Positions 1-64,000 of a stretch of 64,000 nucleotides of DNA are shown one piece after another. A program made the position numbers and the translations under genes. Source of the stretch: an uncultured cyanobacterium (GTDB lineage Bacteria > Cyanobacteriota > Cyanobacteriia > CACIAM-69d); the NCBI GenBank assembly GCA_937883785.1, contig CALGDE010000144.1, positions 1-64,000 of the forward strand, given 5' to 3'. The first letter of the stretch is position 1. Each line of letters starts with the position of its first letter. Under the pieces are notes generated by a model, which worked only from the letters and a program-made list of their open reading frames with translations, did no database searches and was not told the DNA's origin.

Positions 1-1495
1 CTTTTTCATAACGTCCCTGAAACCAATACAATTCCGCTAAATTATTCAAGCTGGTGGCGGTGTCGGGATGGTTCGCTCCCTGGCGAGTTTCGGTGGTTTT
101 TAGGGCGTTTTGTCGATACTGTACCGCCTGCTGCCAAAGGCTTTGGGATTGCGCCAGGCGGGCTAGGGCAGTGAATGGCCAAGTGTATTCGCTATCTTCA
201 GCAGCAATCTGGTCGGTGAATTCGGTGGCGTGTTCTAAATGAGGGACGGCGGCGCGGGTGCGGTTTTGGTCCGACAGGGTGGGAACTTGGGGAACGGTTT
301 TGGCAATGGCGACCAGGGTGTTTAAAAAGCGCTGTTGCAATGCCTCCCCGTCCTGGAAGCGGGCTCTTTTCTCCCCGAAAAACTGCCAAATCAACGGATG
401 CAACCCATAAAGCCCCTCCCCCTGCCGTTCAAATAAGCTCAGGCGCTGTAGCTCTCGGGTGCGCCAATGGTCCAACTGCTCCCCATCTTCCTCCGGTAAA
501 CACTGCTGCACCAAATCCCAAGGCACCGGAGCCAACCCAAAACATCCCAACAACACTGCCAACCGTTGCGCCCCCGCCGACAACCGCTCCCAGCTCAACT
601 CAAACGCCGCCGCCACCCCCCGCTCCGCCTGCACATCCTCCGTCACTTCGGTCAATGCCGTCGCCTTCAACCCCTTCTCCTCCAGCCCCACCAGCAACCG
701 CGCCAACGACAAATCCTCATCCTCCTGCAAATACGCCCCCACCAAATCGATCGCTAACGGCAACCGCCCCAACCGCTCCACCAACTCCACCGCCAAATCC
801 CGCTCCCGCCCCAACCGCTCCGCCCCAACCCAAACGGTCAACAGTGCCAGCGCCTTCTCCAAATCCAACACATCCAAAAACACACAATTGGATTTCGCCA
901 ACAGCTTCCGATTCCGCGTCGTCAACAACACCCGAAACCGTTTATCCGGCGGCAACAACGGCTTAATCCCAGCCTTAAATTCCACCACATCATCCACAAC
1001 CACCAACACATCGCCAGCGGGCCAACGGTCCCAACAAAACCGCGCCTTCTGTCCCTCCGTCTCCAACTTCCCCAGCCGCTCCATATCCGCCACAGTCAAA
1101 AACGCCCCCTGAGCCACCCCCACCAAATCCAACAAAAACTGGGACCCCGACAACCAAACCACCCCGCCGGGAAATCTTTCCGCCGTCCCAAATTGTTTGG
1201 CAAACTGCACCGCCAACTCCGACTTCCCCACGCCCCCCATCCCCACCAGCCCGGTAATGGCAACCACCGAAGCCGCCCCCAACTTTTCGGCTAAAATCCG
1301 CAGCTCATCCCCCCGCCCCACAAACCGGCGAGGGTCATCAATCCCCCGCCCCGCCAAATTATTAACCCGCCCTGTCCGCTCCGTCGTCTCCGGCTGCGGA
1401 TAGTAATTGTTCACCACCTTATTCCCAGCGACGTTATCACCACTGCCGCTGTGGGTTTGGTTGATGATTGGCTGATTGTCGTTGGTTTCTGTCAT
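1..1495 (-). CDS. NB-ARC STAND ATPase with C-terminal TPRs (partial, runs off left edge)
   Basis: The frame opens at the ATG at 1495 and stays open to the window edge (498 codons), so the C-terminus is missing. Residues 16-32 are a GSGDNVAGNK-type polar stretch often seen at the front of cyanobacterial STAND proteins. The P-loop GMGGVGKS is at about 85-92. A Walker B VLVVVDD, an LLTTR strand, a GRLPLAI (GLPL) motif and an LHPL element at the MHD position follow. The visible end has the TPR signature HPDTATSLNNLAELYWFQGR, as in NB-ARC/tetratricopeptide sensor proteins. Such proteins are ATP-driven switches that oligomerise on sensing a ligand. The effector and ligand here are unknown, because no recognisable N-terminal catalytic domain is present. 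Confidence 0.88.
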   Translation of the reverse strand, partial: MTETNDNQPIINQTHSGSGDNVAGNKVVNNYYPQPETTERTGRVNNLAGRGIDDPRRFVGRGDELRILAEKLGAASVVAITGLVGMGGVGKSELAVQFAKQFGTAERFPGGVVWLSGSQFLLDLVGVAQGAFLTVADMERLGKLETEGQKARFCWDRWPAGDVLVVVDDVVEFKAGIKPLLPPDKRFRVLLTTRNRKLLAKSNCVFLDVLDLEKALALLTVWVGAERLGRERDLAVELVERLGRLPLAIDLVGAYLQEDEDLSLARLLVGLEEKGLKATALTEVTEDVQAERGVAAAFELSWERLSAGAQRLAVLLGCFGLAPVPWDLVQQCLPEEDGEQLDHWRTRELQRLSLFERQGEGLYGLHPLIWQFFGEKRARFQDGEALQQRFLNTLVAIAKTVPQVPTLSDQNRTRAAVPHLEHATEFTDQIAAEDSEYTWPFTALARLAQSQSLWQQAVQYRQNALKTTETRQGANHPDTATSLNNLAELYWFQGRYEK

Positions 1496-1623
1496 GGGAG
1501 AGGAGCGATCGCCACCAGTGCCGCAATTAAATCAATTCACCAATAAACCCAATTGTAGACAGGGGGAAAAGGGACAGCGCACTATAATAATCAAACGCCA
1601 ATGTTAAAAAGTGTGTACATCCC

Positions 1624-2616
1624 ATGAGTTTTCCTGTGCTGCTGGGTTTACTGGTTGGTCTGCCCGTGGTGGCGATCGCCATTTACCTCATCACCCCCCG
1701 CCAATACGAGTCCGCCGACACCGTTGCCCAGTCCTACGATGATTGGACCAACGACGGCATCCTGGAATTTTATTGGGGCGAGCATATCCACCTGGGACAC
1801 TACGGCAGTCCCCCGCGCCGCACGGACTTTTTGCAGGCGAAGGAAGATTTTGTCCACGAAATGGTGAAGTGGGGCGGCTTGGATAAGCTGGACGCGGGCA
1901 CAACGGTATTGGACGTGGGCTGTGGCATTGGCGGCAGCAGCCGAATTTTGGCAAAGGATTACAACTTCGACGTAACCGGCGTAACTATCAGCCCCCAACA
2001 GGTAGCGCGAGCAACCGAGCTAACCCCCGACGGCGTAACGGCGCAGTTTAAAGTGGACGACGCCATGAACCTGTCCTATCCCGACGCCAGCTTTGACGTG
2101 GTGTGGTCCATCGAAGCCGGTCCCCATATGCCCGACAAAGCCACCTTTGCCCGGGAGCTGTTGCGAGTGCTAAAACCCGGCGGAATCCTGGTGGTGGCGG
2201 ACTGGAACCAGCGGGACGACCGCCAAAATCCCCTAAGCGGCTGGGAAAAACCGGTGATGAAACAGCTTCTGGACCAGTGGTCCCACCCGGCATTTTCCAG
2301 CATCGAAGGATTTGCAGAATTATTGGAAGAAACGGGCTACACCGACGGCAGCGTTACCACCGCCGACTGGACACAGGAAACCTTACCCTCATGGCTCGAC
2401 TCCATCTGGCAGGGCATCGCACGACCGGCGGGGCTCATTAAATTTGGCGTATCGGGCTTTATTAAGTCAGCTCGGGAAGTGCCCACCCTAATCCTGATGC
2501 GTATTGCGTTTGGTGCCGGGCTCTGTCGCTTTGGCATGTTTAAGGCGGTGCGCGGCGTTGGGGCGTCCCCCGAAAAGGCGGAGGGCGATCGCCAATCTGA
2601 GCCCGTGTCCGTATAA
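1624..2616 (+). CDS. MPBQ/MSBQ methyltransferase (2-methyl-6-phytyl-1,4-benzoquinone methyltransferase)
   Basis: This SAM-dependent methyltransferase is very like the Synechocystis protein that methylates 2-methyl-6-phytyl- and solanesyl-benzoquinol in tocopherol and plastoquinone synthesis. Residues 3-23 form an N-terminal membrane anchor. SAM motif I is VLDVGCGIGGSSRILA at about 99-114, followed by VVWSIEAGPHMPDKATF and LLRVLKPGGILVVADW. The length of 330 residues matches the family (about 320). The short YDDWTNDGILEFYWGEHIH block before the SAM fold is typical of this subgroup and of gamma-tocopherol methyltransferases. The anchor and overall similarity favour the MPBQ enzyme. The next gene starts 32 bases downstream on the same strand, so the two may be co-transcribed. 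Confidence 0.88.
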   Translation: MSFPVLLGLLVGLPVVAIAIYLITPRQYESADTVAQSYDDWTNDGILEFYWGEHIHLGHYGSPPRRTDFLQAKEDFVHEMVKWGGLDKLDAGTTVLDVGCGIGGSSRILAKDYNFDVTGVTISPQQVARATELTPDGVTAQFKVDDAMNLSYPDASFDVVWSIEAGPHMPDKATFARELLRVLKPGGILVVADWNQRDDRQNPLSGWEKPVMKQLLDQWSHPAFSSIEGFAELLEETGYTDGSVTTADWTQETLPSWLDSIWQGIARPAGLIKFGVSGFIKSAREVPTLILMRIAFGAGLCRFGMFKAVRGVGASPEKAEGDRQSEPVSV

Positions 2617-2648
2617 ACTGTGGGCGGCTTTAGCGACGTAAGCAAACT

Positions 2649-4034
2649 ATGACCCCTGCCCGCAGCATTTGCCTGGGATTTCTCGCGGTAATTTCCGTGG
2701 GCACCATTCTGTTGTGCCTACCCATTTCCAGCAGCGATGGCACCTGGGTTCACCCCCTAACCGCCCTATTTACCGCCACCTCTGCCGTATGCGTTACCGG
2801 ACTATCGGTGGTGAACGTGGGGGAATTTTACTCGGGCTTCGGGCAGCTAACCCTGGTCAGCCTGGTACAAATCGGTGGGCTCGGCTATATGACCGCCACC
2901 ACATTTTTGCTGCTGCTGTTCGGTCAGCGGTTTGCCTTGCGAGAAAAGGTGGCTCTCAAACAAACTCTGGATACACCGGGGCTGTCGGGCGTACGAAATT
3001 TGGTGAAATCAATTATCAGCGTGACGTTGATTTTTGAAATCACCGGCATATTTTTACTATTTTCAGTTTTCGCCCCCGACTATGGCGCGAGCCGAGGACT
3101 TTGGCTGGCAATTTTCCACAGCATTAATTCCTTTAATAACGCCGGATTTAGCCTGTTTGACAACAGTTTTTCCGAGTATGTCACCCATCCATTTCTAAAC
3201 ACCGTAGTGTCGTTATTGGTTATTGGCGGCGCCGTAGGCTACCAGGTCATTATGGAAATTGTGGTGTGGGTGCGTTCCGGTGAGTGGCAACGGTTGATAT
3301 TGAGACGAAGAAACCGGGTGCGATCGCGAGAATTTTATCAACGCAATAGCCGCTCCAATTTCTCGTTAAATTTCAAAACTTCTTTAACCACCAGCATCGC
3401 CCTTTGGATATTAGGACTAGTGGGCTTTTTCATCATTGAAATCAACAACCCCAGCACCTTTGGCCGCCTTTCCTGGGGAGGCAAATTAATTGCCGCATGG
3501 TTTCAATCCATGACCACCCGCACCGCCGGATTCAACACCGTTGACATGGCAAACTTAGGGTCGCCGGCACTATTTTTAACCATCGGTTTAATGTTTGTCG
3601 GTGCCAGTCCGGGAGGCACCGGCGGCGGCATTAAAACCACCACAGTTCGCATTTTAATTAGCTGCACAAAAGCCGTTTTACGCGGTAAAGAAGCGGTCAT
3701 TTGCTATCGACGACAAATTCCCACATCGTTAGTTTTTAAAGCGATCGCCACCTTTATGGGCTCCTTGGGAACAGTGCTCGCATCCACCACGTTAATGACC
3801 ATCGCCGACCCCAACATTCCCTTTATTCAGGTTCTGTTCGAATGCGTTTCCGCCTTCGCCACTGTGGGACTTTCCATGGGAATTACCGCCAACCTTTCCG
3901 TACTGTCAAAGCTGGTGTTGATTGGAACCATGTATCTAGGGCGGGTGGGCGTTTTGCTGTTTATGGCAGCGATCGCCGGAGACCCTGAACGCAGCTTAGT
4001 GCGATATCCCGAAGAAAATTTGCTGGTGGGTTAA
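2649..4034 (+). CDS. ktrB: KtrB/TrkH-family Na+-dependent K+ uptake channel subunit
   Basis: A polytopic membrane protein of 461 residues with the four pore-loop repeats of the Trk/Ktr/HKT superfamily. The selectivity-filter glycines are visible in AVCVTGLSVV, NNAGFSLFD, TRTAGFNTVD and FATVGLSMGIT. The third transmembrane gate region is glycine-rich (ASPGGTGGGIKTTT). KtrB forms the K+ pore, gated by the cytosolic RCK protein KtrA. No ktrA or ktrE is found in this window. The gene lies 32 bases after the quinone methyltransferase, with no clear terminator between. A role in osmotic adaptation is known for the cyanobacterial family and is inferred here. Confidence 0.9.
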   Translation: MTPARSICLGFLAVISVGTILLCLPISSSDGTWVHPLTALFTATSAVCVTGLSVVNVGEFYSGFGQLTLVSLVQIGGLGYMTATTFLLLLFGQRFALREKVALKQTLDTPGLSGVRNLVKSIISVTLIFEITGIFLLFSVFAPDYGASRGLWLAIFHSINSFNNAGFSLFDNSFSEYVTHPFLNTVVSLLVIGGAVGYQVIMEIVVWVRSGEWQRLILRRRNRVRSREFYQRNSRSNFSLNFKTSLTTSIALWILGLVGFFIIEINNPSTFGRLSWGGKLIAAWFQSMTTRTAGFNTVDMANLGSPALFLTIGLMFVGASPGGTGGGIKTTTVRILISCTKAVLRGKEAVICYRRQIPTSLVFKAIATFMGSLGTVLASTTLMTIADPNIPFIQVLFECVSAFATVGLSMGITANLSVLSKLVLIGTMYLGRVGVLLFMAAIAGDPERSLVRYPEENLLVG

Positions 4035-4079
4035 AGCCGACGAATCGTTGTAACTAGCAGTGGAGCAGCCAAGACGCCG

Positions 4080-4349
4080 CTAAAACGCCTGAATCCACTC
4101 TTTAACTTCATATTCAGTCCAAATTCCGTTTTTCCAATAGGGGTCATTTTCCACGGCAGATCGCACATCCCCCTCAGATTCCGCCTCGTAAATTCCAAAT
4201 ACCTTCGTATTGTCTTTTGTGGGTCCCAAGGTAATTAAAAATCCCGATTCTTTCTGCGACGCCAAACCATCAAGGTGCGCTTGGCGGTAGGGAGTTCGCT
4301 TTTCCAACGCATCTTCGCAGTAGGAACCAAAAAGAATATATTTCGCCAT
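4080..4349 (-). CDS. YciI-like (YCII-related domain) protein
   Basis: An 89-residue protein matching the YCII-related ferredoxin-like fold. The family signature is present: the opening strand KYILFGSYCEDALEKR, the PYRQAHLDGL helix with its conserved histidine, the ITLGPTKDN strand turn, and an ENDPYWKNGIW segment carrying the conserved Asp-Pro. Members form dimeric alpha/beta barrels. Some degrade chlorinated aromatics, but most have no known reaction. It is convergent with ktrB, with 45 bases between the stops, and lies just downstream of bioD in the same orientation. No link to biotin synthesis is implied by the sequence. Confidence 0.8.
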   Translation of the reverse strand: MAKYILFGSYCEDALEKRTPYRQAHLDGLASQKESGFLITLGPTKDNTKVFGIYEAESEGDVRSAVENDPYWKNGIWTEYEVKEWIQAF

Positions 4350-4391
4350 TTTTTCTAGACTTTACTGTTATTTTTCTCTCTCAAACCTGGG

Positions 4392-5135
4392 CTAAACAGT
4401 GGCCGCCCCAGTCATTGAGCACAATTCCTGAAGCCCCAGATATTCTAAATCCAGCGCCGCCGCCGCTGCCGCCAAACCTTCAATGCTCCAAGGCTCAGGA
4501 ATATAGGGCAAGTATCCCAGCACCGGTACGCGGGTGAGCTGGGCGATCGCCTCCACAGGAGCCCATTGTTGTTGCTCCTCAGGCGATCGCGACTCGCCGC
4601 AATTCAGCACAATCCCTTTCACCGTCAAATTACACTGCCGCGCCAACGCCATATTTGCCACCGCCTGGGAAATACAGCCCAACCGCACCGGCACCACCAA
4701 AATCACCGGCAGCCGCCAATCTCCCATCAAATCCGCCACCGTTAACTCCCAGGTCATCGGCGATCCCAATCCCCCAGCAGTTTCCACCAGCGTTAAATCG
4801 TGGTCCCGCTGAAGCTGGGACAAGGTTCCCCACGCCAACCCTAAATCAATCTGAACCCCCTCCCGGTCCGCCGCCAGCGGTGGGGCAAGGGGATCGCGAA
4901 AATAAATAGGATTTAGGCTTTCGGGAGATTGGTTAAGCTGGAATAGGGTTTGAAACTGCTCGCGATCGCCTGGTCCCGCTTGGATTGGCTTATGCAACGC
5001 CACCGTAGTTTGGGACAAATGGCGGCGGAAATAGGCATACAGCGCTGCCGTTAATGCCGTTTTGCCCACGCCCGTATCCGTTCCTACAATGCCCAGCGAT
5101 CGCCCCAAAGGTTTCGTCAAAACTCCCGTCCCCAT
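4392..5135 (-). CDS. bioD: Dethiobiotin synthetase
   Basis: A 247-residue ATPase of the BioD family, which closes the ureido ring of dethiobiotin from 7,8-diaminopelargonate, CO2 and ATP. The P-loop GTDTGVGKT lies at residues 18-26, followed by the substrate-lysine motif HKPIQAGP, ETAGGLGSP (the Walker B-like glycine loop) and GIVLNCGE. Its length is normal for the family. The start is ATG at 5135, which leaves a short N-terminus before the P-loop as in other BioDs. No other biotin gene is adjacent, so the pathway is dispersed in this genome. Confidence 0.9.
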   Translation of the reverse strand: MGTGVLTKPLGRSLGIVGTDTGVGKTALTAALYAYFRRHLSQTTVALHKPIQAGPGDREQFQTLFQLNQSPESLNPIYFRDPLAPPLAADREGVQIDLGLAWGTLSQLQRDHDLTLVETAGGLGSPMTWELTVADLMGDWRLPVILVVPVRLGCISQAVANMALARQCNLTVKGIVLNCGESRSPEEQQQWAPVEAIAQLTRVPVLGYLPYIPEPWSIEGLAAAAAALDLEYLGLQELCSMTGAATV

Positions 5136-5389
5136 TCCAGATTTTTAGTTCAATTTTGTGGCTCAATTTTCCCAGCTCAATTGACTTACCCGATGGGCGT
5201 ACAACCAATTGGCACGCCAATAATTCTCTCAAACTAAGCGCCCCCCATAGCAAGTCTTTTAAGCTCGCCTTCCCGTCCTACCCAAGTTCGCCAAAGTTTG
5301 GCACGCTGCCCAACGGCATTCCCCACAGGAAGCCAGAAAGGTAGTTAAAAACCGTGATAAATCCTTTAGGACCGCAGCGAGAAATACCT

Positions 5390-6256
5390 ATGCAAACCCT
5401 TCAATCTCCAATTTCGGCCACCGCCCCCCGCACTGATCTCTCCGAAACCGGTGCCACCGGCGCCGATGACCTGCTGGTAATTGGCGATCGCCCATTCAAA
5501 TCTCGCCTAATGACCGGCACCGGCAAATATCGAAACTTCGATGAAATGCGCGCCAGCATCGACGCCAGCGGCTGCGAAATTGTCACCGTCGCCGTCCGTC
5601 GCGTCCAAACCAATGCCCCAGGGCACGAAGGGCTCGCTGAAGCTCTGGACTGGTCCAAAATCTGGATGCTGCCCAACACCGCCGGATGCAAAACGGCCGA
5701 AGAGGCCATCCGTGTTGCCCGCCTCGGTCGAGAAATGGCTAAGCTCCTTGGTCAGGAAGACAATAACTTTGTCAAATTGGAAGTTATCCCCGACCCCAAA
5801 TATCTGCTGCCCGACCCCATCGGCACCTTAGAAGCGGCAGAGCAGCTAGTGACAGAAGGCTTCGCGGTGCTGCCCTATATCAACGCCGATCCCCTGTTAG
5901 CCAAGCGTTTGGAAGAAGTGGGATGCGCCACCGTAATGCCCTTAGGCTCCCCCATCGGCTCCGGTCAAGGCATTCAAAACGCCGCCAATATTCGCATTAT
6001 TGTCGACAACGCCACTATTCCAGTAGTCGTTGACGCTGGCATTGGCACCCCCAGCGAAGCCGCCCAAGCAATGGAGTTAGGGGCATCAGCATTGTTGATT
6101 AATACGGCGATCGCCCAAGCCCAAAATCCAGCTCAAATGGGTCGAGCGATGGGACTCGCCACGGAAGCTGGCCGCCTCGCCTACCAAGCAGGACGGATCC
6201 CAGTCAAAGCTTACGCAAGCGCCAGCTCACCCTTAACCGGAGTTGTCAACAGTTAG
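5390..6256 (+). CDS. thiG: Thiazole synthase ThiG
   Basis: A TIM-barrel enzyme that makes the thiazole phosphate of thiamine from deoxyxylulose phosphate, dehydroglycine and ThiS thiocarboxylate. Recognisable blocks are [67 protein letters not shown] and [21 protein letters not shown] prefer ATG 5390 over the in-frame GTG at 5354, because the extra 12 codons are not conserved in the family and no good ribosome-binding site precedes the GTG. A tail of about 20 residues precedes the barrel. No thiS, thiO or thiC lies next to it. Confidence 0.92.
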
Positions 6257-6371
6257 CCCCCAGTAAAAAGCTCGTCAACTCCTGCATTTAGTTTCGATTT
6301 CCAGTTGCGATCATCTCTCAATTTTGCCCAGGCAATGTAGAGGCGATCGCAACTTTTTTAACTATATTTTT

Positions 6372-7026
6372 CTAACTACTTTGATCTCGAATCCACGCCC
6401 GAAATTCCTTTATCACGACGTTAATATTTTCTGCTGCCGCTCGCTTCAAATATTGAGGCAAAATCTTTGCTAGGGATAAACCTGGAAAGTACTGGCTTTC
6501 AGGCTCAACTTGGTAAGTTTTCTTCGTGACATCGAGGTGCTTAATTTCCAAGCCTTTCCTGCTGTCCTGCCACAATTCTGAGACCCCAAGATCAGCGTAT
6601 ATTTCAGGGTAACTACGAGACGTACTATCAATGTCTAGAACCAAGTCCGGAGGTGGATCAACCGCTAAGTCTAATCGAGCTTTTCCTCTGACTACACTGG
6701 GGTTTCGAAAGTAGAAGCAGTTATCGGGTTCAACACCTTTTAATGTTTCAGCGTTTACAAATGTCGTTGAACCTAAAGCGTAGCGATCAGCGATCCATTT
6801 CCAGCTCCTCTAAAAGGACTTTAATAAAATTCCCTGGATTTTCTTTGACACTTTCATGTTCAGGCAGAGAAACCATAATACTCAGCGATCCATTGTTGTA
6901 AGCAACACGGCTGGATCGGCGATCGCCCAACTCATCCAAGATCCGATTAAATTCATCCCAATCCGCTTGAATCCTAACGGTTTCACCCGGCTCGATAATA
7001 ATGCGATCGCAAGTGATAGAAATAAT
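6372..7026 (-). pseudogene. Uma2-family (DUF820) putative nuclease, frameshifted by a 7-bp duplication
   Basis: Two reading frames together give a full Uma2 protein of the restriction-endonuclease-like fold abundant in cyanobacteria. The upstream frame has DRIIIEPGETVRIQ and SLSIMVSLPEHESVKEN, then stops at about 6787. The downstream frame resumes with DRYALGSTTFVNAETLKG and contains DPPPDLVLDID and a YADLGVSELW block. The break falls on a perfect tandem 7-mer AGCGATC AGCGATC (6782-6788, 6789-6795). Removing one copy restores an uninterrupted protein through ELEMDRYALGSTT. At the 5' end the frame begins right after a TGA with no ATG, GTG or TTG, so the start also looks lost unless ATT is used. 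Stop TAG is at 6372-6374. Confidence 0.8.
6782..6795. repeat. 7-bp tandem duplication inside the Uma2 relic
   Basis: The heptamer AGCGATC is present twice back to back. The duplication shifts the minus-strand reading frame and produces the premature TGA. It contains part of a HIP1-like GCGATC core, so slippage at such a motif is a plausible origin. Confidence 0.85.
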
Positions 7027-7069
7027 TCAATCTGGTTTCAGCTCATCGATATATCGTCAACAATACGCA

Positions 7070-7456
7070 TCAAGAAATACGGTCCAGAAGCGCTCGCCGC
7101 TTTTCCTCAAATTCCCCTTCCGAAATCAATCCATCCTGACGCAAGGTGTCTAAAGAGCGCAAAGCATCGGCGATCGCGGTTACCTTTTCCGGCTCAATAT
7201 TATCGGCTTTATCCGTGTCCGCAGCCTCCAGTGCCGCATTAAAATTTTGGTCAAACTCGTTGCCGTCTTGGGCTAAATACCAAATCCCTTCAACAGCGCT
7301 CGCCACATGGGGAATGGGAGTCCACGACAGCAGCAGGTAGCACAATCCCCACCAGGACTGCCCCAGATAAAACTTATGCAAACCCGCCACGGGCAGCACG
7401 GTGCCGGCTAAAGCAAGACTGACGGCGATCGTTCTTTTTTTGGGAGGGGTTGCCAT
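7070..7456 (-). CDS. TM2-domain membrane protein with C-terminal SHOCT-like tail
   Basis: A 128-residue protein. Residues 8-60 form a TM2 domain: two transmembrane helices joined by a short loop with the characteristic GLHKFYLGQSWWGLCYLLL. After an acidic linker, the last 30 residues (LRSLDTLRQDGLISEGEFEEK) match the short C-terminal SHOCT oligomerisation motif. TM2 proteins have no assigned reaction. The combination suggests a small membrane-anchored oligomer. The ATG at 7456 is well placed. Its neighbours (a broken Uma2 gene downstream and an opposed DUF1825 gene) give no functional hint. Confidence 0.8.
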   Translation of the reverse strand: MATPPKKRTIAVSLALAGTVLPVAGLHKFYLGQSWWGLCYLLLSWTPIPHVASAVEGIWYLAQDGNEFDQNFNAALEAADTDKADNIEPEKVTAIADALRSLDTLRQDGLISEGEFEEKRRALLDRIS

Positions 7457-7709
7457 GGCACATCTATCGGCGGTTCAATTTCTAGGATAGCCAGGGAAGC
7501 TGGGAAACGACGCAGGAATTTTTGGGGGTTAGCGTTCGGTTTCTGCCCATGGAACTGGGGCTTTGTTATCCGCTAACATCACTGTACAAATCTGATCGCC
7601 ATATTGAGACATTGGATTTGACTTAAAGCTTTTTGTTAATAAAGCCAAGTTAATTGAGTCAGCAGTATCGTTGAGTGACTGCATAAGATAACTGCCAGGA
7701 ATAATAACC

Positions 7710-8027
7710 ATGGGAATTTTTGAGTCAGATATTGTTCAGAAAGAAGCGCAACAGTTGTTTTCTGACTATCAGCAACTGACGCAGTTGGGAAGTAAGTACG
7801 GCAAGTTCGACCGTGACGGTAAGAAAATGTACATCGACCAAATGCAAGAGGTGTTGGACCGCTACAAGATTTTTATGAAGCGGTTTGAATTGTCCGATGA
7901 TTTTTCTGCCAAGGCCACCGTTGAGCAGTTAAAGACTCATTTGGGTCAGTTTGGAATGAATCCTCAACAAATGTTTGATCAAATGGAGCTGACCCTGAAG
8001 CGAATGAGGTCAGAAATTGAGTCTTAG
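7710..8027 (+). CDS. DUF1825 family protein
   Basis: A 105-residue, highly helical and charged protein starting MGIFESDIVQKEAQQLF and containing KYGKFDRDGKKMYIDQM and a ..MFDQMELTLKRMRSE end. This matches the small cyanobacterial DUF1825 family, a conserved marker-type protein of unknown function. No signal peptide or membrane segment is seen. It lies 97 bases upstream of tsaB on the same strand, an arrangement compatible with co-transcription. Confidence 0.85.
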   Translation: MGIFESDIVQKEAQQLFSDYQQLTQLGSKYGKFDRDGKKMYIDQMQEVLDRYKIFMKRFELSDDFSAKATVEQLKTHLGQFGMNPQQMFDQMELTLKRMRSEIES

Positions 8028-8124
8028 ACTCATTATTCGCCGCGGCATTTTTTAATTTAAATCATTTTTTTGAATTACCTTTTCTGAAGGCTTTTTTTAC
8101 GGAGAAAGCTGTTGAGTTTGTGGA

Positions 8125-8790
8125 GTGGTTTTTGTGGGAGCGATCGCCCAACCGTGGCAAAATCATTCGGGCTTTCCCCTCGGGTTAGCTATTCATACGG
8201 CTAGTGCTGAGCTAGGGCTGGCTTTGGTGGAGTCGGGAACAGCGCGATCGCAGGCATGGTCCCTGGGGCGAGATTTATCGTCAGACTTACAGGATTATTT
8301 GCAGCAGTTTATTTCCCCCCACTCGTGGTCAGACTTAGGGTTTCTTGCGGTTGCCATCGGTCCAGGGGGATTTACCGGTACCCGTGTGGGGGTGGTGGCA
8401 GCGCGAACCTTGGCGCAGCAGTTGGACATTCCATTGTTTGGGGTGTCGTCCCTGGCAGCGACCGTTTGGCAACGGCGGAATCATTTTGAGGTTGGAGATT
8501 GGATTGCGGTAACCCTGCCGGCGCGGCGGGGGGAATTGCACGGGGCAGTGTATGAATTGCACGGCGATGGAGTGGTTTGCCAGCGATCGCCCGTGGTCCT
8601 CTCACCGGAGCCTTGGCAGCTTGAGCTAGAAAAGCTATCCCAGCCATGTAAGCCCTGTGCCCTGGAATCGGATATGGGTGGCGATGGGAAAGGATTATTG
8701 GCGATCGCGACCTGGCAATGGATGACAGGAATACGTCCCCACTGGTCTGAGGTGCTGCCCTATTACGGTCAACACCCGGTCCATCGTTAG
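8125..8790 (+). CDS. tsaB: tRNA N6-threonylcarbamoyladenosine biosynthesis protein TsaB
   Basis: The actin-like ATPase-fold partner of TsaD in making t6A37 of ANN-decoding tRNAs. Diagnostic blocks are LGLAIHTASAELGLAL, FLAVAIGPGGFTGTRVGV and the LAATVW region. The length of 221 residues is usual. The start is a GTG (8125); a second in-frame GTG at 8134 is equally possible, and both precede the conserved first strand. No tsaD or tsaE is present here. Confidence 0.88.
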   Translation: MVFVGAIAQPWQNHSGFPLGLAIHTASAELGLALVESGTARSQAWSLGRDLSSDLQDYLQQFISPHSWSDLGFLAVAIGPGGFTGTRVGVVAARTLAQQLDIPLFGVSSLAATVWQRRNHFEVGDWIAVTLPARRGELHGAVYELHGDGVVCQRSPVVLSPEPWQLELEKLSQPCKPCALESDMGGDGKGLLAIATWQWMTGIRPHWSEVLPYYGQHPVHR

Positions 8791-8839
8791 GCACTTATTG
8801 CGGGTCATTATCATGTTTGCCGCCAGCTGCCGCCTGACA

Positions 8840-10747
8840 CTATCCGCCTAGCCGTCGTCGCCAGATAATAATGGCTTGTTTAGCGGCGGGGAAGGCGGCG
8901 GTGCCCTCTGGAATTAATGCTGCCGTTTGTAGCGCTTGCCCAAGCTGACCGCTGCTAGCTCTACTTTCGGCGATGCTCAAAATATTTTGGCTCCACTGAT
9001 CGATGCTGGCTTGGGCACGATAATACTCAGGCTGTCCTGGGCGAATACGCCGCGCCACGCCGATCGCCTGGTTATAGGACGACGCCTGTCCCGGGCGTAG
9101 CAATCGGAACGCCTGCTGTAGCAATAATCGATTCGACTGTTGCTGTTGCTGCTGCTCAGGCCACTGCTGCAACAACCGGCTGCGTTCTCCCTGCAATTCT
9201 TCCACGTCGGTGGGCACCAAATTCAGCGCCCCGATCGCCCCAGCAAAATTCCCCTGGCGCGCTCGACCTTTCGCCAAGTCCAGCATCACCCGCGCCCATC
9301 GCTTAATATCCTGCTGCGCTTGATCATATAAAGGATCACCCTGTCGTACCTTGCGGGCTTCGGCGATCGCCTTACTAAACTCAGACGCTTGGGACAGCTG
9401 CAATGGCATCCGTGCCCGCCCCAGGGTGTCCTGATTGATGGCGGTCAATGCCTGCGATCGCACCTGCTGTGCCGCCTCGCTTTTCTCGCCAGGCACCCGG
9501 TCAATGGTATCCACCGCCTGTCGATAATTCCCTTGCTGGATAGCCTGCTGCGCCTGCTGCACGGCGGCCGCTTCCGCAGCGGCAGGGGCGGGAGCAACCG
9601 CCTCCGACGCGGGCGGGGCACCGTCTTCGGTTGATTCAGTGCCAGGAAAGCTGAGCCCTTGGAATTGCCCCACTAAAGCGCTCCAATTGCGCCACAAAAC
9701 CCCCAGCAGCAGCAACAAAATCAGTGCCCCGATCACCAATGGCAGCCATTTAAACAGCCCAGGAGAATCCGACTCTGGTTCGGGGGCCGTGGTTACCGGT
9801 GCAGCGGCGGGCGGCGGGGGTGGCATAACTGGCGGGGGCGGGGCGATCACCGTTGCGGTGGGCGCAGTGGTGGCAACAGGAATATCCGCGCTGACTTCGG
9901 CAACCCCTGCGGCGTCCTGGGGAGGGAACAGAATGTAGGGAGCAGTGCTGCCATCTGTAGCTCCATCCGGGGAGTGCATTACGTCGTGATACAGGGCATT
10001 GTGCTCTTTCACGATTACCTTCGGCTGCTGTAGTCCCAGCCGATCTTCCTTGCACTGTTGAGCCATCCGGTCCGCCAAACCTCGCTCCAGGCTAAACAGG
10101 TTGGTGCCCATCGGGTCGCTCATGGCCGCCATCAGCCCCGCCATAAATACGCCGGTATGAGTGCTGGGGGAATATTGGGACTGCTGCCCCTGCTGATTGG
10201 CATTAATGGTGGGAATGTCATATTCCCGCGCCAGATCTCGAATATCGTTGCCCACCTCTGATCCGGAGTATCCTTCCCAGGCGTGGTTAATATCCAGCAG
10301 CAACAGCACATTGCCCCGCCCAGCGCGATCGCGAGCCGCCGCCAGTTGGGTATAAATATCCCGCATAGCAATACAGCCAGAGGGGACTCGGTCCGGGCTT
10401 CCCTCGATCGCCATAAAATGATCCTGACCGTTATGGCAAACGCTATAGCCGCTCAGCAGGCACCATAGATAATCTCCGGTTTGCACTAGATTTTGACAAA
10501 CGCGATTGAGCCAAAATTCAATATTTTCTCGGTTGGGATAGGTGGGGCGACCTTGGCACGGGCGGGAATGGTCGCTGAGCTGTAAACATCGCTCTTCCCC
10601 CAGCTCGCTTTTCTCCTTCCACAAATGATGCAGCGCCATGGCGTCCGCTTCCCCCTGGCGCACCGCCGGTAAAAACGGATAGTTGGTAATGCCGATGGCG
10701 ATCGCCCAATGGTTACCCGAAGGAGAAGACTGTCGCTGTGCCACCAT
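8840..10747 (-). CDS. Pseudocaspase: p20 caspase-like domain lacking the His-Cys dyad, with TM segment and helical C-terminus
   Basis: The first 200 residues have the peptidase C14 (orthocaspase) fold: WAIAIGITNYPFLPAVRQGEADAMALH, then the strand carrying the catalytic histidine and the strand carrying the catalytic cysteine. The usual SGHG is SGYS (Tyr at about residue 101) and the usual D-x-C-H is LDINH (Asn at about 154), so both dyad residues are replaced. Tyr/Ser and Tyr/Asn replacements are known in some cyanobacterial caspase homologues. A Pro/Ala-rich linker, a single membrane helix (WLPLVIGALILLLLLGVLW, about 334-352) and a region of repeated Ala/Gln-rich helices follow. It is probably a membrane-bound scaffold, not a protease. 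A GTG at 10765 is an alternative start. Confidence 0.82.
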   Translation of the reverse strand: MVAQRQSSPSGNHWAIAIGITNYPFLPAVRQGEADAMALHHLWKEKSELGEERCLQLSDHSRPCQGRPTYPNRENIEFWLNRVCQNLVQTGDYLWCLLSGYSVCHNGQDHFMAIEGSPDRVPSGCIAMRDIYTQLAAARDRAGRGNVLLLLDINHAWEGYSGSEVGNDIRDLAREYDIPTINANQQGQQSQYSPSTHTGVFMAGLMAAMSDPMGTNLFSLERGLADRMAQQCKEDRLGLQQPKVIVKEHNALYHDVMHSPDGATDGSTAPYILFPPQDAAGVAEVSADIPVATTAPTATVIAPPPPVMPPPPPAAAPVTTAPEPESDSPGLFKWLPLVIGALILLLLLGVLWRNWSALVGQFQGLSFPGTESTEDGAPPASEAVAPAPAAAEAAAVQQAQQAIQQGNYRQAVDTIDRVPGEKSEAAQQVRSQALTAINQDTLGRARMPLQLSQASEFSKAIAEARKVRQGDPLYDQAQQDIKRWARVMLDLAKGRARQGNFAGAIGALNLVPTDVEELQGERSRLLQQWPEQQQQQQSNRLLLQQAFRLLRPGQASSYNQAIGVARRIRPGQPEYYRAQASIDQWSQNILSIAESRASSGQLGQALQTAALIPEGTAAFPAAKQAIIIWRRRLGG

Positions 10748-11431
10748 AATGCCCTTGTAACTCACTAAAAACGGGACGAACCTTCGCCCTGTGTCCTATA
10801 GCCCTTGCATCGAAAGGCGCTGATCCTAAAAGGCTAACTTTCTAGGGCGATTCTAGGCCAAATAAATAACAAAACCGTAAAGCTTAACTACGGACGATAT
10901 GAAAAACCCTTCAACAGGATTTACACAACATCCTGTTGAAGGGCAGTGGCAACCATCCTTCTCGATAGTGAAAAACTTGCTTAATGGCTTCGCTATAGCC
11001 CGAGAAAGGCACTACCCAAATGTTTCCGCAATGCCAACGCTCTAAATTCCAGCATCAAAACCCCAGCAGCAGCAGTACTAGTCCCCCTCGAAACGCGGCA
11101 CTGCTGTGGGTGCAATGTCTTTATTTGAAATTGGCACAATACCAACTTTCTAATTCAGAGAGAGCTCAAGCGCCCATCAAAACTGGACCTTAAAAGCATC
11201 TAACTGTCGCCTTAATTTGAAAAATTGCCAGGAAATAACTATTTTGTAAAAACAGTGTCAATCATTATTCACGATCAACGAACACACTGTGCCAATTCAC
11301 CGTGTGTTGCGAGGGTCACAAAACGGGCTGGAAACGCCAGAAGCAGTACTGCTGGTGATATTGGTGGTGAGTCAGAAGAAGAATAAGCTAGCAGGCTAGG
11401 AGCGATTCCTTACGCCCCCAGCCCTAGTAAT
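10748..11431. other. Intergenic region with minus-strand hairpin/terminator and a possible small transcript
   Basis: No confident gene is seen in this gap of about 680 bases. It holds a terminator-like hairpin for the minus strand (10902-10944). A TTGACA-like hexamer lies on the minus strand (11261-11256) with only a weak -10 about 17 bases on. A 12-bp palindrome AGCAGTACTGCT occurs near 11341-11353. A minus-strand open stretch of about 43 codons ends inside the hairpin (it includes NIWVVPFSGYSEAIKQVF). Either a small RNA or the tail of a decayed gene is possible. Confidence 0.35.
10902..10944 (-). terminator. Rho-independent-type terminator, minus strand
   Basis: Perfect 14-bp inverted repeat CCCTTCAACAGGAT (10908-10921) and ATCCTGTTGAAGGG (10931-10944) with a 9-base loop. 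On the minus strand it is followed directly by TTTTTC. It lies about 490 bases past the argD stop, so it may serve an unannotated minus-strand transcript. Confidence 0.7.
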
Positions 11432-12724
11432 TTACTTGCCTAAGAACTGAGCGATCGCCCCGGAGAAGACCTTCAACGCTTCGTCAATTTCTTCAGGGGT
11501 CACAATCAACGGCGGCACAAAGCGCACCACTTTGGGGCCGGCAGGCACCAGCAATAAACCCGCATCCATCGCTGCCTTCACAATATCGATAGACGTGGTT
11601 TCAATATCTGCCGAAAGCTCGACGCCGTTAATTAAGCCCCAGCCGCGAATTTCAACGAATTTGTCGCCATAGGGGGCGATCGCCTCAGCCAGCCCCGCCC
11701 GTAGCTGCTCACCCCGTGCCTTTACGTTTGCCAAAAATTCCGCCTTTTCAACGGTTTTGCACACCGCTGTCGCCACACCGCACACAAACGGGTTGCCGCC
11801 GTAGGTGCTGGCATGGTCGCCAGGGCGCAACACGTCGCAGCTCGACTTGCACATCAGTGCCCCAATGGGAACGCCGCCGCCTAAGCCCTTCGCTGAGGTG
11901 AACACGTCCGGCTCAATACCCAGATTTTCATAGCCCCAAATGGTGCCGGTGCGCCCCACGCCCACTTGCACCTCATCCAAAATCAGCAGAATTTTGTTGT
12001 CATCGCAAATTTTCCGCAGCTTCTGGAAATACTCGCGATCGCCAGGACGCACCCCTCCTTCTCCCTGGAGCGCCTCCAGCATAATTGCCGCCACACTGGG
12101 GCGATAGGCGTTCAGCTCCTTAATTTTGGCTTCCGCCGCCTCAATATCGTTGTAGGGAATATAGGCAAATCCAGGCACCAAAGGGTTGAAATTCTTTTGA
12201 TACTTAGGCTGTCCCGTGGCGGTAATCGTCGCCAAAGTGCGCCCGTGGAAACTGGCTTTCGCCGTCAAGATAATCGGGTTTTTCATACCCAACACCGTGT
12301 TTCCATATTTTCGCGCCAGCTTAATCGCCCCTTCGTTGGCTTCCGCGCCAGAGTTGCAGAAAAACGCCCGGTCCGCACAGGAGTTCGCCGTAATCCACTG
12401 GGCTAGCTCTCCCTGCTCGGGGATGTAGTACAGGTTAGATACATGGTGCAGCTTATTAATTTGCTTGGTCACCGCTTCGGTCATGATGGGGTTGGCGTGA
12501 CCGAGGGTGCAGGTGGCAATGCCCGCCACAAAGTCCAAATAGCTGCGTCCCGTTGTATCCCACAGGCGACACCCTTCGCCGCGATCCACCGCCAGGGGAA
12601 AACGACCGTAGGTGGTCATCACCGCCTCATCGAATGCCTCGCGGTTAAATTCACCGTTGGCGGAGATCGCCGTTGATTGCTCTGATGTCGGGGCTGCGGA
12701 TTGTTCTAGGACCTGTGGACTCAC
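11432..12724 (-). CDS. argD: Acetylornithine aminotransferase
   Basis: A class III PLP-dependent aminotransferase of 430 residues that converts N-acetylglutamate semialdehyde to N-acetylornithine in arginine synthesis. Motifs in order are LDFVAGIATCTLGHANP, FFCNSGAEANEGAIKLARKY, SFHGRTLATITATGQPKY, EALQGEGGV, ILDEVQVGVGRTG and the PLP lysine in TSAKGLGGGVPIGA. HASTYGGNP completes the active site. The N-terminal 30 residues are low-complexity. Ornithine and succinylornithine activities exist in relatives, but the sequence and the cyanobacterial setting favour ArgD. Confidence 0.92.
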   Translation of the reverse strand: MSPQVLEQSAAPTSEQSTAISANGEFNREAFDEAVMTTYGRFPLAVDRGEGCRLWDTTGRSYLDFVAGIATCTLGHANPIMTEAVTKQINKLHHVSNLYYIPEQGELAQWITANSCADRAFFCNSGAEANEGAIKLARKYGNTVLGMKNPIILTAKASFHGRTLATITATGQPKYQKNFNPLVPGFAYIPYNDIEAAEAKIKELNAYRPSVAAIMLEALQGEGGVRPGDREYFQKLRKICDDNKILLILDEVQVGVGRTGTIWGYENLGIEPDVFTSAKGLGGGVPIGALMCKSSCDVLRPGDHASTYGGNPFVCGVATAVCKTVEKAEFLANVKARGEQLRAGLAEAIAPYGDKFVEIRGWGLINGVELSADIETTSIDIVKAAMDAGLLLVPAGPKVVRFVPPLIVTPEEIDEALKVFSGAIAQFLGK

Positions 12725-12876
12725 GGGAAGTTACCTCCATCACCGTCTGGGAAGAGATGCGGGCGATATAGACTTAGTGGAGGCTGTGGGCCTCAATGCA
12801 ATCGCAAGATCTCCAAGTGGGTCTAAGAATTGTAATTTAATTACTAGAAGAATCGATACGTTCGTCTCAGGAAACG

Positions 12877-13344
12877 ATGACCCTAACCCTCGCGATCGCC
12901 GCCAACCATATCCACAGGCTGGACCTGGCACCCGTTCGAGACGCCCTAAACGACGGCGACAAGTCAGCCCTAGAACAGGCGGTACAGTTTAAGCTCGACT
13001 ATCCCCGAGAGGAGGGCGACCCCCGCGAACTATCGGAAATCCCCGAAATTCGCCTATGGTTTCTGCGCCTGGACAGCGCCTATCCCTGGCTACCTTACGC
13101 CTTGGACTGGAAGGAGGGGGAGCTAGGACGCTACACGGCAATGTTAGTGCCCCACCAGTTTCATCCCACCGACGGAATTCAGTTTAATCCTGAGGCGCTG
13201 GAATTATTTGTGATGCAAAAGCTGTTCGTCCTTGCCGAGTGGCTGCCGGCTCAGGATATTTCTGCGCGATCGCGCCTCCAGGGATTAGCCCAAATGCTCG
13301 GCTACGACATCGACGACAGCTTCTTCGACCTAATTAGCGCTTAA
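12877..13344 (+). CDS. CRR6 family NDH-1 (NdhI) assembly factor
   Basis: A soluble 155-residue protein of the DUF1817/CRR6 family. In plastids and cyanobacteria these proteins are needed to assemble the hydrophilic arm of the NDH-1 complex, acting on subunit NdhI. Conserved blocks visible are QFKLDYPREEGDPRELSEIP, RLWFLRLDSAYPWLPYALDW, YTAMLVPHQFHPTDGIQF and LAQMLGYDIDDSFFDLI. There is no signal peptide or membrane helix, as expected for a stromal/cytosolic chaperone. The next gene is convergent with one base between the stops. Confidence 0.85.
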   Translation: MTLTLAIAANHIHRLDLAPVRDALNDGDKSALEQAVQFKLDYPREEGDPRELSEIPEIRLWFLRLDSAYPWLPYALDWKEGELGRYTAMLVPHQFHPTDGIQFNPEALELFVMQKLFVLAEWLPAQDISARSRLQGLAQMLGYDIDDSFFDLISA

Positions 13345-13345
13345 A

Positions 13346-14035
13346 TCACGCTCCCCGATCCTGCATCGCCGGCATCTGCACCTCTTTGATGCAGGTGGAG
13401 CGAGAAACCAACAAAATACAATCCAAAACTGCTAGCAAATCAGACAGGGTAATCACCGAATCTTCTGCTTTTCCCGCCGCCTGCAAATCGCTCAGCACTT
13501 CGGGAGTGCCCACATTGCCAGGATTAATCACGGAAACGGCAATGCGATCTGGGCGCAGCTCCTCTCGCAAACCATGAACCACACCGCGCAAGCCAAACTT
13601 AGACGCTGTATTAGCCACTTCCCGACCTGGGAAATTGTCCAAACCAGACAGCGCCCCCATAAATACAATCTTCGGATTATCTGACTGGCGCAAGTTGGGG
13701 AGCAACGCCTGAACTAGACGAATGGGAGCTAGCAGGTTGACCCCGATAACGGTTTCCGTATCGCGATCGCTGCAATTTTCAAAGCTGTAGTCACTGGTGA
13801 ACGCGTCGGTTTCCCACGTCCCTCCCATATAAAGCAAGCCGTCCAGCACTGCGTTATCGATAGCACTATGGACAGCTTTAAGACCTTTGCGGGTGCTAAC
13901 GTCTGCCTCGACCCAACGCCCAAAATTAGAAGGAGATCGCGACACTGTAATTAGCTGATGACCCTGCGCAGCCAAGTGTTCAGCAACAGCGGCACCAATG
14001 CCTCGGCTAGCACCAACAACGATGAAGATTCCCAC
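13346..14035 (-). CDS. Short-chain dehydrogenase/reductase-like protein lacking the catalytic tyrosine
   Basis: A Rossmann-fold SDR. The cofactor motif GASRGIG sits at the start, followed by VNLLAPIRLVQALLP and FMGALSG, with a serine where the catalytic Ser belongs. The YxxxK signature reads NTASKFGLRG: the Lys is kept but the Tyr is Asn. This predicts an altered or absent oxidoreductase activity. I prefer GTG 14035, preceded by GGAAA at good spacing. A longer frame begins at 14080, but its 15 extra residues are not SDR-like. The gene follows rpsJ in the same orientation. Confidence 0.78.
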   Translation of the reverse strand: MGIFIVVGASRGIGAAVAEHLAAQGHQLITVSRSPSNFGRWVEADVSTRKGLKAVHSAIDNAVLDGLLYMGGTWETDAFTSDYSFENCSDRDTETVIGVNLLAPIRLVQALLPNLRQSDNPKIVFMGALSGLDNFPGREVANTASKFGLRGVVHGLREELRPDRIAVSVINPGNVGTPEVLSDLQAAGKAEDSVITLSDLLAVLDCILLVSRSTCIKEVQMPAMQDRGA

Positions 14036-14108
14036 AAAAAATTTCCGATAAAGCGCTGTAGCTGGGTCCCTCGTAGCCACCCAGCCACCATCGTTAAAAT
14101 CACAACTT

Positions 14109-14426
14109 CTACAGCTTCACCTCAATATCCACACCGGCAGGTAGATCCAACTTCATCAATGCGTCGATGGTCTTGGAAGAAGGCTGATAAATATCCACCA
14201 GGCGGCGATGGGTGCGAGTCTCAAAATGCTCACGAGAATCCTTATTTACGTGGGGCGATCGCAGCACACAATAAATGCGGCGCTTCGTAGGCAAAGGAAT
14301 AGGACCAACCGCTGAAGCGCTAGTGCGGTTTGCAGTCTCAACAATCTTGTCGCAGGACGTATCCAGCAATTTGCGGTCAAATGCTTGCAGCTTAATCCGA
14401 ATTTTCTGCTGTTGAATCGTAGCCAT
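14109..14426 (-). CDS. rpsJ: Ribosomal protein S10
   Basis: A 105-residue small-subunit protein. The frame has [17 protein letters not shown], the [20 protein letters not shown] loop and [20 protein letters not shown], all diagnostic of S10. The start is taken at the ATG reading MATIQQQ; two further codons upstream (14432) are possible. It ends the str cluster rpsL-rpsG-fusA-tuf-rpsJ, the usual cyanobacterial order. Confidence 0.96.
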
Positions 14427-14593
14427 GGTCAAAACACCACTAAATTTTCGAGGTTCGTTGGGTCTTTATGCACCCCAGGAAAACGACCCAACTTTCCCTA
14501 GGTCAAAACTGATCTCGAATTTATTGGCTCTAGGCTTATGGATCTCAAAGCAGCTCAACAAAAGCCACTAAGGAACCTACTGCCCAAAGCAAT

Positions 14594-14619
14594 GGGGATG
14601 TCGAGCTTTGGACATCCCC
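14594..14619 (-). other. tuf-rpsJ intergenic hairpin
   Basis: Perfect 9-bp inverted repeat GGGGATGTC / GACATCCCC with an 8-base loop, 23 bases past the tuf stop on the minus strand. There is no U-run next to it, so it looks more like an mRNA processing or stability element than a terminator. Confidence 0.5.
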
Positions 14620-14641
14620 ACCATCAAATTCATCCGCTGGA

Positions 14642-15862
14642 CTAGGCAGTGATCTTAGAAACCACACCAGCACCGATGGTCCGGCCACCCTCACGGATAG
14701 CGAAACGCATCCCTTGCTCAATAGCAACAGGCTGGATTAGCTCAACGTCCATCTTCACGTTGTCGCCAGGCATAACCATCTCCATTTCACCACCATCTTG
14801 GTCGGTGTACTTGGTGATAGCACCGGTCACGTCGGTGGTCCGGATGTAGAACTGAGGGCGATAGCCGCCGAAGAAAGGAGTGTGACGACCACCTTCATCC
14901 TTGGTTAGTACGTAAACCTCAGCCTCAAACTTGGTGTGAGGGGTGATGGAGCCCTTCTTGGCTAGCACCATACCGCGTTCGATGTCATCCTTCTGGATAC
15001 CACGAAGCAAAATACCAGCATTATCGCCCGCTTGACCCTCTTCCAGGCTCTTACGGAACATCTCGATACCGGTAACGGTGGTCTCACGAGTGTCCTTAAT
15101 ACCGACGATTTCCACAACATCGCCGACCTTAACCACACCACGCTCAATACGACCGGTAGCAACGGTACCACGACCGGTGATAGAGAACACGTCCTCAACC
15201 GCCATCAAGAACTCTTGGTCTACGTCGCGGACGGGCTCAGGGATGTAAGCATCCACTTCGTCCATCAGCTTATAAATCTTTTGAACCCACTCAGAGTCGG
15301 TCTTGCCGGAGGTGATATCCTCAACCGCCTTAAGGGCAGAACCAACCACGATGGGAATATCATCGCCAGGGAAGTCGTAGTCGCTAAGAAGCTCGCGAAC
15401 TTCCAGCTCTACTAGCTCCAGAAGCTCTTCGTCATCAACCTGGTCTTCTTTGTTCATAAAGACCACCAAGTTGGGCACGTTCACCTGCTTTGCCAACAGG
15501 ATGTGCTCACGGGTTTGGGGCATAGGGCCATCAGCGGCGGACACCACCAAAATGCCGCCGTCCATTTGAGCTGCCCCCGTGATCATGTTCTTCACGTAGT
15601 CAGCGTGACCAGGGCAATCCACGTGGGCGTAGTGACGACCATCAGTTTCATACTCCACGTGGGAAGTGTTGATGGTGATACCCCGAGCTTTTTCCTCGGG
15701 AGCATTGTCAATATCTTCATAACTAGAAGCCTTTTGCTCTCCGCCTTTGGCAGCCAGGGCCATGCTGATAGCAGCCGTCAACGTAGTTTTGCCGTGGTCC
15801 ACGTGACCGACGGTGCCAATATTGACGTGGGGTTTATTGCGCTCGAACTTTTCGCGTGCCAT
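14642..15862 (-). CDS. tuf: Elongation factor Tu
   Basis: A complete 406-residue translational GTPase delivering aminoacyl-tRNA to the ribosome. G motifs are [17 protein letters not shown] and NKEDQVDD, followed by the ..GSALKA region. Domains 2 and 3 are intact, with [19 protein letters not shown] and a normal end [10 protein letters not shown]. The start is ATG with the standard [16 protein letters not shown]. It lies 25 bases after fusA and is surely co-transcribed with it. Confidence 0.98.
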
Positions 15863-15887
15863 GAGTTATCTACGTGTCTTGTTTTTG

Positions 15888-17966
15888 CTATGCGAACCCT
15901 TTACTCTTCGCGATGAGAGCTTCAGCCACATTCTGAGGAATCTCATCATACCGGCTAAACTCCATCGAGAATATACCCCGACCTTGGGTTTTTGACCGAA
16001 TGTCGGTGGCATACCCGAACATGGTGGCCAAAGGTACTTTAGCATTCACCTTGGCCAATCCTTCTTCGGAGCCCGTTCCCTCAATTTGACCGCGACGGGA
16101 ATTAAGGTCGCCGATAACATCCCCAAGGTAGTCATCGGGAACTTCGACCTCAACTTTCATCATGGGCTCTAGAAGAACGGGGTCCGCCTGCATCGCGGCT
16201 TCTCGAATTGCCATGGATCCGGCAATCTTGAAGGCCATTTCCGAAGAATCGACTTCGTGGTAGGAACCATCGACCAAAGTCACCTTCACGTCGATGAGGG
16301 GATAGCCTGCAATGATACCTGATTCGCAGGCCTCGCGCATCCCTTGTTCCGCTGGACCAATAAATTCGCTGGGGATAACCCCGCCGGCAATCTTCGATTC
16401 AAAGGTAAATCCGCTGTCGCGACTCCCCGGTTCAATCTCAACCACCACGTGCCCGTACTGCCCTTTGCCACCGCTTTGGCGAATAAATTTGCCCTCTGCT
16501 TTGCTTCCCTGACGCACCGTTTCCCGATAAGCCACCTGGGGGTTGCCGATGTTCGCCTGCACCTTAAATTCTCGCAGCATCCGGTCCACCAGAATTTCCA
16601 AGTGCAGCTCTCCCATCCCCGCAATCACCGTTTGGTTACTTTCGGGATCAACGGAAACTTGGAACGTGGGGTCTTCCTCTGACAGGGATTGCAGCGCCTT
16701 GGATAGCTTGTCCATATCCTGCTTTGTTTTCGGCTCCACCGCCACGGAAATCACCGGCTCAGGGATAAACAGGGACTCCAACACTACCGGAGACTTGGGA
16801 TCGCAAATGGTGTCGCCGGTGGTGGTGGCTTTCAGCCCCAGGGCCGCTCCCAGGTCCCCCGCCCGCAGCTCATCCACTTCCTGGCGCTCGTCCGCTTTCA
16901 TTACAATCAGCCGCGCCAGCTTTTCTTTCTTCCCCTTGCTGGCATTGAGCAAGTAGGCTCCCTTCTTGATGACGCCGGAATAGACCCGAATGAAGGTAAG
17001 TCGCCCAAAGGGGTCTGCCATTAATTTGAACGCCAGCGCTGACGCCGGGGCTTCATCGTCCGCTTCTCGCTTAACCGGTTCTTCGCTGTCGGGCAACGTT
17101 CCCTCGATCGCCGGCACATCAATGGGGGCGGGCAAGTAATCCACCACCGCATCTAGCAGCAGCTGAACCCCCTTGTTTTTAAAGGCTGAGCCGCACAGTA
17201 TAGGCACAATGGAGCCGTTGATGGTGCTTTTGCGTAGAGCGTCGCGGATTTCGTCCTCCGTTAGCTCCTCCCCTTCCAAAAATTTTTCCACCAGGGCATC
17301 GTCTGTTTCAGCCACCGCCTCCACTAGCGCTAGGCGATATTCTTGCGCCTGCTCTGCCACCTCTTCGGGAATTTCTGTTTCTTGAATATCGGTGCCCAGG
17401 TCATTGGTGTAAATGTGGGCTCGCATGGTCACCAGGTCCACGATGCCTCGAAAATCGTCCTCCGCACCAATGGGGAGCTGGATGGGGACGGCGTTGCTTT
17501 TGAAGCGATCGCGAATTTGGTCATGCACCCGTAAAAAATTTGCCCCGGTGCGGTCCATTTTGTTCACAAACACAATGCGCGGCACGTTGTAGCGATTCGC
17601 CTGCCGCCATACGGTTTCTGATTGGGGCTGGACGCCGCCCACGGAGCAAAATACGGCGATCACCCCGTCTAGCACCCGCATGGACCGCTCCACCTCAATG
17701 GTGAAATCCACGTGCCCCGGGGTGTCGATGATATTAATGCGGCGATCGCGCCACTCGGTACTAATGGCGGCGGCAGTGATGGTAATGCCCCGCTCCCGCT
17801 CCTGATCCATCCAGTCAGTCACCGCCGTCCCGTCGTGCACCTCACCCATCTTGTGCACCACGCCGGAATAAAACAAAATCCGCTCTGTGGTGGTGGTTTT
17901 TCCCGCGTCGATATGGGCTGCAATACCGATATTGCGAACCCGTTCCAGGGGGGTTACTCGTCCCAT
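15888..17966 (-). CDS. fusA: Elongation factor G
   Basis: The translocation GTPase, 692 residues, normal for bacterial EF-G. Motifs are [13 protein letters not shown] (P-loop), RGITITAAA (switch I), DTPGHVDF and [10 protein letters not shown]. The domain IV block [14 protein letters not shown] and the C-terminal [15 protein letters not shown] are present, so no domain is missing. It is the third gene of the str operon. The 295-base gap from rpsG is larger than elsewhere in the operon and could hold an internal promoter or processing site. Confidence 0.97.
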
Positions 17967-18261
17967 AACGATCTCCTATATGCCTATCGCTATTTGTTAT
18001 ATAGCTATTTGTTTGCAGCTATCTAGCTGATCCGCAAACAATCTCGTTGCCCAAAGGCATCCTTAAGATAGCTTTTGTCAGCGAATCAAAACCCATTTGT
18101 TGATCTTAAAAGTTGCGGAGGAAACCTGAGCAATCACAACAATTCGCCCCCTGATTTAACAGGTAGGCGAATGTTGGTAAACCTTCAGCACCTACGCTTC
18201 TGCCATTACACAAAAGTCACAATGCCTCACCAGCAATGATGTCTGCTTGTTTTCCTTTGCC

Positions 18262-18732
18262 TTAGTAACGGTAGTGGGCAAATGCCTTATTCGCTTCCGC
18301 CATACGGTGGGTTTCCTCTCGCTTACGAATCGCGTTGCCCGTTTCGTTCGCGGCATCCATCACTTCGTTAGCAAAGCGCATCACCATGCTCTTGCCGGGG
18401 CGCTGACGAGAAAATTGAATGAGCCATCGCAGAGCTAGAGCCGTACCTCGTCCAGCCCGCACCTCCATAGGCACCTGATAGGTGGCACCACCCACACGGC
18501 GAGCTTTTACTTCCACCAAAGGTGTAGTGTTCTTAACGGCTTGCTCAAATACCTCTAAGGGGTCAGAGCCAGTGCGCTCATTGATAATCTTGAACGCGTC
18601 ATAAACGATGCGAGAAGCCACAGACTTCTTACCCTGCTTCATGATGCGGCGAATGGTCATGCTGACCAAACGGCTGCTGTAAACCGCGTCGGGGGGAACG
18701 GTACGCTTTTGGGCGGATGAACGGCGAGACAT
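18262..18732 (-). CDS. rpsG: Ribosomal protein S7
   Basis: A 156-residue primary 16S rRNA-binding protein that nucleates the 30S head. Typical blocks are [30 protein letters not shown]-type core residues, [17 protein letters not shown] and [19 protein letters not shown]-like C-terminal residues ending HYRY. It lies 104 bases after rpsL and in the same orientation. Confidence 0.97.
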
Positions 18733-18836
18733 TTACGGGGTGACTAGGTAACGATGAGGTTTATGAAATACGCAGTGCCTTGGGCACATCTAGAAATCGA
18801 AAGTTGATGATCCGTGAAGATCAATTCCGCGAAGAT

Positions 18837-19211
18837 CTATTCTTTCGGGCGCTTGGCACCGTACTTAGAGCGACCTTGACGACGGTCTTTAACACCAGCC
18901 GTGTCTAGGGTTCCGCGAACAATGTGGTAGCGCACACCAGGTAGGTCCTTAACACGACCACCACGAATCATGACAACAGAGTGCTCCTGCAAGTTGTGAC
19001 CAATACCAGGAATATAGGCAGTCACCTCAAATCCAGAGGTCAAGCGCACACGGGCCACTTTCCGCAAAGCTGAGTTGGGCTTCTTAGGGGTAGTGGTGTA
19101 AACACGGGTACAAACGCCCCGGCGCTGAGGACAGCTCTTGAGGGCTGGAGACTTTGTTTTTTTCTTAGCTTTTTTCCGCTCGGACCGAATAAGCTGCTGA
19201 ATCGTGGGCAT
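18837..19211 (-). CDS. rpsL: Ribosomal protein S12
   Basis: A 124-residue decoding-centre protein. The conserved [20 protein letters not shown] and [18 protein letters not shown] segments are present, including the lysines (the KKPNSA and GRVKDLPG loops) that are sites of streptomycin resistance in other bacteria; both are wild-type here. It is the first gene of the str operon. The start is ATG ([19 protein letters not shown]). Confidence 0.97.
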
Positions 19212-19454
19212 GGGCTACCGCAGTGGTAAAGGTGAAATAACTTTGTTTTTTGAGGGCAAAATTTAGCGGCAACGTCGGAGGGACGGATAAAGCAACGAAA
19301 ATTTTGCAACGGTCTTGGATGATATCAACCGGTTTTTTCCTTTGTCAATAATGGCGGCTCTAGTGTGATGGTTCGGCGATCGCCATTAATTGGGCGAATT
19401 CACCACAGGAACAACGTTCATCGAGCGGTGCCATTATCAAACTGCGAAGTAATC

Positions 19455-19805
19455 TTAATCTAAGTCGAAGCAAACGCCACAGCTACAGGTTTGAGCCACT
19501 CGGGAATTAATAAATCGAAATCCGCCGCCAATCAGGTCCTCTGAATAATCCACAGTAAGGTCCCGGCACCATTCTTGACCGGGTTCCGAGACCAAAAGGC
19601 TTAAGCCTTGGTCTAAAGTTTCCGTGGTGTTGGGCGCGATCACCTCTTCAAGGGAAGGGGAAAGTTGCAGGTCATAAGCCCACTGGTGGCAACTGCCGCC
19701 CACCTTTTTCAAAGTTACGGTCCAGTTTTTGACGACATCCGCTGTTTCCTGGGCTCGGCTCCACCGCTGTAGCTCGGCGATCGCTGCAGAACTAAATTTA
19801 ACCAA
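19455..19805 (-). CDS. HesB/IscA (A-type Fe-S carrier)-like protein, divergent
   Basis: A 116-residue protein with the A-type carrier layout: a beta-rich core and a C-terminal cysteine motif. The end FRFINSRVAQTCSCGVCF matches the C-x-C pair of IscA/SufA (usually TCGCG). The first conserved cysteine appears as GGSCHQW instead of the common GGCSG. It therefore probably binds Fe-S clusters or iron, but it is a divergent member. The start codon is TTG at 19805. The gene is monocistronic, just downstream of the terminator of the cupin gene. Confidence 0.7.
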   Translation of the reverse strand: MVKFSSAAIAELQRWSRAQETADVVKNWTVTLKKVGGSCHQWAYDLQLSPSLEEVIAPNTTETLDQGLSLLVSEPGQEWCRDLTVDYSEDLIGGGFRFINSRVAQTCSCGVCFDLD

Positions 19806-19830
19806 CGCTCAACTCCCTAAAACGACAGCC

Positions 19831-19860
19831 TATAAAAAGGGGAGCTTAAAGCCCCCCTTT
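19831..19860 (-). terminator. Terminator of the cupin gene (minus strand)
   Basis: 10-bp stem with one mismatch (19836-19845 against 19851-19860) and a 5-base loop. On the minus strand the stem is followed by a T-rich run (CCCCTTTTTATA). It separates the cupin transcript from the A-type carrier gene that starts at 19805. Confidence 0.65.
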
Positions 19861-19865
19861 CAATC

Positions 19866-19897
19866 ACTAGTTCTGATTACTACTAGTTTTGATTACT
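19866..19897. repeat. 16-bp direct tandem repeat upstream of the A-type carrier gene
   Basis: ACTAGTTCTGATTACT at 19866-19881 is followed at once by ACTAGTTTTGATTACT (one difference), then a partial CTAGT. It lies 60-90 bases upstream of the A-type carrier start. Paired regulator half-sites or simple slippage are both possible. Confidence 0.7.
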
Positions 19898-19995
19898 CGC
19901 TAGTCCCCGTCAACTGGCGGTCACAAACAAACATCACAATGCTAGAAACCTGCCCCGTAGCTGCTGCTATTGACGCCCTTTGGTTTTAAAGCGGC

Positions 19996-20439
19996 TTACT
20001 TTGCCCGGGCATAGTCATCTTCGAAGCGAACAATATCGTCTTCGCCCAGGTACTGACCGTTTTGAACCTCGATCAAAATCAAGGGAATCACACCCGGATT
20101 CGTCAAGCGGTGATTCGTACACTGGGGCACATATGTGGACTGGTTGCTGCACAGCATGATTTCTTTATCACCGCACTCCACCAGTGCCGTACCCGACACC
20201 ACAATCCAGTGCTCACTGCGATGGTGATGCATTTGTAGGCTGAGTCGGTGCCCCGGCTTCACCTCAATGCGCTTAATCTTGTATCCACCCCCCTCTTCCA
20301 AAGTGGTGAAAGAACCCCACGGACGCTGCTCTGTTGCAGACGCTGGGGCAAGAGATAGCTCTTCGGGAGCTTCTTTAACCGGTGCTTCCTTAGCTTTTTG
20401 TCCGTTTAACGAAGACACTTCAACTTTTGCCACAGCCAT
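19996..20439 (-). CDS. Cupin protein, mannose-6-phosphate isomerase type II-like
   Basis: A 147-residue single-domain cupin. After a 30-residue Ala/Glu-rich leader comes RPWGSFTTLEEGGGYKIKRI, then the metal-site motif KPGHRLSLQMHHHRSEHWIV and a late LTNPGVIPLILIEVQNG strand. This is the C-terminal cupin of type II phosphomannose isomerases/GDP-mannose pyrophosphorylases, standing alone without the nucleotidyltransferase part. Stand-alone forms may isomerise sugar phosphates or act in exopolysaccharide supply; no direct evidence exists here. The start ATG is preceded by GGAG. Confidence 0.82.
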   Translation of the reverse strand: MAVAKVEVSSLNGQKAKEAPVKEAPEELSLAPASATEQRPWGSFTTLEEGGGYKIKRIEVKPGHRLSLQMHHHRSEHWIVVSGTALVECGDKEIMLCSNQSTYVPQCTNHRLTNPGVIPLILIEVQNGQYLGEDDIVRFEDDYARAK

Positions 20440-22623
<2,184 letters not shown>

Positions 22624-22637
22624 ATCGCAATTAATGG

Positions 22638-22676
22638 GCGCCCTGCCCCGAGAACATTAAAGGGCTGGGCGCTTTT
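22638..22676 (+). terminator. Hairpin with T-run between atpB and atpC (attenuator or processing site)
   Basis: 11-bp stem GCGCCCTGCCC / GGGCTGGGCGC with one mismatch and a 13-base loop, followed by TTTT. It sits 15 bases after the atpB stop and 60 before atpC. It could lower atpC expression relative to beta. Confidence 0.55.
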
Positions 22677-22736
22677 GTGATTATCTAGTGACGATTACCT
22701 TGTCGATATTGAGTGTTGCTGTTTTAGGGTTGACCC

Positions 22737-23147
22737 ATGAGTTTGACGGTTAAAGTTATTGCGCCGGACAGTACGGTCTGGGATGCGCCCGCCGATGAAG
22801 TGGTGTTGCCTAGCACCACCGGTCAAGTGGGTATTTTGCCTGCCCACGCCCCTTTGTTGACGGCTTTGGATACTGGGGTGATGCGGGTGCGCGATGCCCA
22901 GTCCCAGTGGACGGCGATCGCCCTCATGGGTGGTTTCGCAGAAGTGGAAAATGACGAAGTGGTCGTTTTGGTGAACGGTGCCGAGCGTGGCAGCGACATT
23001 GACCAGAAGGAAGCAGAGGCAGCGTTAGCTGATGCCCAGAAAGCCTTGGATGCGGTTCCCAGTGGGATTTCCCAAGAACGCATTAAAGCAGACCAAGCAT
23101 TGAAGCGTGCCCGGGCCCGGGCCCAAGCCGCCGGCGGTGCAGAATAA
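22737..23147 (+). CDS. atpC: ATP synthase F1 subunit epsilon
   Basis: A 136-residue subunit that links the rotor and inhibits ATP hydrolysis. The N-terminal beta-sandwich contains [22 protein letters not shown], and the C-terminal alpha-helical hairpin contains [11 protein letters not shown] and [11 protein letters not shown]. Some cyanobacterial annotations call this gene atpE. It is in tandem with atpB, behind the intergenic hairpin. Confidence 0.95.
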
Positions 23148-23228
23148 GTACAAGCAATTTGCGTCGAAGATAAGTTCAAGCTCATTGAATTGGGTACACT
23201 TACTGAAACCAATTGCAAGGAATCAATT

Positions 23229-23274
23229 AAAAAGAGGGTGAATTCTGCCACATCGCGGAATCCACCCTCTTTTG
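23229..23274 (+). terminator. Terminator of atpB-atpC
   Basis: Inverted repeat AAAAGAGGGTGAATTC (left arm) and GAATCCACCCTCTTTT (right arm) with one mismatch and a short loop, ending in a T-run, 80 bases after atpC. Confidence 0.8.
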
Positions 23275-23293
23275 TTGTCCCTCCCCCCAAGCT

Positions 23294-23563
23294 ATGGCTT
23301 CCCATCGACCGCCGGAGATTTACACCTCCATGAAAACCCTGGAGCAGTATTTACTGGAGAACGGGGTGGATGATTTTTGGTTTTCCATTAACCACTTACC
23401 CGTAGATGATTTGACCTACGTTTTGCTGTGGGATGGGGAGCGGGGGAAATGTTATTTTCCCGAACGGGGCATCGAATTTGATGTGGTGGAGTCGAGCGAT
23501 CGCCGTACCCTAGTAGACGCCTTTATCAACATGATCAACTGCCGATTAGAAACCCCAGCCTAA
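23294..23563 (+). CDS. Small conserved-type protein, function unknown
   Basis: An 89-codon frame with natural amino-acid use, from ATG 23294. The internal ATG at 23330 (MKTLEQYLLENGVDDFWFS) may be the true start and gives 77 residues. The protein is acidic with a conserved-looking hydrophobic pattern (VLLWDGERGKCYFPERGIEFD) and no membrane segment or signal peptide. I do not recognise a domain. It lies between the atp terminator and the convergent rpe gene and appears monocistronic. Confidence 0.65.
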   Translation: MASHRPPEIYTSMKTLEQYLLENGVDDFWFSINHLPVDDLTYVLLWDGERGKCYFPERGIEFDVVESSDRRTLVDAFINMINCRLETPA

Positions 23564-23631
23564 CGGTGCAGGCTGGGGCGATAAAGCAACAGAGATAAAT
23601 TGGAATTTTCTCGAAGCTTAAGCTACTCACC

Positions 23632-24333
23632 CTATACGGTGGCTAGTTCACGCTCAGCAGCAGGGCGCTTACTGTTGCGGATACCCTCGATCGCCTCAGC
23701 ATAATCGGGAGCGTTAAACACTGCCGAGCCAGCCACAATCGCATCAGCACCAGCCTCCAACACTTGCCAAGTGTTGTGGATTTTCAAGCCGCCATCCACT
23801 TCGATATAAGCATCCAAACCGCGCTCATCCAACGTTTGACGCAACTGCTTAATCTTCGGTAGAACGCCAGGAATAAAGGACTGACCACCAAAACCAGGGT
23901 TGACGCTCATAATCAAAATCACGTCACACAGGTCCAGCACATGCTCGATCAGCGTCAAGGGAGTACCAGGGTTCAGTACGACACCAGACTTGGCACCCGC
24001 TTCCTTGATTTGACCCAAGGTGCGATGCAGGTGGGGAGAAGCATTGTGCTCGGCATGGACGGTGATGATATCGGCGCCAGCTTTAGCGAAGTCATCCACG
24101 TACTTCTCGGGCTCAACAATCATTAAGTGAACATCCAAAGGCTTCTTGGTGTGAGGGCGAATGGCATCCACAATCAAGGGACCAATGGTGATGTTGGGAA
24201 CAAAGCGACCGTCCATAACATCAACGTGAATCCAGTCTGCGCCCGCCTTATCAACGGCTTGGATTTCTTCCCCAAGGCGGCTAAAGTCCGCTGATAAAAT
24301 AGACGGAGAAATAACGGTGGATTTCTTGGGCAT
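23632..24333 (-). CDS. rpe: Ribulose-phosphate 3-epimerase
   Basis: Calvin-cycle and pentose-phosphate enzyme interconverting ribulose-5-P and xylulose-5-P, a TIM barrel. Motifs are [28 protein letters not shown] (metal Asp), [24 protein letters not shown] and YIEVDGG, followed by the phosphate loop AGSAVF. I take the ATG at 24333 ([11 protein letters not shown]), preceded by GGAGAGAG. An upstream frame to 24396 is non-conserved. Confidence 0.95.
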
Positions 24334-24774
24334 GATGCTTCTCTCTCCAGGGTAGGTGGTGGGAAATCTGTATTTCTTTTGACAAAATGTTAACAAGTTT
24401 TGGCCGCGACCATAACGGTCTACGTCATGGCTTTAAAAGATCGATAGTCCGTTGGGCATTCTTAAGACGTTACTTATCGTTCACGTTCGCCAAGATTTTG
24501 CTCAGTTGTTATTACCCTCATAGCTAGGGGTGAACATTGATCTGATTATTTGACCTAATTATCTCGCTTTTCTACCGAATTTTTTCATCGGTTCGTATTT
24601 TTCTAATGCCTTTTTTAGGCGCTATTTTCAAACATTATTTTGAACCTCCTCTAAGGTGCTGTTGTTAGGCGTTTCCGCGCTTTTTCCTATTCCGATTTCC
24701 TTCTTTTCATCTGCTTCCGTAAGTCTTGTTTTTGTAATTTCTTTGTGATGGCGGTGTGACTCTTGGAAAAAACC
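24334..24774. other. Divergent intergenic region rpe / subtilase
   Basis: This stretch of about 440 bases must hold the promoters of both divergent genes. It is T-rich toward the subtilase side. Apart from a short ACCC...GGGT hairpin near 24510-24530, I see no gene or clear regulatory element. Confidence 0.4.
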
Positions 24775-26646
24775 ATGAAGCGATGGCTTGGTTTGACTGG
24801 CGGACTTGTGGCTTTGCCCCTAGTGCTATTGGGGCTGGATGCCGGGGCGCGTCAAGGGAACACGTCAGAGTTTGAAACGGCAGGATTATCGGTGTCCGTC
24901 GGGGGGCGGGCGATCGCCGCTGAAGTAAAGGTGAACACCACGGGACCAAACGGTATCGACGCGCGGCGGCTTCACCAGGATCCCTATGACCTGCTGGGGC
25001 GCAAGGTGGCCTTGGGGCAGGTGGAAATTGGGCGCCCGGGACTGTATGCCTTCGACAAAGGAGTAACGGCACCCAAGCTGTTTTCGCCTACGGGACTGTT
25101 TTTGCTAGATCAGCGGGCTCGCCCTGGGGAATGGGTGGATGGTCATGCCCATGCGGTGGCGGGGGTTATGTTGGCTCGCCACAAGGTGGCAGGGGGGGTG
25201 GCGCCGGCAGCGCGGCTGTATGCCGCAGCGACGGGATTTGGCAGCGGGCGATCGCCCAACGGTCAGGGGCGAGAGTGCCTCGCCAGTCAAACGGTGGCTC
25301 GCCAACAGGAAGACGGGGTGCGAGCCATCAACTTTAGCTTTGGGGAGCCCTTGACCCAGGATCGCCGTATTCGCAATGTGCTCGACGGCAATGCCCTGTT
25401 AACCCTGTGTGTGGACTGGTCGGCGCGGGTCCATGACGTGCTGTACACCATTGCGGGAAACCAAGGGGGAGGCGGTATTTCCATTCCCACGGACACTTTT
25501 AACGGCATTAACATTGCGTCCACGGGGCGATTTCAGGGCAAGTTTTCCAAGGTGGACTATTCTAATTTGGGCAATGTGGTGCGCGGGGTGGGCAGTCGCC
25601 TCGTGGGACGTGAAAGTAATACCAACGGGCGAGGCTCGGTGGGATTAGTGGCGCCAGGGGCGGATGTGGCCCTGCTGCGTCCCGATGGGGGGGTGTTTTA
25701 TTCCAGCGGTACCAGTTTTGCGGCGCCCCATGTGGCGGGGGTAGTGGCCCTGTTGCAGGAGTATGGGGATTCGCGCAATGAGGCAGGGGATTCCCAGTGG
25801 ACCCTAGACAGCCAGCGGCACCAGGTGATGAAGGCGGTGTTGCTGAATAGTGCCGACAAGTTCCAGGATCCGGGCGATGGAAGTTATCTGGGCATGTCGA
25901 AGAATATTTGGACGGAGCAAAAGCGCAGTTGGCTAGAGTCTGATGCCTATGGCAACCGTCGCGAGCCTCTGGATGCCCAGCTTGGCACCGGGCAGCTTAA
26001 TGCGTTTCGGGCTTACCAGCAATTTAAGCCGGGGCAGCGATCGCCCGGTTTGGTGCCGATCATTGGCTGGGATTTTAATCGGGTGGCGTCCCAGGAACCA
26101 CAGCCGGAGGGGTTGGCGGCAGGGCTGTCGGCGATCGCCCAACCCACCCATCCCAGCTCATTGGTATTTCCCCCTGAGGGTGAGGAGGCGGACGGTTTTA
26201 ACGGTGCCCGGGCCTTAGGGGATATGACCCAGCGATCGCGACCGGATCCATTTTCTGGAGCTCCGGCGTTTCGCGACTATGAAATTGAGGCACCGCTTCA
26301 GGGAGGGCATTTCTTCTCAGCCACACTGGCATGGAGTCGCTATGTGGAACTGGTGGATCGCAATGGAAATAAGCAGTTTGACGAAGGGGAAACCTTCGTT
26401 AATCGCGGGTTAAACGATTTGGATTTATTTTTGATGCCGGTGGACGACCCTAGCGCGCCGCGATTTGTGTGCGCCTCCAGCAGCACCGTGGATAGCGTGG
26501 AGCATATCTTCTGTCCGGTGCCGAAAACCGGGCGCTATAAACTGCGGGTGGTGCTACAAGAAACAGAGGTGGGACGAGGCGAATCCTATGGACTAGCCTG
26601 GTGGTCCTCCCCCGCGCCCATTGTTCAAGATACGGAGGGGCGATAA
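24775..26646 (+). CDS. Secreted S8 (subtilisin-like) peptidase with Glu at the catalytic Asp position
   Basis: A 623-residue protein with an N-terminal signal peptide (MKRWLGLTGGLVALPLVLLG). The peptidase S8 core runs to about residue 360: DGHAHAVAGVM carries the catalytic His (about 124), YTIAGNQGG the oxyanion Asn (about 229) and SSGTSFAAPHVAGVVAL the nucleophile Ser (about 314). Where an Asp-Thr/Ser-Gly is expected, the first strand reads VALGQVEIGRPG, giving Glu at about 84. Either a Glu-His-Ser triad or an Asp elsewhere must be used. The last 200 residues form a beta-rich C-terminal domain (GLNDLDLFLMPVDDP). ATG 24775 with a GGA upstream is preferred over TTG 24763. The next gene begins at the base after the stop. 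Confidence 0.82.
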   Translation: MKRWLGLTGGLVALPLVLLGLDAGARQGNTSEFETAGLSVSVGGRAIAAEVKVNTTGPNGIDARRLHQDPYDLLGRKVALGQVEIGRPGLYAFDKGVTAPKLFSPTGLFLLDQRARPGEWVDGHAHAVAGVMLARHKVAGGVAPAARLYAAATGFGSGRSPNGQGRECLASQTVARQQEDGVRAINFSFGEPLTQDRRIRNVLDGNALLTLCVDWSARVHDVLYTIAGNQGGGGISIPTDTFNGINIASTGRFQGKFSKVDYSNLGNVVRGVGSRLVGRESNTNGRGSVGLVAPGADVALLRPDGGVFYSSGTSFAAPHVAGVVALLQEYGDSRNEAGDSQWTLDSQRHQVMKAVLLNSADKFQDPGDGSYLGMSKNIWTEQKRSWLESDAYGNRREPLDAQLGTGQLNAFRAYQQFKPGQRSPGLVPIIGWDFNRVASQEPQPEGLAAGLSAIAQPTHPSSLVFPPEGEEADGFNGARALGDMTQRSRPDPFSGAPAFRDYEIEAPLQGGHFFSATLAWSRYVELVDRNGNKQFDEGETFVNRGLNDLDLFLMPVDDPSAPRFVCASSSTVDSVEHIFCPVPKTGRYKLRVVLQETEVGRGESYGLAWWSSPAPIVQDTEGR

Positions 26647-27288
26647 ATGGCGGCTCCCAACTGGCAGGATGATACGGACGATTTTGCCCGGTCCATCGCG
26701 GAGGAAGCTCGACGGAAAAGTGAGGCAGCCATCGGCAAAAATACCGGCAGGTCCTCGCGTAGTCCGCTTGATGGGGATTTGCCCACCGACGGTAGGGCTG
26801 ACGGTGAGTTTTCAGACTTCACTTCAGCATTGGGAAGGAGTAACCGCCCTACCCCCTCTAGAACGCCGTCCCAAACTCCTTTAGAAAACGCCCTAAGCTC
26901 CCGGTCCTCCCGAGCACCGTCGGACCCCGATACCCTGGCGCGACTCATTGCCCAGCGGGCGCGGCGGGAAAGCGAAGCCTATATCGGCAATGCAGATGGC
27001 GCAGGCGATCGCCTGTTGCTGTATCTCATCCTCACTCCCGGCGTGGGGATGGCCATTAGTCCTTGGATGCTGGTGCGATCGCGCAGTACGGTACGACAGC
27101 GACAGGCAAGCCGATTTGCCCTGGGGGTTGGTGCGGTGTGGCTCGTGATGACCTTGCTTAGCTCTAGCGGCGACGGGGTCAGTCAGTGGATGTCCTTTGG
27201 CAGCGCGACCACCTGGATTTATGTGTTTTTAATGCTGAGCCAAATGGTGCGGGTGTGGCAGCGCAAGTCTTTGCCCATTAAGCGCTAG
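26647..27288 (+). CDS. Membrane protein of unknown function, coupled to the subtilase gene
   Basis: A 213-residue protein. Its ATG follows the subtilase TAA with no gap, so translation is probably coupled. The first 110 residues are polar and low-complexity. They carry two copies of a motif, FARSIAEEARRKSEAAIG (about 14-31) and LARLIAQRARRESEAYIG (about 96-113). Then come three hydrophobic segments (LLLYLILTPGVGMAISPWML, GVGAVWLVMTLL, WIYVFLMLSQMV). I recognise no family. A role as a partner or anchor of the protease is inferred from the coupling only. Confidence 0.7.
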   Translation: MAAPNWQDDTDDFARSIAEEARRKSEAAIGKNTGRSSRSPLDGDLPTDGRADGEFSDFTSALGRSNRPTPSRTPSQTPLENALSSRSSRAPSDPDTLARLIAQRARRESEAYIGNADGAGDRLLLYLILTPGVGMAISPWMLVRSRSTVRQRQASRFALGVGAVWLVMTLLSSSGDGVSQWMSFGSATTWIYVFLMLSQMVRVWQRKSLPIKR

Positions 27289-27306
27289 AGGGGTCGGCGT
27301 TGGCAC

Positions 27307-27334
27307 GTTGGATATTTTGCGTTGGATATTTTGC
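27307..27334. repeat. 14-bp tandem duplication across the modB start
   Basis: GTTGGATATTTTGC occurs twice in tandem (27307-27320 and 27321-27334). The second copy supplies the TTG start of modB. The duplication leaves the start codon ambiguous. Confidence 0.85.
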
Positions 27335-28107
27335 CCTTTGATATTCCCCTTCCTAATATCTCGCCCCTTTGGATTTCCCTAAAAACCGCGATCGCCGCAA
27401 CGGTTATTGCCACGGTGGTATCCATTGCCATCGCCCAGTGGCGGGTGCGGTATCACGGATGGTGGGGGTGGCTGGTGGATGGGGTAATGACGCTGCCGCT
27501 GGTATTGCCGCCGGTGGTTCTGGGTTTTGGGCTACTGGTGCTATTTGGGCGCAATGGTCCAGCGGGGGCGGCATTGCGATCCCTGGGCATTCAATTTATT
27601 TTTGCCTTCCCCGCCTTAGTCACCGCTGCCACCGTCGTGGCCGTACCGTTGGTATATCGCACCACCCTGACAGCGTTTCAGCAGGTGGATCCAGAGCTAA
27701 TCGCCGTGGCGCGGATCGCCGGGGCATCCTGGGGTCGGATTTTTTGGACCTTGTTGCTTCCCCTGTCTTGGCCGGGCGTGATGGCAGGTGTAGTGTTGGC
27801 TTTTGCGCGATCGCTGGGGGAGTTTGGCGCGACAATTATGGTAGCCGGTAGCATTCCTGGTCGCACGGTCACTATCCCCATTCAAATTTTTCTGGCAGCA
27901 GAATCAGGGGCGATGAATATCGCTTTGACATGGGTGGGAGTGGCGATCATCGTTGCGTTGGGGGCGATCGCTGTGCTCCACTGGCTGCCGGGCGCTCAAC
28001 GATTGTCAGGGGCAAAACTAATTTTCCGCGTCGTACTGTGCGCCGCCCAAGCCTTCGACCAACTTAGGAATAAAGTCAGGGACAACTTTAGGGACAAACG
28101 TCGTTAA
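27322..28107 (+). CDS. modB: Molybdate ABC transporter permease (ModB-like)
   Basis: An inner-membrane permease of the MetI superfamily, 261 residues. ModB hallmarks are the LPLVLPPVVLGFGLLVLFG block, RNGPAGAAL, and the EAA loop AVARIAGASWGRIFWTLLLPLSWPG, followed by ARSLGEFGATIMVAGSIPGRT. These strongly indicate molybdate (or tungstate/sulfate-type) uptake. No modA or modC flanks it, so the ATPase and binding protein must be elsewhere. The only start in frame is TTG within a 14-bp duplication; the preceding gene ends 33 bases upstream. Confidence 0.85.
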   Translation: MDILPFDIPLPNISPLWISLKTAIAATVIATVVSIAIAQWRVRYHGWWGWLVDGVMTLPLVLPPVVLGFGLLVLFGRNGPAGAALRSLGIQFIFAFPALVTAATVVAVPLVYRTTLTAFQQVDPELIAVARIAGASWGRIFWTLLLPLSWPGVMAGVVLAFARSLGEFGATIMVAGSIPGRTVTIPIQIFLAAESGAMNIALTWVGVAIIVALGAIAVLHWLPGAQRLSGAKLIFRVVLCAAQAFDQLRNKVRDNFRDKRR

Positions 28108-28195
28108 CCAAAGCTCGCGATTGGTACGCTATCAGGCACCAATTACAAGCTTTTGCAGCGCGTTGCACACCCCCTCCCACATCAGCCGTTTGGGG

Positions 28196-29203
28196 TCAGC
28201 TTAAAACTTCGCCCACTTCCAAGCGGGAACCATTGGCAAAATCCCAACCTGACTGCATACGCTTACCAGCGGGAACCACCTGACGCACTAGCAAATAGCC
28301 ATCTCCAGTGCGCACAATGGGTCCAATATTTTTCACCACGTCCACCACGGTGCCCGGTCCCCCCTGCACCTTCTTCAAGCGGGGCTTAACGGCGGGCCAA
28401 TCATGTTCCAAAACGCTGAACTCCAGAGGCAACTGTCCCCAATACTCATCACCCACAGGGGCAGTGCAGAGGATCTTCAATTTGCTATCGCGCCACTGGG
28501 CATGGCAACCAGGATAAAATCCACGCACTTTGTTATGGAGAGCGATCGCCGGCTTACTCCAATCCAACACATATTCCCCCTTGTCAATCAGGGGTGCATA
28601 GGTGGCCTGTCTATCATCCTGAGGCTCCGGTATCACTTTCCCACTGGCTAACCCCAACAAAGTTTCCGGCAACAGCTCCGCCGCAATCTCCGCCAGCCGC
28701 GCCCCCAAGGTTTTAACGTTGTCCAACAGCTCAATGGGCGTTTCCTGCCGCAGCAGCATCGGCCCCGTGTCCATGCCCTTATCCATCAGCATGGTGACCA
28801 AGCCGGTTTTCTCCTGACCATCCACCAGCGATCGCTGCATGGGCGACGCTCCACGGTAGGCAGGCAGTAAGGACCCGTGACCATTGATACACCCAATGGT
28901 GGGAATGCCTAAGATTTCTTCCGACAAAATCTGACCGTAAGCCACCACCACAAAGGCATCAGCGCCAAAAGACTGGAGCTTGTCAATAATCTCTTGATCC
29001 TTCCTGATTTTCGCTGGCTGCAACACCGGCAAATTAGCGGAAACCGCCATCTCCTTCACGGGAGAGGGGACCAGGGACTTACCACGACCACGACGGCGAT
29101 CAGGCTGGGTCACAGCGGCAACAACTTCAATTTCCGGATGATCGATTAACCTCTGGAGGCTGGGCACAGAGAAGTGAGGGGTGCCAAAAAATATGACGCG
29201 CAT
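28196..29203 (-). CDS. fmt: Methionyl-tRNA formyltransferase
   Basis: Formylates initiator Met-tRNA using 10-formyl-THF. The N-terminal formyltransferase fold has MRVIFFGTPHFSVPSL, a catalytic INGHGSLLPAYRGASPMQ loop (Asn and His kept) and GLVTMLMDKGMDTGPML with the conserved Asp. The C-terminal OB-like domain has KVRGFYPGCHAQW. The start is ATG 29203; six more upstream codons are not needed. Standard length. Confidence 0.95.
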   Translation of the reverse strand: MRVIFFGTPHFSVPSLQRLIDHPEIEVVAAVTQPDRRRGRGKSLVPSPVKEMAVSANLPVLQPAKIRKDQEIIDKLQSFGADAFVVVAYGQILSEEILGIPTIGCINGHGSLLPAYRGASPMQRSLVDGQEKTGLVTMLMDKGMDTGPMLLRQETPIELLDNVKTLGARLAEIAAELLPETLLGLASGKVIPEPQDDRQATYAPLIDKGEYVLDWSKPAIALHNKVRGFYPGCHAQWRDSKLKILCTAPVGDEYWGQLPLEFSVLEHDWPAVKPRLKKVQGGPGTVVDVVKNIGPIVRTGDGYLLVRQVVPAGKRMQSGWDFANGSRLEVGEVLS

Positions 29204-29581
29204 AACGGGCAGGGATGGCAAGGGAAAGTTGTGGATGAGCCTTTAGGGCGTTTTGATAGTTAATCGATAAGGGATTGGGAAATGTGCTTAAAATAACAAG
29301 TCAATTTATTGAATGCTTGAAGCGCTACTCGCAAAGACAGCGAAGTTTTGTAAATCTTTTAATCTCATTAATGAATACCACGTTGACTCCCTCGTTGCGG
29401 CAACTTGAGGAAGATCGTAATCATTAGCATTCGTTATGGTCGATCTAATAAAACCTGAATCTGTGTTGGCGTTTCCTTCAAATGCTGCAATTGCGACAGT
29501 TTTCCAGTAACAAGCGCACAGAAGCGACGTGAATCAGTGTTAATTTGCACCGCTATTCTGGCGTTTTTTCTGGATTTGCCC
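29204..29581. other. Intergenic region upstream of fmt
   Basis: About 380 bases between the fmt start and the stop of the OmpA-like gene, both on the minus strand. A-T-rich, with no gene, strong hairpin or repeat that I can support. Confidence 0.4.
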
Positions 29582-30532
29582 TTAATTCACAACGATTTCA
29601 ATGCGGCGATTGCGCTGCTGGGCGGAAGCATTACCGTCCCCAGAAACCGGTCGAGTTTCCCCAAAGCCCACCACGGTCCAGCGACTTTGCGTTCCAAGTT
29701 TCTTTGATAGGTAGTTGGCAACGGCACGCCCTTGACGCAGGGATAATTCACGATTGTTTTCGCGATCGCCAATGGTATCCGTATGGGCTGCCACGCGAAT
29801 ATTGGCGTCGGGCTTAAGCTGTAGCTCCGGCAGAATGCTGTCGAGGATGGGAATGGCGTCGGGGCGTAGGGTGCTTTGTCCGTCTGAAAATAGGCTGTCG
29901 GTGGGCAGGGTAATGGTGGAGGGGCGCTGGGGCGATCGCCCTTGGGGAGCAATGGGGGTCGATGCCACAGCGCCCGGGTCAATTTGCCGTCCCAGCCGCT
30001 GCAATCGCACTTCGATGGGGTCGCCGGGATAGCGATCGCCCAGTTGACCTTCCAGGGCGGCTGTTTGTCCCACCAGGTCATTCATTTGAATTTGTAAGCC
30101 GTTCAGTTGCCGTTGCAGTGCCTGGCGCTTTTCTGCGGAAAGCTGGGTGGGCGCTGCGTTGCCATTGATGGCGGGGTCCAGGGGCGTTGATTCGGCGGAG
30201 GTGTCCGTGGGAGAGGGCTGGGGGGAAGGGTCTGAGGCGTCGCCGGGGAACCAAGAGTCGACCATGCCCCATCCCTGGTCCCACCATTGGCTAATTTGGC
30301 GCTGGGCTCCGGCGCGGGCTTGTTCCACCAACGGGGGGCGATCGCCAGGGCCAGGAAAATACACCGCTAAAAACATCCCCATCGCCGCGCTGCCGCTGCT
30401 TAAAATCCCCAGCACCACCAATCGCCAGGTGATACTCCAAAGCCAGTTGCGCTTTTTCTTCGGCGCCTGGGGCACTGGGGGCTGAGGACGTTTTTTGGGG
30501 GCAGGAATTTGGGACGCGGGGGTTTGGGACAC
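29582..30532 (-). CDS. OmpA-family protein with N-terminal membrane anchor
   Basis: A 316-residue protein. A Pro/Lys-rich cytoplasmic start is followed by one transmembrane helix (WRLVVLGILSSGSAAMGMFLAVY, about 36-58). A Pro/Ser linker, a coiled-coil-like Gln-rich stretch (about 130-160) and a C-terminal OmpA/MotB peptidoglycan-binding domain come next. The domain shows DANIRVAAHTDTIGD, NRELSLRQGRAVANYL and NRRIEIVV, including the Asp/Arg pair that binds diaminopimelate. It probably tethers the inner membrane to peptidoglycan. The start codon is GTG. Confidence 0.85.
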   Translation of the reverse strand: MSQTPASQIPAPKKRPQPPVPQAPKKKRNWLWSITWRLVVLGILSSGSAAMGMFLAVYFPGPGDRPPLVEQARAGAQRQISQWWDQGWGMVDSWFPGDASDPSPQPSPTDTSAESTPLDPAINGNAAPTQLSAEKRQALQRQLNGLQIQMNDLVGQTAALEGQLGDRYPGDPIEVRLQRLGRQIDPGAVASTPIAPQGRSPQRPSTITLPTDSLFSDGQSTLRPDAIPILDSILPELQLKPDANIRVAAHTDTIGDRENNRELSLRQGRAVANYLSKKLGTQSRWTVVGFGETRPVSGDGNASAQQRNRRIEIVVN

Positions 30533-30777
30533 GGCGGGGGCGAGAAATGGAACAGCGTTTTAAAAGAATTGCCCTTATTTTAAGGGCACCGCCTAATGTG
30601 TGGGCTTTCTGAAGTATTTCACTCTGTTTCTGGGGTTGGGCCTTCGTGGTCAAAGGTATGGAAACGTGTCCAAGGGTGGTGATTTGTAAACGTTGGAACT
30701 GCCCCATCCCCATCCCTGGTCAAGGGGAACATAGTTTAAGTAAAGCCCTGGGAATCAGCTTGGGTTGGGAGGTGGCG

Positions 30778-31833
30778 ATGACGGTTTTTGAGCGCCTGTT
30801 TGACGAAGCATTTTATTTACAAAGCTATCCCGACGTGGCGGCGGCCGTGGCGGCGGGACAGATTCCCAGCGGTTTGGCACACTTTTTGGCGTCGGGGCTC
30901 CAAGAGGGACGTACTCGAATCAGTCGGTTTTACCGGGACGACGTGGAGGCGCAATATCTAGCGGCCAACCCGGATGTGGCAGCGGTAGTGGCGGCAGGGG
31001 GCTTGGCGTCAGGATTGCAGCATTATTTGGGCACTGGGGAAGCCGAGGGGCGATCGCTCTTCTCCGACGGGTTTGATGAGCAATGGTATCGCCAACGCTA
31101 CCCCGATATTCGAGAAGCGATCGCCCAAGGGGTCTTTACGTCGGGGCTGGAACATTACCTGGCCTTTGGACGCGATGAAGTGCGATCAGTGTCGCCCCTC
31201 TTTGAGCTGGGCTATTTCAACATCAATGGAGACGTGCGGGACTTCCGAGATAATGGCGGGTCTTTCCTATCGGCGGCGGATCATTTTGCCGCTAGCGGCC
31301 AACAGGGGGGACGTCCTGCCACCTTCAGCGGTACCCGCGGCAACGACACTGTAGTGGGAACGGCAACGATCGACACTCTCAGCGGTGTTGAAGTGGATGC
31401 GGGCACGTGTTTTTCTGGAGGATCGGTCACCGGAGGACAATGTCGGGAGTATGACTCTATCGGTGTGAACGAACAGGATGTGCTGATTGGGGGTCCAGGA
31501 GTCAACTCTTTTGAGCTCGGTTACCTGCGTTCCGGCCGTCTCGGCGAAGTCAATGTCCTTTTTTATGTCGGCAATGGTGACGAGGACTTTGCTCGGATCC
31601 AAAACTTTGATACTGCGATGGATAGATTACTTTTGCCCCCCAATACGGGAGCCGTCCCGCCTGCCTTTTTGCCCACCGGGGTTGAGCCCCAGCCCCTTTA
31701 CACCCTTGAAGCCCGTCCAAATGGGGTCCATGTCTCCTCTGGTAGCGGTGACTTAGTGGCCATTTTGGAAGGGGTTTCCAATCCCAACGATATTCTGATT
31801 GGACGTGCTTTCAGTACAGAAACCATGATGTAG
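30778..31833 (+). CDS. YPDV-repeat/RTX-like protein A (paralogue 1 of 3)
   Basis: A 351-residue protein starting at ATG 30778 behind GGGAGG. Four repeats of 42-45 residues share the pattern FD-x(3)-Y-x(3)-YPDV-x(5)-G-x(5)-HFL-x(2)-G-x(2)-EGR. They are found at about 6-49, 55-95, 96-138 and 139-182. The second half is a degenerate RTX-like beta region: GTRGNDTVVGTATIDTLSGV, NEQDVLIGGPG and DFARIQNF. Similar N-terminal repeats occur in cyanobacterial and alphaproteobacterial calcium-binding or glycosyltransferase proteins. No signal peptide is seen, consistent with type I secretion, but no transporter is nearby. It has a cysteine pair that B shares and C lacks. Function unknown. Confidence 0.8.
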   Translation: MTVFERLFDEAFYLQSYPDVAAAVAAGQIPSGLAHFLASGLQEGRTRISRFYRDDVEAQYLAANPDVAAVVAAGGLASGLQHYLGTGEAEGRSLFSDGFDEQWYRQRYPDIREAIAQGVFTSGLEHYLAFGRDEVRSVSPLFELGYFNINGDVRDFRDNGGSFLSAADHFAASGQQGGRPATFSGTRGNDTVVGTATIDTLSGVEVDAGTCFSGGSVTGGQCREYDSIGVNEQDVLIGGPGVNSFELGYLRSGRLGEVNVLFYVGNGDEDFARIQNFDTAMDRLLLPPNTGAVPPAFLPTGVEPQPLYTLEARPNGVHVSSGSGDLVAILEGVSNPNDILIGRAFSTETMM

Positions 31834-32003
31834 AGGGGTGATCGTTCAGCAGCTTCTGCATTGATGTTCTGCACTATGTGTGACTTCCTCTCAAAATTGA
31901 TTACGGCATTCCAGCGATCACCCTTTCAATAGCAATCGGATGATCGCCCCAGTTCAATTCTCAAACCACCACCGGAAATACAAGAAATCCTGGAGAGCCA
32001 ACA

Positions 32004-33071
32004 ATGGCAGTACTTGACCGGTTATTCGATGAAACATTTTACTTACAAAGCTATCCCGACGTGGCGGCGGCCGTGGCAGCGGGGCAGATTCCCAGCGGTT
32101 TGGCACACTTTTTGGCGTCGGGACTCCAGGAAGGGCGCACTTTAATTAGTCGCTTTTATCGCCGGGGGGATGGGGAGGCGCGATATTTGGCGGCGAATCC
32201 CGATGTGGCGGCGGTGGTGGCGACGGGGGGGCTGGCGTCGGGGTTACAGCATTTTTTGGGCGTTGGCGAAAGTGAGGGGCGATCGCTCTTCCCTGAGGCC
32301 TTCGATGAACAGTGGTATCGCCAGCGCTATCCCGATATTGTCGACGCGATCGCCCAAGGGGTCTTTACGTCGGGATTGGAACATTACCTAGCCTTTGGGC
32401 GGGATGAGCAGCGTTCCGTATCGCCCTTGTTTGAGCTGGATTACTTTGATACCTATCCCGATGTGCGAGCCGCGCGGGATGCGGGCGGAATTTACCTATC
32501 GGCGGCGGATCATTATTTCACCGCTGGACAATTTGAAGGGCGCCAAACCACCTTTAGCGGCACCACTGGCAATGACACGGTGGTGGGGGGCGCAGCGTTG
32601 GATACCCTCACCGGCGTGCAAATGGATGTGGGGGATTGTTTTGTGGGGGGCACCTTGGTGGGGGGACAGTGTCGGCAGTATGATTCCGACGGGGTGAATG
32701 AGCAGGATGTGCTGATTGGGGGTGCGGGGATCGATACCTTCGAGCTGGGGCGAGCCCTAGCGGGTCGGGCATTCGTCAATTACATTCCCTTTTATCAAGG
32801 CGGTGGCGACAGCGATTTTGCCCGCATTGAAAATTTCGAGCCCGGTCGTGATTCTCTGATTATCGGCGGCCGCAACGGTGGAGCAGATTTTATTTCCCCC
32901 GGCACGGAGTTTGAACCTAGCCCCGAAGGACTTAAGATTTATGCCCTCAATACGGTGGGCGGCGGCGGTAATACCACTCGGGATTTGGTGGCGATCGTTT
33001 CGGCAATTGCTGACCCTAACGACGTGATAAACAGCTCGACCTTCCTGGGTCCGGTGGATCTTTTTATTTGA
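32004..33071 (+). CDS. YPDV-repeat/RTX-like protein B (paralogue 2 of 3)
   Basis: A 355-residue paralogue of the gene 170 bases upstream, with the same order: four repeats (FDETFYLQSYPDVAAAVAAG and so on) and then the GTTGNDTVVGGAALDTLTGV region, NEQDVLIGGAGIDTFELG and DFARIENFEPGRDSLI. The first repeat is almost identical to paralogue A at the DNA level, whereas later repeats have drifted. ATG 32004 lies behind GGAGA. The C-terminal half contains Asp-rich turns that could bind calcium. A separate promoter is likely, because the A-B gap has no obvious read-through signal. Confidence 0.8.
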   Translation: MAVLDRLFDETFYLQSYPDVAAAVAAGQIPSGLAHFLASGLQEGRTLISRFYRRGDGEARYLAANPDVAAVVATGGLASGLQHFLGVGESEGRSLFPEAFDEQWYRQRYPDIVDAIAQGVFTSGLEHYLAFGRDEQRSVSPLFELDYFDTYPDVRAARDAGGIYLSAADHYFTAGQFEGRQTTFSGTTGNDTVVGGAALDTLTGVQMDVGDCFVGGTLVGGQCRQYDSDGVNEQDVLIGGAGIDTFELGRALAGRAFVNYIPFYQGGGDSDFARIENFEPGRDSLIIGGRNGGADFISPGTEFEPSPEGLKIYALNTVGGGGNTTRDLVAIVSAIADPNDVINSSTFLGPVDLFI

Positions 33072-33185
33072 TACTGCTTCGGGAGAGCTTGGGGACGGCG
33101 GGGGCGATCGCCTTTGATTCTGTAATCCAAAATCCCAGACGTTTCATTGAAATGTTGGACCCGGTGCCCTGGGGAAAAAGCCGCG

Positions 33186-34058
33186 ATGAACACAACAAAT
33201 TTACTGATGCTACCCGGCGATCGCCAACTAGCCTATGCAGAGTATGGCGATCCCAGCGGACAGGCCGTGTTCTATTTTCACGGTGGCGGCACGTCTCGTT
33301 TAGAACCGCTACTGCTGGGGAACGAGGTATTTGTGCGGTTAGGTTTGCACATCATTGCGCCAGACCGGCCGGGCATTGGGCGATCGCACTTTCAGCCCAA
33401 TCGCGGATTTTCCCATTGGCCAAAAGACGTGACATTTCTTGCCGACGCTTTGGGATTAGACAAATTTTCCGTCTTGGGGGTTTCATCGGGGGGCGGCTAT
33501 GTGGCCGCCTGTGCGGCAAAGATTCCTCACCGGTTACGGTCCGCCGCGATCGCCTCAGGGGCCTGGGAATTTACCGCCAGGGATTTGCTGGGACACAAGC
33601 GTTGGGATTTACTGTTGGTTTCGCTTTTGGTTAAATATTTCCCCTGGCTGTATCGAGCTTCCATGAAATTGACCCAGCGATCACTCAATGCGCCGCCGAT
33701 CAAACTGCTAAAAACGCTCAAAAAAACACTCCCAACCGCAGATTACACGGTGTTGGAAGCGCCAGGTCGATTGCAGCAAAGTTGTGAAGCACTCAATGAA
33801 GGACTGCGTTCAGGCACACGAGGGACAGCCTGGGACCTTCAGCTTTACTTTAAAAAATGGGATTTTAGTTTGGACGAAATTAAAGTGCCCCTGACGTTGT
33901 TCTACGGCGAAAACGATAGAAATGTGCCCCTCGGCTTGGTGAAGGAAATTGTCGCAACCCTTCCCACTGCCAATTTGGTGATGTATCCCAATGAGGGGCA
34001 CATTTCGGTGGTGGTGAATCAGATTGAAGCGATCGCCCAAGCGCTGGTGGAGGAGTAA
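33186..34058 (+). CDS. Alpha/beta hydrolase
   Basis: A 290-residue hydrolase. Start at ATG 33186 (MNTTNLLMLPGDRQ); an in-frame upstream ATG at 33147 adds 13 non-conserved residues. The oxyanion strand is FHGGGTSR, the nucleophile elbow GVSSGGG (Ser at about 100), the acid GENDRNVP (Asp) and the catalytic His in YPNEGHIS. The substrate cannot be told; relatives include esterases, haloperoxidase-like and epoxide hydrolases. It sits between paralogues B and C of the repeat family, but its codon use and family give no link to them. Confidence 0.88.
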   Translation: MNTTNLLMLPGDRQLAYAEYGDPSGQAVFYFHGGGTSRLEPLLLGNEVFVRLGLHIIAPDRPGIGRSHFQPNRGFSHWPKDVTFLADALGLDKFSVLGVSSGGGYVAACAAKIPHRLRSAAIASGAWEFTARDLLGHKRWDLLLVSLLVKYFPWLYRASMKLTQRSLNAPPIKLLKTLKKTLPTADYTVLEAPGRLQQSCEALNEGLRSGTRGTAWDLQLYFKKWDFSLDEIKVPLTLFYGENDRNVPLGLVKEIVATLPTANLVMYPNEGHISVVVNQIEAIAQALVEE

Positions 34059-34132
34059 CCCCCTGAATTTGCATTAAACAGGCTCGCTACTTCATAAATC
34101 CAACCAGCGCAGTTAGCAGAGTCGAAATCGCT

Positions 34133-34978
34133 TTACTCAGCCACATCACCGAGATTGAACAGGAACGGCACGCTGGATTTTTGGTCGCCGCCCATCACGA
34201 GAACCCGAGGCATTTGGGCACCCCCTTCTCGCCAAGCTTCGATCGCCTCCTTCTCCAGCACCAGCTCACCCCCCTGGGCCTTCAAGGTTTCCGCCAACAA
34301 CCGCTGGGCTTCCGCCTTACCTTTGGCACGGTTCACATCGGCTTGGGCTTGCTGTTCCGCCTCCTGAGCCACATAAATCGCCCGCTGAGCCCGCTGCTCG
34401 GCAATCTGCTTTTCTTCGACGGCTTTGGAAAACTCATCGGAGAAATTCAAATCCACCACGCTGGTATCCAGCACGATAATGCCGTACTTTTCCAGCCGGG
34501 CATCCAGCGCCGTATCAAAGTCACTTTTTAGCTCAGTACGCTTGGTGATCGCCTCTTCCACTGTGCGGCGGGCAGCGGCAATTTTGAACGATTCTTGGGT
34601 TTGGGGGGCAATAATTTTCGACACAATATTTTGCAAGGTGCCCTGGGTACGGCGAATTTCCACCACTTCCACCGGGTCTAAGCGGAAGTTAATGGCAAAC
34701 CGCGCTGACAAATCCTGCAAATCCTTTGTGGAACTTTGGGCGGGCACTTCAAATTTTTGCACCGTCACATCGTACACATCCACATTGGCTACAAAGGGCG
34801 GCTTAAAGTGGAATCCTTCCAAAAGTGCCCCATCTTGGGCCTTACCGAGAACACTCAATACCCCTGCCTGACCGGGATTGATAATCACAAAGGCGTTCAA
34901 AATCAAACCGAAGAGCAGGGCGACGGCTATACCGATCGCCGGAAGAGAGAAATTCTCCTTGGGGGTCACATTGCGCAC
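34133..34978 (-). CDS. Prohibitin (SPFH/band 7) family protein
   Basis: A 281-residue membrane protein. Residues 14-35 are a signal-anchor helix. The SPFH domain contains VIINPGQAGVLSVLGKAQ, GFHFKPPFV and RFAINFRLDPVEVVEI. The C-terminal half is a coiled coil (FSKAVEEKQIAEQRAQRAIY onward), as in prohibitins, which form ring scaffolds in membranes. Cyanobacterial homologues localise to thylakoid and cytoplasmic membranes. It is transcribed against its neighbours. Confidence 0.92.
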   Translation of the reverse strand: MRNVTPKENFSLPAIGIAVALLFGLILNAFVIINPGQAGVLSVLGKAQDGALLEGFHFKPPFVANVDVYDVTVQKFEVPAQSSTKDLQDLSARFAINFRLDPVEVVEIRRTQGTLQNIVSKIIAPQTQESFKIAAARRTVEEAITKRTELKSDFDTALDARLEKYGIIVLDTSVVDLNFSDEFSKAVEEKQIAEQRAQRAIYVAQEAEQQAQADVNRAKGKAEAQRLLAETLKAQGGELVLEKEAIEAWREGGAQMPRVLVMGGDQKSSVPFLFNLGDVAE

Positions 34979-35182
34979 GAGTTCAGAGCTCCATCAAAAA
35001 CGTTCACGAACCTTATTGTAATTCGCGGAGCAATTCGCGGAACTTACGTATCGGCAACCACAGTCAAGATCACCATAATCAGTACAAATCCGAGATCGCG
35101 ACCCTGGATATTAGGCGCTTTAAGGACTGCGCTGGGGGGCGGGGCGGGATGATAATCAGCACATTAGGAGAATAAATAAGCG

Positions 35183-36259
35183 ATGACGGTTATTGATCGG
35201 CTTTTTGACGAGGCATATTACCTGCAAGCCAACCCCGATGTGGCGGCGGCGGTGGCGGCGGGGCAAATTCCCAGCGGTCGTGCCCATTTTCTAACGTCGG
35301 GCGTGCGGGAAGGGCGCACCAATATTAGTCGCTTCTATCGCACTTTTCGTCTAGGCAATACCCCCAGCGGTGGCGATGTGGAGGTGGAGTATTTGACGGC
35401 TAATCCCGATGTGGCGGCGGCGATCGCAGCGGGAGGGCTGACGACGGGGTTACAGCATTTTGTGCAAAGCGGCGAGGCGGAGGGGCGATCGCTTTTCCCC
35501 GGCACCTTTGACGAAGGATTCTATCGCCGTCGCTATCCCGATGTGGCCGAAGCCATTTCCCAGGGAGTGTTTACGTCGGGACTGGAGCATTATTTAGGCT
35601 TTGGGCGAGGCGAACAACGCTCCGTATCTTCCCTATTTGAGCTGGATTATTTCAATACCAATCCCGATATTCGAGCGGTCCGAGACAGCGGCGGCATTTT
35701 TCTGTCGGCGGCGGACCATTTTTTGGTCCTGGGGCGCGATGAAGGGCGCCTTGCCACCTTTAGTGGCACTCGCGGCAACGATACGGTGGTGGGCAGCGCC
35801 GGAATTGATACGCTGACCGGCATTGAGCTGGACGTGATTAACGGTCAAAAGGTATACGATCCCAGCGGCGGGCTGCGGGAGCGAGACGTGCTGATTGGTG
35901 GTCCAGGGGTGGATACTTTTGAGCTGGGTATTGGTCCGGGCAACGGCACCAGGGCGGGGCGGTCTTTTTATCAGGGCAACGACGAGATAGATTTTGCTCG
36001 CATTGAAAATTTTGAGCCCGGTCGCGATTCCATTGTGCTGGGCACTCGCAACGGAGGCGCGGGGCTGGCGGTGTCGGGCACGGCGTTTGAAGCGACCACC
36101 GAGGGGATCAACATTATTGCCCTCAATGGTCCCAACGCCAATGTGCCGGGCGTTCCCAATGATCGGGATTTAATTGCCGTAGTGGCGGGGATCACCAACG
36201 TTAACGATGTATTGGGCAGCACCGTATTTCTGGGGGTGGAAGATCCACTACTCCTCTAG
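35183..36259 (+). CDS. YPDV-repeat/RTX-like protein C (paralogue 3 of 3)
   Basis: A 358-residue paralogue with the same plan as A and B: four repeats starting at FDEAYYLQANPDVAAAVAAG, with an extra Gly/Ser-rich insert after the first. Then come GTRGNDTVVGSAGIDTLTGI, a DVLIGGPGVDTFELG turn, DFARIENFEPGRDSIVLG, and a hydrophobic end. The two cysteines of A and B are missing. The start is ATG 35183 behind AGGAG. Its stop overlaps the convergent patD-like gene by 12 bases. Function unknown; RTX-type secretion or surface attachment is inference. Confidence 0.8.
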   Translation: MTVIDRLFDEAYYLQANPDVAAAVAAGQIPSGRAHFLTSGVREGRTNISRFYRTFRLGNTPSGGDVEVEYLTANPDVAAAIAAGGLTTGLQHFVQSGEAEGRSLFPGTFDEGFYRRRYPDVAEAISQGVFTSGLEHYLGFGRGEQRSVSSLFELDYFNTNPDIRAVRDSGGIFLSAADHFLVLGRDEGRLATFSGTRGNDTVVGSAGIDTLTGIELDVINGQKVYDPSGGLRERDVLIGGPGVDTFELGIGPGNGTRAGRSFYQGNDEIDFARIENFEPGRDSIVLGTRNGGAGLAVSGTAFEATTEGINIIALNGPNANVPGVPNDRDLIAVVAGITNVNDVLGSTVFLGVEDPLLL

Positions 36260-36670
36260 GTCACCATTAAGATACTGCTGCGCCATTTGGCAGTAGCCAC
36301 CAATATGTTTAAAGCGATCGCCCATCTGGTTCATAAGCTGCGATCGCTTTTGATCTTGGCGGGTAACGGATAAAAATCGCAGGTCAGTGCGCAACAACAT
36401 TAACTGTCGATGCATTTCTACCGTGAGGGATCGGGATTTACTGAGGCGATCGCCCGGAACCCCCTGCCAATCCAGCGTCCCCAAATGCCCCACCAGCCTC
36501 TGACAATCCTGAGACAACATCCCCTGTGCCGCCTCAATTTCTCCACCAGCTAAGGTAGCTTGCCACGACTCAACCCACCGCCCTAGCGCCGCCCAAACAT
36601 TCGGAGCCGACGACGCCCCTAAGATGTTTTCCAGCAGAGTAACTTTTAACTCGCGAGATTGTGCTTCCAT
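36248..36670 (-). CDS. PatD-like protein (heterocyst frequency control family)
   Basis: A helical protein of 140 residues when started at ATG 36670 (MEAQSRELKV), which has a GGGGAAAAGG upstream. A longer frame reaches 36790. The C-terminal signature MHRQLMLLRTDLRFLSVTRQ, with a spaced GDRFKHIGGYCQMAQ, resembles PatD family members, which modulate heterocyst frequency in Anabaena. They also occur in strains without heterocysts, and PatD is known to touch the cell-division protein FtsZ. The assignment rests on the C-terminal half only. Confidence 0.6.
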   Translation of the reverse strand: MEAQSRELKVTLLENILGASSAPNVWAALGRWVESWQATLAGGEIEAAQGMLSQDCQRLVGHLGTLDWQGVPGDRLSKSRSLTVEMHRQLMLLRTDLRFLSVTRQDQKRSQLMNQMGDRFKHIGGYCQMAQQYLNGDLEE

Positions 36671-37511
36671 ACCTTTTCCCCAATTAGGTCTTGTCTCCCG
36701 CAACTTACCTCCCGTCAAGTTTGCTGTCACGGAAATATTCTGCGGTTTTTGTAGCGATTTTTGCAATAGTTCTGGGTTGTCTTTCCGCACTCTTTAGACG
36801 AAGCCTTGGTAATTACCAATAACTGTGTTAATTACTTTATTAACTTAAGCATTACCAAAGGCGACAAAGCCTTTGTTGCCTTTGCTATTTGCGCAAAATA
36901 TCGTTCAAACCGAAATTGCCTAAAACGAACAAGGCAAGGCAACACTTTTAAGACAACCTATTCCAAGCCTCCCATTCTTATCCCGCTGGAAGCCAACACC
37001 TTTAATTCAGTTTTGTTGACGTCACCGCTCAATCCAATGGATTCACAGTTCAACCCAGAAAGAACGTTTTTGAAATCACTTTCTGCACCATTGCGCCCTA
37101 TCTCCAGCGCCATTGAACCTTGAGTCAATCCTGAGTCAATCCCCAAAAGGAGTCAGGTGCGTCACACTTAAAATACAACTTAACCATCACAAGCCTTGGA
37201 TATTTTTCCAGGACAAATTTGGCTTAAGTTGCAAGCAAGGAACACCCTTCAGTGTTTCCTTCTGATTCAAGTTTTCTAGGCGACCCTGATCAAGCAACCC
37301 TGTTGCGAAGGATCGCCCCCATAGCCTTACCCATTCTTACATTTTCGACGATTCCCTTCGTCAAAACCTTTTCATACCCCCTTACAAACCTCTGTACTTA
37401 ATTCACTCTTAGATCATCATTTGCTTTAGTTGAATCTACCCCGCCAAACCAACAGCAACCTTCAGCAACATTGACGAAGCTTTGCATCTGCAATTCACCC
37501 TGGTCTCTCTT
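36671..37511. other. Intergenic region upstream of relA/spoT
   Basis: About 840 bases with no confident gene. Contains the 14-bp imperfect palindrome at 36856-36884. An unsupported 62-codon minus-strand frame lies at 36958-37146. The stretch should hold the divergent promoters of the patD-like gene and relA/spoT. Confidence 0.35.
36856..36884. repeat. Near-perfect 14-bp palindrome
   Basis: CAAAGGCGACAAAG, one spacer base, then CTTTGTTGCCTTTG: a 14-bp inverted repeat with one mismatch. It stands in the divergent promoter region of the patD-like gene and relA/spoT. An operator or cruciform is possible. Confidence 0.6.
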
Positions 37512-39890
37512 ATGCTTTTAACCTCCTCCGACTCCAACTCCCAGGATCAAGAACACTCCAACTCAGCTTCGTCAGTTCCCACGCTTCCAGACGCTCCGGT
37601 CCAGGAAGCAGCACCCTCTCCCTGCCAAGAATTCAGCAGCGTTGAACTTCCTCCCTGGCTAAATAGCTGTCTTATTTACCAACAGGATGACAGCGACGTT
37701 GGAGGCGGGGATTCAGAGGACGGTGATAGTTCCACTAACGCACGAGCCAAAGCTGATAATCATTTAATTTGCGATGCCTTTCGCCTGGCGTACGAATTCC
37801 ACGGGGATCAGCGACGTAAATCCGGCGAGCCCTACGTTGCCCATCCCATCGCGGTGGCGGGACTGCTAAGGGATTTAGGGGGCAGCCCGGCCACGATCGC
37901 CGCTGGGTTCCTCCACGACATTGTTGAGGACACGGAATTAACCGGGGATGACCTGGAAGCGCGCTTCGGCCCAGAAGTGCGCTTTTTAGTTGAAGGGGTC
38001 ACCAAGCTGTCCAAAATCGAGTTTTCTAGCAAAACCGAACACCAAGCTGAAAACTTCCGTCGCATGTTTCTGGCCATGGCCCAAGATATTCGGGTCATTA
38101 TCGTGAAGCTGGCGGATCGTTTGCACAATATGCGCACCCTAAGTTCCCTGCGCCCCGAGAAGCAACGTCGCATTGCCCTGGAAACTCGGGAAATTTTTGC
38201 GCCCTTGGCAAATCGCTTGGGGATCGGGCGGTTTAAGTGGGAACTGGAGGACCTGTGTTTCCAGTATTTGGAGCCGGAAGCCTATCGGGAAATTGCGGAC
38301 CTGGTGGCGGAAAAGCGGGTGGATCGCGAGGCTAACCTGGACCGGGTGACCAATCGCATTAATATGCGGCTGGGGGAGTTGGGCATTCACAAAGCTGAGA
38401 TTAGTGGTCGCCCCAAGCATTTGTATGGCATCTACCAGAAGATGCAGCGCAAAAATAAGAGCTTTTGGGAAATTCACGATATTGCGGCGGTACGAGTCAT
38501 CGTGAACGCTGTGGACGAATGTTACCGAGCCCTGGCGGTGGTTCACGACGAGTTTCGCCCGATTCCCGATCGCTTTAAGGACTATATCGGCTTACCTAAA
38601 CCCAACCGGTACCAGTCCCTGCACACCTCGGTTATTGGCTTAAATGGACGCCCGCTAGAGATTCAAATTCGTACCCGCGACATGCACCGGGTGGCGGAAT
38701 ACGGTATTGCCGCCCACTGGAAATATAAGGAAAGCGGCAGTAGTAATTTATCCGTCAAAACTGACGATGAAAAATTCACCTGGCTACGGCAACTCCTTGA
38801 GTGGCAGTCGGATATTAAGGATGCCCAGCAGTATTTGGATGATGTAAAAACTGGTTTATTTGATGAGGATGTGTACGTATTTACCCCGAAAGGGGATGTG
38901 CAGGCCCTGAACCAAGGGGCCACGCCGGTGGATTTTGCTTATCGCATTCATACGGAGGTGGGTAACCATTGCGCTGGGGCGATCGTTAACGGGCGCATTG
39001 TGACCTTGGATCGCAAGCTACAAAACGGCGACATGGTGGAGATTATCACCCAGAAAAACGCCCATCCCAGCTTGGACTGGCTGAATTTTGTGGTGACGCC
39101 ATCGTCGAAAAACCGCATCCGCCAGTGGTACAAGCGATCGCACCGGGATGAAAATATTGCGCGCGGACGATCCATGCTCGAGCGGGAAGTGGGCAAAAAC
39201 GGCTTTGACAGCCTATTGAAATCGGCGGCGATGGAAACGGCGGCGCGGCGGTCTAATTACCAAACCGTAGACGACTTGCTGGTGGGTCTGGGCTACGGGG
39301 AAATCACCATTAACGGAGTCGTCAATCGCATTCGAGAGGCGGTGCGTGCGGCAGAGCCCCCCGAGGAAGCAACCCACGAGGCCCCAGTGGCGCGGCAAAT
39401 TACTCCGGTGCCCCTTAAGACTCACCAGTCTCCCATTGTGGGCGTTGAAGACCTGATGCATTACATTGCTGGCTGCTGTCGCCCCATTCCCGGTGAGTCT
39501 ATTTTGGGAATCGTGACCCGCAGCCGTGGCATCGCGATTCATCGTCAAGGATGCGAAAACGCTGAGTCAATGGCTGTGGAACGGCGAATACCGGTGCAGT
39601 GGAATACCCAGCCCCTGGAAGATGGGCGGCGGGCTACTTACCCCATTGATATCAAGGTGGATGTCATTGACCGGGTGGGCATTTTGAAGGATGTGCTGTC
39701 GCGGCTGGCAGACGACCATATCAATGTGCACCGCACGGAGGTATCCCCCCACGCGGACGGAACAGCGACCCTTACACTGGGGGTAGATATTTACCACAGT
39801 AAGCAAATCTCCCAAATGTTTAGCCATATTCGCAAACTAGGGGATGTGCTTAATATCCATCGAATTTCTGACGGAAGGGCAGCTAGTTAA
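37512..39890 (+). CDS. Bifunctional (p)ppGpp synthetase/hydrolase
   Basis: A RelA/SpoT homologue of about 790 residues. After a 90-residue variable leader come the HD hydrolase domain (SGEPYVAHPIAVAG; GFLHDIVEDTE, with the catalytic His-Asp intact), the synthetase domain (RFKDYIGLPKPNRYQSLHT), a TGS domain (YVFTPKGDVQALNQGATPVD), a cysteine-containing module (HYIAGCCRPIPGESILG) and a C-terminal ACT domain (HINVHRTEVSPHADGT). Both active sites look functional, so it should control the stringent response alone. ATG 37512 is used; a TTG at 37482 is possible. Confidence 0.93.
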   Translation: MLLTSSDSNSQDQEHSNSASSVPTLPDAPVQEAAPSPCQEFSSVELPPWLNSCLIYQQDDSDVGGGDSEDGDSSTNARAKADNHLICDAFRLAYEFHGDQRRKSGEPYVAHPIAVAGLLRDLGGSPATIAAGFLHDIVEDTELTGDDLEARFGPEVRFLVEGVTKLSKIEFSSKTEHQAENFRRMFLAMAQDIRVIIVKLADRLHNMRTLSSLRPEKQRRIALETREIFAPLANRLGIGRFKWELEDLCFQYLEPEAYREIADLVAEKRVDREANLDRVTNRINMRLGELGIHKAEISGRPKHLYGIYQKMQRKNKSFWEIHDIAAVRVIVNAVDECYRALAVVHDEFRPIPDRFKDYIGLPKPNRYQSLHTSVIGLNGRPLEIQIRTRDMHRVAEYGIAAHWKYKESGSSNLSVKTDDEKFTWLRQLLEWQSDIKDAQQYLDDVKTGLFDEDVYVFTPKGDVQALNQGATPVDFAYRIHTEVGNHCAGAIVNGRIVTLDRKLQNGDMVEIITQKNAHPSLDWLNFVVTPSSKNRIRQWYKRSHRDENIARGRSMLEREVGKNGFDSLLKSAAMETAARRSNYQTVDDLLVGLGYGEITINGVVNRIREAVRAAEPPEEATHEAPVARQITPVPLKTHQSPIVGVEDLMHYIAGCCRPIPGESILGIVTRSRGIAIHRQGCENAESMAVERRIPVQWNTQPLEDGRRATYPIDIKVDVIDRVGILKDVLSRLADDHINVHRTEVSPHADGTATLTLGVDIYHSKQISQMFSHIRKLGDVLNIHRISDGRAAS

Positions 39891-39910
39891 GCATTGGCAA
39901 GGAGTCAGCG

Positions 39911-40648
39911 GTGTTTACCGGTTTAGTGCAGTGTTTGGGATCGTTGCGATCCCTGGGGCAATACGAGCTGCAAATTTTATGGGATGAGGCGGGGCGATCG
40001 CAGCTTTTGCCGGGGTTGGAAATTGGCGACAGCATTGCGGTGGACGGTACCTGTTTGACGGTGGAGACGTTTGACCGACAGGGTTTTACGGCGGCGGTGT
40101 CTCCGGAGACCCTGCGGCGGACGGCTCTGGGCGATCGTCTGGCTCAGGGAGTGTCGGTAAATTTGGAAAGCTCCCTGCGAGTGGGCAGCAAAATTGGCGG
40201 GCATTTTGTCACCGGGCACGTGGATGGGGTAGGGCAGTTTATTGGAGGCGATCGCACCGCCACCTCTTGGGAGCTATGGTTTCACGCACCGCCCGCCGTG
40301 GCTCGCTATATCGTTCCCAAAGGCAGCATTGCGGTGAATGGCATTAGTCTCACGGTAGCCAGCGTTCAAACCCTTGCTGGTGAGCAGGGGGCGGGGAAGT
40401 TTATGGTGGCGGTGATTCCCCACACCTACGACCACACCAACTTGGAAGCGCTGCAATCGGGAATGCCCGTGAACTTGGAAGGGGACGTGCTGGGGAAATA
40501 TGTGGAAAAGCTGGTGGCTGGAGGGCGATCGCCGGCGATGGCGTCAATGCCAACGATGGAAATTAACGGCAACGGCACCAGCACTAACGGTCACGAGAGC
40601 AATGACTGGTTAACGCCGGAATTTTTGGCGGATCACGGCTATGGCTAG
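39911..40648 (+). CDS. ribE: Riboflavin synthase alpha subunit
   Basis: Converts two 6,7-dimethyl-8-ribityllumazine molecules to riboflavin. It has two lumazine-binding repeats: MFTGLVQCLGSLR with SIAVDGTCLTVE and GGHFVTGHVDGVG in the first, and PKGSIAVNGISLTVASV with VIPHTYDHTNLE in the second. The C-terminal 40 residues are a non-conserved Asn/Ser-rich tail. The start is GTG at 39911. It overlaps the next gene by 8 bases, so the two are translationally coupled. Confidence 0.93.
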   Translation: MFTGLVQCLGSLRSLGQYELQILWDEAGRSQLLPGLEIGDSIAVDGTCLTVETFDRQGFTAAVSPETLRRTALGDRLAQGVSVNLESSLRVGSKIGGHFVTGHVDGVGQFIGGDRTATSWELWFHAPPAVARYIVPKGSIAVNGISLTVASVQTLAGEQGAGKFMVAVIPHTYDHTNLEALQSGMPVNLEGDVLGKYVEKLVAGGRSPAMASMPTMEINGNGTSTNGHESNDWLTPEFLADHGYG

Positions 40649-41930
40649 ATGGGGCAAATCTGGTCCCGAGGTGGTGGTGATTGGCGGCGGAGCGGCGGGA
40701 TTTTTTGGGGCGATCGCCGCTGCCCGGTCCTGCCCAACGGCGACGGTCACTATCCTGGAAGCCAAAGCGAAGTTCCTCACCAAGGTACTAATCTCCGGCG
40801 GCGGTCGCTGCAACGTGACCCACCATTGTTTCGAGCCTGCCCAGTTGATTCAAAATTATCCTCGCGGCGATCGCCCGTTACGAGGAGCGTTTTCGCGGTT
40901 TCAACCCCAGGACACGGTGGACTGGTTTAAGGCGGAGGGAGTCGCCCTGAAAACGGAAAGCGACGGGCGCATGTTCCCCACCACCGATGATTCAGAAACT
41001 ATCGCCGAAGCCTTAATGCACGCGGCACGAACGGCGGGGGTGTACCTGCGATCGCGATCCCCCGTATCCAACGTGACCCGGCTAGAGCCCGACGGATTCG
41101 AAGTCACCCTCCGTAACGGCGAAACCATCAACGCCGACGCCGTCCTAGTCACCACCGGCAGCGCCACCGCCGGTCACCGCTGGGCGGAAAAATTGGGACA
41201 CACCATCGCCTCGCCCGTACCGTCCCTGTTCACGTTTAATGTCAAAGATCCGCGCCTTAAGGATTTAGCAGGCATCGCTGTGGATGGGGCGATCGCCACC
41301 CTAATCCCGGAGAACGAGCCGCCGAAAAAATCCAAAAAAGGCGGAAAGAAAAACAACCCGCTCCAACAAATTGGACCACTGCTAATTACCCACTGGGGCT
41401 TAAGCGGTCCCGCCGTGCTGAAACTGTCTGCCTGGGGGGCACGGGTCCTTCACGACTCCGACTATCGCGGCACCCTGCGGGTCAACTGGCTGGGCACCGG
41501 CAATCTAGAAACCGCGCGATCGCACTTAACGGATTGGAAAGGCGAGCACCCTAAGCAAACGGTAATTAGTCGTCCCCTATTCTCCCTTCCCAAACGTCTC
41601 TGGCAACGGCTGGCGATCGCCACCAACATCACCGCCACCCAACGTTGGGGCGACACTTCAAAAAAGCAGCTCGGGCGTTTAGCTCAGGAGCTAGTGCAAG
41701 GGGAATTTGCGATCGCGGGGAAAGGCGTGTTCAAAGACGAATTCGTAACCTGCGGCGGTATCAGCCTGAAGGAAATCAACTTTAAAACGATGGAAAGTAA
41801 GGTCCAGCCTGGACTGTACTTTGCCGGTGAAGTTCTAGATATTGACGGCGTTACCGGTGGATTTAATTTCCAAAGCGCTTGGACTACAGGCTGGATTGCT
41901 GGGGGGGCGATCGCCGAATCCAGCACCTAA
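40641..41930 (+). CDS. BaiN/HI0933-type flavoprotein, NAD(P)/FAD-dependent oxidoreductase
   Basis: A 429-residue flavoprotein of the HI0933/BaiN family. The N-terminal FAD dinucleotide-binding motif is VVVIGGGAAGFFGAIAAA. The family signature FLTKVLISGGGRCNVTH follows, and the C-terminal FAD block is LYFAGEVLDIDGVTGGFNFQ. A Lys/Asn-rich insert (about 229-240) is unusual. The substrate is unsettled in this family. Because it overlaps ribE by 8 bases, a flavin-linked role or simple coupling is suggested but not shown. Confidence 0.85.
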   Translation: MARWGKSGPEVVVIGGGAAGFFGAIAAARSCPTATVTILEAKAKFLTKVLISGGGRCNVTHHCFEPAQLIQNYPRGDRPLRGAFSRFQPQDTVDWFKAEGVALKTESDGRMFPTTDDSETIAEALMHAARTAGVYLRSRSPVSNVTRLEPDGFEVTLRNGETINADAVLVTTGSATAGHRWAEKLGHTIASPVPSLFTFNVKDPRLKDLAGIAVDGAIATLIPENEPPKKSKKGGKKNNPLQQIGPLLITHWGLSGPAVLKLSAWGARVLHDSDYRGTLRVNWLGTGNLETARSHLTDWKGEHPKQTVISRPLFSLPKRLWQRLAIATNITATQRWGDTSKKQLGRLAQELVQGEFAIAGKGVFKDEFVTCGGISLKEINFKTMESKVQPGLYFAGEVLDIDGVTGGFNFQSAWTTGWIAGGAIAESST

Positions 41931-41934
41931 TCCA

Positions 41935-43305
41935 CTACACGGTGACCGCTGCCAACGCTTTGCCGGTGAGGCTGAAGGGGCGAATCTCGGTGATTTCTAC
42001 CGGGACGATTTTGCCCTTCAGTTCGTTGATATCGCCTTCAAAGAAAGTCAGGCGGTTGCCGTCGGTGCGCCCCATTACCTGGTTGGGATCTTTCGGGTTT
42101 TGGTCTTCCACCAACACGGATTCAATGCGCCCGGCATAGCGTTGCGATCGCTCGGCAGCGCATTGGGAGACCAAATGATTCAACCGTTGCAGGCGATCGC
42201 CCTTAGTTTCCTCATCAAGCTGGTTTTCCCAAACCGCAGCAGGCGTACCCGGACGAGGAGAATAGGCCGCAGTGTTCAACATATCGAACCCAACACGCTC
42301 GGTCACATCCATCGTTTGCAAAAACTGCTCTTCCGTTTCCCCGGGAAAACCCACGATCGCATCTGCACTAATCGCCGCATCGGGCATATAGCGCCGAATG
42401 GTGTCGATGATATGGAAATACTGCTCGCGGGTGTAACCCCGGCGCATATCCTTCAGCAGCTCATTATCACCAGACTGGAACGGCACATGAAAATGCTTGC
42501 AAACTTTGGGCAGCTCTGCGCAGGTTTTAATTAGGCGCTCAGTGAAATAGCGAGGATGGCTGGTGGCAAATCGAATACGCTCCACGCCTTCTACGTCGTG
42601 CACGTAATTCAGCAAGTCAGTGAAATCATACTTTTTGTCGCCACCGTTCACATCGTCATTTTTAAATGCCACCTCCGGCAAATCGCGACCGTAGGCATCA
42701 ATATTCTGCCCCAGCAGCGTAATTTCTTTGTAACCCTGTCGCCCTAGCTCTTCCATTTCCCGCCGAATATCGGCCGGGTAGCGGGACTGTTCTAAGCCAC
42801 GCACACTGGGCACCACGCAATAGCTGCATTTCTCGTTGCAGCCGTAAATCACGTTCACCCACGCCGTCACTTTGCTATCCCGGCGGGGCTTGGTGATGTC
42901 TTCCATAATGTGGACGGGCTCGGTGGCAACCACTTGATTACCGTCAAAAACCTGCTCCAGCAAATCCCCTAGCCGGTTGGCGTGCTGAGGTCCCATTACC
43001 AAGTCCAGTTCCGGCACCCGCCGCAGTAGCTTTTCGCCCTCTTGCTGCGCCACACAGCCTGCGATAACGAGGGTTAGGTCCGGCTTATGCTGCTTCCGCT
43101 TTGCTTGCCGTCCTAGATATGAATAAACCTTTTGCTCAGCGTTGTCGCGAATGGTACAGGTGTTGTACAGCACCAAATCCGCTTGGTTTGGGTCGTCAAC
43201 ACTGGTCATACCCATATTGTCCAGCACGCCAGCCATACGCTCAGAGTCGGCTTTGTTCATTTGGCAGCCGAAGGTGACTACGTGATAGTTACGTGGGACA
43301 GCCAT
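41935..43305 (-). CDS. miaB: tRNA-2-methylthio-N6-dimethylallyladenosine synthase
   Basis: A radical-SAM methylthiotransferase modifying i6A37 in tRNA, 456 residues. The N-terminal cluster cysteines lie in [24 protein letters not shown] and [11 protein letters not shown]. The radical-SAM CxxxCxxC is [18 protein letters not shown]-terminal TRAM domain ends the protein. It is convergent with the flavoprotein gene, with 4 bases between the stops. Length and motif set clearly separate it from RimO. Confidence 0.95.
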
Positions 43306-43625
43306 GGTTATTACAAAGATGAAATGGAAGCTAGCAAAGGGATTTGGGAGTTGAGCTTGGGTGCAAATGCAAAATCCGCGAAAAGTATCAGAACTTAAGC
43401 ATCAAAGTTGATGCAGTTGTGAGATTTTCATCACCAAGCTAACCAGGAATAGATTCTACCGGATTCCGCTAAATCCCGCAGGCTGGGTCCATCCCAACGT
43501 TTTCTATGCAGAATCTTCCTAGAGAGGCTGATTGATCTTAGCCAAGAAAAATTGATTGATGGGTGATGCTTATAAAAACAAAACCATGGGTGCCATAGTT
43601 GGGCAGGGCACCGGGGGGAAAATAT
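43306..43625. other. Intergenic region miaB / tRNA-Lys
   Basis: 320 bases with no gene, hairpin or repeat that I can support beyond the miaB promoter side. Confidence 0.4.
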
Positions 43626-43696
43626 GGGTCACCTGGGATTCGAACCCAGAGCCAAGCGGTTAAAAGCCGCGTACTCTACCGTTGAGCTAGTGACCC
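43626..43696 (-). tRNA. tRNA-Lys(UUU)
   Basis: A 71-base cloverleaf: acceptor GGGTCAC/GTGACCC, D-stem GCTC, anticodon loop CTTTTAA with anticodon UUU, and T-arm CTGGGTTCGAATCCCAG. CCA is not encoded. The anticodon stem has a C-U mismatch at its outer base pair (27-43) where related tRNAs have a full pair. Confidence 0.95.
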
Positions 43697-43896
43697 AGAT
43701 GTGGGGAAAGCGCGTGGCTGTCCGAACACCGGATTAGAAAGTAGCATAGCGTTTCGGCACTAAGCAACCCCTAATTTGGTTTGAATAGAATATTTCAATA
43801 CATTACTGCGGCAATATTCCATAGACAGTGGGTTCAGAGGCGGGCTGGGGCGTTTTTCTGCGGCTACGATAAAGGTGGCAGATATCGTTGGGCGAT

Positions 43897-46800
43897 ATGA
43901 CTGAGGAACGCAGAATTGATACTGACGGCGGTGATTACCGTGAGGCGAAGGTTGGCGATCGCGGTCAGTATGCTGAAGGACATATCTACAACTACAACGT
44001 CAATCCTTATAAGCCGGGGATTCCGTTTCAGGTGCCGCCGGTGCCAGGGCATTTTGTGCCCCGCCCCCAGTACGCCGATCGCATTCGCGAGCAGTTGTTA
44101 TGTGATGACGGGGACCAGCCGGGGACGTTGGTGGTGAGTGCTATCCACGGGTTGGGGGGCATTGGAAAATCGGTGTTGGCGGCGGCGATCGCCCATGAGC
44201 CGGCAATTCGTGATCGCTTCCCTGATGGCATTTTGTGGATCACCTTGGGGCAACAGCCGGATTTGTTGGTGGCCCTGGGGGATTGGATTCGGAGTTTGGG
44301 CGATCGCGATTACAAACCCACCACGGTTCAGGCGGCGTCCAGTTATTTGCGATCGCTGCTGGTGGACAAGACCATGTTGCTGGTGGTAGATGACCTGTGG
44401 GATCCGGCCCATTTCGATCCGTTTCGGTTGGCGGGGAAGGGCTGTCGGGTGTTGGTGACTACGCGGCAGGTGCGGCTGAAAAATGCAAAACCCTGTGAGT
44501 TGGGGTTGCTGACGGCGGCGGAGAGTGTGGCGTTGGTGGAGGGTTGCTTGGGACAGGGGTTGGAGCCGTCGGAGCGGGAGATTTTTGAGGAGTTTGCGCG
44601 GGCGGTGGGATTTTTGCCGTTGGCGTTGGAGTTGGCGGCGGTGCAGGTGGAGGATGGCTACGATTGGGCGTCCCTGTTGGCGGATTTTCGGGAGGAGTTC
44701 GATATTCTCGATGTGGATGAGGGGGCGGGGTCCGATGAGGTGCGGCGCGATCGCAGTTTGCGGGCTTGTTTTAATTTGAGTTTGAAGCGGCTGGATGGGG
44801 AGCAGTTGCGGCGGTTTGCGTGGTTGGGGGTGTTGCCGGAGGACGTGTCGGTGGATGCGCGGATGGTGGCGACGTTGTGGGGGATAAAGCCGGTTCGGGC
44901 ACGGAAGGGATTGCTGGAGTTGCGGCGGCGCAGTTTGTTGTTGTCGGCGGTGTCGGTCTCGGTAGGGGGGCGGCAGGAACCCACCTTTCGGCAGCATGAT
45001 TTATTGCACGAGCTGGCGCAGAAGCAGTTGGAGGAGGCGTTGGGGCGATCGGTGGAGGCGGCCCACGGTGAGCTGTTGGCGCGGTATCGACCGGAGTCGG
45101 GGCGTTGGTGGGAGTTGGCGGATGATGGCTATATCCATCGGCGGTTGACTTGGCATATGGAGCGAGCCGGGCAGATTGCGGAGATGCACAAGTTGATTCG
45201 GGCGGCGGATGACAACGGGCGCAATGCTTGGGGGGAGGCGTGCGAGGAGTTGGGGTTATTGACGGTGTTTGTGGAGGATGTGGCGCGGGCTTGGCGCTGT
45301 GCGGAGGAGCGCTATGGAATTATTCCGACGGATGCAGAGGGGTGGCGGTGGCAGTTTTGGTGTGCCTTTGCGATGGGTTCGCTAAATAGTTTGGTGGGAA
45401 ATGTTTCGGGAGAATTGTTGGCGACGGCAGTGCAGCAAAAATATTGGAGTGAGCCGAGAGCTGTAGCTTACGCATTGCAGAAAAGGAAAGAGAAAAAGCG
45501 TGCGAAGGCTCTGGCCGCGTTGATATCGGAGCTGCGGAATCAGGAAACTGTAGAAGCTGTGGTTCTGGCGGCGCGAGCGATGCTGTTATCTAGCAATCGT
45601 GATCGGGTACTTGTTTCCATACTCAAGCATCAGTCCAGCTTTTGGCCGAGCGTGACGGCACAGAAAATAGCTGGTCAGATTTCTAACAAATACGCTCGGG
45701 CCAAAGCACTGAGTCTGTTGAGCGAGAAGCAATCAGCTGATAAATCCTCTGCTAGTGATGAGCAAACATCAGCACTTAATCTTTTGACAGAGAAGGGGGC
45801 GCAGTCATTTGGCGGGGCACTAGAGAAATCGCGTCAGATTGCCGATGAACTTTCTCGCTCCCTAGCTCTAAGCGTTTTCACTGAATCGAGACCGGATTTA
45901 CTTGGAGAAGCACTCGAGGTGACGCTTCAGGTTTCCTCCGGTACTAACCGAGTCTCAGCCTTGAGTGCATTGGCAGAAAACGCGCCAATAGAGCTACTTG
46001 GGGAAGTGCTAGAGATGGCACGCCAGATCCCCTCGGGAACCGACCAGGCTTCATTGCTGAGTACACTAGCTGAGAGGCTACCACCGGAATTAGCTGGCGA
46101 AGCACTAGCAATTACACGTCAGATTCCTTCTGGGAATGACCGCATCTCTGTGCTGAGCACTTTGATTGCGAGGCTGCCGTCAGAGTTAATTGGTGAGGGA
46201 TTAGAGGTCATGAACCAGATTCCCCGCGGATCTCGTCGAGTCTCGACAATGAGCGCGTTAGCCAAGCAACTGTCAAACGTAATGTTCGATGAAGCACTAG
46301 CAATTACACGTCAGATTCCTTTTGGACCTATTCGAGCTTCAACATTGATTGCGTTGGCAGAGCAGCAGCCAGAGTTATTTCGCGAGGCGCTAGAGATGGC
46401 ATATCAAATACCTTCCGGACCTCTCCAAGTCTCAACACTGATTGTGTTAGCAGAGAAACAGCCAGAGCTATTTCACGAAGTGATGAAGATGACACGTCAG
46501 ATTCCGGAAAGCTACGGGCGTGCCCGAATTTTAAGTGCATTGTGCGAGAAGTTACCACCTGAATTATTGAGTGAAGCGCTTAAGATGACACATCAGATTG
46601 AGCATGGGTATGACCGGGCTCTGGTCTTAAGTGTGTTGGCCGAGAGGCTACCAACAGAACGACTCGGGGAAGTCCTGGAGATGGCGCGTCAGATTCATTC
46701 TGGCTCCGGTCGGTCGCAAATCTTGCGTGTGTTAGCTGAAAAGCTACCAGCCGAATTGCTTGAGGAAGCGTTAGAGATGGTGCTTCACATTCCCTCTAAA

Positions 46801-47409
46801 TCTGGCAGGGCTCAAGCACTGAACACGCTAGTCAAAAAACTACCGCCTGAATTGCTGAGGAAAATGCTGGAAGCACTGCGTCAGAGTGCTTCTTCCCCCG
46901 ATTTAGTCGCAGTCCTAAGTGTTCTGGCTAAGAGCTTACCGGCTGAGCTATTGGGTGAAGTCCTAGATATGACTCGTCAGATCACTTACGGATATGGCAG
47001 AGCCTCAATCCTTAATGTGCTAGCCAAGAAGCTACCAGCCAACTTGTTAGGCGAAGCTATAGAAATAGCAGACCAAATTCCCTTAGAAGTAGACCAGGCC
47101 TTGGCACTGCAAGGGGTAACCGTGAAATTACCACTAGAGCTAAGGCCAAAAGTCTACGGAATGGTGATCGCTATGTGCGATCCATACCATCAGGCCAGAG
47201 CCCTTGCAGGATTTACCGATCGCACCTCCTGGGAAGCGATCGCCCGAGACCACAACGAAAACCTCCTGCGCCTGCTCTCCACCCGCGAACGGAAACACCT
47301 CATCGAACTGCTCCCAAAACTCCACCCCACCCTCCTCGAACTGGGAGGACAACCCGCCGTCGATGCCGCCCTAGGCGCCATGCGCGACGCCTGCAATCAG
47401 TGGCCATAA
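43897..47409 (+). CDS. NB-ARC STAND ATPase with about fourteen 32-residue helical repeats
   Basis: A 1170-residue protein. It starts at ATG 43897 with a Gly/Asp-rich leader (GGDYREAKVGDRGQYAEGH). The NB-ARC core has P-loop GLGGIGKS (85-92), Walker B LLVVDDLW (161-168), VLVTTR (185-190), GFLPLAL (238-244) and a QHDLL MHD-type motif (366-370). A helical middle part follows. Residues about 638-1085 are some fourteen tandem units with consensus (L)GEALEMARQIPSGxxRA then LSxLAEKLPPEL, likely alpha-helical pairs. No catalytic effector domain is visible. Base composition changes between the ATPase, the repeats and the last 65 residues. A switch protein with a repeat sensor is inferred. Confidence 0.85.
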   Translation: MTEERRIDTDGGDYREAKVGDRGQYAEGHIYNYNVNPYKPGIPFQVPPVPGHFVPRPQYADRIREQLLCDDGDQPGTLVVSAIHGLGGIGKSVLAAAIAHEPAIRDRFPDGILWITLGQQPDLLVALGDWIRSLGDRDYKPTTVQAASSYLRSLLVDKTMLLVVDDLWDPAHFDPFRLAGKGCRVLVTTRQVRLKNAKPCELGLLTAAESVALVEGCLGQGLEPSEREIFEEFARAVGFLPLALELAAVQVEDGYDWASLLADFREEFDILDVDEGAGSDEVRRDRSLRACFNLSLKRLDGEQLRRFAWLGVLPEDVSVDARMVATLWGIKPVRARKGLLELRRRSLLLSAVSVSVGGRQEPTFRQHDLLHELAQKQLEEALGRSVEAAHGELLARYRPESGRWWELADDGYIHRRLTWHMERAGQIAEMHKLIRAADDNGRNAWGEACEELGLLTVFVEDVARAWRCAEERYGIIPTDAEGWRWQFWCAFAMGSLNSLVGNVSGELLATAVQQKYWSEPRAVAYALQKRKEKKRAKALAALISELRNQETVEAVVLAARAMLLSSNRDRVLVSILKHQSSFWPSVTAQKIAGQISNKYARAKALSLLSEKQSADKSSASDEQTSALNLLTEKGAQSFGGALEKSRQIADELSRSLALSVFTESRPDLLGEALEVTLQVSSGTNRVSALSALAENAPIELLGEVLEMARQIPSGTDQASLLSTLAERLPPELAGEALAITRQIPSGNDRISVLSTLIARLPSELIGEGLEVMNQIPRGSRRVSTMSALAKQLSNVMFDEALAITRQIPFGPIRASTLIALAEQQPELFREALEMAYQIPSGPLQVSTLIVLAEKQPELFHEVMKMTRQIPESYGRARILSALCEKLPPELLSEALKMTHQIEHGYDRALVLSVLAERLPTERLGEVLEMARQIHSGSGRSQILRVLAEKLPAELLEEALEMVLHIPSKSGRAQALNTLVKKLPPELLRKMLEALRQSASSPDLVAVLSVLAKSLPAELLGEVLDMTRQITYGYGRASILNVLAKKLPANLLGEAIEIADQIPLEVDQALALQGVTVKLPLELRPKVYGMVIAMCDPYHQARALAGFTDRTSWEAIARDHNENLLRLLSTRERKHLIELLPKLHPTLLELGGQPAVDAALGAMRDACNQWP

Positions 47410-47426
47410 ACCTCCCCCATAAACCC

Positions 47427-47642
47427 ATGCCCCCCACCGACTACAACACCCTCCTGCAAACCGCCCTCACCCTCACCCCCGAGCAGCGAACCCAACTCAT
47501 CCAAGCCCTCCTCAAAAGCCTCGAACAGCCCGACCCGCGACCGCTCCAACCAAGCAACGGCGATCAATGGTTTGGCAGCCTCCCCAAACGCATCGATTCC
47601 GTAGAGTTCCAGCGTTCAATTCGGAGCGAATGGGATGACTAA
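47427..47642 (+). CDS. Antitoxin-like protein, partner of the PIN toxin
   Basis: A 71-residue protein (ATG 47427) whose last 8 bases overlap the PIN-domain gene, the usual antitoxin-toxin order. The N-terminal half (LTPEQRTQLIQALLKSLEQP) is helical, as in many type II antitoxins of the DUF2281/addiction-module kind; the C-terminal half is charged and probably wraps the toxin. I do not recognise a named DNA-binding fold. Function is inferred mainly from the overlap. Confidence 0.65.
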   Translation: MPPTDYNTLLQTALTLTPEQRTQLIQALLKSLEQPDPRPLQPSNGDQWFGSLPKRIDSVEFQRSIRSEWDD

Positions 47643-48021
47643 ACGCCGCTTCTTCGACACCAACATCCTCATCGACTTCCTCAACGGCGAACTAACGGTG
47701 CGCGACCTCGTGAACCACGCCATGGAAACCCAAACCGCCTACTACTCCCCCATCACCTGGATCGAACTCCTCTCCTACCCACAGCTCACCGACACCCAAG
47801 CCCAAGCCATCCGCGACTTTCTGCACCAACAACAAATCGTCGAACTCAGCGAAGAAATTCTTGATCGCACCGCCGCAATCCGCAGAGCCACCCGCGTAAA
47901 ACTCCCCGACGCCCTTATCGCAGCCAGTGCGATCGAATCAAACTGCACCCTCGTCACCCGCAACGTCAAAGACTTCGAGCGCATCGACACCCTCGAAATC
48001 GAAAATCCCTACGACGACTGA
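47635..48021 (+). CDS. VapC-like PIN-domain ribonuclease toxin
   Basis: A 128-residue PIN domain. The acidic active-site residues are present: Asp8 in FFDTNILIDFL, Glu44 in TWIELLSYP, Asp92 in LPDALIAASAI and Asp113 in TRNVKDFE. VapC toxins cleave tRNA or rRNA and are held off by their antitoxin. The 8-base overlap with the upstream gene supports a type II toxin-antitoxin pair. The coding strand is unusually C-rich, like the end of the NB-ARC gene before it. Confidence 0.88.
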   Translation: MTKRRFFDTNILIDFLNGELTVRDLVNHAMETQTAYYSPITWIELLSYPQLTDTQAQAIRDFLHQQQIVELSEEILDRTAAIRRATRVKLPDALIAASAIESNCTLVTRNVKDFERIDTLEIENPYDD

Positions 48022-48035
48022 TGCTTCCCGATTCC

Positions 48036-48395
48036 TTAGGGCCTAGCCTGAAACATCGCCAAATTCAACGGCACCGCCTCCCCCAACCAAGCCGCATGGT
48101 CCGTATGATCCGCCAGATCATCCCCCGTCAGCCCATGCACCAACACCGACAGCCCCTCGCGCCGCCCCTCCAACCACGGAATCACCCCATCAAACTGCGC
48201 CGCCCCAAACGCCAACTGACAACTCCACCGAGGATGCGGCCCCACCAACTTGCGGTGGACTCGCCCCACCGTCACCCCAAACAACTCCCCCGCCTCCTGA
48301 CACAACGCCGCCGCCCGCTCCACCGAATTTTCGTCGAAATAAACATGGGCATGGTAGCGGTCATAGGAATTTACCGGTCGTTTCGTCATCCTCAT
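48036..48395 (-). CDS. DOPA 4,5-dioxygenase family protein
   Basis: A 119-residue protein. The His-rich metal/substrate blocks YDRYHAHVYFD, VHRKLVGPHPRWSCQLAF and LVHGLTGDDLADHTDHAAWLG, with VPLNLAMF, match the DODA-like family of betalain-type extradiol dioxygenases. In bacteria the substrate is usually unknown. It lies between two toxin-antitoxin-like units but is transcribed against them. Confidence 0.85.
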   Translation of the reverse strand: MRMTKRPVNSYDRYHAHVYFDENSVERAAALCQEAGELFGVTVGRVHRKLVGPHPRWSCQLAFGAAQFDGVIPWLEGRREGLSVLVHGLTGDDLADHTDHAAWLGEAVPLNLAMFQARP

Positions 48396-48503
48396 CCATC
48401 AGCCCATCACAAGCCGATGCCTTGCGCGTTCCTCTTCAGTATGGGTTGGTGGTGGGGCGATCGTGGTTGCCAGGATCCACATAAAGAAACCACCTGTAAA
48501 ACC

Positions 48504-48707
48504 ATGCCCCTCACCGAACTCCTGCCTGCCTTGCAAAAGCTGCCCCGCCCTGACAAACTCCGCGTCATGCAGTTTCTCCTACTCGAAATTGCCCGCGAAG
48601 AAAACCTAACCCTCGTTCCCGACGCCACCTACGACATCTGGTCACCCTTTGACTCCCACCAAGCAGCTCACCAACTTACCGCTCTGCTCGATACCGAAGA
48701 CCAGTAA
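48504..48707 (+). CDS. Small antitoxin-like protein upstream of the aspartyl protease relic
   Basis: A 67-residue, helix-rich protein (MPLTELLPALQKLPRPDKLR, then IAREENLTLV). The stop shares a base with the next start, a tight coupling typical of toxin-antitoxin or protease-partner pairs. Similar short proteins accompany retropepsin-like genes in cyanobacteria; this is recalled, not checked. No DNA-binding motif is certain. Confidence 0.6.
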   Translation: MPLTELLPALQKLPRPDKLRVMQFLLLEIAREENLTLVPDATYDIWSPFDSHQAAHQLTALLDTEDQ

Positions 48708-49125
48708 TGCAAAATGCCCAAAATTTTCCCTTTGTTGAAGTGCGCGATCGCTTTGGTATCACAGACGCGTTGCCCCAAATCCCACTTCAACTAACTCATC
48801 GCGCCCAGTCAGTTTATGTCGATGCACTCCTCGACACTGGCGTAAGCGTTAACGTTCTGCCCTATCAAACCGGTCTCGATTTAGGGTTCATTTGGGACCA
48901 ACAAACAACACCCATCACCCTTGGTGGCAATATCTCGCATCCACAGAGGCACGCGGCATCGTTGTGCAGGGAATGATCGGGTCTTTTCCAACCGTTCGCC
49001 TTGTCTTTGCCTGGAGCCAAAGCGATGACATTCTGCTACTACTGGGACGCACCAACTTCTTTCAGGAGTTCGACATGTGCATCTACGGCTCTCAAAAACG
49101 ATTAGAAATTCGCCCGAAGTCATAG
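48707..49125 (+). pseudogene. Retropepsin-like aspartyl protease, frameshifted
   Basis: Frame 1 gives YVDALLDTGVSVNVLPYQTG with the active-site DTG, then LGGN. Frame 2 carries the rest: STEARGIVVQGMIGSF, VRLVFAWSQSDDILLLLGR and FFQEFDMCIYGSQ. The two join into one typical cyanobacterial clan AA aspartyl protease if two bases are removed at ATAT 48930-48933, an AT duplication. As it stands, the first frame ends at 48976. A programmed or sequencing-related shift is not excluded. Confidence 0.75.
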
Positions 49126-49138
49126 CTCCAATGGGAGG

Positions 49139-50254
49139 CTAGCTGTTAGTTTCCGTCGTCCTAGCCAAAATTTCCGCATCGATATCTGCCCGGCGCGATC
49201 GCACCTGAATTTCCTCCAACAGCTTGCGGTTCACCGACAACACATCCGCCACCAACCCTAAAATCCAAAGCTGAACGCCTACCAGGATTGTGATAGCCGC
49301 CAGGATTAAGCTGGGAACGTGGGACCGAGGCGTACCACTAAAAAACAGAAACACCCACCGCACGCTCAGCAAAAAGCCCAACGTAAACGGCACCGACCCC
49401 GCCATCAGAAAAAATCGCAGGGGTTTGTACGCCAGAAAAATCCGCAGAATCGTAAAAATTGACCGGCGGATATAGCTGGGAATGCTTTTCACCAGGCGAG
49501 ATGGACGCAAATAACCATTGGTGCGAATGGGAACCCAGGTAATGGGAATCCCCTTTTGCCCCGCCTGGATAATCGTCTCCAGGGTATAGGTGTACTCGTT
49601 AAACACATTCATTTGCAGCGCCGCATCCCGGCTAAAGGCGCGAAACCCACTGGGCGCATCGGGAATATTCGTATCACTCGCCAGCCGCACCACCCAACTA
49701 CCAAACTTTTGCAGCACCTTTTTCGCCGGGGAAAAATCGCGAATTTGGTCAATGGGACGTGCCCCCACCACAATCTCTGACTGCCGCAATAAAATCGGCT
49801 GCACCAACTTGGGAATATCGTCAGCGCAATATTGGTTATCCGCATCGGTGTTGACGATAATGTCTGCCCCCGCCTTCAACGACGCCTCTAAGCCCGCCAT
49901 AAACGCCCGCGCCAACCCCCGATTTGCCCCCAGGGACACCACATGGTCCACACCCCAGTTTTTCGCCACGATCGCCGTATCATCCACGCTGCCATCGTCA
50001 ATGATCAGAACTTCCACCCGGTCCACCCCCGGCACCGACTTGGGCAAGGCGTCTAAAGTGATGCCCAAGGTTTCCGCTTCGTTAAAACAGGGAATTTGAA
50101 TAATTAGCTTAGTCGTGGACTTGGTCACAGGGTTATTACCGGTGTATTTAGGAAAGCAATGCGACAAAAACGCGTCGGCACGTATAGCTATATCAAAGTT
50201 GCGATCGCCCCAAAAGAATAAATACGCCCACCTTCTGCCCAAACTCTCATCCAC
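49139..50254 (-). CDS. GT2 family glycosyltransferase with C-terminal membrane helices
   Basis: A 371-residue membrane glycosyltransferase. The GT-A core contains LIIQIPCFNEAETLG, LIIDDGSVDDTAI, GLEASLKAGADIIVNTDADNQY (the DxD-like metal site) and APSGFRAFSRDAAL. Two or more hydrophobic segments near the C-terminus (FLMAGSVPFTLGFLLSV, LILAAITILVGVQLWILGL) suggest a polyprenyl-phosphate or lipid-linked acceptor, as in dolichyl-phosphate mannose synthase-like enzymes. The first 42 residues look non-conserved, so GTG 50128 (VTKSTTKLII) may be the true start. Confidence 0.85.
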   Translation of the reverse strand: MDESLGRRWAYLFFWGDRNFDIAIRADAFLSHCFPKYTGNNPVTKSTTKLIIQIPCFNEAETLGITLDALPKSVPGVDRVEVLIIDDGSVDDTAIVAKNWGVDHVVSLGANRGLARAFMAGLEASLKAGADIIVNTDADNQYCADDIPKLVQPILLRQSEIVVGARPIDQIRDFSPAKKVLQKFGSWVVRLASDTNIPDAPSGFRAFSRDAALQMNVFNEYTYTLETIIQAGQKGIPITWVPIRTNGYLRPSRLVKSIPSYIRRSIFTILRIFLAYKPLRFFLMAGSVPFTLGFLLSVRWVFLFFSGTPRSHVPSLILAAITILVGVQLWILGLVADVLSVNRKLLEEIQVRSRRADIDAEILARTTETNS

Positions 50255-50572
50255 AGCCCCCTTGAGAGTGGATCTCCTACGCTCACCGGCAAATCACCAA
50301 AAACCACCAAGACAAACCGGCGAAAAGGTCCATCGCCCACCAGCAAATCCGCAATCTTTCTTAAAGCCCCTCTCAGAATTTATCCAGGCGCTCAGGGCAC
50401 TACAGCCGCAGCAGTGGACGAGAATCATTGAAAGTTTTTATTTTTCCTATTGAGTTTTTCCTGAGTTTTGTATCATATTGTTTATGGAATTAAAGAGCCG
50501 CGACTGATTTAACTAACTTAGTCACGGTATCTTTGAGTCCCGCTGTCTTTTCTTTCTGGAAACCATACGGTT
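50255..50572. other. Intergenic region upstream of psbE
   Basis: 318 bases between the glycosyltransferase start and psbE. It holds a candidate psbE promoter (see separate entry). No gene is supported. Confidence 0.4.
50450..50476 (+). promoter_or_regulatory. Candidate psbEFLJ promoter
   Basis: A TTGAGT hexamer at 50450-50455 and TATCAT at 50471-50476 are separated by 15 bases (short for sigma-70). If used, transcription would start about 90 bases before psbE. Position and A/T-richness are the only support. Confidence 0.3.
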
Positions 50573-50827
50573 ATGGCTGGAACTACTGGAGAACGCCCCT
50601 TTTCGGATATTGTGACAAGTGTCCGATACTGGGTGATTCATAGCATTACTATCCCGGCATTGTTCCTTGCTGGCTGGCTGTTTGTCAGCACGGGCTTGGC
50701 ATACGATGCTTTCGGAACCCCTCGTCCTAACGAGTATTTCAGTGAAACTCGCTTGGAAGTGCCCATTGTGAGCGATCGCTTTGAGTCGAAGCAGCAATTG
50801 GAAGACTTCTTAGAAACCGGTAGTTAG
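50573..50827 (+). CDS. psbE: Cytochrome b559 alpha subunit
   Basis: 84 residues. The single membrane helix ([19 protein letters not shown]) contains the heme-ligand His, and the lumenal tail has the [17 protein letters not shown] block. It is a core photosystem II subunit, binding heme together with PsbF. First gene of the conserved psbE-psbF-psbL-psbJ operon. Confidence 0.98.
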
Positions 50828-50891
50828 GTGTTGAACCGACAACTACCTCTGGCAACGAGAAAAATTTACTGAAATTATCCGACACAAGGTC

Positions 50892-51032
50892 ATGGCAACC
50901 GAAACCAACAATCTAAATCAACCCGTTACCTATCCTATTTTTACGGTGCGCTGGCTAGCAGTTCACGGACTGGGTGTACCCACCGTATTTTTCATCGGCG
51001 CGATCGCCGCAATGCAGTTTATTCAACGCTAA
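50892..51032 (+). CDS. psbF: Cytochrome b559 beta subunit
   Basis: 46 residues read from ATG 50892 to TAA 51032. The segment [16 protein letters not shown] carries the heme-ligand His, and the protein ends AMQFIQR, as in all PsbF. It is the second gene of the operon and forms the b559 heterodimer with PsbE in the photosystem II core. Confidence 0.97.
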
Positions 51033-51053
51033 TCAGCGCTAACGAGGTAACCT

Positions 51054-51173
51054 GTGGATCGTAATAAGAACCCCAACACTCAACCAGTTGAGCTAAATCG
51101 TACGTCCCTATATTTGGGACTGCTACTGATTTTCGTACTAGGAATTTTGTTCTCTAGCTACTTCTTCAACTAA
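51054..51173 (+). CDS. psbL: Photosystem II protein L
   Basis: 39 residues, GTG start at 51054 with GAGGT upstream. The sequence [20 protein letters not shown] and a single membrane helix ending SSYFFN are diagnostic. PsbL helps QA function and photosystem II dimer assembly. Confidence 0.96.
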
Positions 51174-51345
51174 GCTCAGCGGACGTCAATCTGCGCCTTT
51201 AGCCGGCTGATGCGTCAAGCACCATTTCTGGTCTAAAGGCAGCGGATTCACCATGCTATCGAAGCGAAAAAGCACGCCTAGCTTTTAAAAGGCAATTTTT
51301 GACACTTAAAGTTTTGTAGATATCAATCATTAGGAGGATTGGATC

Positions 51346-51468
51346 ATGGCTGGAGGCGGAGGACGCATTCCCCTTTGGGTAGTAGGAACCATTGCTGGTT
51401 TAGGTGCCATTTTTGTACTGTCTTTGTTTTTCTACGGCGCTTACGCAGGTCTAGGATCTTCCGTATAG
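51346..51468 (+). CDS. psbJ: Photosystem II protein J
   Basis: 40 residues from ATG 51346 behind [26 protein letters not shown] and a single helix ending AGLGSSV mark PsbJ, which controls electron flow at the photosystem II acceptor side. Last gene of the operon; the 172-base psbL-psbJ gap is wider than that of the other pairs. Confidence 0.97.
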
Positions 51469-51658
51469 CTTGATAGAATTTTCGCGTCGGCAGCTTGCAG
51501 AAGCAGTGTGGAATTGCCATTTGCCGCCACTGTTGCATCGATATTTGCGTGATGGATTTAGTATCCGATTTAAAACTGATCGGAAAAAGCTAAAAGCGCC
51601 AACGCGATATAATTTAAGTTGATATTAGTCGCTAGCGCTGAACACAGTAGTTGCTGAA

Positions 51659-52318
51659 ATGACAACGTTTGCCACCGCCAAATCCGATATGAGTGAGCTG
51701 CGACGCCTGAAAGGGCTGTTGCCTCCTGAGTTGCAAAGTTGGGTGGCGGTGGAAAAAGCGATCGATATCAATCCGCCCCTAATTCGTTGTGAAGAGCTGG
51801 GTAAAGATCAAGTTGAAATTCAAGTTGACCTAATTGCTTGGGAACAGCTTGCTAAGGATCAGCGCAACTTGTTGTTCTGGCACGAAGTGGCGCGAATCCA
51901 AAATGACACCATTCCTCGGGATGGTTGGGAAATGGCAGCACTGGCGATCGGCTTAGGCGGTGCCGTTGGTGAGCTTTGGGTTCAAGATGGGCTGCTGTTA
52001 CTGTTAGCGTTGGCTTTGTGCGGCGTCTCGGGCTACCGACTCTTTCAAAAAAACAACACCGAGCGCACCACCAAGGAAGCTGTTGTTGCTGATGAGCGAG
52101 CAATCTCTTTGGCTACACGATTCGGTTACTCCCTACCCAATGCCTACAAGAGTTTGGGTAGCGCTTTAAAGACTTTGATTGAGCAAACTCCCAAGAAAAA
52201 TCTTCGCAAGCGTTATGAGTTTCGGCTGCAGGCATTGAAGCGTAGCGCAGCAAAAGCTAAGTCTCGCGCTCAAGGCGCTCCGGAACCTGGTCCCGGAGGC
52301 TACAGTGACAGTTACTAG
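51659..52318 (+). CDS. DUF3318 membrane protein
   Basis: A 219-residue cyanobacterial protein of unknown function. An N-terminal soluble part contains LLPPELQSWVAVEKA and LLFWHEVARIQNDTIPRDGW. The latter is a conserved block that looks metallopeptidase-like but lacks a full HExxH. Two membrane helices (about 92-135) and a basic C-terminal tail follow. It is downstream of psbEFLJ in the same orientation, 190 bases away. Confidence 0.78.
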   Translation: MTTFATAKSDMSELRRLKGLLPPELQSWVAVEKAIDINPPLIRCEELGKDQVEIQVDLIAWEQLAKDQRNLLFWHEVARIQNDTIPRDGWEMAALAIGLGGAVGELWVQDGLLLLLALALCGVSGYRLFQKNNTERTTKEAVVADERAISLATRFGYSLPNAYKSLGSALKTLIEQTPKKNLRKRYEFRLQALKRSAAKAKSRAQGAPEPGPGGYSDSY

Positions 52319-52363
52319 AATGCGGCAAAGCTGCTAGTAGTTTGTAACTCAATCAAAAATCAA

Positions 52364-52404
52364 GAAAAACGTTCAGGTTCTTCGGTCGAACCTGGGCGTT
52401 TTTT
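52364..52404. terminator. Bidirectional terminator between DUF3318 and queE
   Basis: 13-bp stem 52368-52380 / 52388-52400 (two G-U pairs on the plus transcript), loop TTCGGTC, flanked by A-run and T-run. It serves both convergent genes. Confidence 0.8.
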
Positions 52405-53242
52405 ACATTTGACCAATCATTTTGTGGCTTTGGGGAATTACGCGAACCTGGGGCAAGACTTTTTTCAACCGCGTTTGCCATGCCAGAACATCTTCAGGGG
52501 CGGGAGCCTGAGGCACAGGATAGTCAGGCTTAATCAGCTTGGGCAGCGGCGTTACGGGCTGAAGAATTAGGGGAATGTTTGGATCAGCGGCATTGATAAG
52601 CTCACCAGTGCGATCCAAATCATCCAGGGTGGTGGTGTCAGAGACGATCGCTTTAACGAAAATATCCACGTTTTTATCCACACAAAGGCGCAAAAATTCC
52701 CCGTGGGCATCCCAGCGATTTTCACCACTAACGCTAGGCAATTTCATATCCATCCCAATGCTGTCGAGAAGAGGCAATATCGACTCCACTAAGTCGGGAC
52801 GATGACCGCCGGTTTCCAAATAAATTGGCAAAAGCGGCAATTCTTCTCGCAAGACCGGTAGAAAACGCTGGAGAAACTTAGCATGGAGCAACGGTTCGCC
52901 CCCCGTTAGGCTAATGCTGTCATGCACGCGATCGCCATCTAGCCGCTGCACCCAGCCCACCAAATCCTCAAGGGAAACCGGGTTGGGCTGGGTTACAAAA
53001 TCTCGCAGCCCCGCCGTTTGTTCAATATCGCAAGTGGGCTGACCGGTCCAAGTGTTGGCGCTATCGCAAAAATTGCACCGTAGATCGCAGCGCCCAAAAC
53101 GGATAAATAATTGGCGGGTGCCAATATTCATGCCCTCTCCTTGGATCGCAGAGAAAATTTCCACCAGCGACGCCGTAGCAGAAGTCGATGCGGCTGAAGC
53201 CGCAGGGTTAACAAGGGTGGCACTGGAGGAAGACGGAGTATC
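52403..53242 (-). CDS. queE: 7-carboxy-7-deazaguanine synthase (QueE)-like radical SAM enzyme
   Basis: A radical-SAM protein of 279 residues from ATG 53242 (MDTPSSSS). EIFSAIQGEGMNIGTRQLFI and the CxxxCxxC CDLRCNFCDS (Cys 53, 57, 60) identify QueE, which makes the deazaguanine core for queuosine from carboxytetrahydropterin. SLTGGEPLLH (the GGE motif) and LETGGHRPDLV follow. The N-terminal 25 residues are Ala/Ser-rich. No queC or queD is adjacent. A longer frame to 53314 exists. Confidence 0.85.
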   Translation of the reverse strand, partial: DTPSSSSATLVNPAASAASTSATASLVEIFSAIQGEGMNIGTRQLFIRFGRCDLRCNFCDSANTWTGQPTCDIEQTAGLRDFVTQPNPVSLEDLVGWVQRLDGDRVHDSISLTGGEPLLHAKFLQRFLPVLREELPLLPIYLETGGHRPDLVESILPLLDSIGMDMKLPSVSGENRWDAHGEFLRLCVDKNVDIFVKAIVSDTTTLDDLDRTGELINAADPNIPLILQPVTPLPKLIKPDYPVPQAPAPEDVLAWQTRLKKVLPQVRVIPQSHKMIGQM

Positions 53243-53341
53243 CATCAATAACCATTGAAAAGATATCAAAAACAACGGTGAGGAAGACGGGACAGAACTA
53301 CGCCCCGAATCCATTCGTCGCCCATTAGGAGCAGAAATGCC

Positions 53342-53478
53342 AATAGCCGCCTATTTTGGCTGTGAAGTAAAAACCTTCCAAATTTGCGGCGGCGATCGCC
53401 TTAGAAAGCTTAAGCAAGTTTCACCGCAAGGTAAAGCCTCACGTTGCCAAAATAAGCGGCTATTTAATTGATTTTTTT
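53342..53478 (+). other. Long imperfect hairpin with T-run (MITE-like or structured RNA)
   Basis: A 19-bp terminal inverted repeat with one mismatch (53342-53360 and 53446-53464) encloses 85 bases. The inner parts also pair (GTGA/TCAC; ACCTT/AAGGT; AAATTTGC/GCAAGTTT). A run of seven T follows at about 53471-53477. It fits a miniature inverted-repeat element or a small RNA with terminator. Confidence 0.5.
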
Positions 53479-53709
53479 CGTGGGCTGATTTTTTCGCCAG
53501 CTTGCCCAGTCAACGTTCAATGACGACCTGCTTCAAGCCTCCCCAAGGAAGACCACTACACCACCACCGCCGGGTCACAACTTAGGGGATGCCATCATTT
53601 AAGCCTCAAAGCCTTCAGCTGCAAGAGCTTCAGCCCCTAGCACTTTTTGCTTTAAAAAGGCGGCACTCCCCACCACGCAAGGCTTCTGGAACTCAATTGA
53701 CGACACGCC

Positions 53710-53814
53710 CTAGTCTTCCTTTTCGATGTAGACGAACAGGAACCCCATCGCGACAGCGGGGAAAACCAAGCCAACCAAGGGTACAAGAATTGAGGGGAGA
53801 TATGAGGCTGCCAT
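53710..53814 (-). CDS. psaI: Photosystem I reaction centre subunit VIII
   Basis: A 34-residue protein read from ATG 53814 to TAG 53710-53712, behind AGGAG. The sequence [20 protein letters not shown] and an end with Tyr-Ile-Glu-Lys-Glu-Asp match PsaI, a single-helix photosystem I subunit that stabilises PsaL and the trimer contact. Its usual partner psaL is not within the window on either side. Too short for the standard minimum size, it is easily missed. Confidence 0.93.
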
Positions 53815-53973
53815 GAAAAACTCCTGTGTTAACGGATTGTTGAACCTTAAGCTTACGCAGTTTTAATTGACAATACTTGCCACTGCCAAACATTTTTAAC
53901 AATGGCAATTTTGCTTCAAATACGAGCTGCTATTTCTCGTTACTGATTCAGGAATACCACGTTGCGGATGCCT

Positions 53974-54006
53974 AAAAAAGCCCCTCTTCCGTGAGGAAAA
54001 AGGGGC
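53974..54006 (-). terminator. Terminator-like hairpin, minus strand, upstream of psaI
   Basis: GCCCCTCTTCC (53980-53990) pairs with GGAAAAAGGGGC (to 54006) around loop GTGA. On the minus strand it is followed by six T (53979-53974). No minus-strand gene lies above it, which implies an unannotated transcript or an antisense RNA to the lrtA leader. Confidence 0.55.
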
Positions 54007-54398
54007 AGCAGAGCCCATAAGCGAAAAAATGAATATATCCAACAGATATTTCCAGGCAAGCGCTAATCGAACCTTTCGCCGATCCTTTTCTCGGCGTTGC
54101 AGACTTTCAAATGCAGACTTTCAAGTAGCGACTGAAACAAGCTTTAAGTCATTTTAGAACCACTGATTACGCGCCTTATCAACCCCTATAGGCTGCTCAC
54201 GAGTTTTCTGGAGCTTGACTGTCAGGGTCCTTAGGAAGGATTAGGGCTGGAGCAACAAGGATTTGAGCGATCGCCGGACACCCTCACCCCAACAGCACTT
54301 GCCCTAAAGCATGACCGTGATTGTCTACTTAACCAGTTCATCAAGATTCATCAAGGGATGCAACAGATCTTGAATGGGGAGGGCGCTCCCAAAGTCAA

Positions 54399-54419
54399 GT
54401 GATACGGTAAAAGTATCAC
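54399..54419 (+). promoter_or_regulatory. Hairpin in the lrtA leader
   Basis: GTGATAC / GTATCAC, 7-bp stem with a 7-base loop, 23 bases before the lrtA start. The overlapping TACGGT...ACCGTA offers an alternative pairing. It may affect ribosome access. Confidence 0.4.
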
Positions 54420-54441
54420 CGTATGAAAGGGGAGGAAGCTT

Positions 54442-55032
54442 ATGAAGCTTGTCATCCAGGGCAAGAATATTGAGGTCACAGAGTCCCTGCACAATTACGT
54501 CCAAGCAAAGGTAGACAAGGCTATTAGCCATTTCCACCACCTAGCCATGGAAGTAGATGTGCATTTGTCTGTGGCTCGTAATCCCCGGATTGAGCCTAGG
54601 CAGACCGCGGAGGTGACAATTTACGCCAATGGCGCCGTAGTGCGGGCGGAGGAAAGTAGCGAAAACCTTTACGCCAGCATCGACTTGGTTGCCGACAAAA
54701 TTACTCGACAGTTGCGCAAGTACAAAGAGAAGCGCCAAGACCGTCGACAGGCAGCAGTCAAAGCTGTTGATGTGCTGGGAGAAACCCCCGTTGATGGCAC
54801 TGTGGTTCCTGATCGCGAACCGGAGCTACCAGAAACGGTGGTACGCACCAAGTATTTTCCAATGCAGCCCATGTCCGTAGCGGAGGCGCTCGAACAGCTG
54901 GAGCTGGTGGACCACGATTTCTTTATGTTTGCCAACTCCGAAACCGGTGAAATCAACGTGATCTATGAGCGAAATCACGGTGGTTATGGGGTGATTCAGC
55001 CTCGTCCGGCAGTCCGTGAAGCTGCGGCTTAG
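54442..55032 (+). CDS. hpf: Ribosome hibernation-promoting factor LrtA (long HPF)
   Basis: A 196-residue long-form HPF. The N-terminal ribosome-binding domain has [20 protein letters not shown], and a spacer leads to the C-terminal dimerisation domain [20 protein letters not shown] with [19 protein letters not shown]. Long HPFs pair 70S ribosomes into 100S dimers. In cyanobacteria this is the light-repressed lrtA gene. GGGGAGGAAG precedes the ATG. The gene ends at a strong HIP1-containing terminator. Confidence 0.94.
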
Positions 55033-55096
55033 ATTAGGCCACTGTTGGTACACCAAGACCAGCAAACATAAGTCAGCCACCATTCAGTGGTGTGTA

Positions 55097-55138
55097 TTGG
55101 GGGCGATCGCAATTAGCCGCGATCGCCCCCAACTTTTT
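55097..55138 (+). terminator. lrtA terminator built from two HIP1 octamers
   Basis: A perfect 14-bp stem TTGGGGGCGATCGC / GCGATCGCCCCCAA with an 8-base loop is followed by CTTTTT. Each arm contains GCGATCGC, so the HIP1 repeat itself forms the terminator. Confidence 0.85.
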
Positions 55139-55345
55139 AAATGCCACCACCACGAGCGATCAGCTTCAGTGAGCCTTCCATGGTCTCCTTGCGTTAATTT
55201 ACTGATTGCAAAGACGTAGATCGCTAATAATAGGAAAGCAACATTAACTCTGTCGGCCGTCTTAAATTCGCCAACGCCCCGCTTATCTTGGCAGTTTGCT
55301 TTTGGGATTGATTCCGCTGCCGTTATTTTTCTGCTCGACCGTCTA

Positions 55346-58327
55346 GTGCTTCAACGACTGTACCGATCACGATCTCCTATGCCCTTGCGCTGGGTTCTAC
55401 TTCTGTCCTTTATGGCGGAGGTAGTGCTGCTGACGGGTGCTTTGAGCTGGCTATCCATTCGCCACGGAGAGGAAACTGCCGCCAGCACCATCGAAGATTT
55501 GGGGCAGTGGACGGCGATCGTTGTTAAAGAAAAAGTCAAAACCCACTTTGAACAGCCGGAGCTGCTCCTCAAGGTTAACCAAGCCTCCAGCAAAAGCGGT
55601 CAACTGGATTTATCCGTAGCGGGAGCTGCCAATCAACAGCGGTTGCAGCGTCTGTTTTGGGAGCAGGTGCGTCTATCGTCGGCAGCACGAACCATTTATT
55701 ACACCGATACCGATGGCAATTTGCTGCAAGTGGAAAATGGCAGCATACCCACCTTGTCGTTACGCAGCCCAGAAACTGCACCCAACTGGGAAATTTATGC
55801 CTTGGAAGAAAACGGGCAGCGGGGCAAGCGCATTAAACAGGAACCGTTTGATCCGCGCGATCGCGACTGGTATAAAAATACGGTGCAGCGGCAGGACGTG
55901 ACCTGGTCATCGGTGTACCGCTTTCAGGATCCCCCCGTTTTGGGGCTCACGGTGTCAGCGCCCATCTTTACGGCGGACCAGGAGATCCAAGGGGTGTTGT
56001 CGGTGGATTTATCCCTGGAGGAAATTTCCCAGTTTCTACGGGGCTTGAACCTGAACCGGCGGGTCAAAGTGGCGATTATCCAGCGCAACGGTACGGTGGT
56101 GGCCACGTCCGAATCTCAAGCAGCGCCACAGGTGGAGGCAACCTCGGAGGCAGACTTAGGGGCGGCGGTATTGGGCGATCGCCGAAGCAACACTAACCCA
56201 CCACAGTCCAATGTCCCATCGGAAAACGTAAGCGCCCGTGATATATCGCGATCGCCCACGCCCTTGGCGACCGTAGAGGATCCATGGCTCCAGGCGGCGG
56301 GTCAGTGGATTCAAGGATTAAAACCAGATCAAACGGGTGGTGCGGCGACCTTTTCCACGGTGCTATCAGCAGAAAACGGCGAATCCCTACTTGTGCAAAA
56401 GCTACCCCTAGTGAACCAGCGGGGTATGAACTGGCAGCTGGTGGTTATTGCGCCGGAAGCAGATTTTCGCCAGGGCATTAGCGAAACCAATCGGGACACC
56501 GTGCTGTTGACCCTGGGGGCGATCGCCTTAGCGCTCGTCAGCAGCGCCTGGCTCGCCAAACGCCTCGCCCGCCCTATCCAGCAAGTTAGTGAAGCGGCCG
56601 AGGCGATCGCCGGCGGGGACCTAAACGTTAAGGTATCCCCCAGCCGCGTAACGGAAGCCAACACATTGACCCGCGCCTTTAACCGCATGGCGGTGCAGTT
56701 GGTGCATTCCTTTAAAGCGTGGGAAGAGGCGAACCAACACCTGGAAACCACCGTCAGTCGCCGGACGGCGGCGGTACGACAGTCGGAAGAAAAATTCGCG
56801 AAAATGTTTCGCTCCAGCCCCAACCCCATTGTGATTAGCACCTTCGGCGATGGGCGAATCCTGGACGCCAACGACCGCTTCTTTGAAATTTTGCAGTACC
56901 ATCCCCAGGAAGTGGTAGGCAAAACGGCTCAGGATTTAAATCTTTGGCTGTATTGGTCCCAGCGGGAGGCGATCGCCCGAGACCTGGAGCAATATGGGGT
57001 AGTGCACAGCCGAGAAATTGTGTTTCGCAGCCGCTGGGGCGATCACCATACTTTGCTGATTTCGGCAGAGCTGGCCACCCTGGACAATCAGCTTTGTATC
57101 CTATGGTCCGGCAACGATATTACGGAGCAAAAACAAACCGAGGCAGCCCTACGGGAAAAGGAAGAGTATTTGCGGTCCATTCTAGACAGCATTCCCCAGC
57201 ACGTATTTTGGAAAGATGTGGACCTAAACTTCTTGGGCTGTAATCGCAACTGGGCACAGGCGGCGGGTTTGGGCGACCCGGCGGAAGTGATTGGAAAAAC
57301 TGACTATGACCTAATCACCGATAAAAATGCAGCGGCGGATTTTCGTTTACAAGACCGCAATATTATCGACACCGGCGAACCTCTGTGGCATCAGGTTGCC
57401 CCCAAACAAAAGGCAGGTCCCAACGGTGAAACCCGGTGGCTCGACATTAGTAAGGTGCCCATCAAGGGAGACAGCGGCGAAGTAATTGGCTTGCTGGGGG
57501 TCATTGACGACATTACCCTGCGGAAACAGGCGGAGGAAGCCCTCCAGCTAGAAAAAGAGCGCTCCGAGCAGTTGCTGCTGAATATTCTGCCCCAGGCGAT
57601 CGCCACCCAACTGAAGCAGTCGGCGTCCCTGGACAACCCCGCCGCAGAAAACAAACCGATCGCCAGCAATTACGAGTCGGTCAGTATCCTCTTCGCTGAC
57701 ATCGTCGGCTTTACGGGGCTGTCAGCCCAGCTAACCCCCATTGAACTGGTAGATTGGCTGAACCGACTATTTTCCGAATTTGACCGTCTGGCGGAACAGT
57801 ACAATCTGGAAAAAATCAAAACCATCGGCGACGCGTACATGGTGGCGGCGGGGTTGCCTACCCCCATTGATGAACCGGCGGCGGCGATCGCCAATATGGC
57901 CTTAGAAATGCGCGACACCATCGAAACCCTAGAGCCAGAATTTATCGCCAAATTCAATCGCCCCCTAGACATTCGCATCGGCATCAACAGCGGCCCCGTA
58001 ATTGCTGGCGTTATTGGGATCAAGAAATTTATTTATGACCTGTGGGGAGACACCGTAAACATTGCCAGTCGCATGGAGTCCCACGGCGAGCCAGGACAAA
58101 TTCAAGTAACCGAAGCCACTTACCAAGAGATATCAGAACAATTTCACTTTAAATATCGCGGCGAAATCGACGTCAAAGGACGGGGGCAAATGAAAACCTA
58201 TTGGCTTTTAGAGCGGCGATCGCCAGCGTCATTTACGGAACAGCACCCTAGCGGACCCCCATCAACAGCACTTAGTGGGTCAGCCCACCACAGCTCGACA
58301 CCGAACTCCACAACAAACAATATTTAA
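55346..58327 (+). CDS. Class III adenylate cyclase with CACHE, HAMP and two PAS domains
   Basis: A 993-residue sensor enzyme. The N-terminal helix (about 15-38) and a second at about 383-405 enclose a periplasmic CACHE-type domain (DPRDRDWYKNTV, PVLGLTVSAPIF). A HAMP domain, two PAS domains (SPNPIVISTFGDGRILDAND; RSILDSIPQHVFWKDVD) and a cyclase domain follow. The metal Asps are in FADIVGFTG and KTIGDAYMV. The purine-specifying residues look like adenylyl cyclase: Lys in EKIKTIGDAYM and Asp in YDLWGDTVNIASRM. It should make cAMP in response to an external ligand. Start GTG; ATG 55379 is an alternative. Confidence 0.92.
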   Translation: MLQRLYRSRSPMPLRWVLLLSFMAEVVLLTGALSWLSIRHGEETAASTIEDLGQWTAIVVKEKVKTHFEQPELLLKVNQASSKSGQLDLSVAGAANQQRLQRLFWEQVRLSSAARTIYYTDTDGNLLQVENGSIPTLSLRSPETAPNWEIYALEENGQRGKRIKQEPFDPRDRDWYKNTVQRQDVTWSSVYRFQDPPVLGLTVSAPIFTADQEIQGVLSVDLSLEEISQFLRGLNLNRRVKVAIIQRNGTVVATSESQAAPQVEATSEADLGAAVLGDRRSNTNPPQSNVPSENVSARDISRSPTPLATVEDPWLQAAGQWIQGLKPDQTGGAATFSTVLSAENGESLLVQKLPLVNQRGMNWQLVVIAPEADFRQGISETNRDTVLLTLGAIALALVSSAWLAKRLARPIQQVSEAAEAIAGGDLNVKVSPSRVTEANTLTRAFNRMAVQLVHSFKAWEEANQHLETTVSRRTAAVRQSEEKFAKMFRSSPNPIVISTFGDGRILDANDRFFEILQYHPQEVVGKTAQDLNLWLYWSQREAIARDLEQYGVVHSREIVFRSRWGDHHTLLISAELATLDNQLCILWSGNDITEQKQTEAALREKEEYLRSILDSIPQHVFWKDVDLNFLGCNRNWAQAAGLGDPAEVIGKTDYDLITDKNAAADFRLQDRNIIDTGEPLWHQVAPKQKAGPNGETRWLDISKVPIKGDSGEVIGLLGVIDDITLRKQAEEALQLEKERSEQLLLNILPQAIATQLKQSASLDNPAAENKPIASNYESVSILFADIVGFTGLSAQLTPIELVDWLNRLFSEFDRLAEQYNLEKIKTIGDAYMVAAGLPTPIDEPAAAIANMALEMRDTIETLEPEFIAKFNRPLDIRIGINSGPVIAGVIGIKKFIYDLWGDTVNIASRMESHGEPGQIQVTEATYQEISEQFHFKYRGEIDVKGRGQMKTYWLLERRSPASFTEQHPSGPPSTALSGSAHHSSTPNSTTNNI

Positions 58328-58678
58328 CAAACAGCTTTAATAACTTGTAATGAACAAAGCCGCAGGACCATTGTATAAAGAATGAAGCTGAGAGAATATG
58401 ACGGGCAAAATTTAGCGATACGGCACGATTCAAGGATTCACCACGATTCTCATAAATACTGAGCAGTCTCTCAGATTGAAGGGCTTAGGGTCGATCCTGC
58501 CTTACTGCCTCAGCCGGTGATGAATCTTAACGAAGCGTGCGTCTGCACTCGCTAGCGCCTTGTTCTATTTCCTCTATGCACCGCACATCACCTGTGCACA
58601 AGGCAGCGTTTGTGTTGTCTGATTAAGATAAAACCACAACCGAATTCGACCCATCCTATTATCAGGAGACTAATTTAC
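58328..58678. other. cpcBA upstream region
   Basis: 351 bases between the cyclase stop and cpcB. It contains a candidate promoter and a long leader. No other gene seen. Confidence 0.45.
58351..58379 (+). promoter_or_regulatory. Candidate cpcBA promoter
   Basis: TGAACA (58351-58356) and TATAAA (58374-58379) with 17-base spacing. This predicts a leader of about 290 bases before cpcB, in keeping with the long leaders of cpc operons. Confidence 0.4.
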
Positions 58679-59197
58679 ATGTTTGACGCATTTGCAAAGG
58701 TTGTATCTCAAGCCGATGCCCGTGGCGATTTCCTAAACGATTCTCAGTTCTCTGCCCTGAGCGCCATGGTAAGCGACAGCAACAAGCGTTTAGACACCGT
58801 TAACCGTCTAACCAGCAACGCTTCTTCAATTGTTGCTGAAGCTGCTCGCAGCCTATTTGCTGACCAGCCCCAGCTAATTCAGCCCGGCGGAAACGCTTAC
58901 ACCAGCCGTCGTATGGCTGCTTGCTTGCGCGATATGGAAATCATCTTGCGCTATGTCACCTACTCCATCTTGGCTGGTGACGCCAGTGTATTAGATGATC
59001 GCTGCCTAAATGGTTTGCGCGAAACCTACTTGGCTTTGGGTACCCCCGGCGCTTCCGTTGCCGCTGGTGTTCAGAACATGAAGGACGCAGCTATGAAGAT
59101 TGTTGGCGATCCCAACGGCATCACCGCTGGTGACTGCAGCGCCATTATGTCTGAGGTTTCTGGCTACTTTGACCGCGCTGCTGCTGCTGTGGTTTAA
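58679..59197 (+). CDS. cpcB: C-phycocyanin beta subunit
   Basis: 172 residues from ATG 58679 behind AGGAG. It is a globin-fold phycobiliprotein with two bilin sites: Cys82 in [14 protein letters not shown] and Cys153 in [14 protein letters not shown] methylatable Asn lies in the SNASSI region. It pairs with CpcA to form the phycobilisome rod. A non-ATG extension to 58610 is not used. Confidence 0.97.
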
Positions 59198-59256
59198 GAA
59201 ATCCTGGCACTGCTGACTTTAGACATTTGGACATTACTTAGAGATTCACTAGATTC

Positions 59257-59745
59257 ATGAAAACCCCTATTACTGAAGCGATTTCCGCTGCTGACTCCCA
59301 AGGTCGCTTCCTAAGCAACACTGAGCTACAGGCTGCTTTTGGTCGTTTCGACCGTGCCCAAGCTTGCTTGGATGCTGCTAAGACCTTGACCGGCAAGAAG
59401 GACGCTTTGATCCAAGGCGCAACTCAAGCTGTTTACAGCAAGTTCCCTTACACCACCACCATGGCTGGTCCTAACTACGCCTCCACGGAAGTGGGTAAGG
59501 AGAAGTGCGCTCGTGACGTGGGCTACTACCTACGCATGGTGACCTACTGCCTAATCGCTGGTGGTACCGGTCCTATGGATGACTACCTATTGGCTGGCTT
59601 GGCTGAAATCAACCAAACCTTTGAGTTGTCTCCTAGCTGGTACGTAGAAGCTTTGAAGTACATCAAGGCAAACCACGGCTTGAGCGGTCAGTCTGCCACT
59701 GAGGCTAACAACTACTTCGACTACGCCATCAACGCTTTGGTGTAG
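59257..59745 (+). CDS. cpcA: C-phycocyanin alpha subunit
   Basis: 162 residues, one bilin site at Cys84 in [17 protein letters not shown]. It starts [20 protein letters not shown] and ends [11 protein letters not shown], the standard phycocyanin alpha pattern. It is 59 bases after cpcB and codes with very frequent optimal codons (highly expressed). A terminator-like hairpin follows. Confidence 0.97.
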
Positions 59746-59830
59746 TTTGAGTGTTTTCCCGGAAAGTAACCGTGCTGATTAAGTTTATTAGGCTTTAGGA
59801 CTTACCTACAGTTTTTGAACTTATCTGTTG

Positions 59831-59854
59831 GCTCCTTTCCGGGAGCTTTTTTTT
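59831..59854 (+). terminator. Terminator/attenuator after cpcA
   Basis: GCTCC / GGAGC 5-bp stem with a 6-base loop, followed by eight T. It would limit read-through into cpcE, matching the need for far less lyase than phycocyanin. Confidence 0.7.
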
Positions 59855-59967
59855 GCGCATTTTTACGCCCCTTGCCATCCATTTTCAGTCCAGGCAAGCT
59901 TTGAGGCGTTAATGTGAAGCGGTTAAATAGAACGGACAGTGCTTAAAAGCGATACCCGGAAGCAGCT

Positions 59968-60819
59968 ATGAATAACCAGCAAGGGGAAATTACGGCTGAG
60001 TCGCTGACCCTAGAAGAGGCGATCGCCAATTTGCGTTCTGACGATCCATCCCTGCGATATTACGCAGCGTGGTGGGTGGGACGATTCCGGGTAGATTTAC
60101 CGGAGGTGATTGACGCGCTGATTGATGGGTTGGAATTCACTGGAGATGCTGAGGACGGAGTATTTCCGTTACAGCGAAATGTGGCGCGGGCGTTGGGAAA
60201 ACTCGATGATTGTCGGGCGGTGAATCCCCTGATTGCCAAATTGACATCGCCAGATTTTTACGTGCGCGAGGCGGCGGCCCAATCTTTAGGGATGTTGGGT
60301 GGTCCCCAGGCTATTGAACCACTACGACAATTATTGACGGGGGGCATCGCAGCGGCGGTACAAGTTCCCGGGAAACCCCATTTAGTGCAGCCCTATGACT
60401 CGATCCTTGAAGCGTTGGGCGAGTTGGGTGCAACGGAATCGATCGCGGAGATTGAACCGTTTGTGAAACATCCGTTGGAAAAAGTCGCCTACGGAGCAGC
60501 GCGAGCGATGTATCAACTTACCGGCGACGCGCAATATGGTGAAAAACTAGTGCAGGCTTTGCAAGGACCAGATTTGCAGTTGCGGCGAGCAGCCCTGTCT
60601 GACGTGGGGGCGATCGGATACCTAGAAGCAGCAAAGGCTATCTTCAACACCGAAGCGGAAAATAGCCTAAAACTTTATTCTCTCAAGGGTTTGCTGGAGC
60701 ATCCCAAAGCCCAAGGAAGTGCGTCGGGACAAAGTCAAGGTGCACTCCAGGGCGATCAGGACAGTGACCTAACCGCAGTTCAAACTCAAATCATGGATTT
60801 AATGGATGGACTGCTGTAA
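59968..60819 (+). CDS. cpcE: Phycocyanobilin lyase alpha subunit CpcE
   Basis: A 283-residue HEAT-like repeat protein of the PBS lyase family. It starts with a SLTLEEAIANLRSDDPSLRYYAAWWVGRF block, and further repeats (ALGKLDDCRAVNPLI; AAQSLGMLGGPQAIEPL; ALGELGATESIAEI) match CpcE. With CpcF, CpcE attaches phycocyanobilin to Cys84 of CpcA. cpcF is not in the window. No linker gene (cpcC, cpcD) lies between cpcA and cpcE, unlike the common cpcBACDE order. Confidence 0.88.
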   Translation: MNNQQGEITAESLTLEEAIANLRSDDPSLRYYAAWWVGRFRVDLPEVIDALIDGLEFTGDAEDGVFPLQRNVARALGKLDDCRAVNPLIAKLTSPDFYVREAAAQSLGMLGGPQAIEPLRQLLTGGIAAAVQVPGKPHLVQPYDSILEALGELGATESIAEIEPFVKHPLEKVAYGAARAMYQLTGDAQYGEKLVQALQGPDLQLRRAALSDVGAIGYLEAAKAIFNTEAENSLKLYSLKGLLEHPKAQGSASGQSQGALQGDQDSDLTAVQTQIMDLMDGLL

Positions 60820-60863
60820 GTGGATTGACTCCGCTCGAGATCTCCCTGTGTATGCTCGGCAAT

Positions 60864-61400
60864 CTACGAAGCAGTTGCTTCCTCAGCAGCATCCTCAGCC
60901 TGTAGGGCACGCTCTAGACGCATCACAACCTTTTCACGACCAGACAACGCAGTCTTATCAATGATGTTGGTGAACAACGCATCAAAGGAGAACAAACCGC
61001 CACCGTTTACGGCGAAGAATAGGAAAACGCAAGCGTATAGCGAAGACAACTCCAGGTAAGGGATGTTGAAACCTGCAACGATGTAGTGGTGGTAGCAAGC
61101 AACCATCATGGTGCTGAACAAGCCAAAAGCTGCGGGGCGGGTAAAGAGCCCCAAAGCCACTAGGGGTGCACCCAGAAGCTCGGTGTAGGCAGCGATGTAG
61201 CTCAAGAAAATGGGGAAGGGCAAGCCAAGAAAAGCCACGTAGGACTCGGCGAAGCTCTCAATGTCGGACAACTTATCAATACCGTTGTGGACCATGACGA
61301 TGCCCACAACCAGACGAAGAATAGCCCAGCTACTTTGAACGTAGACGCCAGGGGCAACGGTAGGTTTTAACACCTTTACAAGCAAACTAATGGGATTCAT
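60864..61400 (-). CDS. DoxX family membrane protein
   Basis: A 178-residue protein with four membrane helices. The DoxX block WAILRLVVGIVMVHNGIDKL starts the domain. LGLPFPIFLSYIAAYTELLG and ALGLFTRPAAFGLFSTMMVAC follow, with the typical conserved Gly/Glu. Some DoxX proteins are quinol oxidase or oxidoreductase partners, but most are uncharacterised. It is convergent with cpcE, 44 bases apart. Confidence 0.85.
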   Translation of the reverse strand: MNPISLLVKVLKPTVAPGVYVQSSWAILRLVVGIVMVHNGIDKLSDIESFAESYVAFLGLPFPIFLSYIAAYTELLGAPLVALGLFTRPAAFGLFSTMMVACYHHYIVAGFNIPYLELSSLYACVFLFFAVNGGGLFSFDALFTNIIDKTALSGREKVVMRLERALQAEDAAEEATAS

Positions 61401-61600
61401 AGGGCAGTGACTGGGTAAAAATACTGCTGCGAAAATTCTGACCCCAATATATCAATGTTTTTAACAAAACTAAACTATAAAGTTAATTAATATAAATGAA
61501 AAAGCTCACAAAAACCATATCTCTGTAACAGTGAATTGACAGAGTCTTGTGCGCAAGCCCAGTAAAAATGGGGCTCATGAGATTCCTAAGCGCCTCGTGC

Positions 61601-62620
61601 TTAGCGCATGGTTTGTTTCTTTTCCTTTTTTAAGTCGCGAGTGCCCACTGCAGCGAGTTCTGCGTCATTTAACGTTTTCCCTGTGGCTGCGAGGTATACG
61701 TCATCAAGGCTGGGGCGTGATTGGGACAGCCCAAAGATGGGAAGGCGGTTGCTGGACAGGAGGGTTTGAATTTGCCCTAGTCCATCGCTGTTGGAGTCCA
61801 CAACCAGGTTGAGGGAGTTGCCTTGAGCCGCGTTAATGATGGCGTCTTGAACCCAGGGCTGGTCTAGGAGGAGGACCTTTGCCTGGTGGGCTTCGTCGGT
61901 GGGGGTGAACTCCCGAATGCGTAGGGTAATGCGATCGCCCCCGATTTCCTTTTTCAACGCGTCAGGGGTCCCTTCGGCAATCACTTCGCCGCGGTCAATA
62001 ATGGCAACGCGGTTGGCCAAAACATCCACTTCTTCCAGGTAGTGGCTGCTCATAATGACGGTGGTGCCCTGCTTGGGCAGTTCTCGCAGTAAGTCCCACA
62101 CCACCTGGCGACTTTCAATATCCAGCCCGACGGTGGGTTCATCCAGTACTAGTAAATCCGGGCGGTGCAAGAGTCCCGACGCCAAATCGAGGCGCCGCTT
62201 CATACCGCCGGAGTAGGTGCCAGTTTTTTGGTCCAGCCAGCCTTTCATATCCAGCAGGTCCGTCAGGGCTGCGATGCGATCGCCGAGCAATGGCGACGGC
62301 AAATGGTACAGCGCCCCCTGCAGCTCCAACAGTTCTCGACCGGTAAGCACCTTATCTAGGGCGACCTCTTGGGCCACGTAGCCGAGGCGGCGGCGCACTT
62401 GCTTGGGCTGGGCGATCGCCGAAATACCAGACACTTCAATGTCCCCAGCATCAGGCTTCGCTAAGGTACATAGGCACCGCATGGTGGTGCTTTTTCCCGC
62501 CCCATTGGGTCCCAATAACCCAAATAGCTCCCCAGGCTCCACCTGGAACGATACGTTTTTGACCGCCTCTACTTTGCCGTAGGACTTTCTGAGGTTCTTA
62601 ATTAAAACTGCGGGAGCCAT
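61601..62620 (-). CDS. ABC transporter ATP-binding protein (DrrA/ABC-2 type)
   Basis: A 339-residue ATPase. Walker A is LLGPNGAGKSTTM, the signature is YSGGMKRRLDLA, and LLVLDEPTVGLD completes the nucleotide site; the H-loop is in SSHYLEEVD. The C-terminal extension of about 100 residues (DUF4162-type) is typical of daunorubicin-resistance-like exporters. The matching permease is not adjacent in the window. A 12-bp palindrome lies just upstream of the start. Confidence 0.9.
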   Translation of the reverse strand: MAPAVLIKNLRKSYGKVEAVKNVSFQVEPGELFGLLGPNGAGKSTTMRCLCTLAKPDAGDIEVSGISAIAQPKQVRRRLGYVAQEVALDKVLTGRELLELQGALYHLPSPLLGDRIAALTDLLDMKGWLDQKTGTYSGGMKRRLDLASGLLHRPDLLVLDEPTVGLDIESRQVVWDLLRELPKQGTTVIMSSHYLEEVDVLANRVAIIDRGEVIAEGTPDALKKEIGGDRITLRIREFTPTDEAHQAKVLLLDQPWVQDAIINAAQGNSLNLVVDSNSDGLGQIQTLLSSNRLPIFGLSQSRPSLDDVYLAATGKTLNDAELAAVGTRDLKKEKKQTMR

Positions 62621-62643
62621 GGCAGATTTGGGACTTTTATTGA

Positions 62644-62655
62644 AGTAACGTTACT
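62644..62655. promoter_or_regulatory. Palindromic operator candidate
   Basis: Perfect 12-bp palindrome AGTAACGTTACT, 24-35 bases upstream of the ABC ATPase start. Symmetry and position suit a dimeric repressor site. Confidence 0.4.
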
Positions 62656-62766
62656 AATAACAATTTTTGGTCACATTTTTAAAAATTGGAGCTTTTCGCC
62701 GCAAATTTTTAAAATTTTCCTGCTCGAAGTTTCCTTGCTCGCACAGAACTGGGACACACATGATGG

Positions 62767-64000
62767 TCAGCTACGGCGACAGGCTTGTGTTTGCTGGTTG
62801 ATTTTGTTTTTAACGTTTTTGGGGATGCCCAGCCTGGCGGTGCTGATTAAGCGGTCAAATTCTCGCTGGAAGTGTTGGGCGATCGCCGAGTTTTCTATAA
62901 CAATCAAGGTCTCGTCATTATTTCTCGCCGCTGCGTTAGACCAGTTATGGGATCCGGTAATCACAATATTGCTGTCAAGGACGGTAAATTTATGGTGCAG
63001 TAGGTCCCCCTCGGGCAGGCTCGGAAAGCCAAAGTCAGCGATGGGCGTTGTCCAGGGCTGGTTGCCCAGTTCAATTTCACATTTATCGTTGGGGCGGGAG
63101 ATGCCGGCCATATCGAGCCCTTCGCTGTAGGGGCGAAAGGCAAAGCCTGCGTCAATTAAGGCGCGAATTTGAGCCCCTCGCCGTTGGGATTTTAGGAGGG
63201 CATTGGTTAGGCGCTGTTCTGAAAAGACAAAGAGAGCCAGGTCGGCGCGGCTTTGGATGTTTTGGAGGGTTTTGGTGATGGTGCCGATGGTGGAATCTGC
63301 CGGGGCGATCGCCTTGGGAGCGGGGGCAAAATGCACCGTTAGCTGGGTGTTGCCGAGGGTAATGCGGTAAGGAGGGCGAAAGGCTTTTTGTTTACCAAAG
63401 CGGCTATCGGTGCTGCCGCCGGGACCATCCCCCCACATTTGATTAAATTCTGCTTGGAACCAGCGAGCCACCTGGGGGCTGTTAATGGCAATTAAATGGT
63501 TGGGGTTGCCACGGGTGACGGGTCGCCCCATATCGCCAAAGGTGTCGCTGGGGGTGAAGTTTGCCGAGCCGGTGACCACCTGTTTGCCGTCGATCACCAC
63601 AAATTTATGGTGCATCAGCCCGCTGCCCTTGGAGCCGTCGGCACGATCATCAATGACCGGCACCTGGGCTCGCGCCAACATATACAGGGTATCCGTTTGA
63701 TCCGCTTCCTCCTGGGAAATAATGCCGTCTCGGTTACGATCGCCCAGGCGTCGATAATCTTGAATTCGCGATCGCCCCCGCGCATCCATTTGGGCTAGAT
63801 CCGCTTCGCTGTAGGAGGTCCATGGTCGCCGGTAGGAATTCTCCACAATGACCCGCACCTGCACCCCAGCTTTATGGCGATTGACCAGCGCCTGGGCAAC
63901 TTTTGGCAAACGGATTTCTTGCACTGCCACGTCTACCGTGCGGGTGGCTTGGTTAATGGAATCTACCAGCACCTGCTCTAGGTCATCACCGGGACGGCGG
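62767..64000 (-). CDS. Phospholipase D-like protein with EF-hand insert (partial, N-terminus beyond right edge)
   Basis: The frame runs past GTG 63972 to the window edge, so the true start lies outside. It has two PLD catalytic HKD motifs: MHHKFVVIDGKQVVTGSANF and LLHHKFTVLDSNIVITGSHN. Between the first PLD strand and the first HKD is a calcium-binding EF-hand loop DRNRDGIISQEE. Members are phosphodiesterases (phospholipases or nucleases). The spacing of two HKDs in one chain is normal. The EF-hand may make activity calcium-dependent. A signal peptide, if any, would lie outside the window. Confidence 0.85.
   Translation of the reverse strand, partial: RRPGDDLEQVLVDSINQATRTVDVAVQEIRLPKVAQALVNRHKAGVQVRVIVENSYRRPWTSYSEADLAQMDARGRSRIQDYRRLGDRNRDGIISQEEADQTDTLYMLARAQVPVIDDRADGSKGSGLMHHKFVVIDGKQVVTGSANFTPSDTFGDMGRPVTRGNPNHLIAINSPQVARWFQAEFNQMWGDGPGGSTDSRFGKQKAFRPPYRITLGNTQLTVHFAPAPKAIAPADSTIGTITKTLQNIQSRADLALFVFSEQRLTNALLKSQRRGAQIRALIDAGFAFRPYSEGLDMAGISRPNDKCEIELGNQPWTTPIADFGFPSLPEGDLLHHKFTVLDSNIVITGSHNWSNAAARNNDETLIVIENSAIAQHFQREFDRLISTARLGIPKNVKNKINQQTQACRRS

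Follow-up and report, generated by a model that had tools for sequence, protein, structure and literature searches.

A membrane-anchored pseudo-orthocaspase of the YN clade with a predicted TPR-like solenoid in an uncultured cyanobacterium

We analysed a 64,000-nucleotide stretch of DNA from an uncultured cyanobacterium (hereafter, the window) and found that it encodes a diverged member of the YN clade of pseudo-orthocaspases, a clade described in 2019 by Klemencic et al. (PMC6426788). This identity is secure. The His-Cys (HC) catalytic dyad is absent, with Tyr101 and Asn154 in its place, and the half of the protein that follows the p20 domain can be tied to a membrane helix and a predicted TPR-like alpha-solenoid. 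We put at roughly one in two the probability that this protein acts as a non-catalytic, membrane-spanning binding adaptor.

Results

The gene (Table 1) is better read from its ATG than from the upstream GTG, because the frame of the nearest relative (L005 in genome G001, about 90% identical to the window protein) opens just two codons ahead of the equivalent Met. From its N-terminus, the 635-residue product comprises a p20 domain, a disordered Pro/Ala linker, one transmembrane helix and a predicted TPR-like alpha-solenoid. The original prediction, made from the sequence alone, had proposed a p20 domain, a transmembrane helix and helical repeats, an anatomy that AlphaFold2 and hydropathy bear out; the repeats are present, but extend over about 250 residues, not about 280. 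Promoter and terminator scans around the gene gave nothing beyond chance level.

Table 1. Coordinates of the gene, its domains and key residues in the window
Feature	Position	Strand	Details
Pseudo-orthocaspase gene, YN type	8840..10747	minus	635 aa, ATG start; alternative GTG start at 10765 (open frame 8840-10765)
Pseudo-p20 (caspase fold), residues about 10-250	9998..10720	minus	AlphaFold2; VIA-align to AtMCA4; HMM to MCA2
Pro/Ala-rich linker, residues 251-333	9749..9997	minus	Mostly disordered by prediction; pLDDT <50 at 262-329
Transmembrane helix, residues 334-353	9689..9748	minus	Hydropathy 2.59 at 334; AlphaFold2 helix 335-353
Predicted TPR-like alpha-solenoid, residues 388-634	8846..9586	minus	pLDDT blocks 86-98; profile match to 643-688-aa repeat family
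Solenoid repeat copy 1, residues 438-512	9212..9436	minus	36% identity to copy 2 over 75 residues
Solenoid repeat copy 2, residues 539-613	8909..9133	minus	Pairwise match to copy 1
Asp35, counterpart of MCA2 S1-pocket Asp95	10643..10645	minus	69/69; 48/51 in mixed set; MCA2 alignment
Trp95, preceding the pseudo-catalytic Tyr	10463..10465	minus	69/69; 51/51 family rows; 8/8 DACR-type HC rows
Ser99 of SG[H/Y], pocket serine	10451..10453	minus	69/69
Tyr101 at the catalytic His position	10445..10447	minus	68/69 Tyr, 1 His; aligns with SGHG His of MCA2
Asp152, counterpart of MCA2 S1-pocket Asp211	10292..10294	minus	69/69
Asn154 at the catalytic Cys position	10286..10288	minus	67/69 Asn, 1 Ser, 1 Lys

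The p20 domain was modelled with blocks mostly at pLDDT 84-97 and one at 78. Superposed by VIA-align on the plant metacaspase AtMCA4 (6w8r), the model gives Z 24.1 and an rmsd of 2.4 over 220 residues, and its matches in a viral fold library are caspases of large viruses. The expectation of a well-kept fold was thus sound. A profile of 39 HC domains matches the window protein (E 5.3e-15). The Pfam model PF00656 finds nothing in this protein alone even at E <= 1, and matches 16 of 29 aligned family members at E <= 0.01.

The substitutions noticed at the outset, SGYS for SGHG and LDINH for D-x-C-H, are both seen in the frame at the expected places. Alignment to other C14 proteins confirms the register: T. 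brucei MCA2 is matched (E 1.7e-7) by a profile built from 29 family members, and the Tyr falls opposite the SGHG His, without a shift. The description as a dead caspase with a preserved fold holds, in that the window protein offers neither a His/Cys pair in a shifted register nor a conserved residue suited as nucleophile. The residue following the Asn is Arg in 66 of 69 clade rows and His in three, including the window, and Arg also follows the Cys position in all eight active relatives of the DACR type. Because of this, the His of LDINH is most simply read as a secondary Arg-to-His change, and probably does not correspond to the His of D-x-C-H.

To follow these positions across the family, we used two alignments. 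One scan of genome contigs yielded 231 relatives, 80 of which were kept as loci (L034-L113); the 69-row alignment consists of the window and 68 of these, the 12 omitted loci being mostly near-duplicates. Because relatives had to match the scan pattern D-x-[LVI]-W-[CVF]-F-[FL]-S-G-[YH], its Tyr/His, Trp, Ser and Gly positions are partly selected for in the 69 rows. The mixed set holds 51 family rows, of which 29 were gathered by whole-protein similarity without the scan pattern. In these 51 rows the His position is occupied by Tyr in 47, His in two, Cys in one and Leu in one, and the Cys position by Asn in 43, Ser in five, Lys in two and His in one; the two rows that keep His do so as an H/N pair. 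Within the window's own taxonomic family the pair is Y/H in G002, Y/S in G003, G004 and G005, and Y/N in the same genus. There the Asn position varies (N, S or H), and the Tyr, the Ser, the Gly and the Asp of D-x-N are constant. To judge from these alignments, the dyad substitution is a clade character and no local accident.

The acidic S1 pocket is largely retained (Table 1). Asp35 is missing in three of the 51 family rows, all from the window's taxonomic family. Ser99 aligns with the Ser of SGH in MCA2, which we take to be Ser156. The MCA2 pocket residues are named as Cys92, Asp95, Ser159 and Asp211 in PMC6426788. The counterpart of Cys92 is not retained, being Ala in 67 of 69 rows and Gly in the window, and it is likewise absent in all eight active DACR relatives.

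Both halves of the protein are under purifying selection. Compared with G001, dN/dS is 0.073 for the p20, 0.052 for the solenoid and 0.064 for the linker and transmembrane helix, where synonymous sites are near saturation. The p20 value indicates that its fold is maintained. Of 291 genomes sampled from the class, 230 match the full profile at E <= 1e-10, with paralogues of either half among these matches. At E <= 2.3e-99, a threshold chosen by eye to lie beyond the scores reached by active relatives, 126 genomes remain. Given these 126 genomes and the low dN/dS in both halves, we do not regard the observation as chance. Among the other relatives, median pairwise identity is higher in the p20 (48.7%, 276 pairs) than in the solenoid (38.6%), which speaks against the solenoid as the more constrained half; the window lineage alone is reversed (p20 32.5%, solenoid 39.3%).

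The original prediction had left the C-terminal half unrecognised, which no longer applies. Modelled alone, the region is all helical with a mean pLDDT of 94.0, and it was built by tandem duplication (pairwise E 5e-15 for the two copies in Table 1); relatives with just one repeat exist (L010, L023). Foldseek returns consensus TPRs, designed repeats and BamD as top matches (E 7.5e-4 to 3.4e-3), a generic likeness, and the best fold Z, 10.7, is to designed repeats. Searches of the C-terminal half with Pfam TPR and ARM models stayed below cut-off (TPR_18, 13 bits against a cut-off of 21.9), and single-sequence Pfam and PDB searches and an NCBIfam family scan gave no specific match. Of 29 aligned members, 11 match ARM_TT21 at E <= 0.01. 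A profile comparison with three single-pass proteins of 643-688 aa and the same repeat type aligns 192 columns at E 6.8e-24 and probability 99.6. One such protein is encoded in the window's own genome (L170:1288-3354, contig C45, 688 aa), with a basic N-terminal tail, one transmembrane helix and solenoid-type repeats; the adjoining gene is presumably YrdC/Sua5-like. Proteins of this length class are matched in many sampled genomes. The profile match suggests that the solenoid is common to the YN family and another cyanobacterial single-pass family.

Two genomes, G023 and G197, carry the transmembrane helix and solenoid without a p20. In G023, which is a single contig with a completeness of 100, the gene (L174, G023:C1:3312000-3318000, reading frame from about 3862) encodes 419 aa; about 3.8 kb upstream, read in all frames, contains no p20, and the remainder of that genome has no family p20 either. 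The locus is syntenic, as two neighbours match families c1 and c2 (55% and 75% identity by blast), which occur at 44 and 29 of the 80 YN loci. L174 may have lost the p20 domain naturally, or may represent the state before the fusion. The completeness of G197 is 99. Further candidates in G181, G242, G272, G280 and G286 lie on short contigs or frames and are left uncounted, since contig ends could explain the missing p20.

To place the family we relied on a 74-row tree from which both dyad columns were removed; the bootstrap correlation was 0.989, just short of convergence. Dropped from it for size, gaps or long branches were 23 family rows and L160, L168, L159, L166, L119 and L123, and the full 103-row tree was run in quick mode only. 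The family forms one clade (100/99, ultrafast bootstrap/SH-aLRT), and its sister is a group of eight HC orthocaspases with DACR (node 100/99). The YN family and these active orthocaspases therefore share common ancestry. In the five of the eight that were scanned, the C-terminal domain is FGE-sulfatase in four and GUN4 in one. The step from the active type is small, with Tyr for His, Asn for Cys and an unchanged Arg; what follows the p20 is another C-terminal partner. The YS pseudo-orthocaspase clade (100/99) is placed elsewhere, and YS and YN were never joined in 200 bootstrap trees. Dyad loss in YN was an event separate from that in YS, so the His was lost at least twice. A further His-to-Tyr change outside both clades is seen in L156 (G038) and L157 (G051), orthocaspases with SGYG in which the Cys is kept (Y/C).

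Active orthocaspases do occur elsewhere in the window's genome, where PF00656 has three matches, all HC: L001 is C14 only, with AGHG and DCCHSG, and L002 and L003 combine C14 with nSTAND1 and carry AGHG and DCCFAG. The rest of the 64-kb window holds no second C14 domain, and none was found among 920 non-target ORFs (1001 minus 81 targets) surrounding the 80 related loci and on the window side. We also considered 11 family-bearing genomes, picked for few C14 matches and not at random, so that they give existence and not frequency. An HC orthocaspase is present in seven (G002, G003, G010, G014, G028, G042 and G045). Two have a weak or fragmentary HC candidate only (L168 in G025, E 0.033; L165 in G038, SGHG alone in a frame of 120 aa), and in the other two, G005 and G051, there is no HC C14 at E <= 1. 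In this check, 4 of 34 listed matches came without a readable locus, in genomes already shown to bear HC.

We rejected an operon or guilt-by-association partner, as neighbours vary by lineage and none is common to all loci. The most frequent neighbour, at 44 of 80 loci, is a conserved protein of about 177 aa with a signal-like N-terminus, encoded upstream in divergent orientation; it is absent beside the window gene. Downstream of the window gene is a small TM2 and SHOCT protein (7073-7456, minus strand). Elsewhere in the window, on the plus strand, are a 627-aa protein with a subtilase (S8) domain (24763-26643), a 1173-aa protein with an NB-ARC (STAND NTPase) domain near a tRNA-Lys gene (43888-47406 and 43624-43697, respectively), which is a possible defence or signalling gene, and a 993-aa protein with dCache, HAMP, PAS and adenylate/guanylate cyclase domains (55346-58324).

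Discussion

Our observations support a view of the window protein as a dead scaffold. As an adaptor, its p20 would lie in the cytoplasm, where it would take up the Arg or Lys of a protein or peptide in the old S1 pocket and leave this ligand uncut. The solenoid would bind a partner in the periplasm or thylakoid lumen, and the single helix joining the two would make the protein a receptor, tether or scaffold, not a protease. This orientation is suggested by the lack of a signal peptide ahead of the p20, by a solenoid without Cys in 65 of 69 rows, and by the own-genome relative of the 643-688-aa type, whose tail before the transmembrane helix is strongly basic and, by the positive-inside rule, would leave the repeats of these proteins outside. 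The charges flanking the window helix (one K/R and three D/E before, no K/R and four D/E after) do not settle topology. It is possible, if rather unlikely, that YN proteins are transmembrane receptors in which the extracytoplasmic solenoid, which can also exist as a separate protein, is coupled through the membrane to a captured p20; this p20, catalytically dead but with its pocket intact, would read basic peptides on the cytoplasmic side, in a pathway without active orthocaspases.

Catalysis by another nucleophile or a shifted dyad is very improbable. A Cys occupies column 184 in 60 of 69 rows and a few members keep the His, as noted above. Against this, columns 183 and 184 are Ala and Asn in the window protein, so an alternative nucleophile at that column is ruled out for the window protein; the MCA2 alignment sets Tyr squarely on the His; and His and Cys occur together at the dyad in none of the 51 family rows. 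The original prediction named a scaffold or regulator of active orthocaspases as likely. As a regulator, the pseudo-p20 would dimerise with an HC orthocaspase, recruit it or compete for its substrates, as c-FLIP-L does with caspase-8. Such a partner is available in its own genome, with three HC orthocaspases, and in seven of the 11 family-bearing genomes examined; the S1 pocket is preserved, and c-FLIP-L and T. brucei MCA4 are precedents, as cited in PMC6426788. Counter to this, none of the active genes is linked to the family at the loci surveyed, HC C14 proteins are absent at E <= 1 from two of the 11 genomes and only weak or partial in two more, and the three from the window's genome do not include the DACR type, the closest active one. 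The literature likewise makes the case that pseudo-orthocaspases function apart from active ones, with unicellular species that have the pseudo-variant only (PMC6426788), and lists strains with mutated orthocaspases only (PMC7475262). We therefore consider a regulatory role doubtful.

Alternatively, the membrane-solenoid part may do all the work, the pseudo-p20 being a relic or a solubility or dimerisation domain. The p20-less forms in G023 (syntenic) and G197 argue for this, as does the greater divergence of the p20 in the window lineage. Since some lineages carry the transmembrane-solenoid part without p20, this part can apparently do something alone. A relic would drift, however, and the p20 has a low dN/dS, pocket residues that are invariant in 69 rows, and higher conservation than the solenoid among the other relatives. 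We hold this explanation to be unlikely, and prefer the adaptor, in which both halves bind. More broadly, our results tie an orphan half-protein to a defined fold, show the source of the YN clade and weaken the default view of dead bacterial caspases as regulators of live ones. The natural p20-less versions make the contribution of the dead p20 testable in cyanobacteria.

Named loci from our scan include Microcoleus vaginatus and Tychonema, of genera not known to fix nitrogen. The YN clade, its Trp before the Tyr and its acidic pocket have already been reported, and that report describes YN proteins as having no identifiable C-terminal domain and as occurring in multicellular nitrogen fixers only (PMC6426788). 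The window protein resembles these proteins in its Tyr/Asn dyad, Trp, acidic pocket and want of a recognised C-terminal Pfam domain; it differs in that the C-terminal part is here resolved as a transmembrane helix and solenoid, and in that its taxonomic family varies at the Asn (N, S or H). We found no description of the solenoid or of the FGE/GUN4 sister relation in open-licence papers, and the supplementary trees of PMC6426788 may show the relation.

Closest among active enzymes are the C14+FGE-sulfatase/GUN4 orthocaspases (SGHG or AGHG, DACR), which share a sister p20, the same Trp, Asp109 and the Arg after the Cys position, but have an intact HC dyad and, in the five scanned, FGE-sulfatase or GUN4 in place of the transmembrane helix and solenoid. 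The YS pseudo-orthocaspases likewise have a dead cyanobacterial p20, but form a separate clade that arose by another loss event; a TAT-like N-terminus is reported for them in PMC6426788. A dead p20 is also found in SyOC (sll0148) of Synechocystis 6803, which is absent from our tree; there the dyad is Tyr-Gly and a knock-out raised H2O2 tolerance (PMC7889975). A metacaspase with a C-terminal transmembrane helix is the commonest cyanobacteria-specific architecture (Asplund-Samuelsson 2012, PMC3501461). As here, a p20 predicted to be intracellular is followed by one transmembrane helix; unlike here, the accessible text of that paper makes no mention of a C-terminal solenoid. Transmembrane helices after C14 are also described in PMC8283722, where pseudo-variants make up 37 of 67 orthocaspases with such a helix. 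To the known YN clade we add its sister relation to the DACR type, a dyad loss independent of the YS clade, the solenoid and the p20-less forms.
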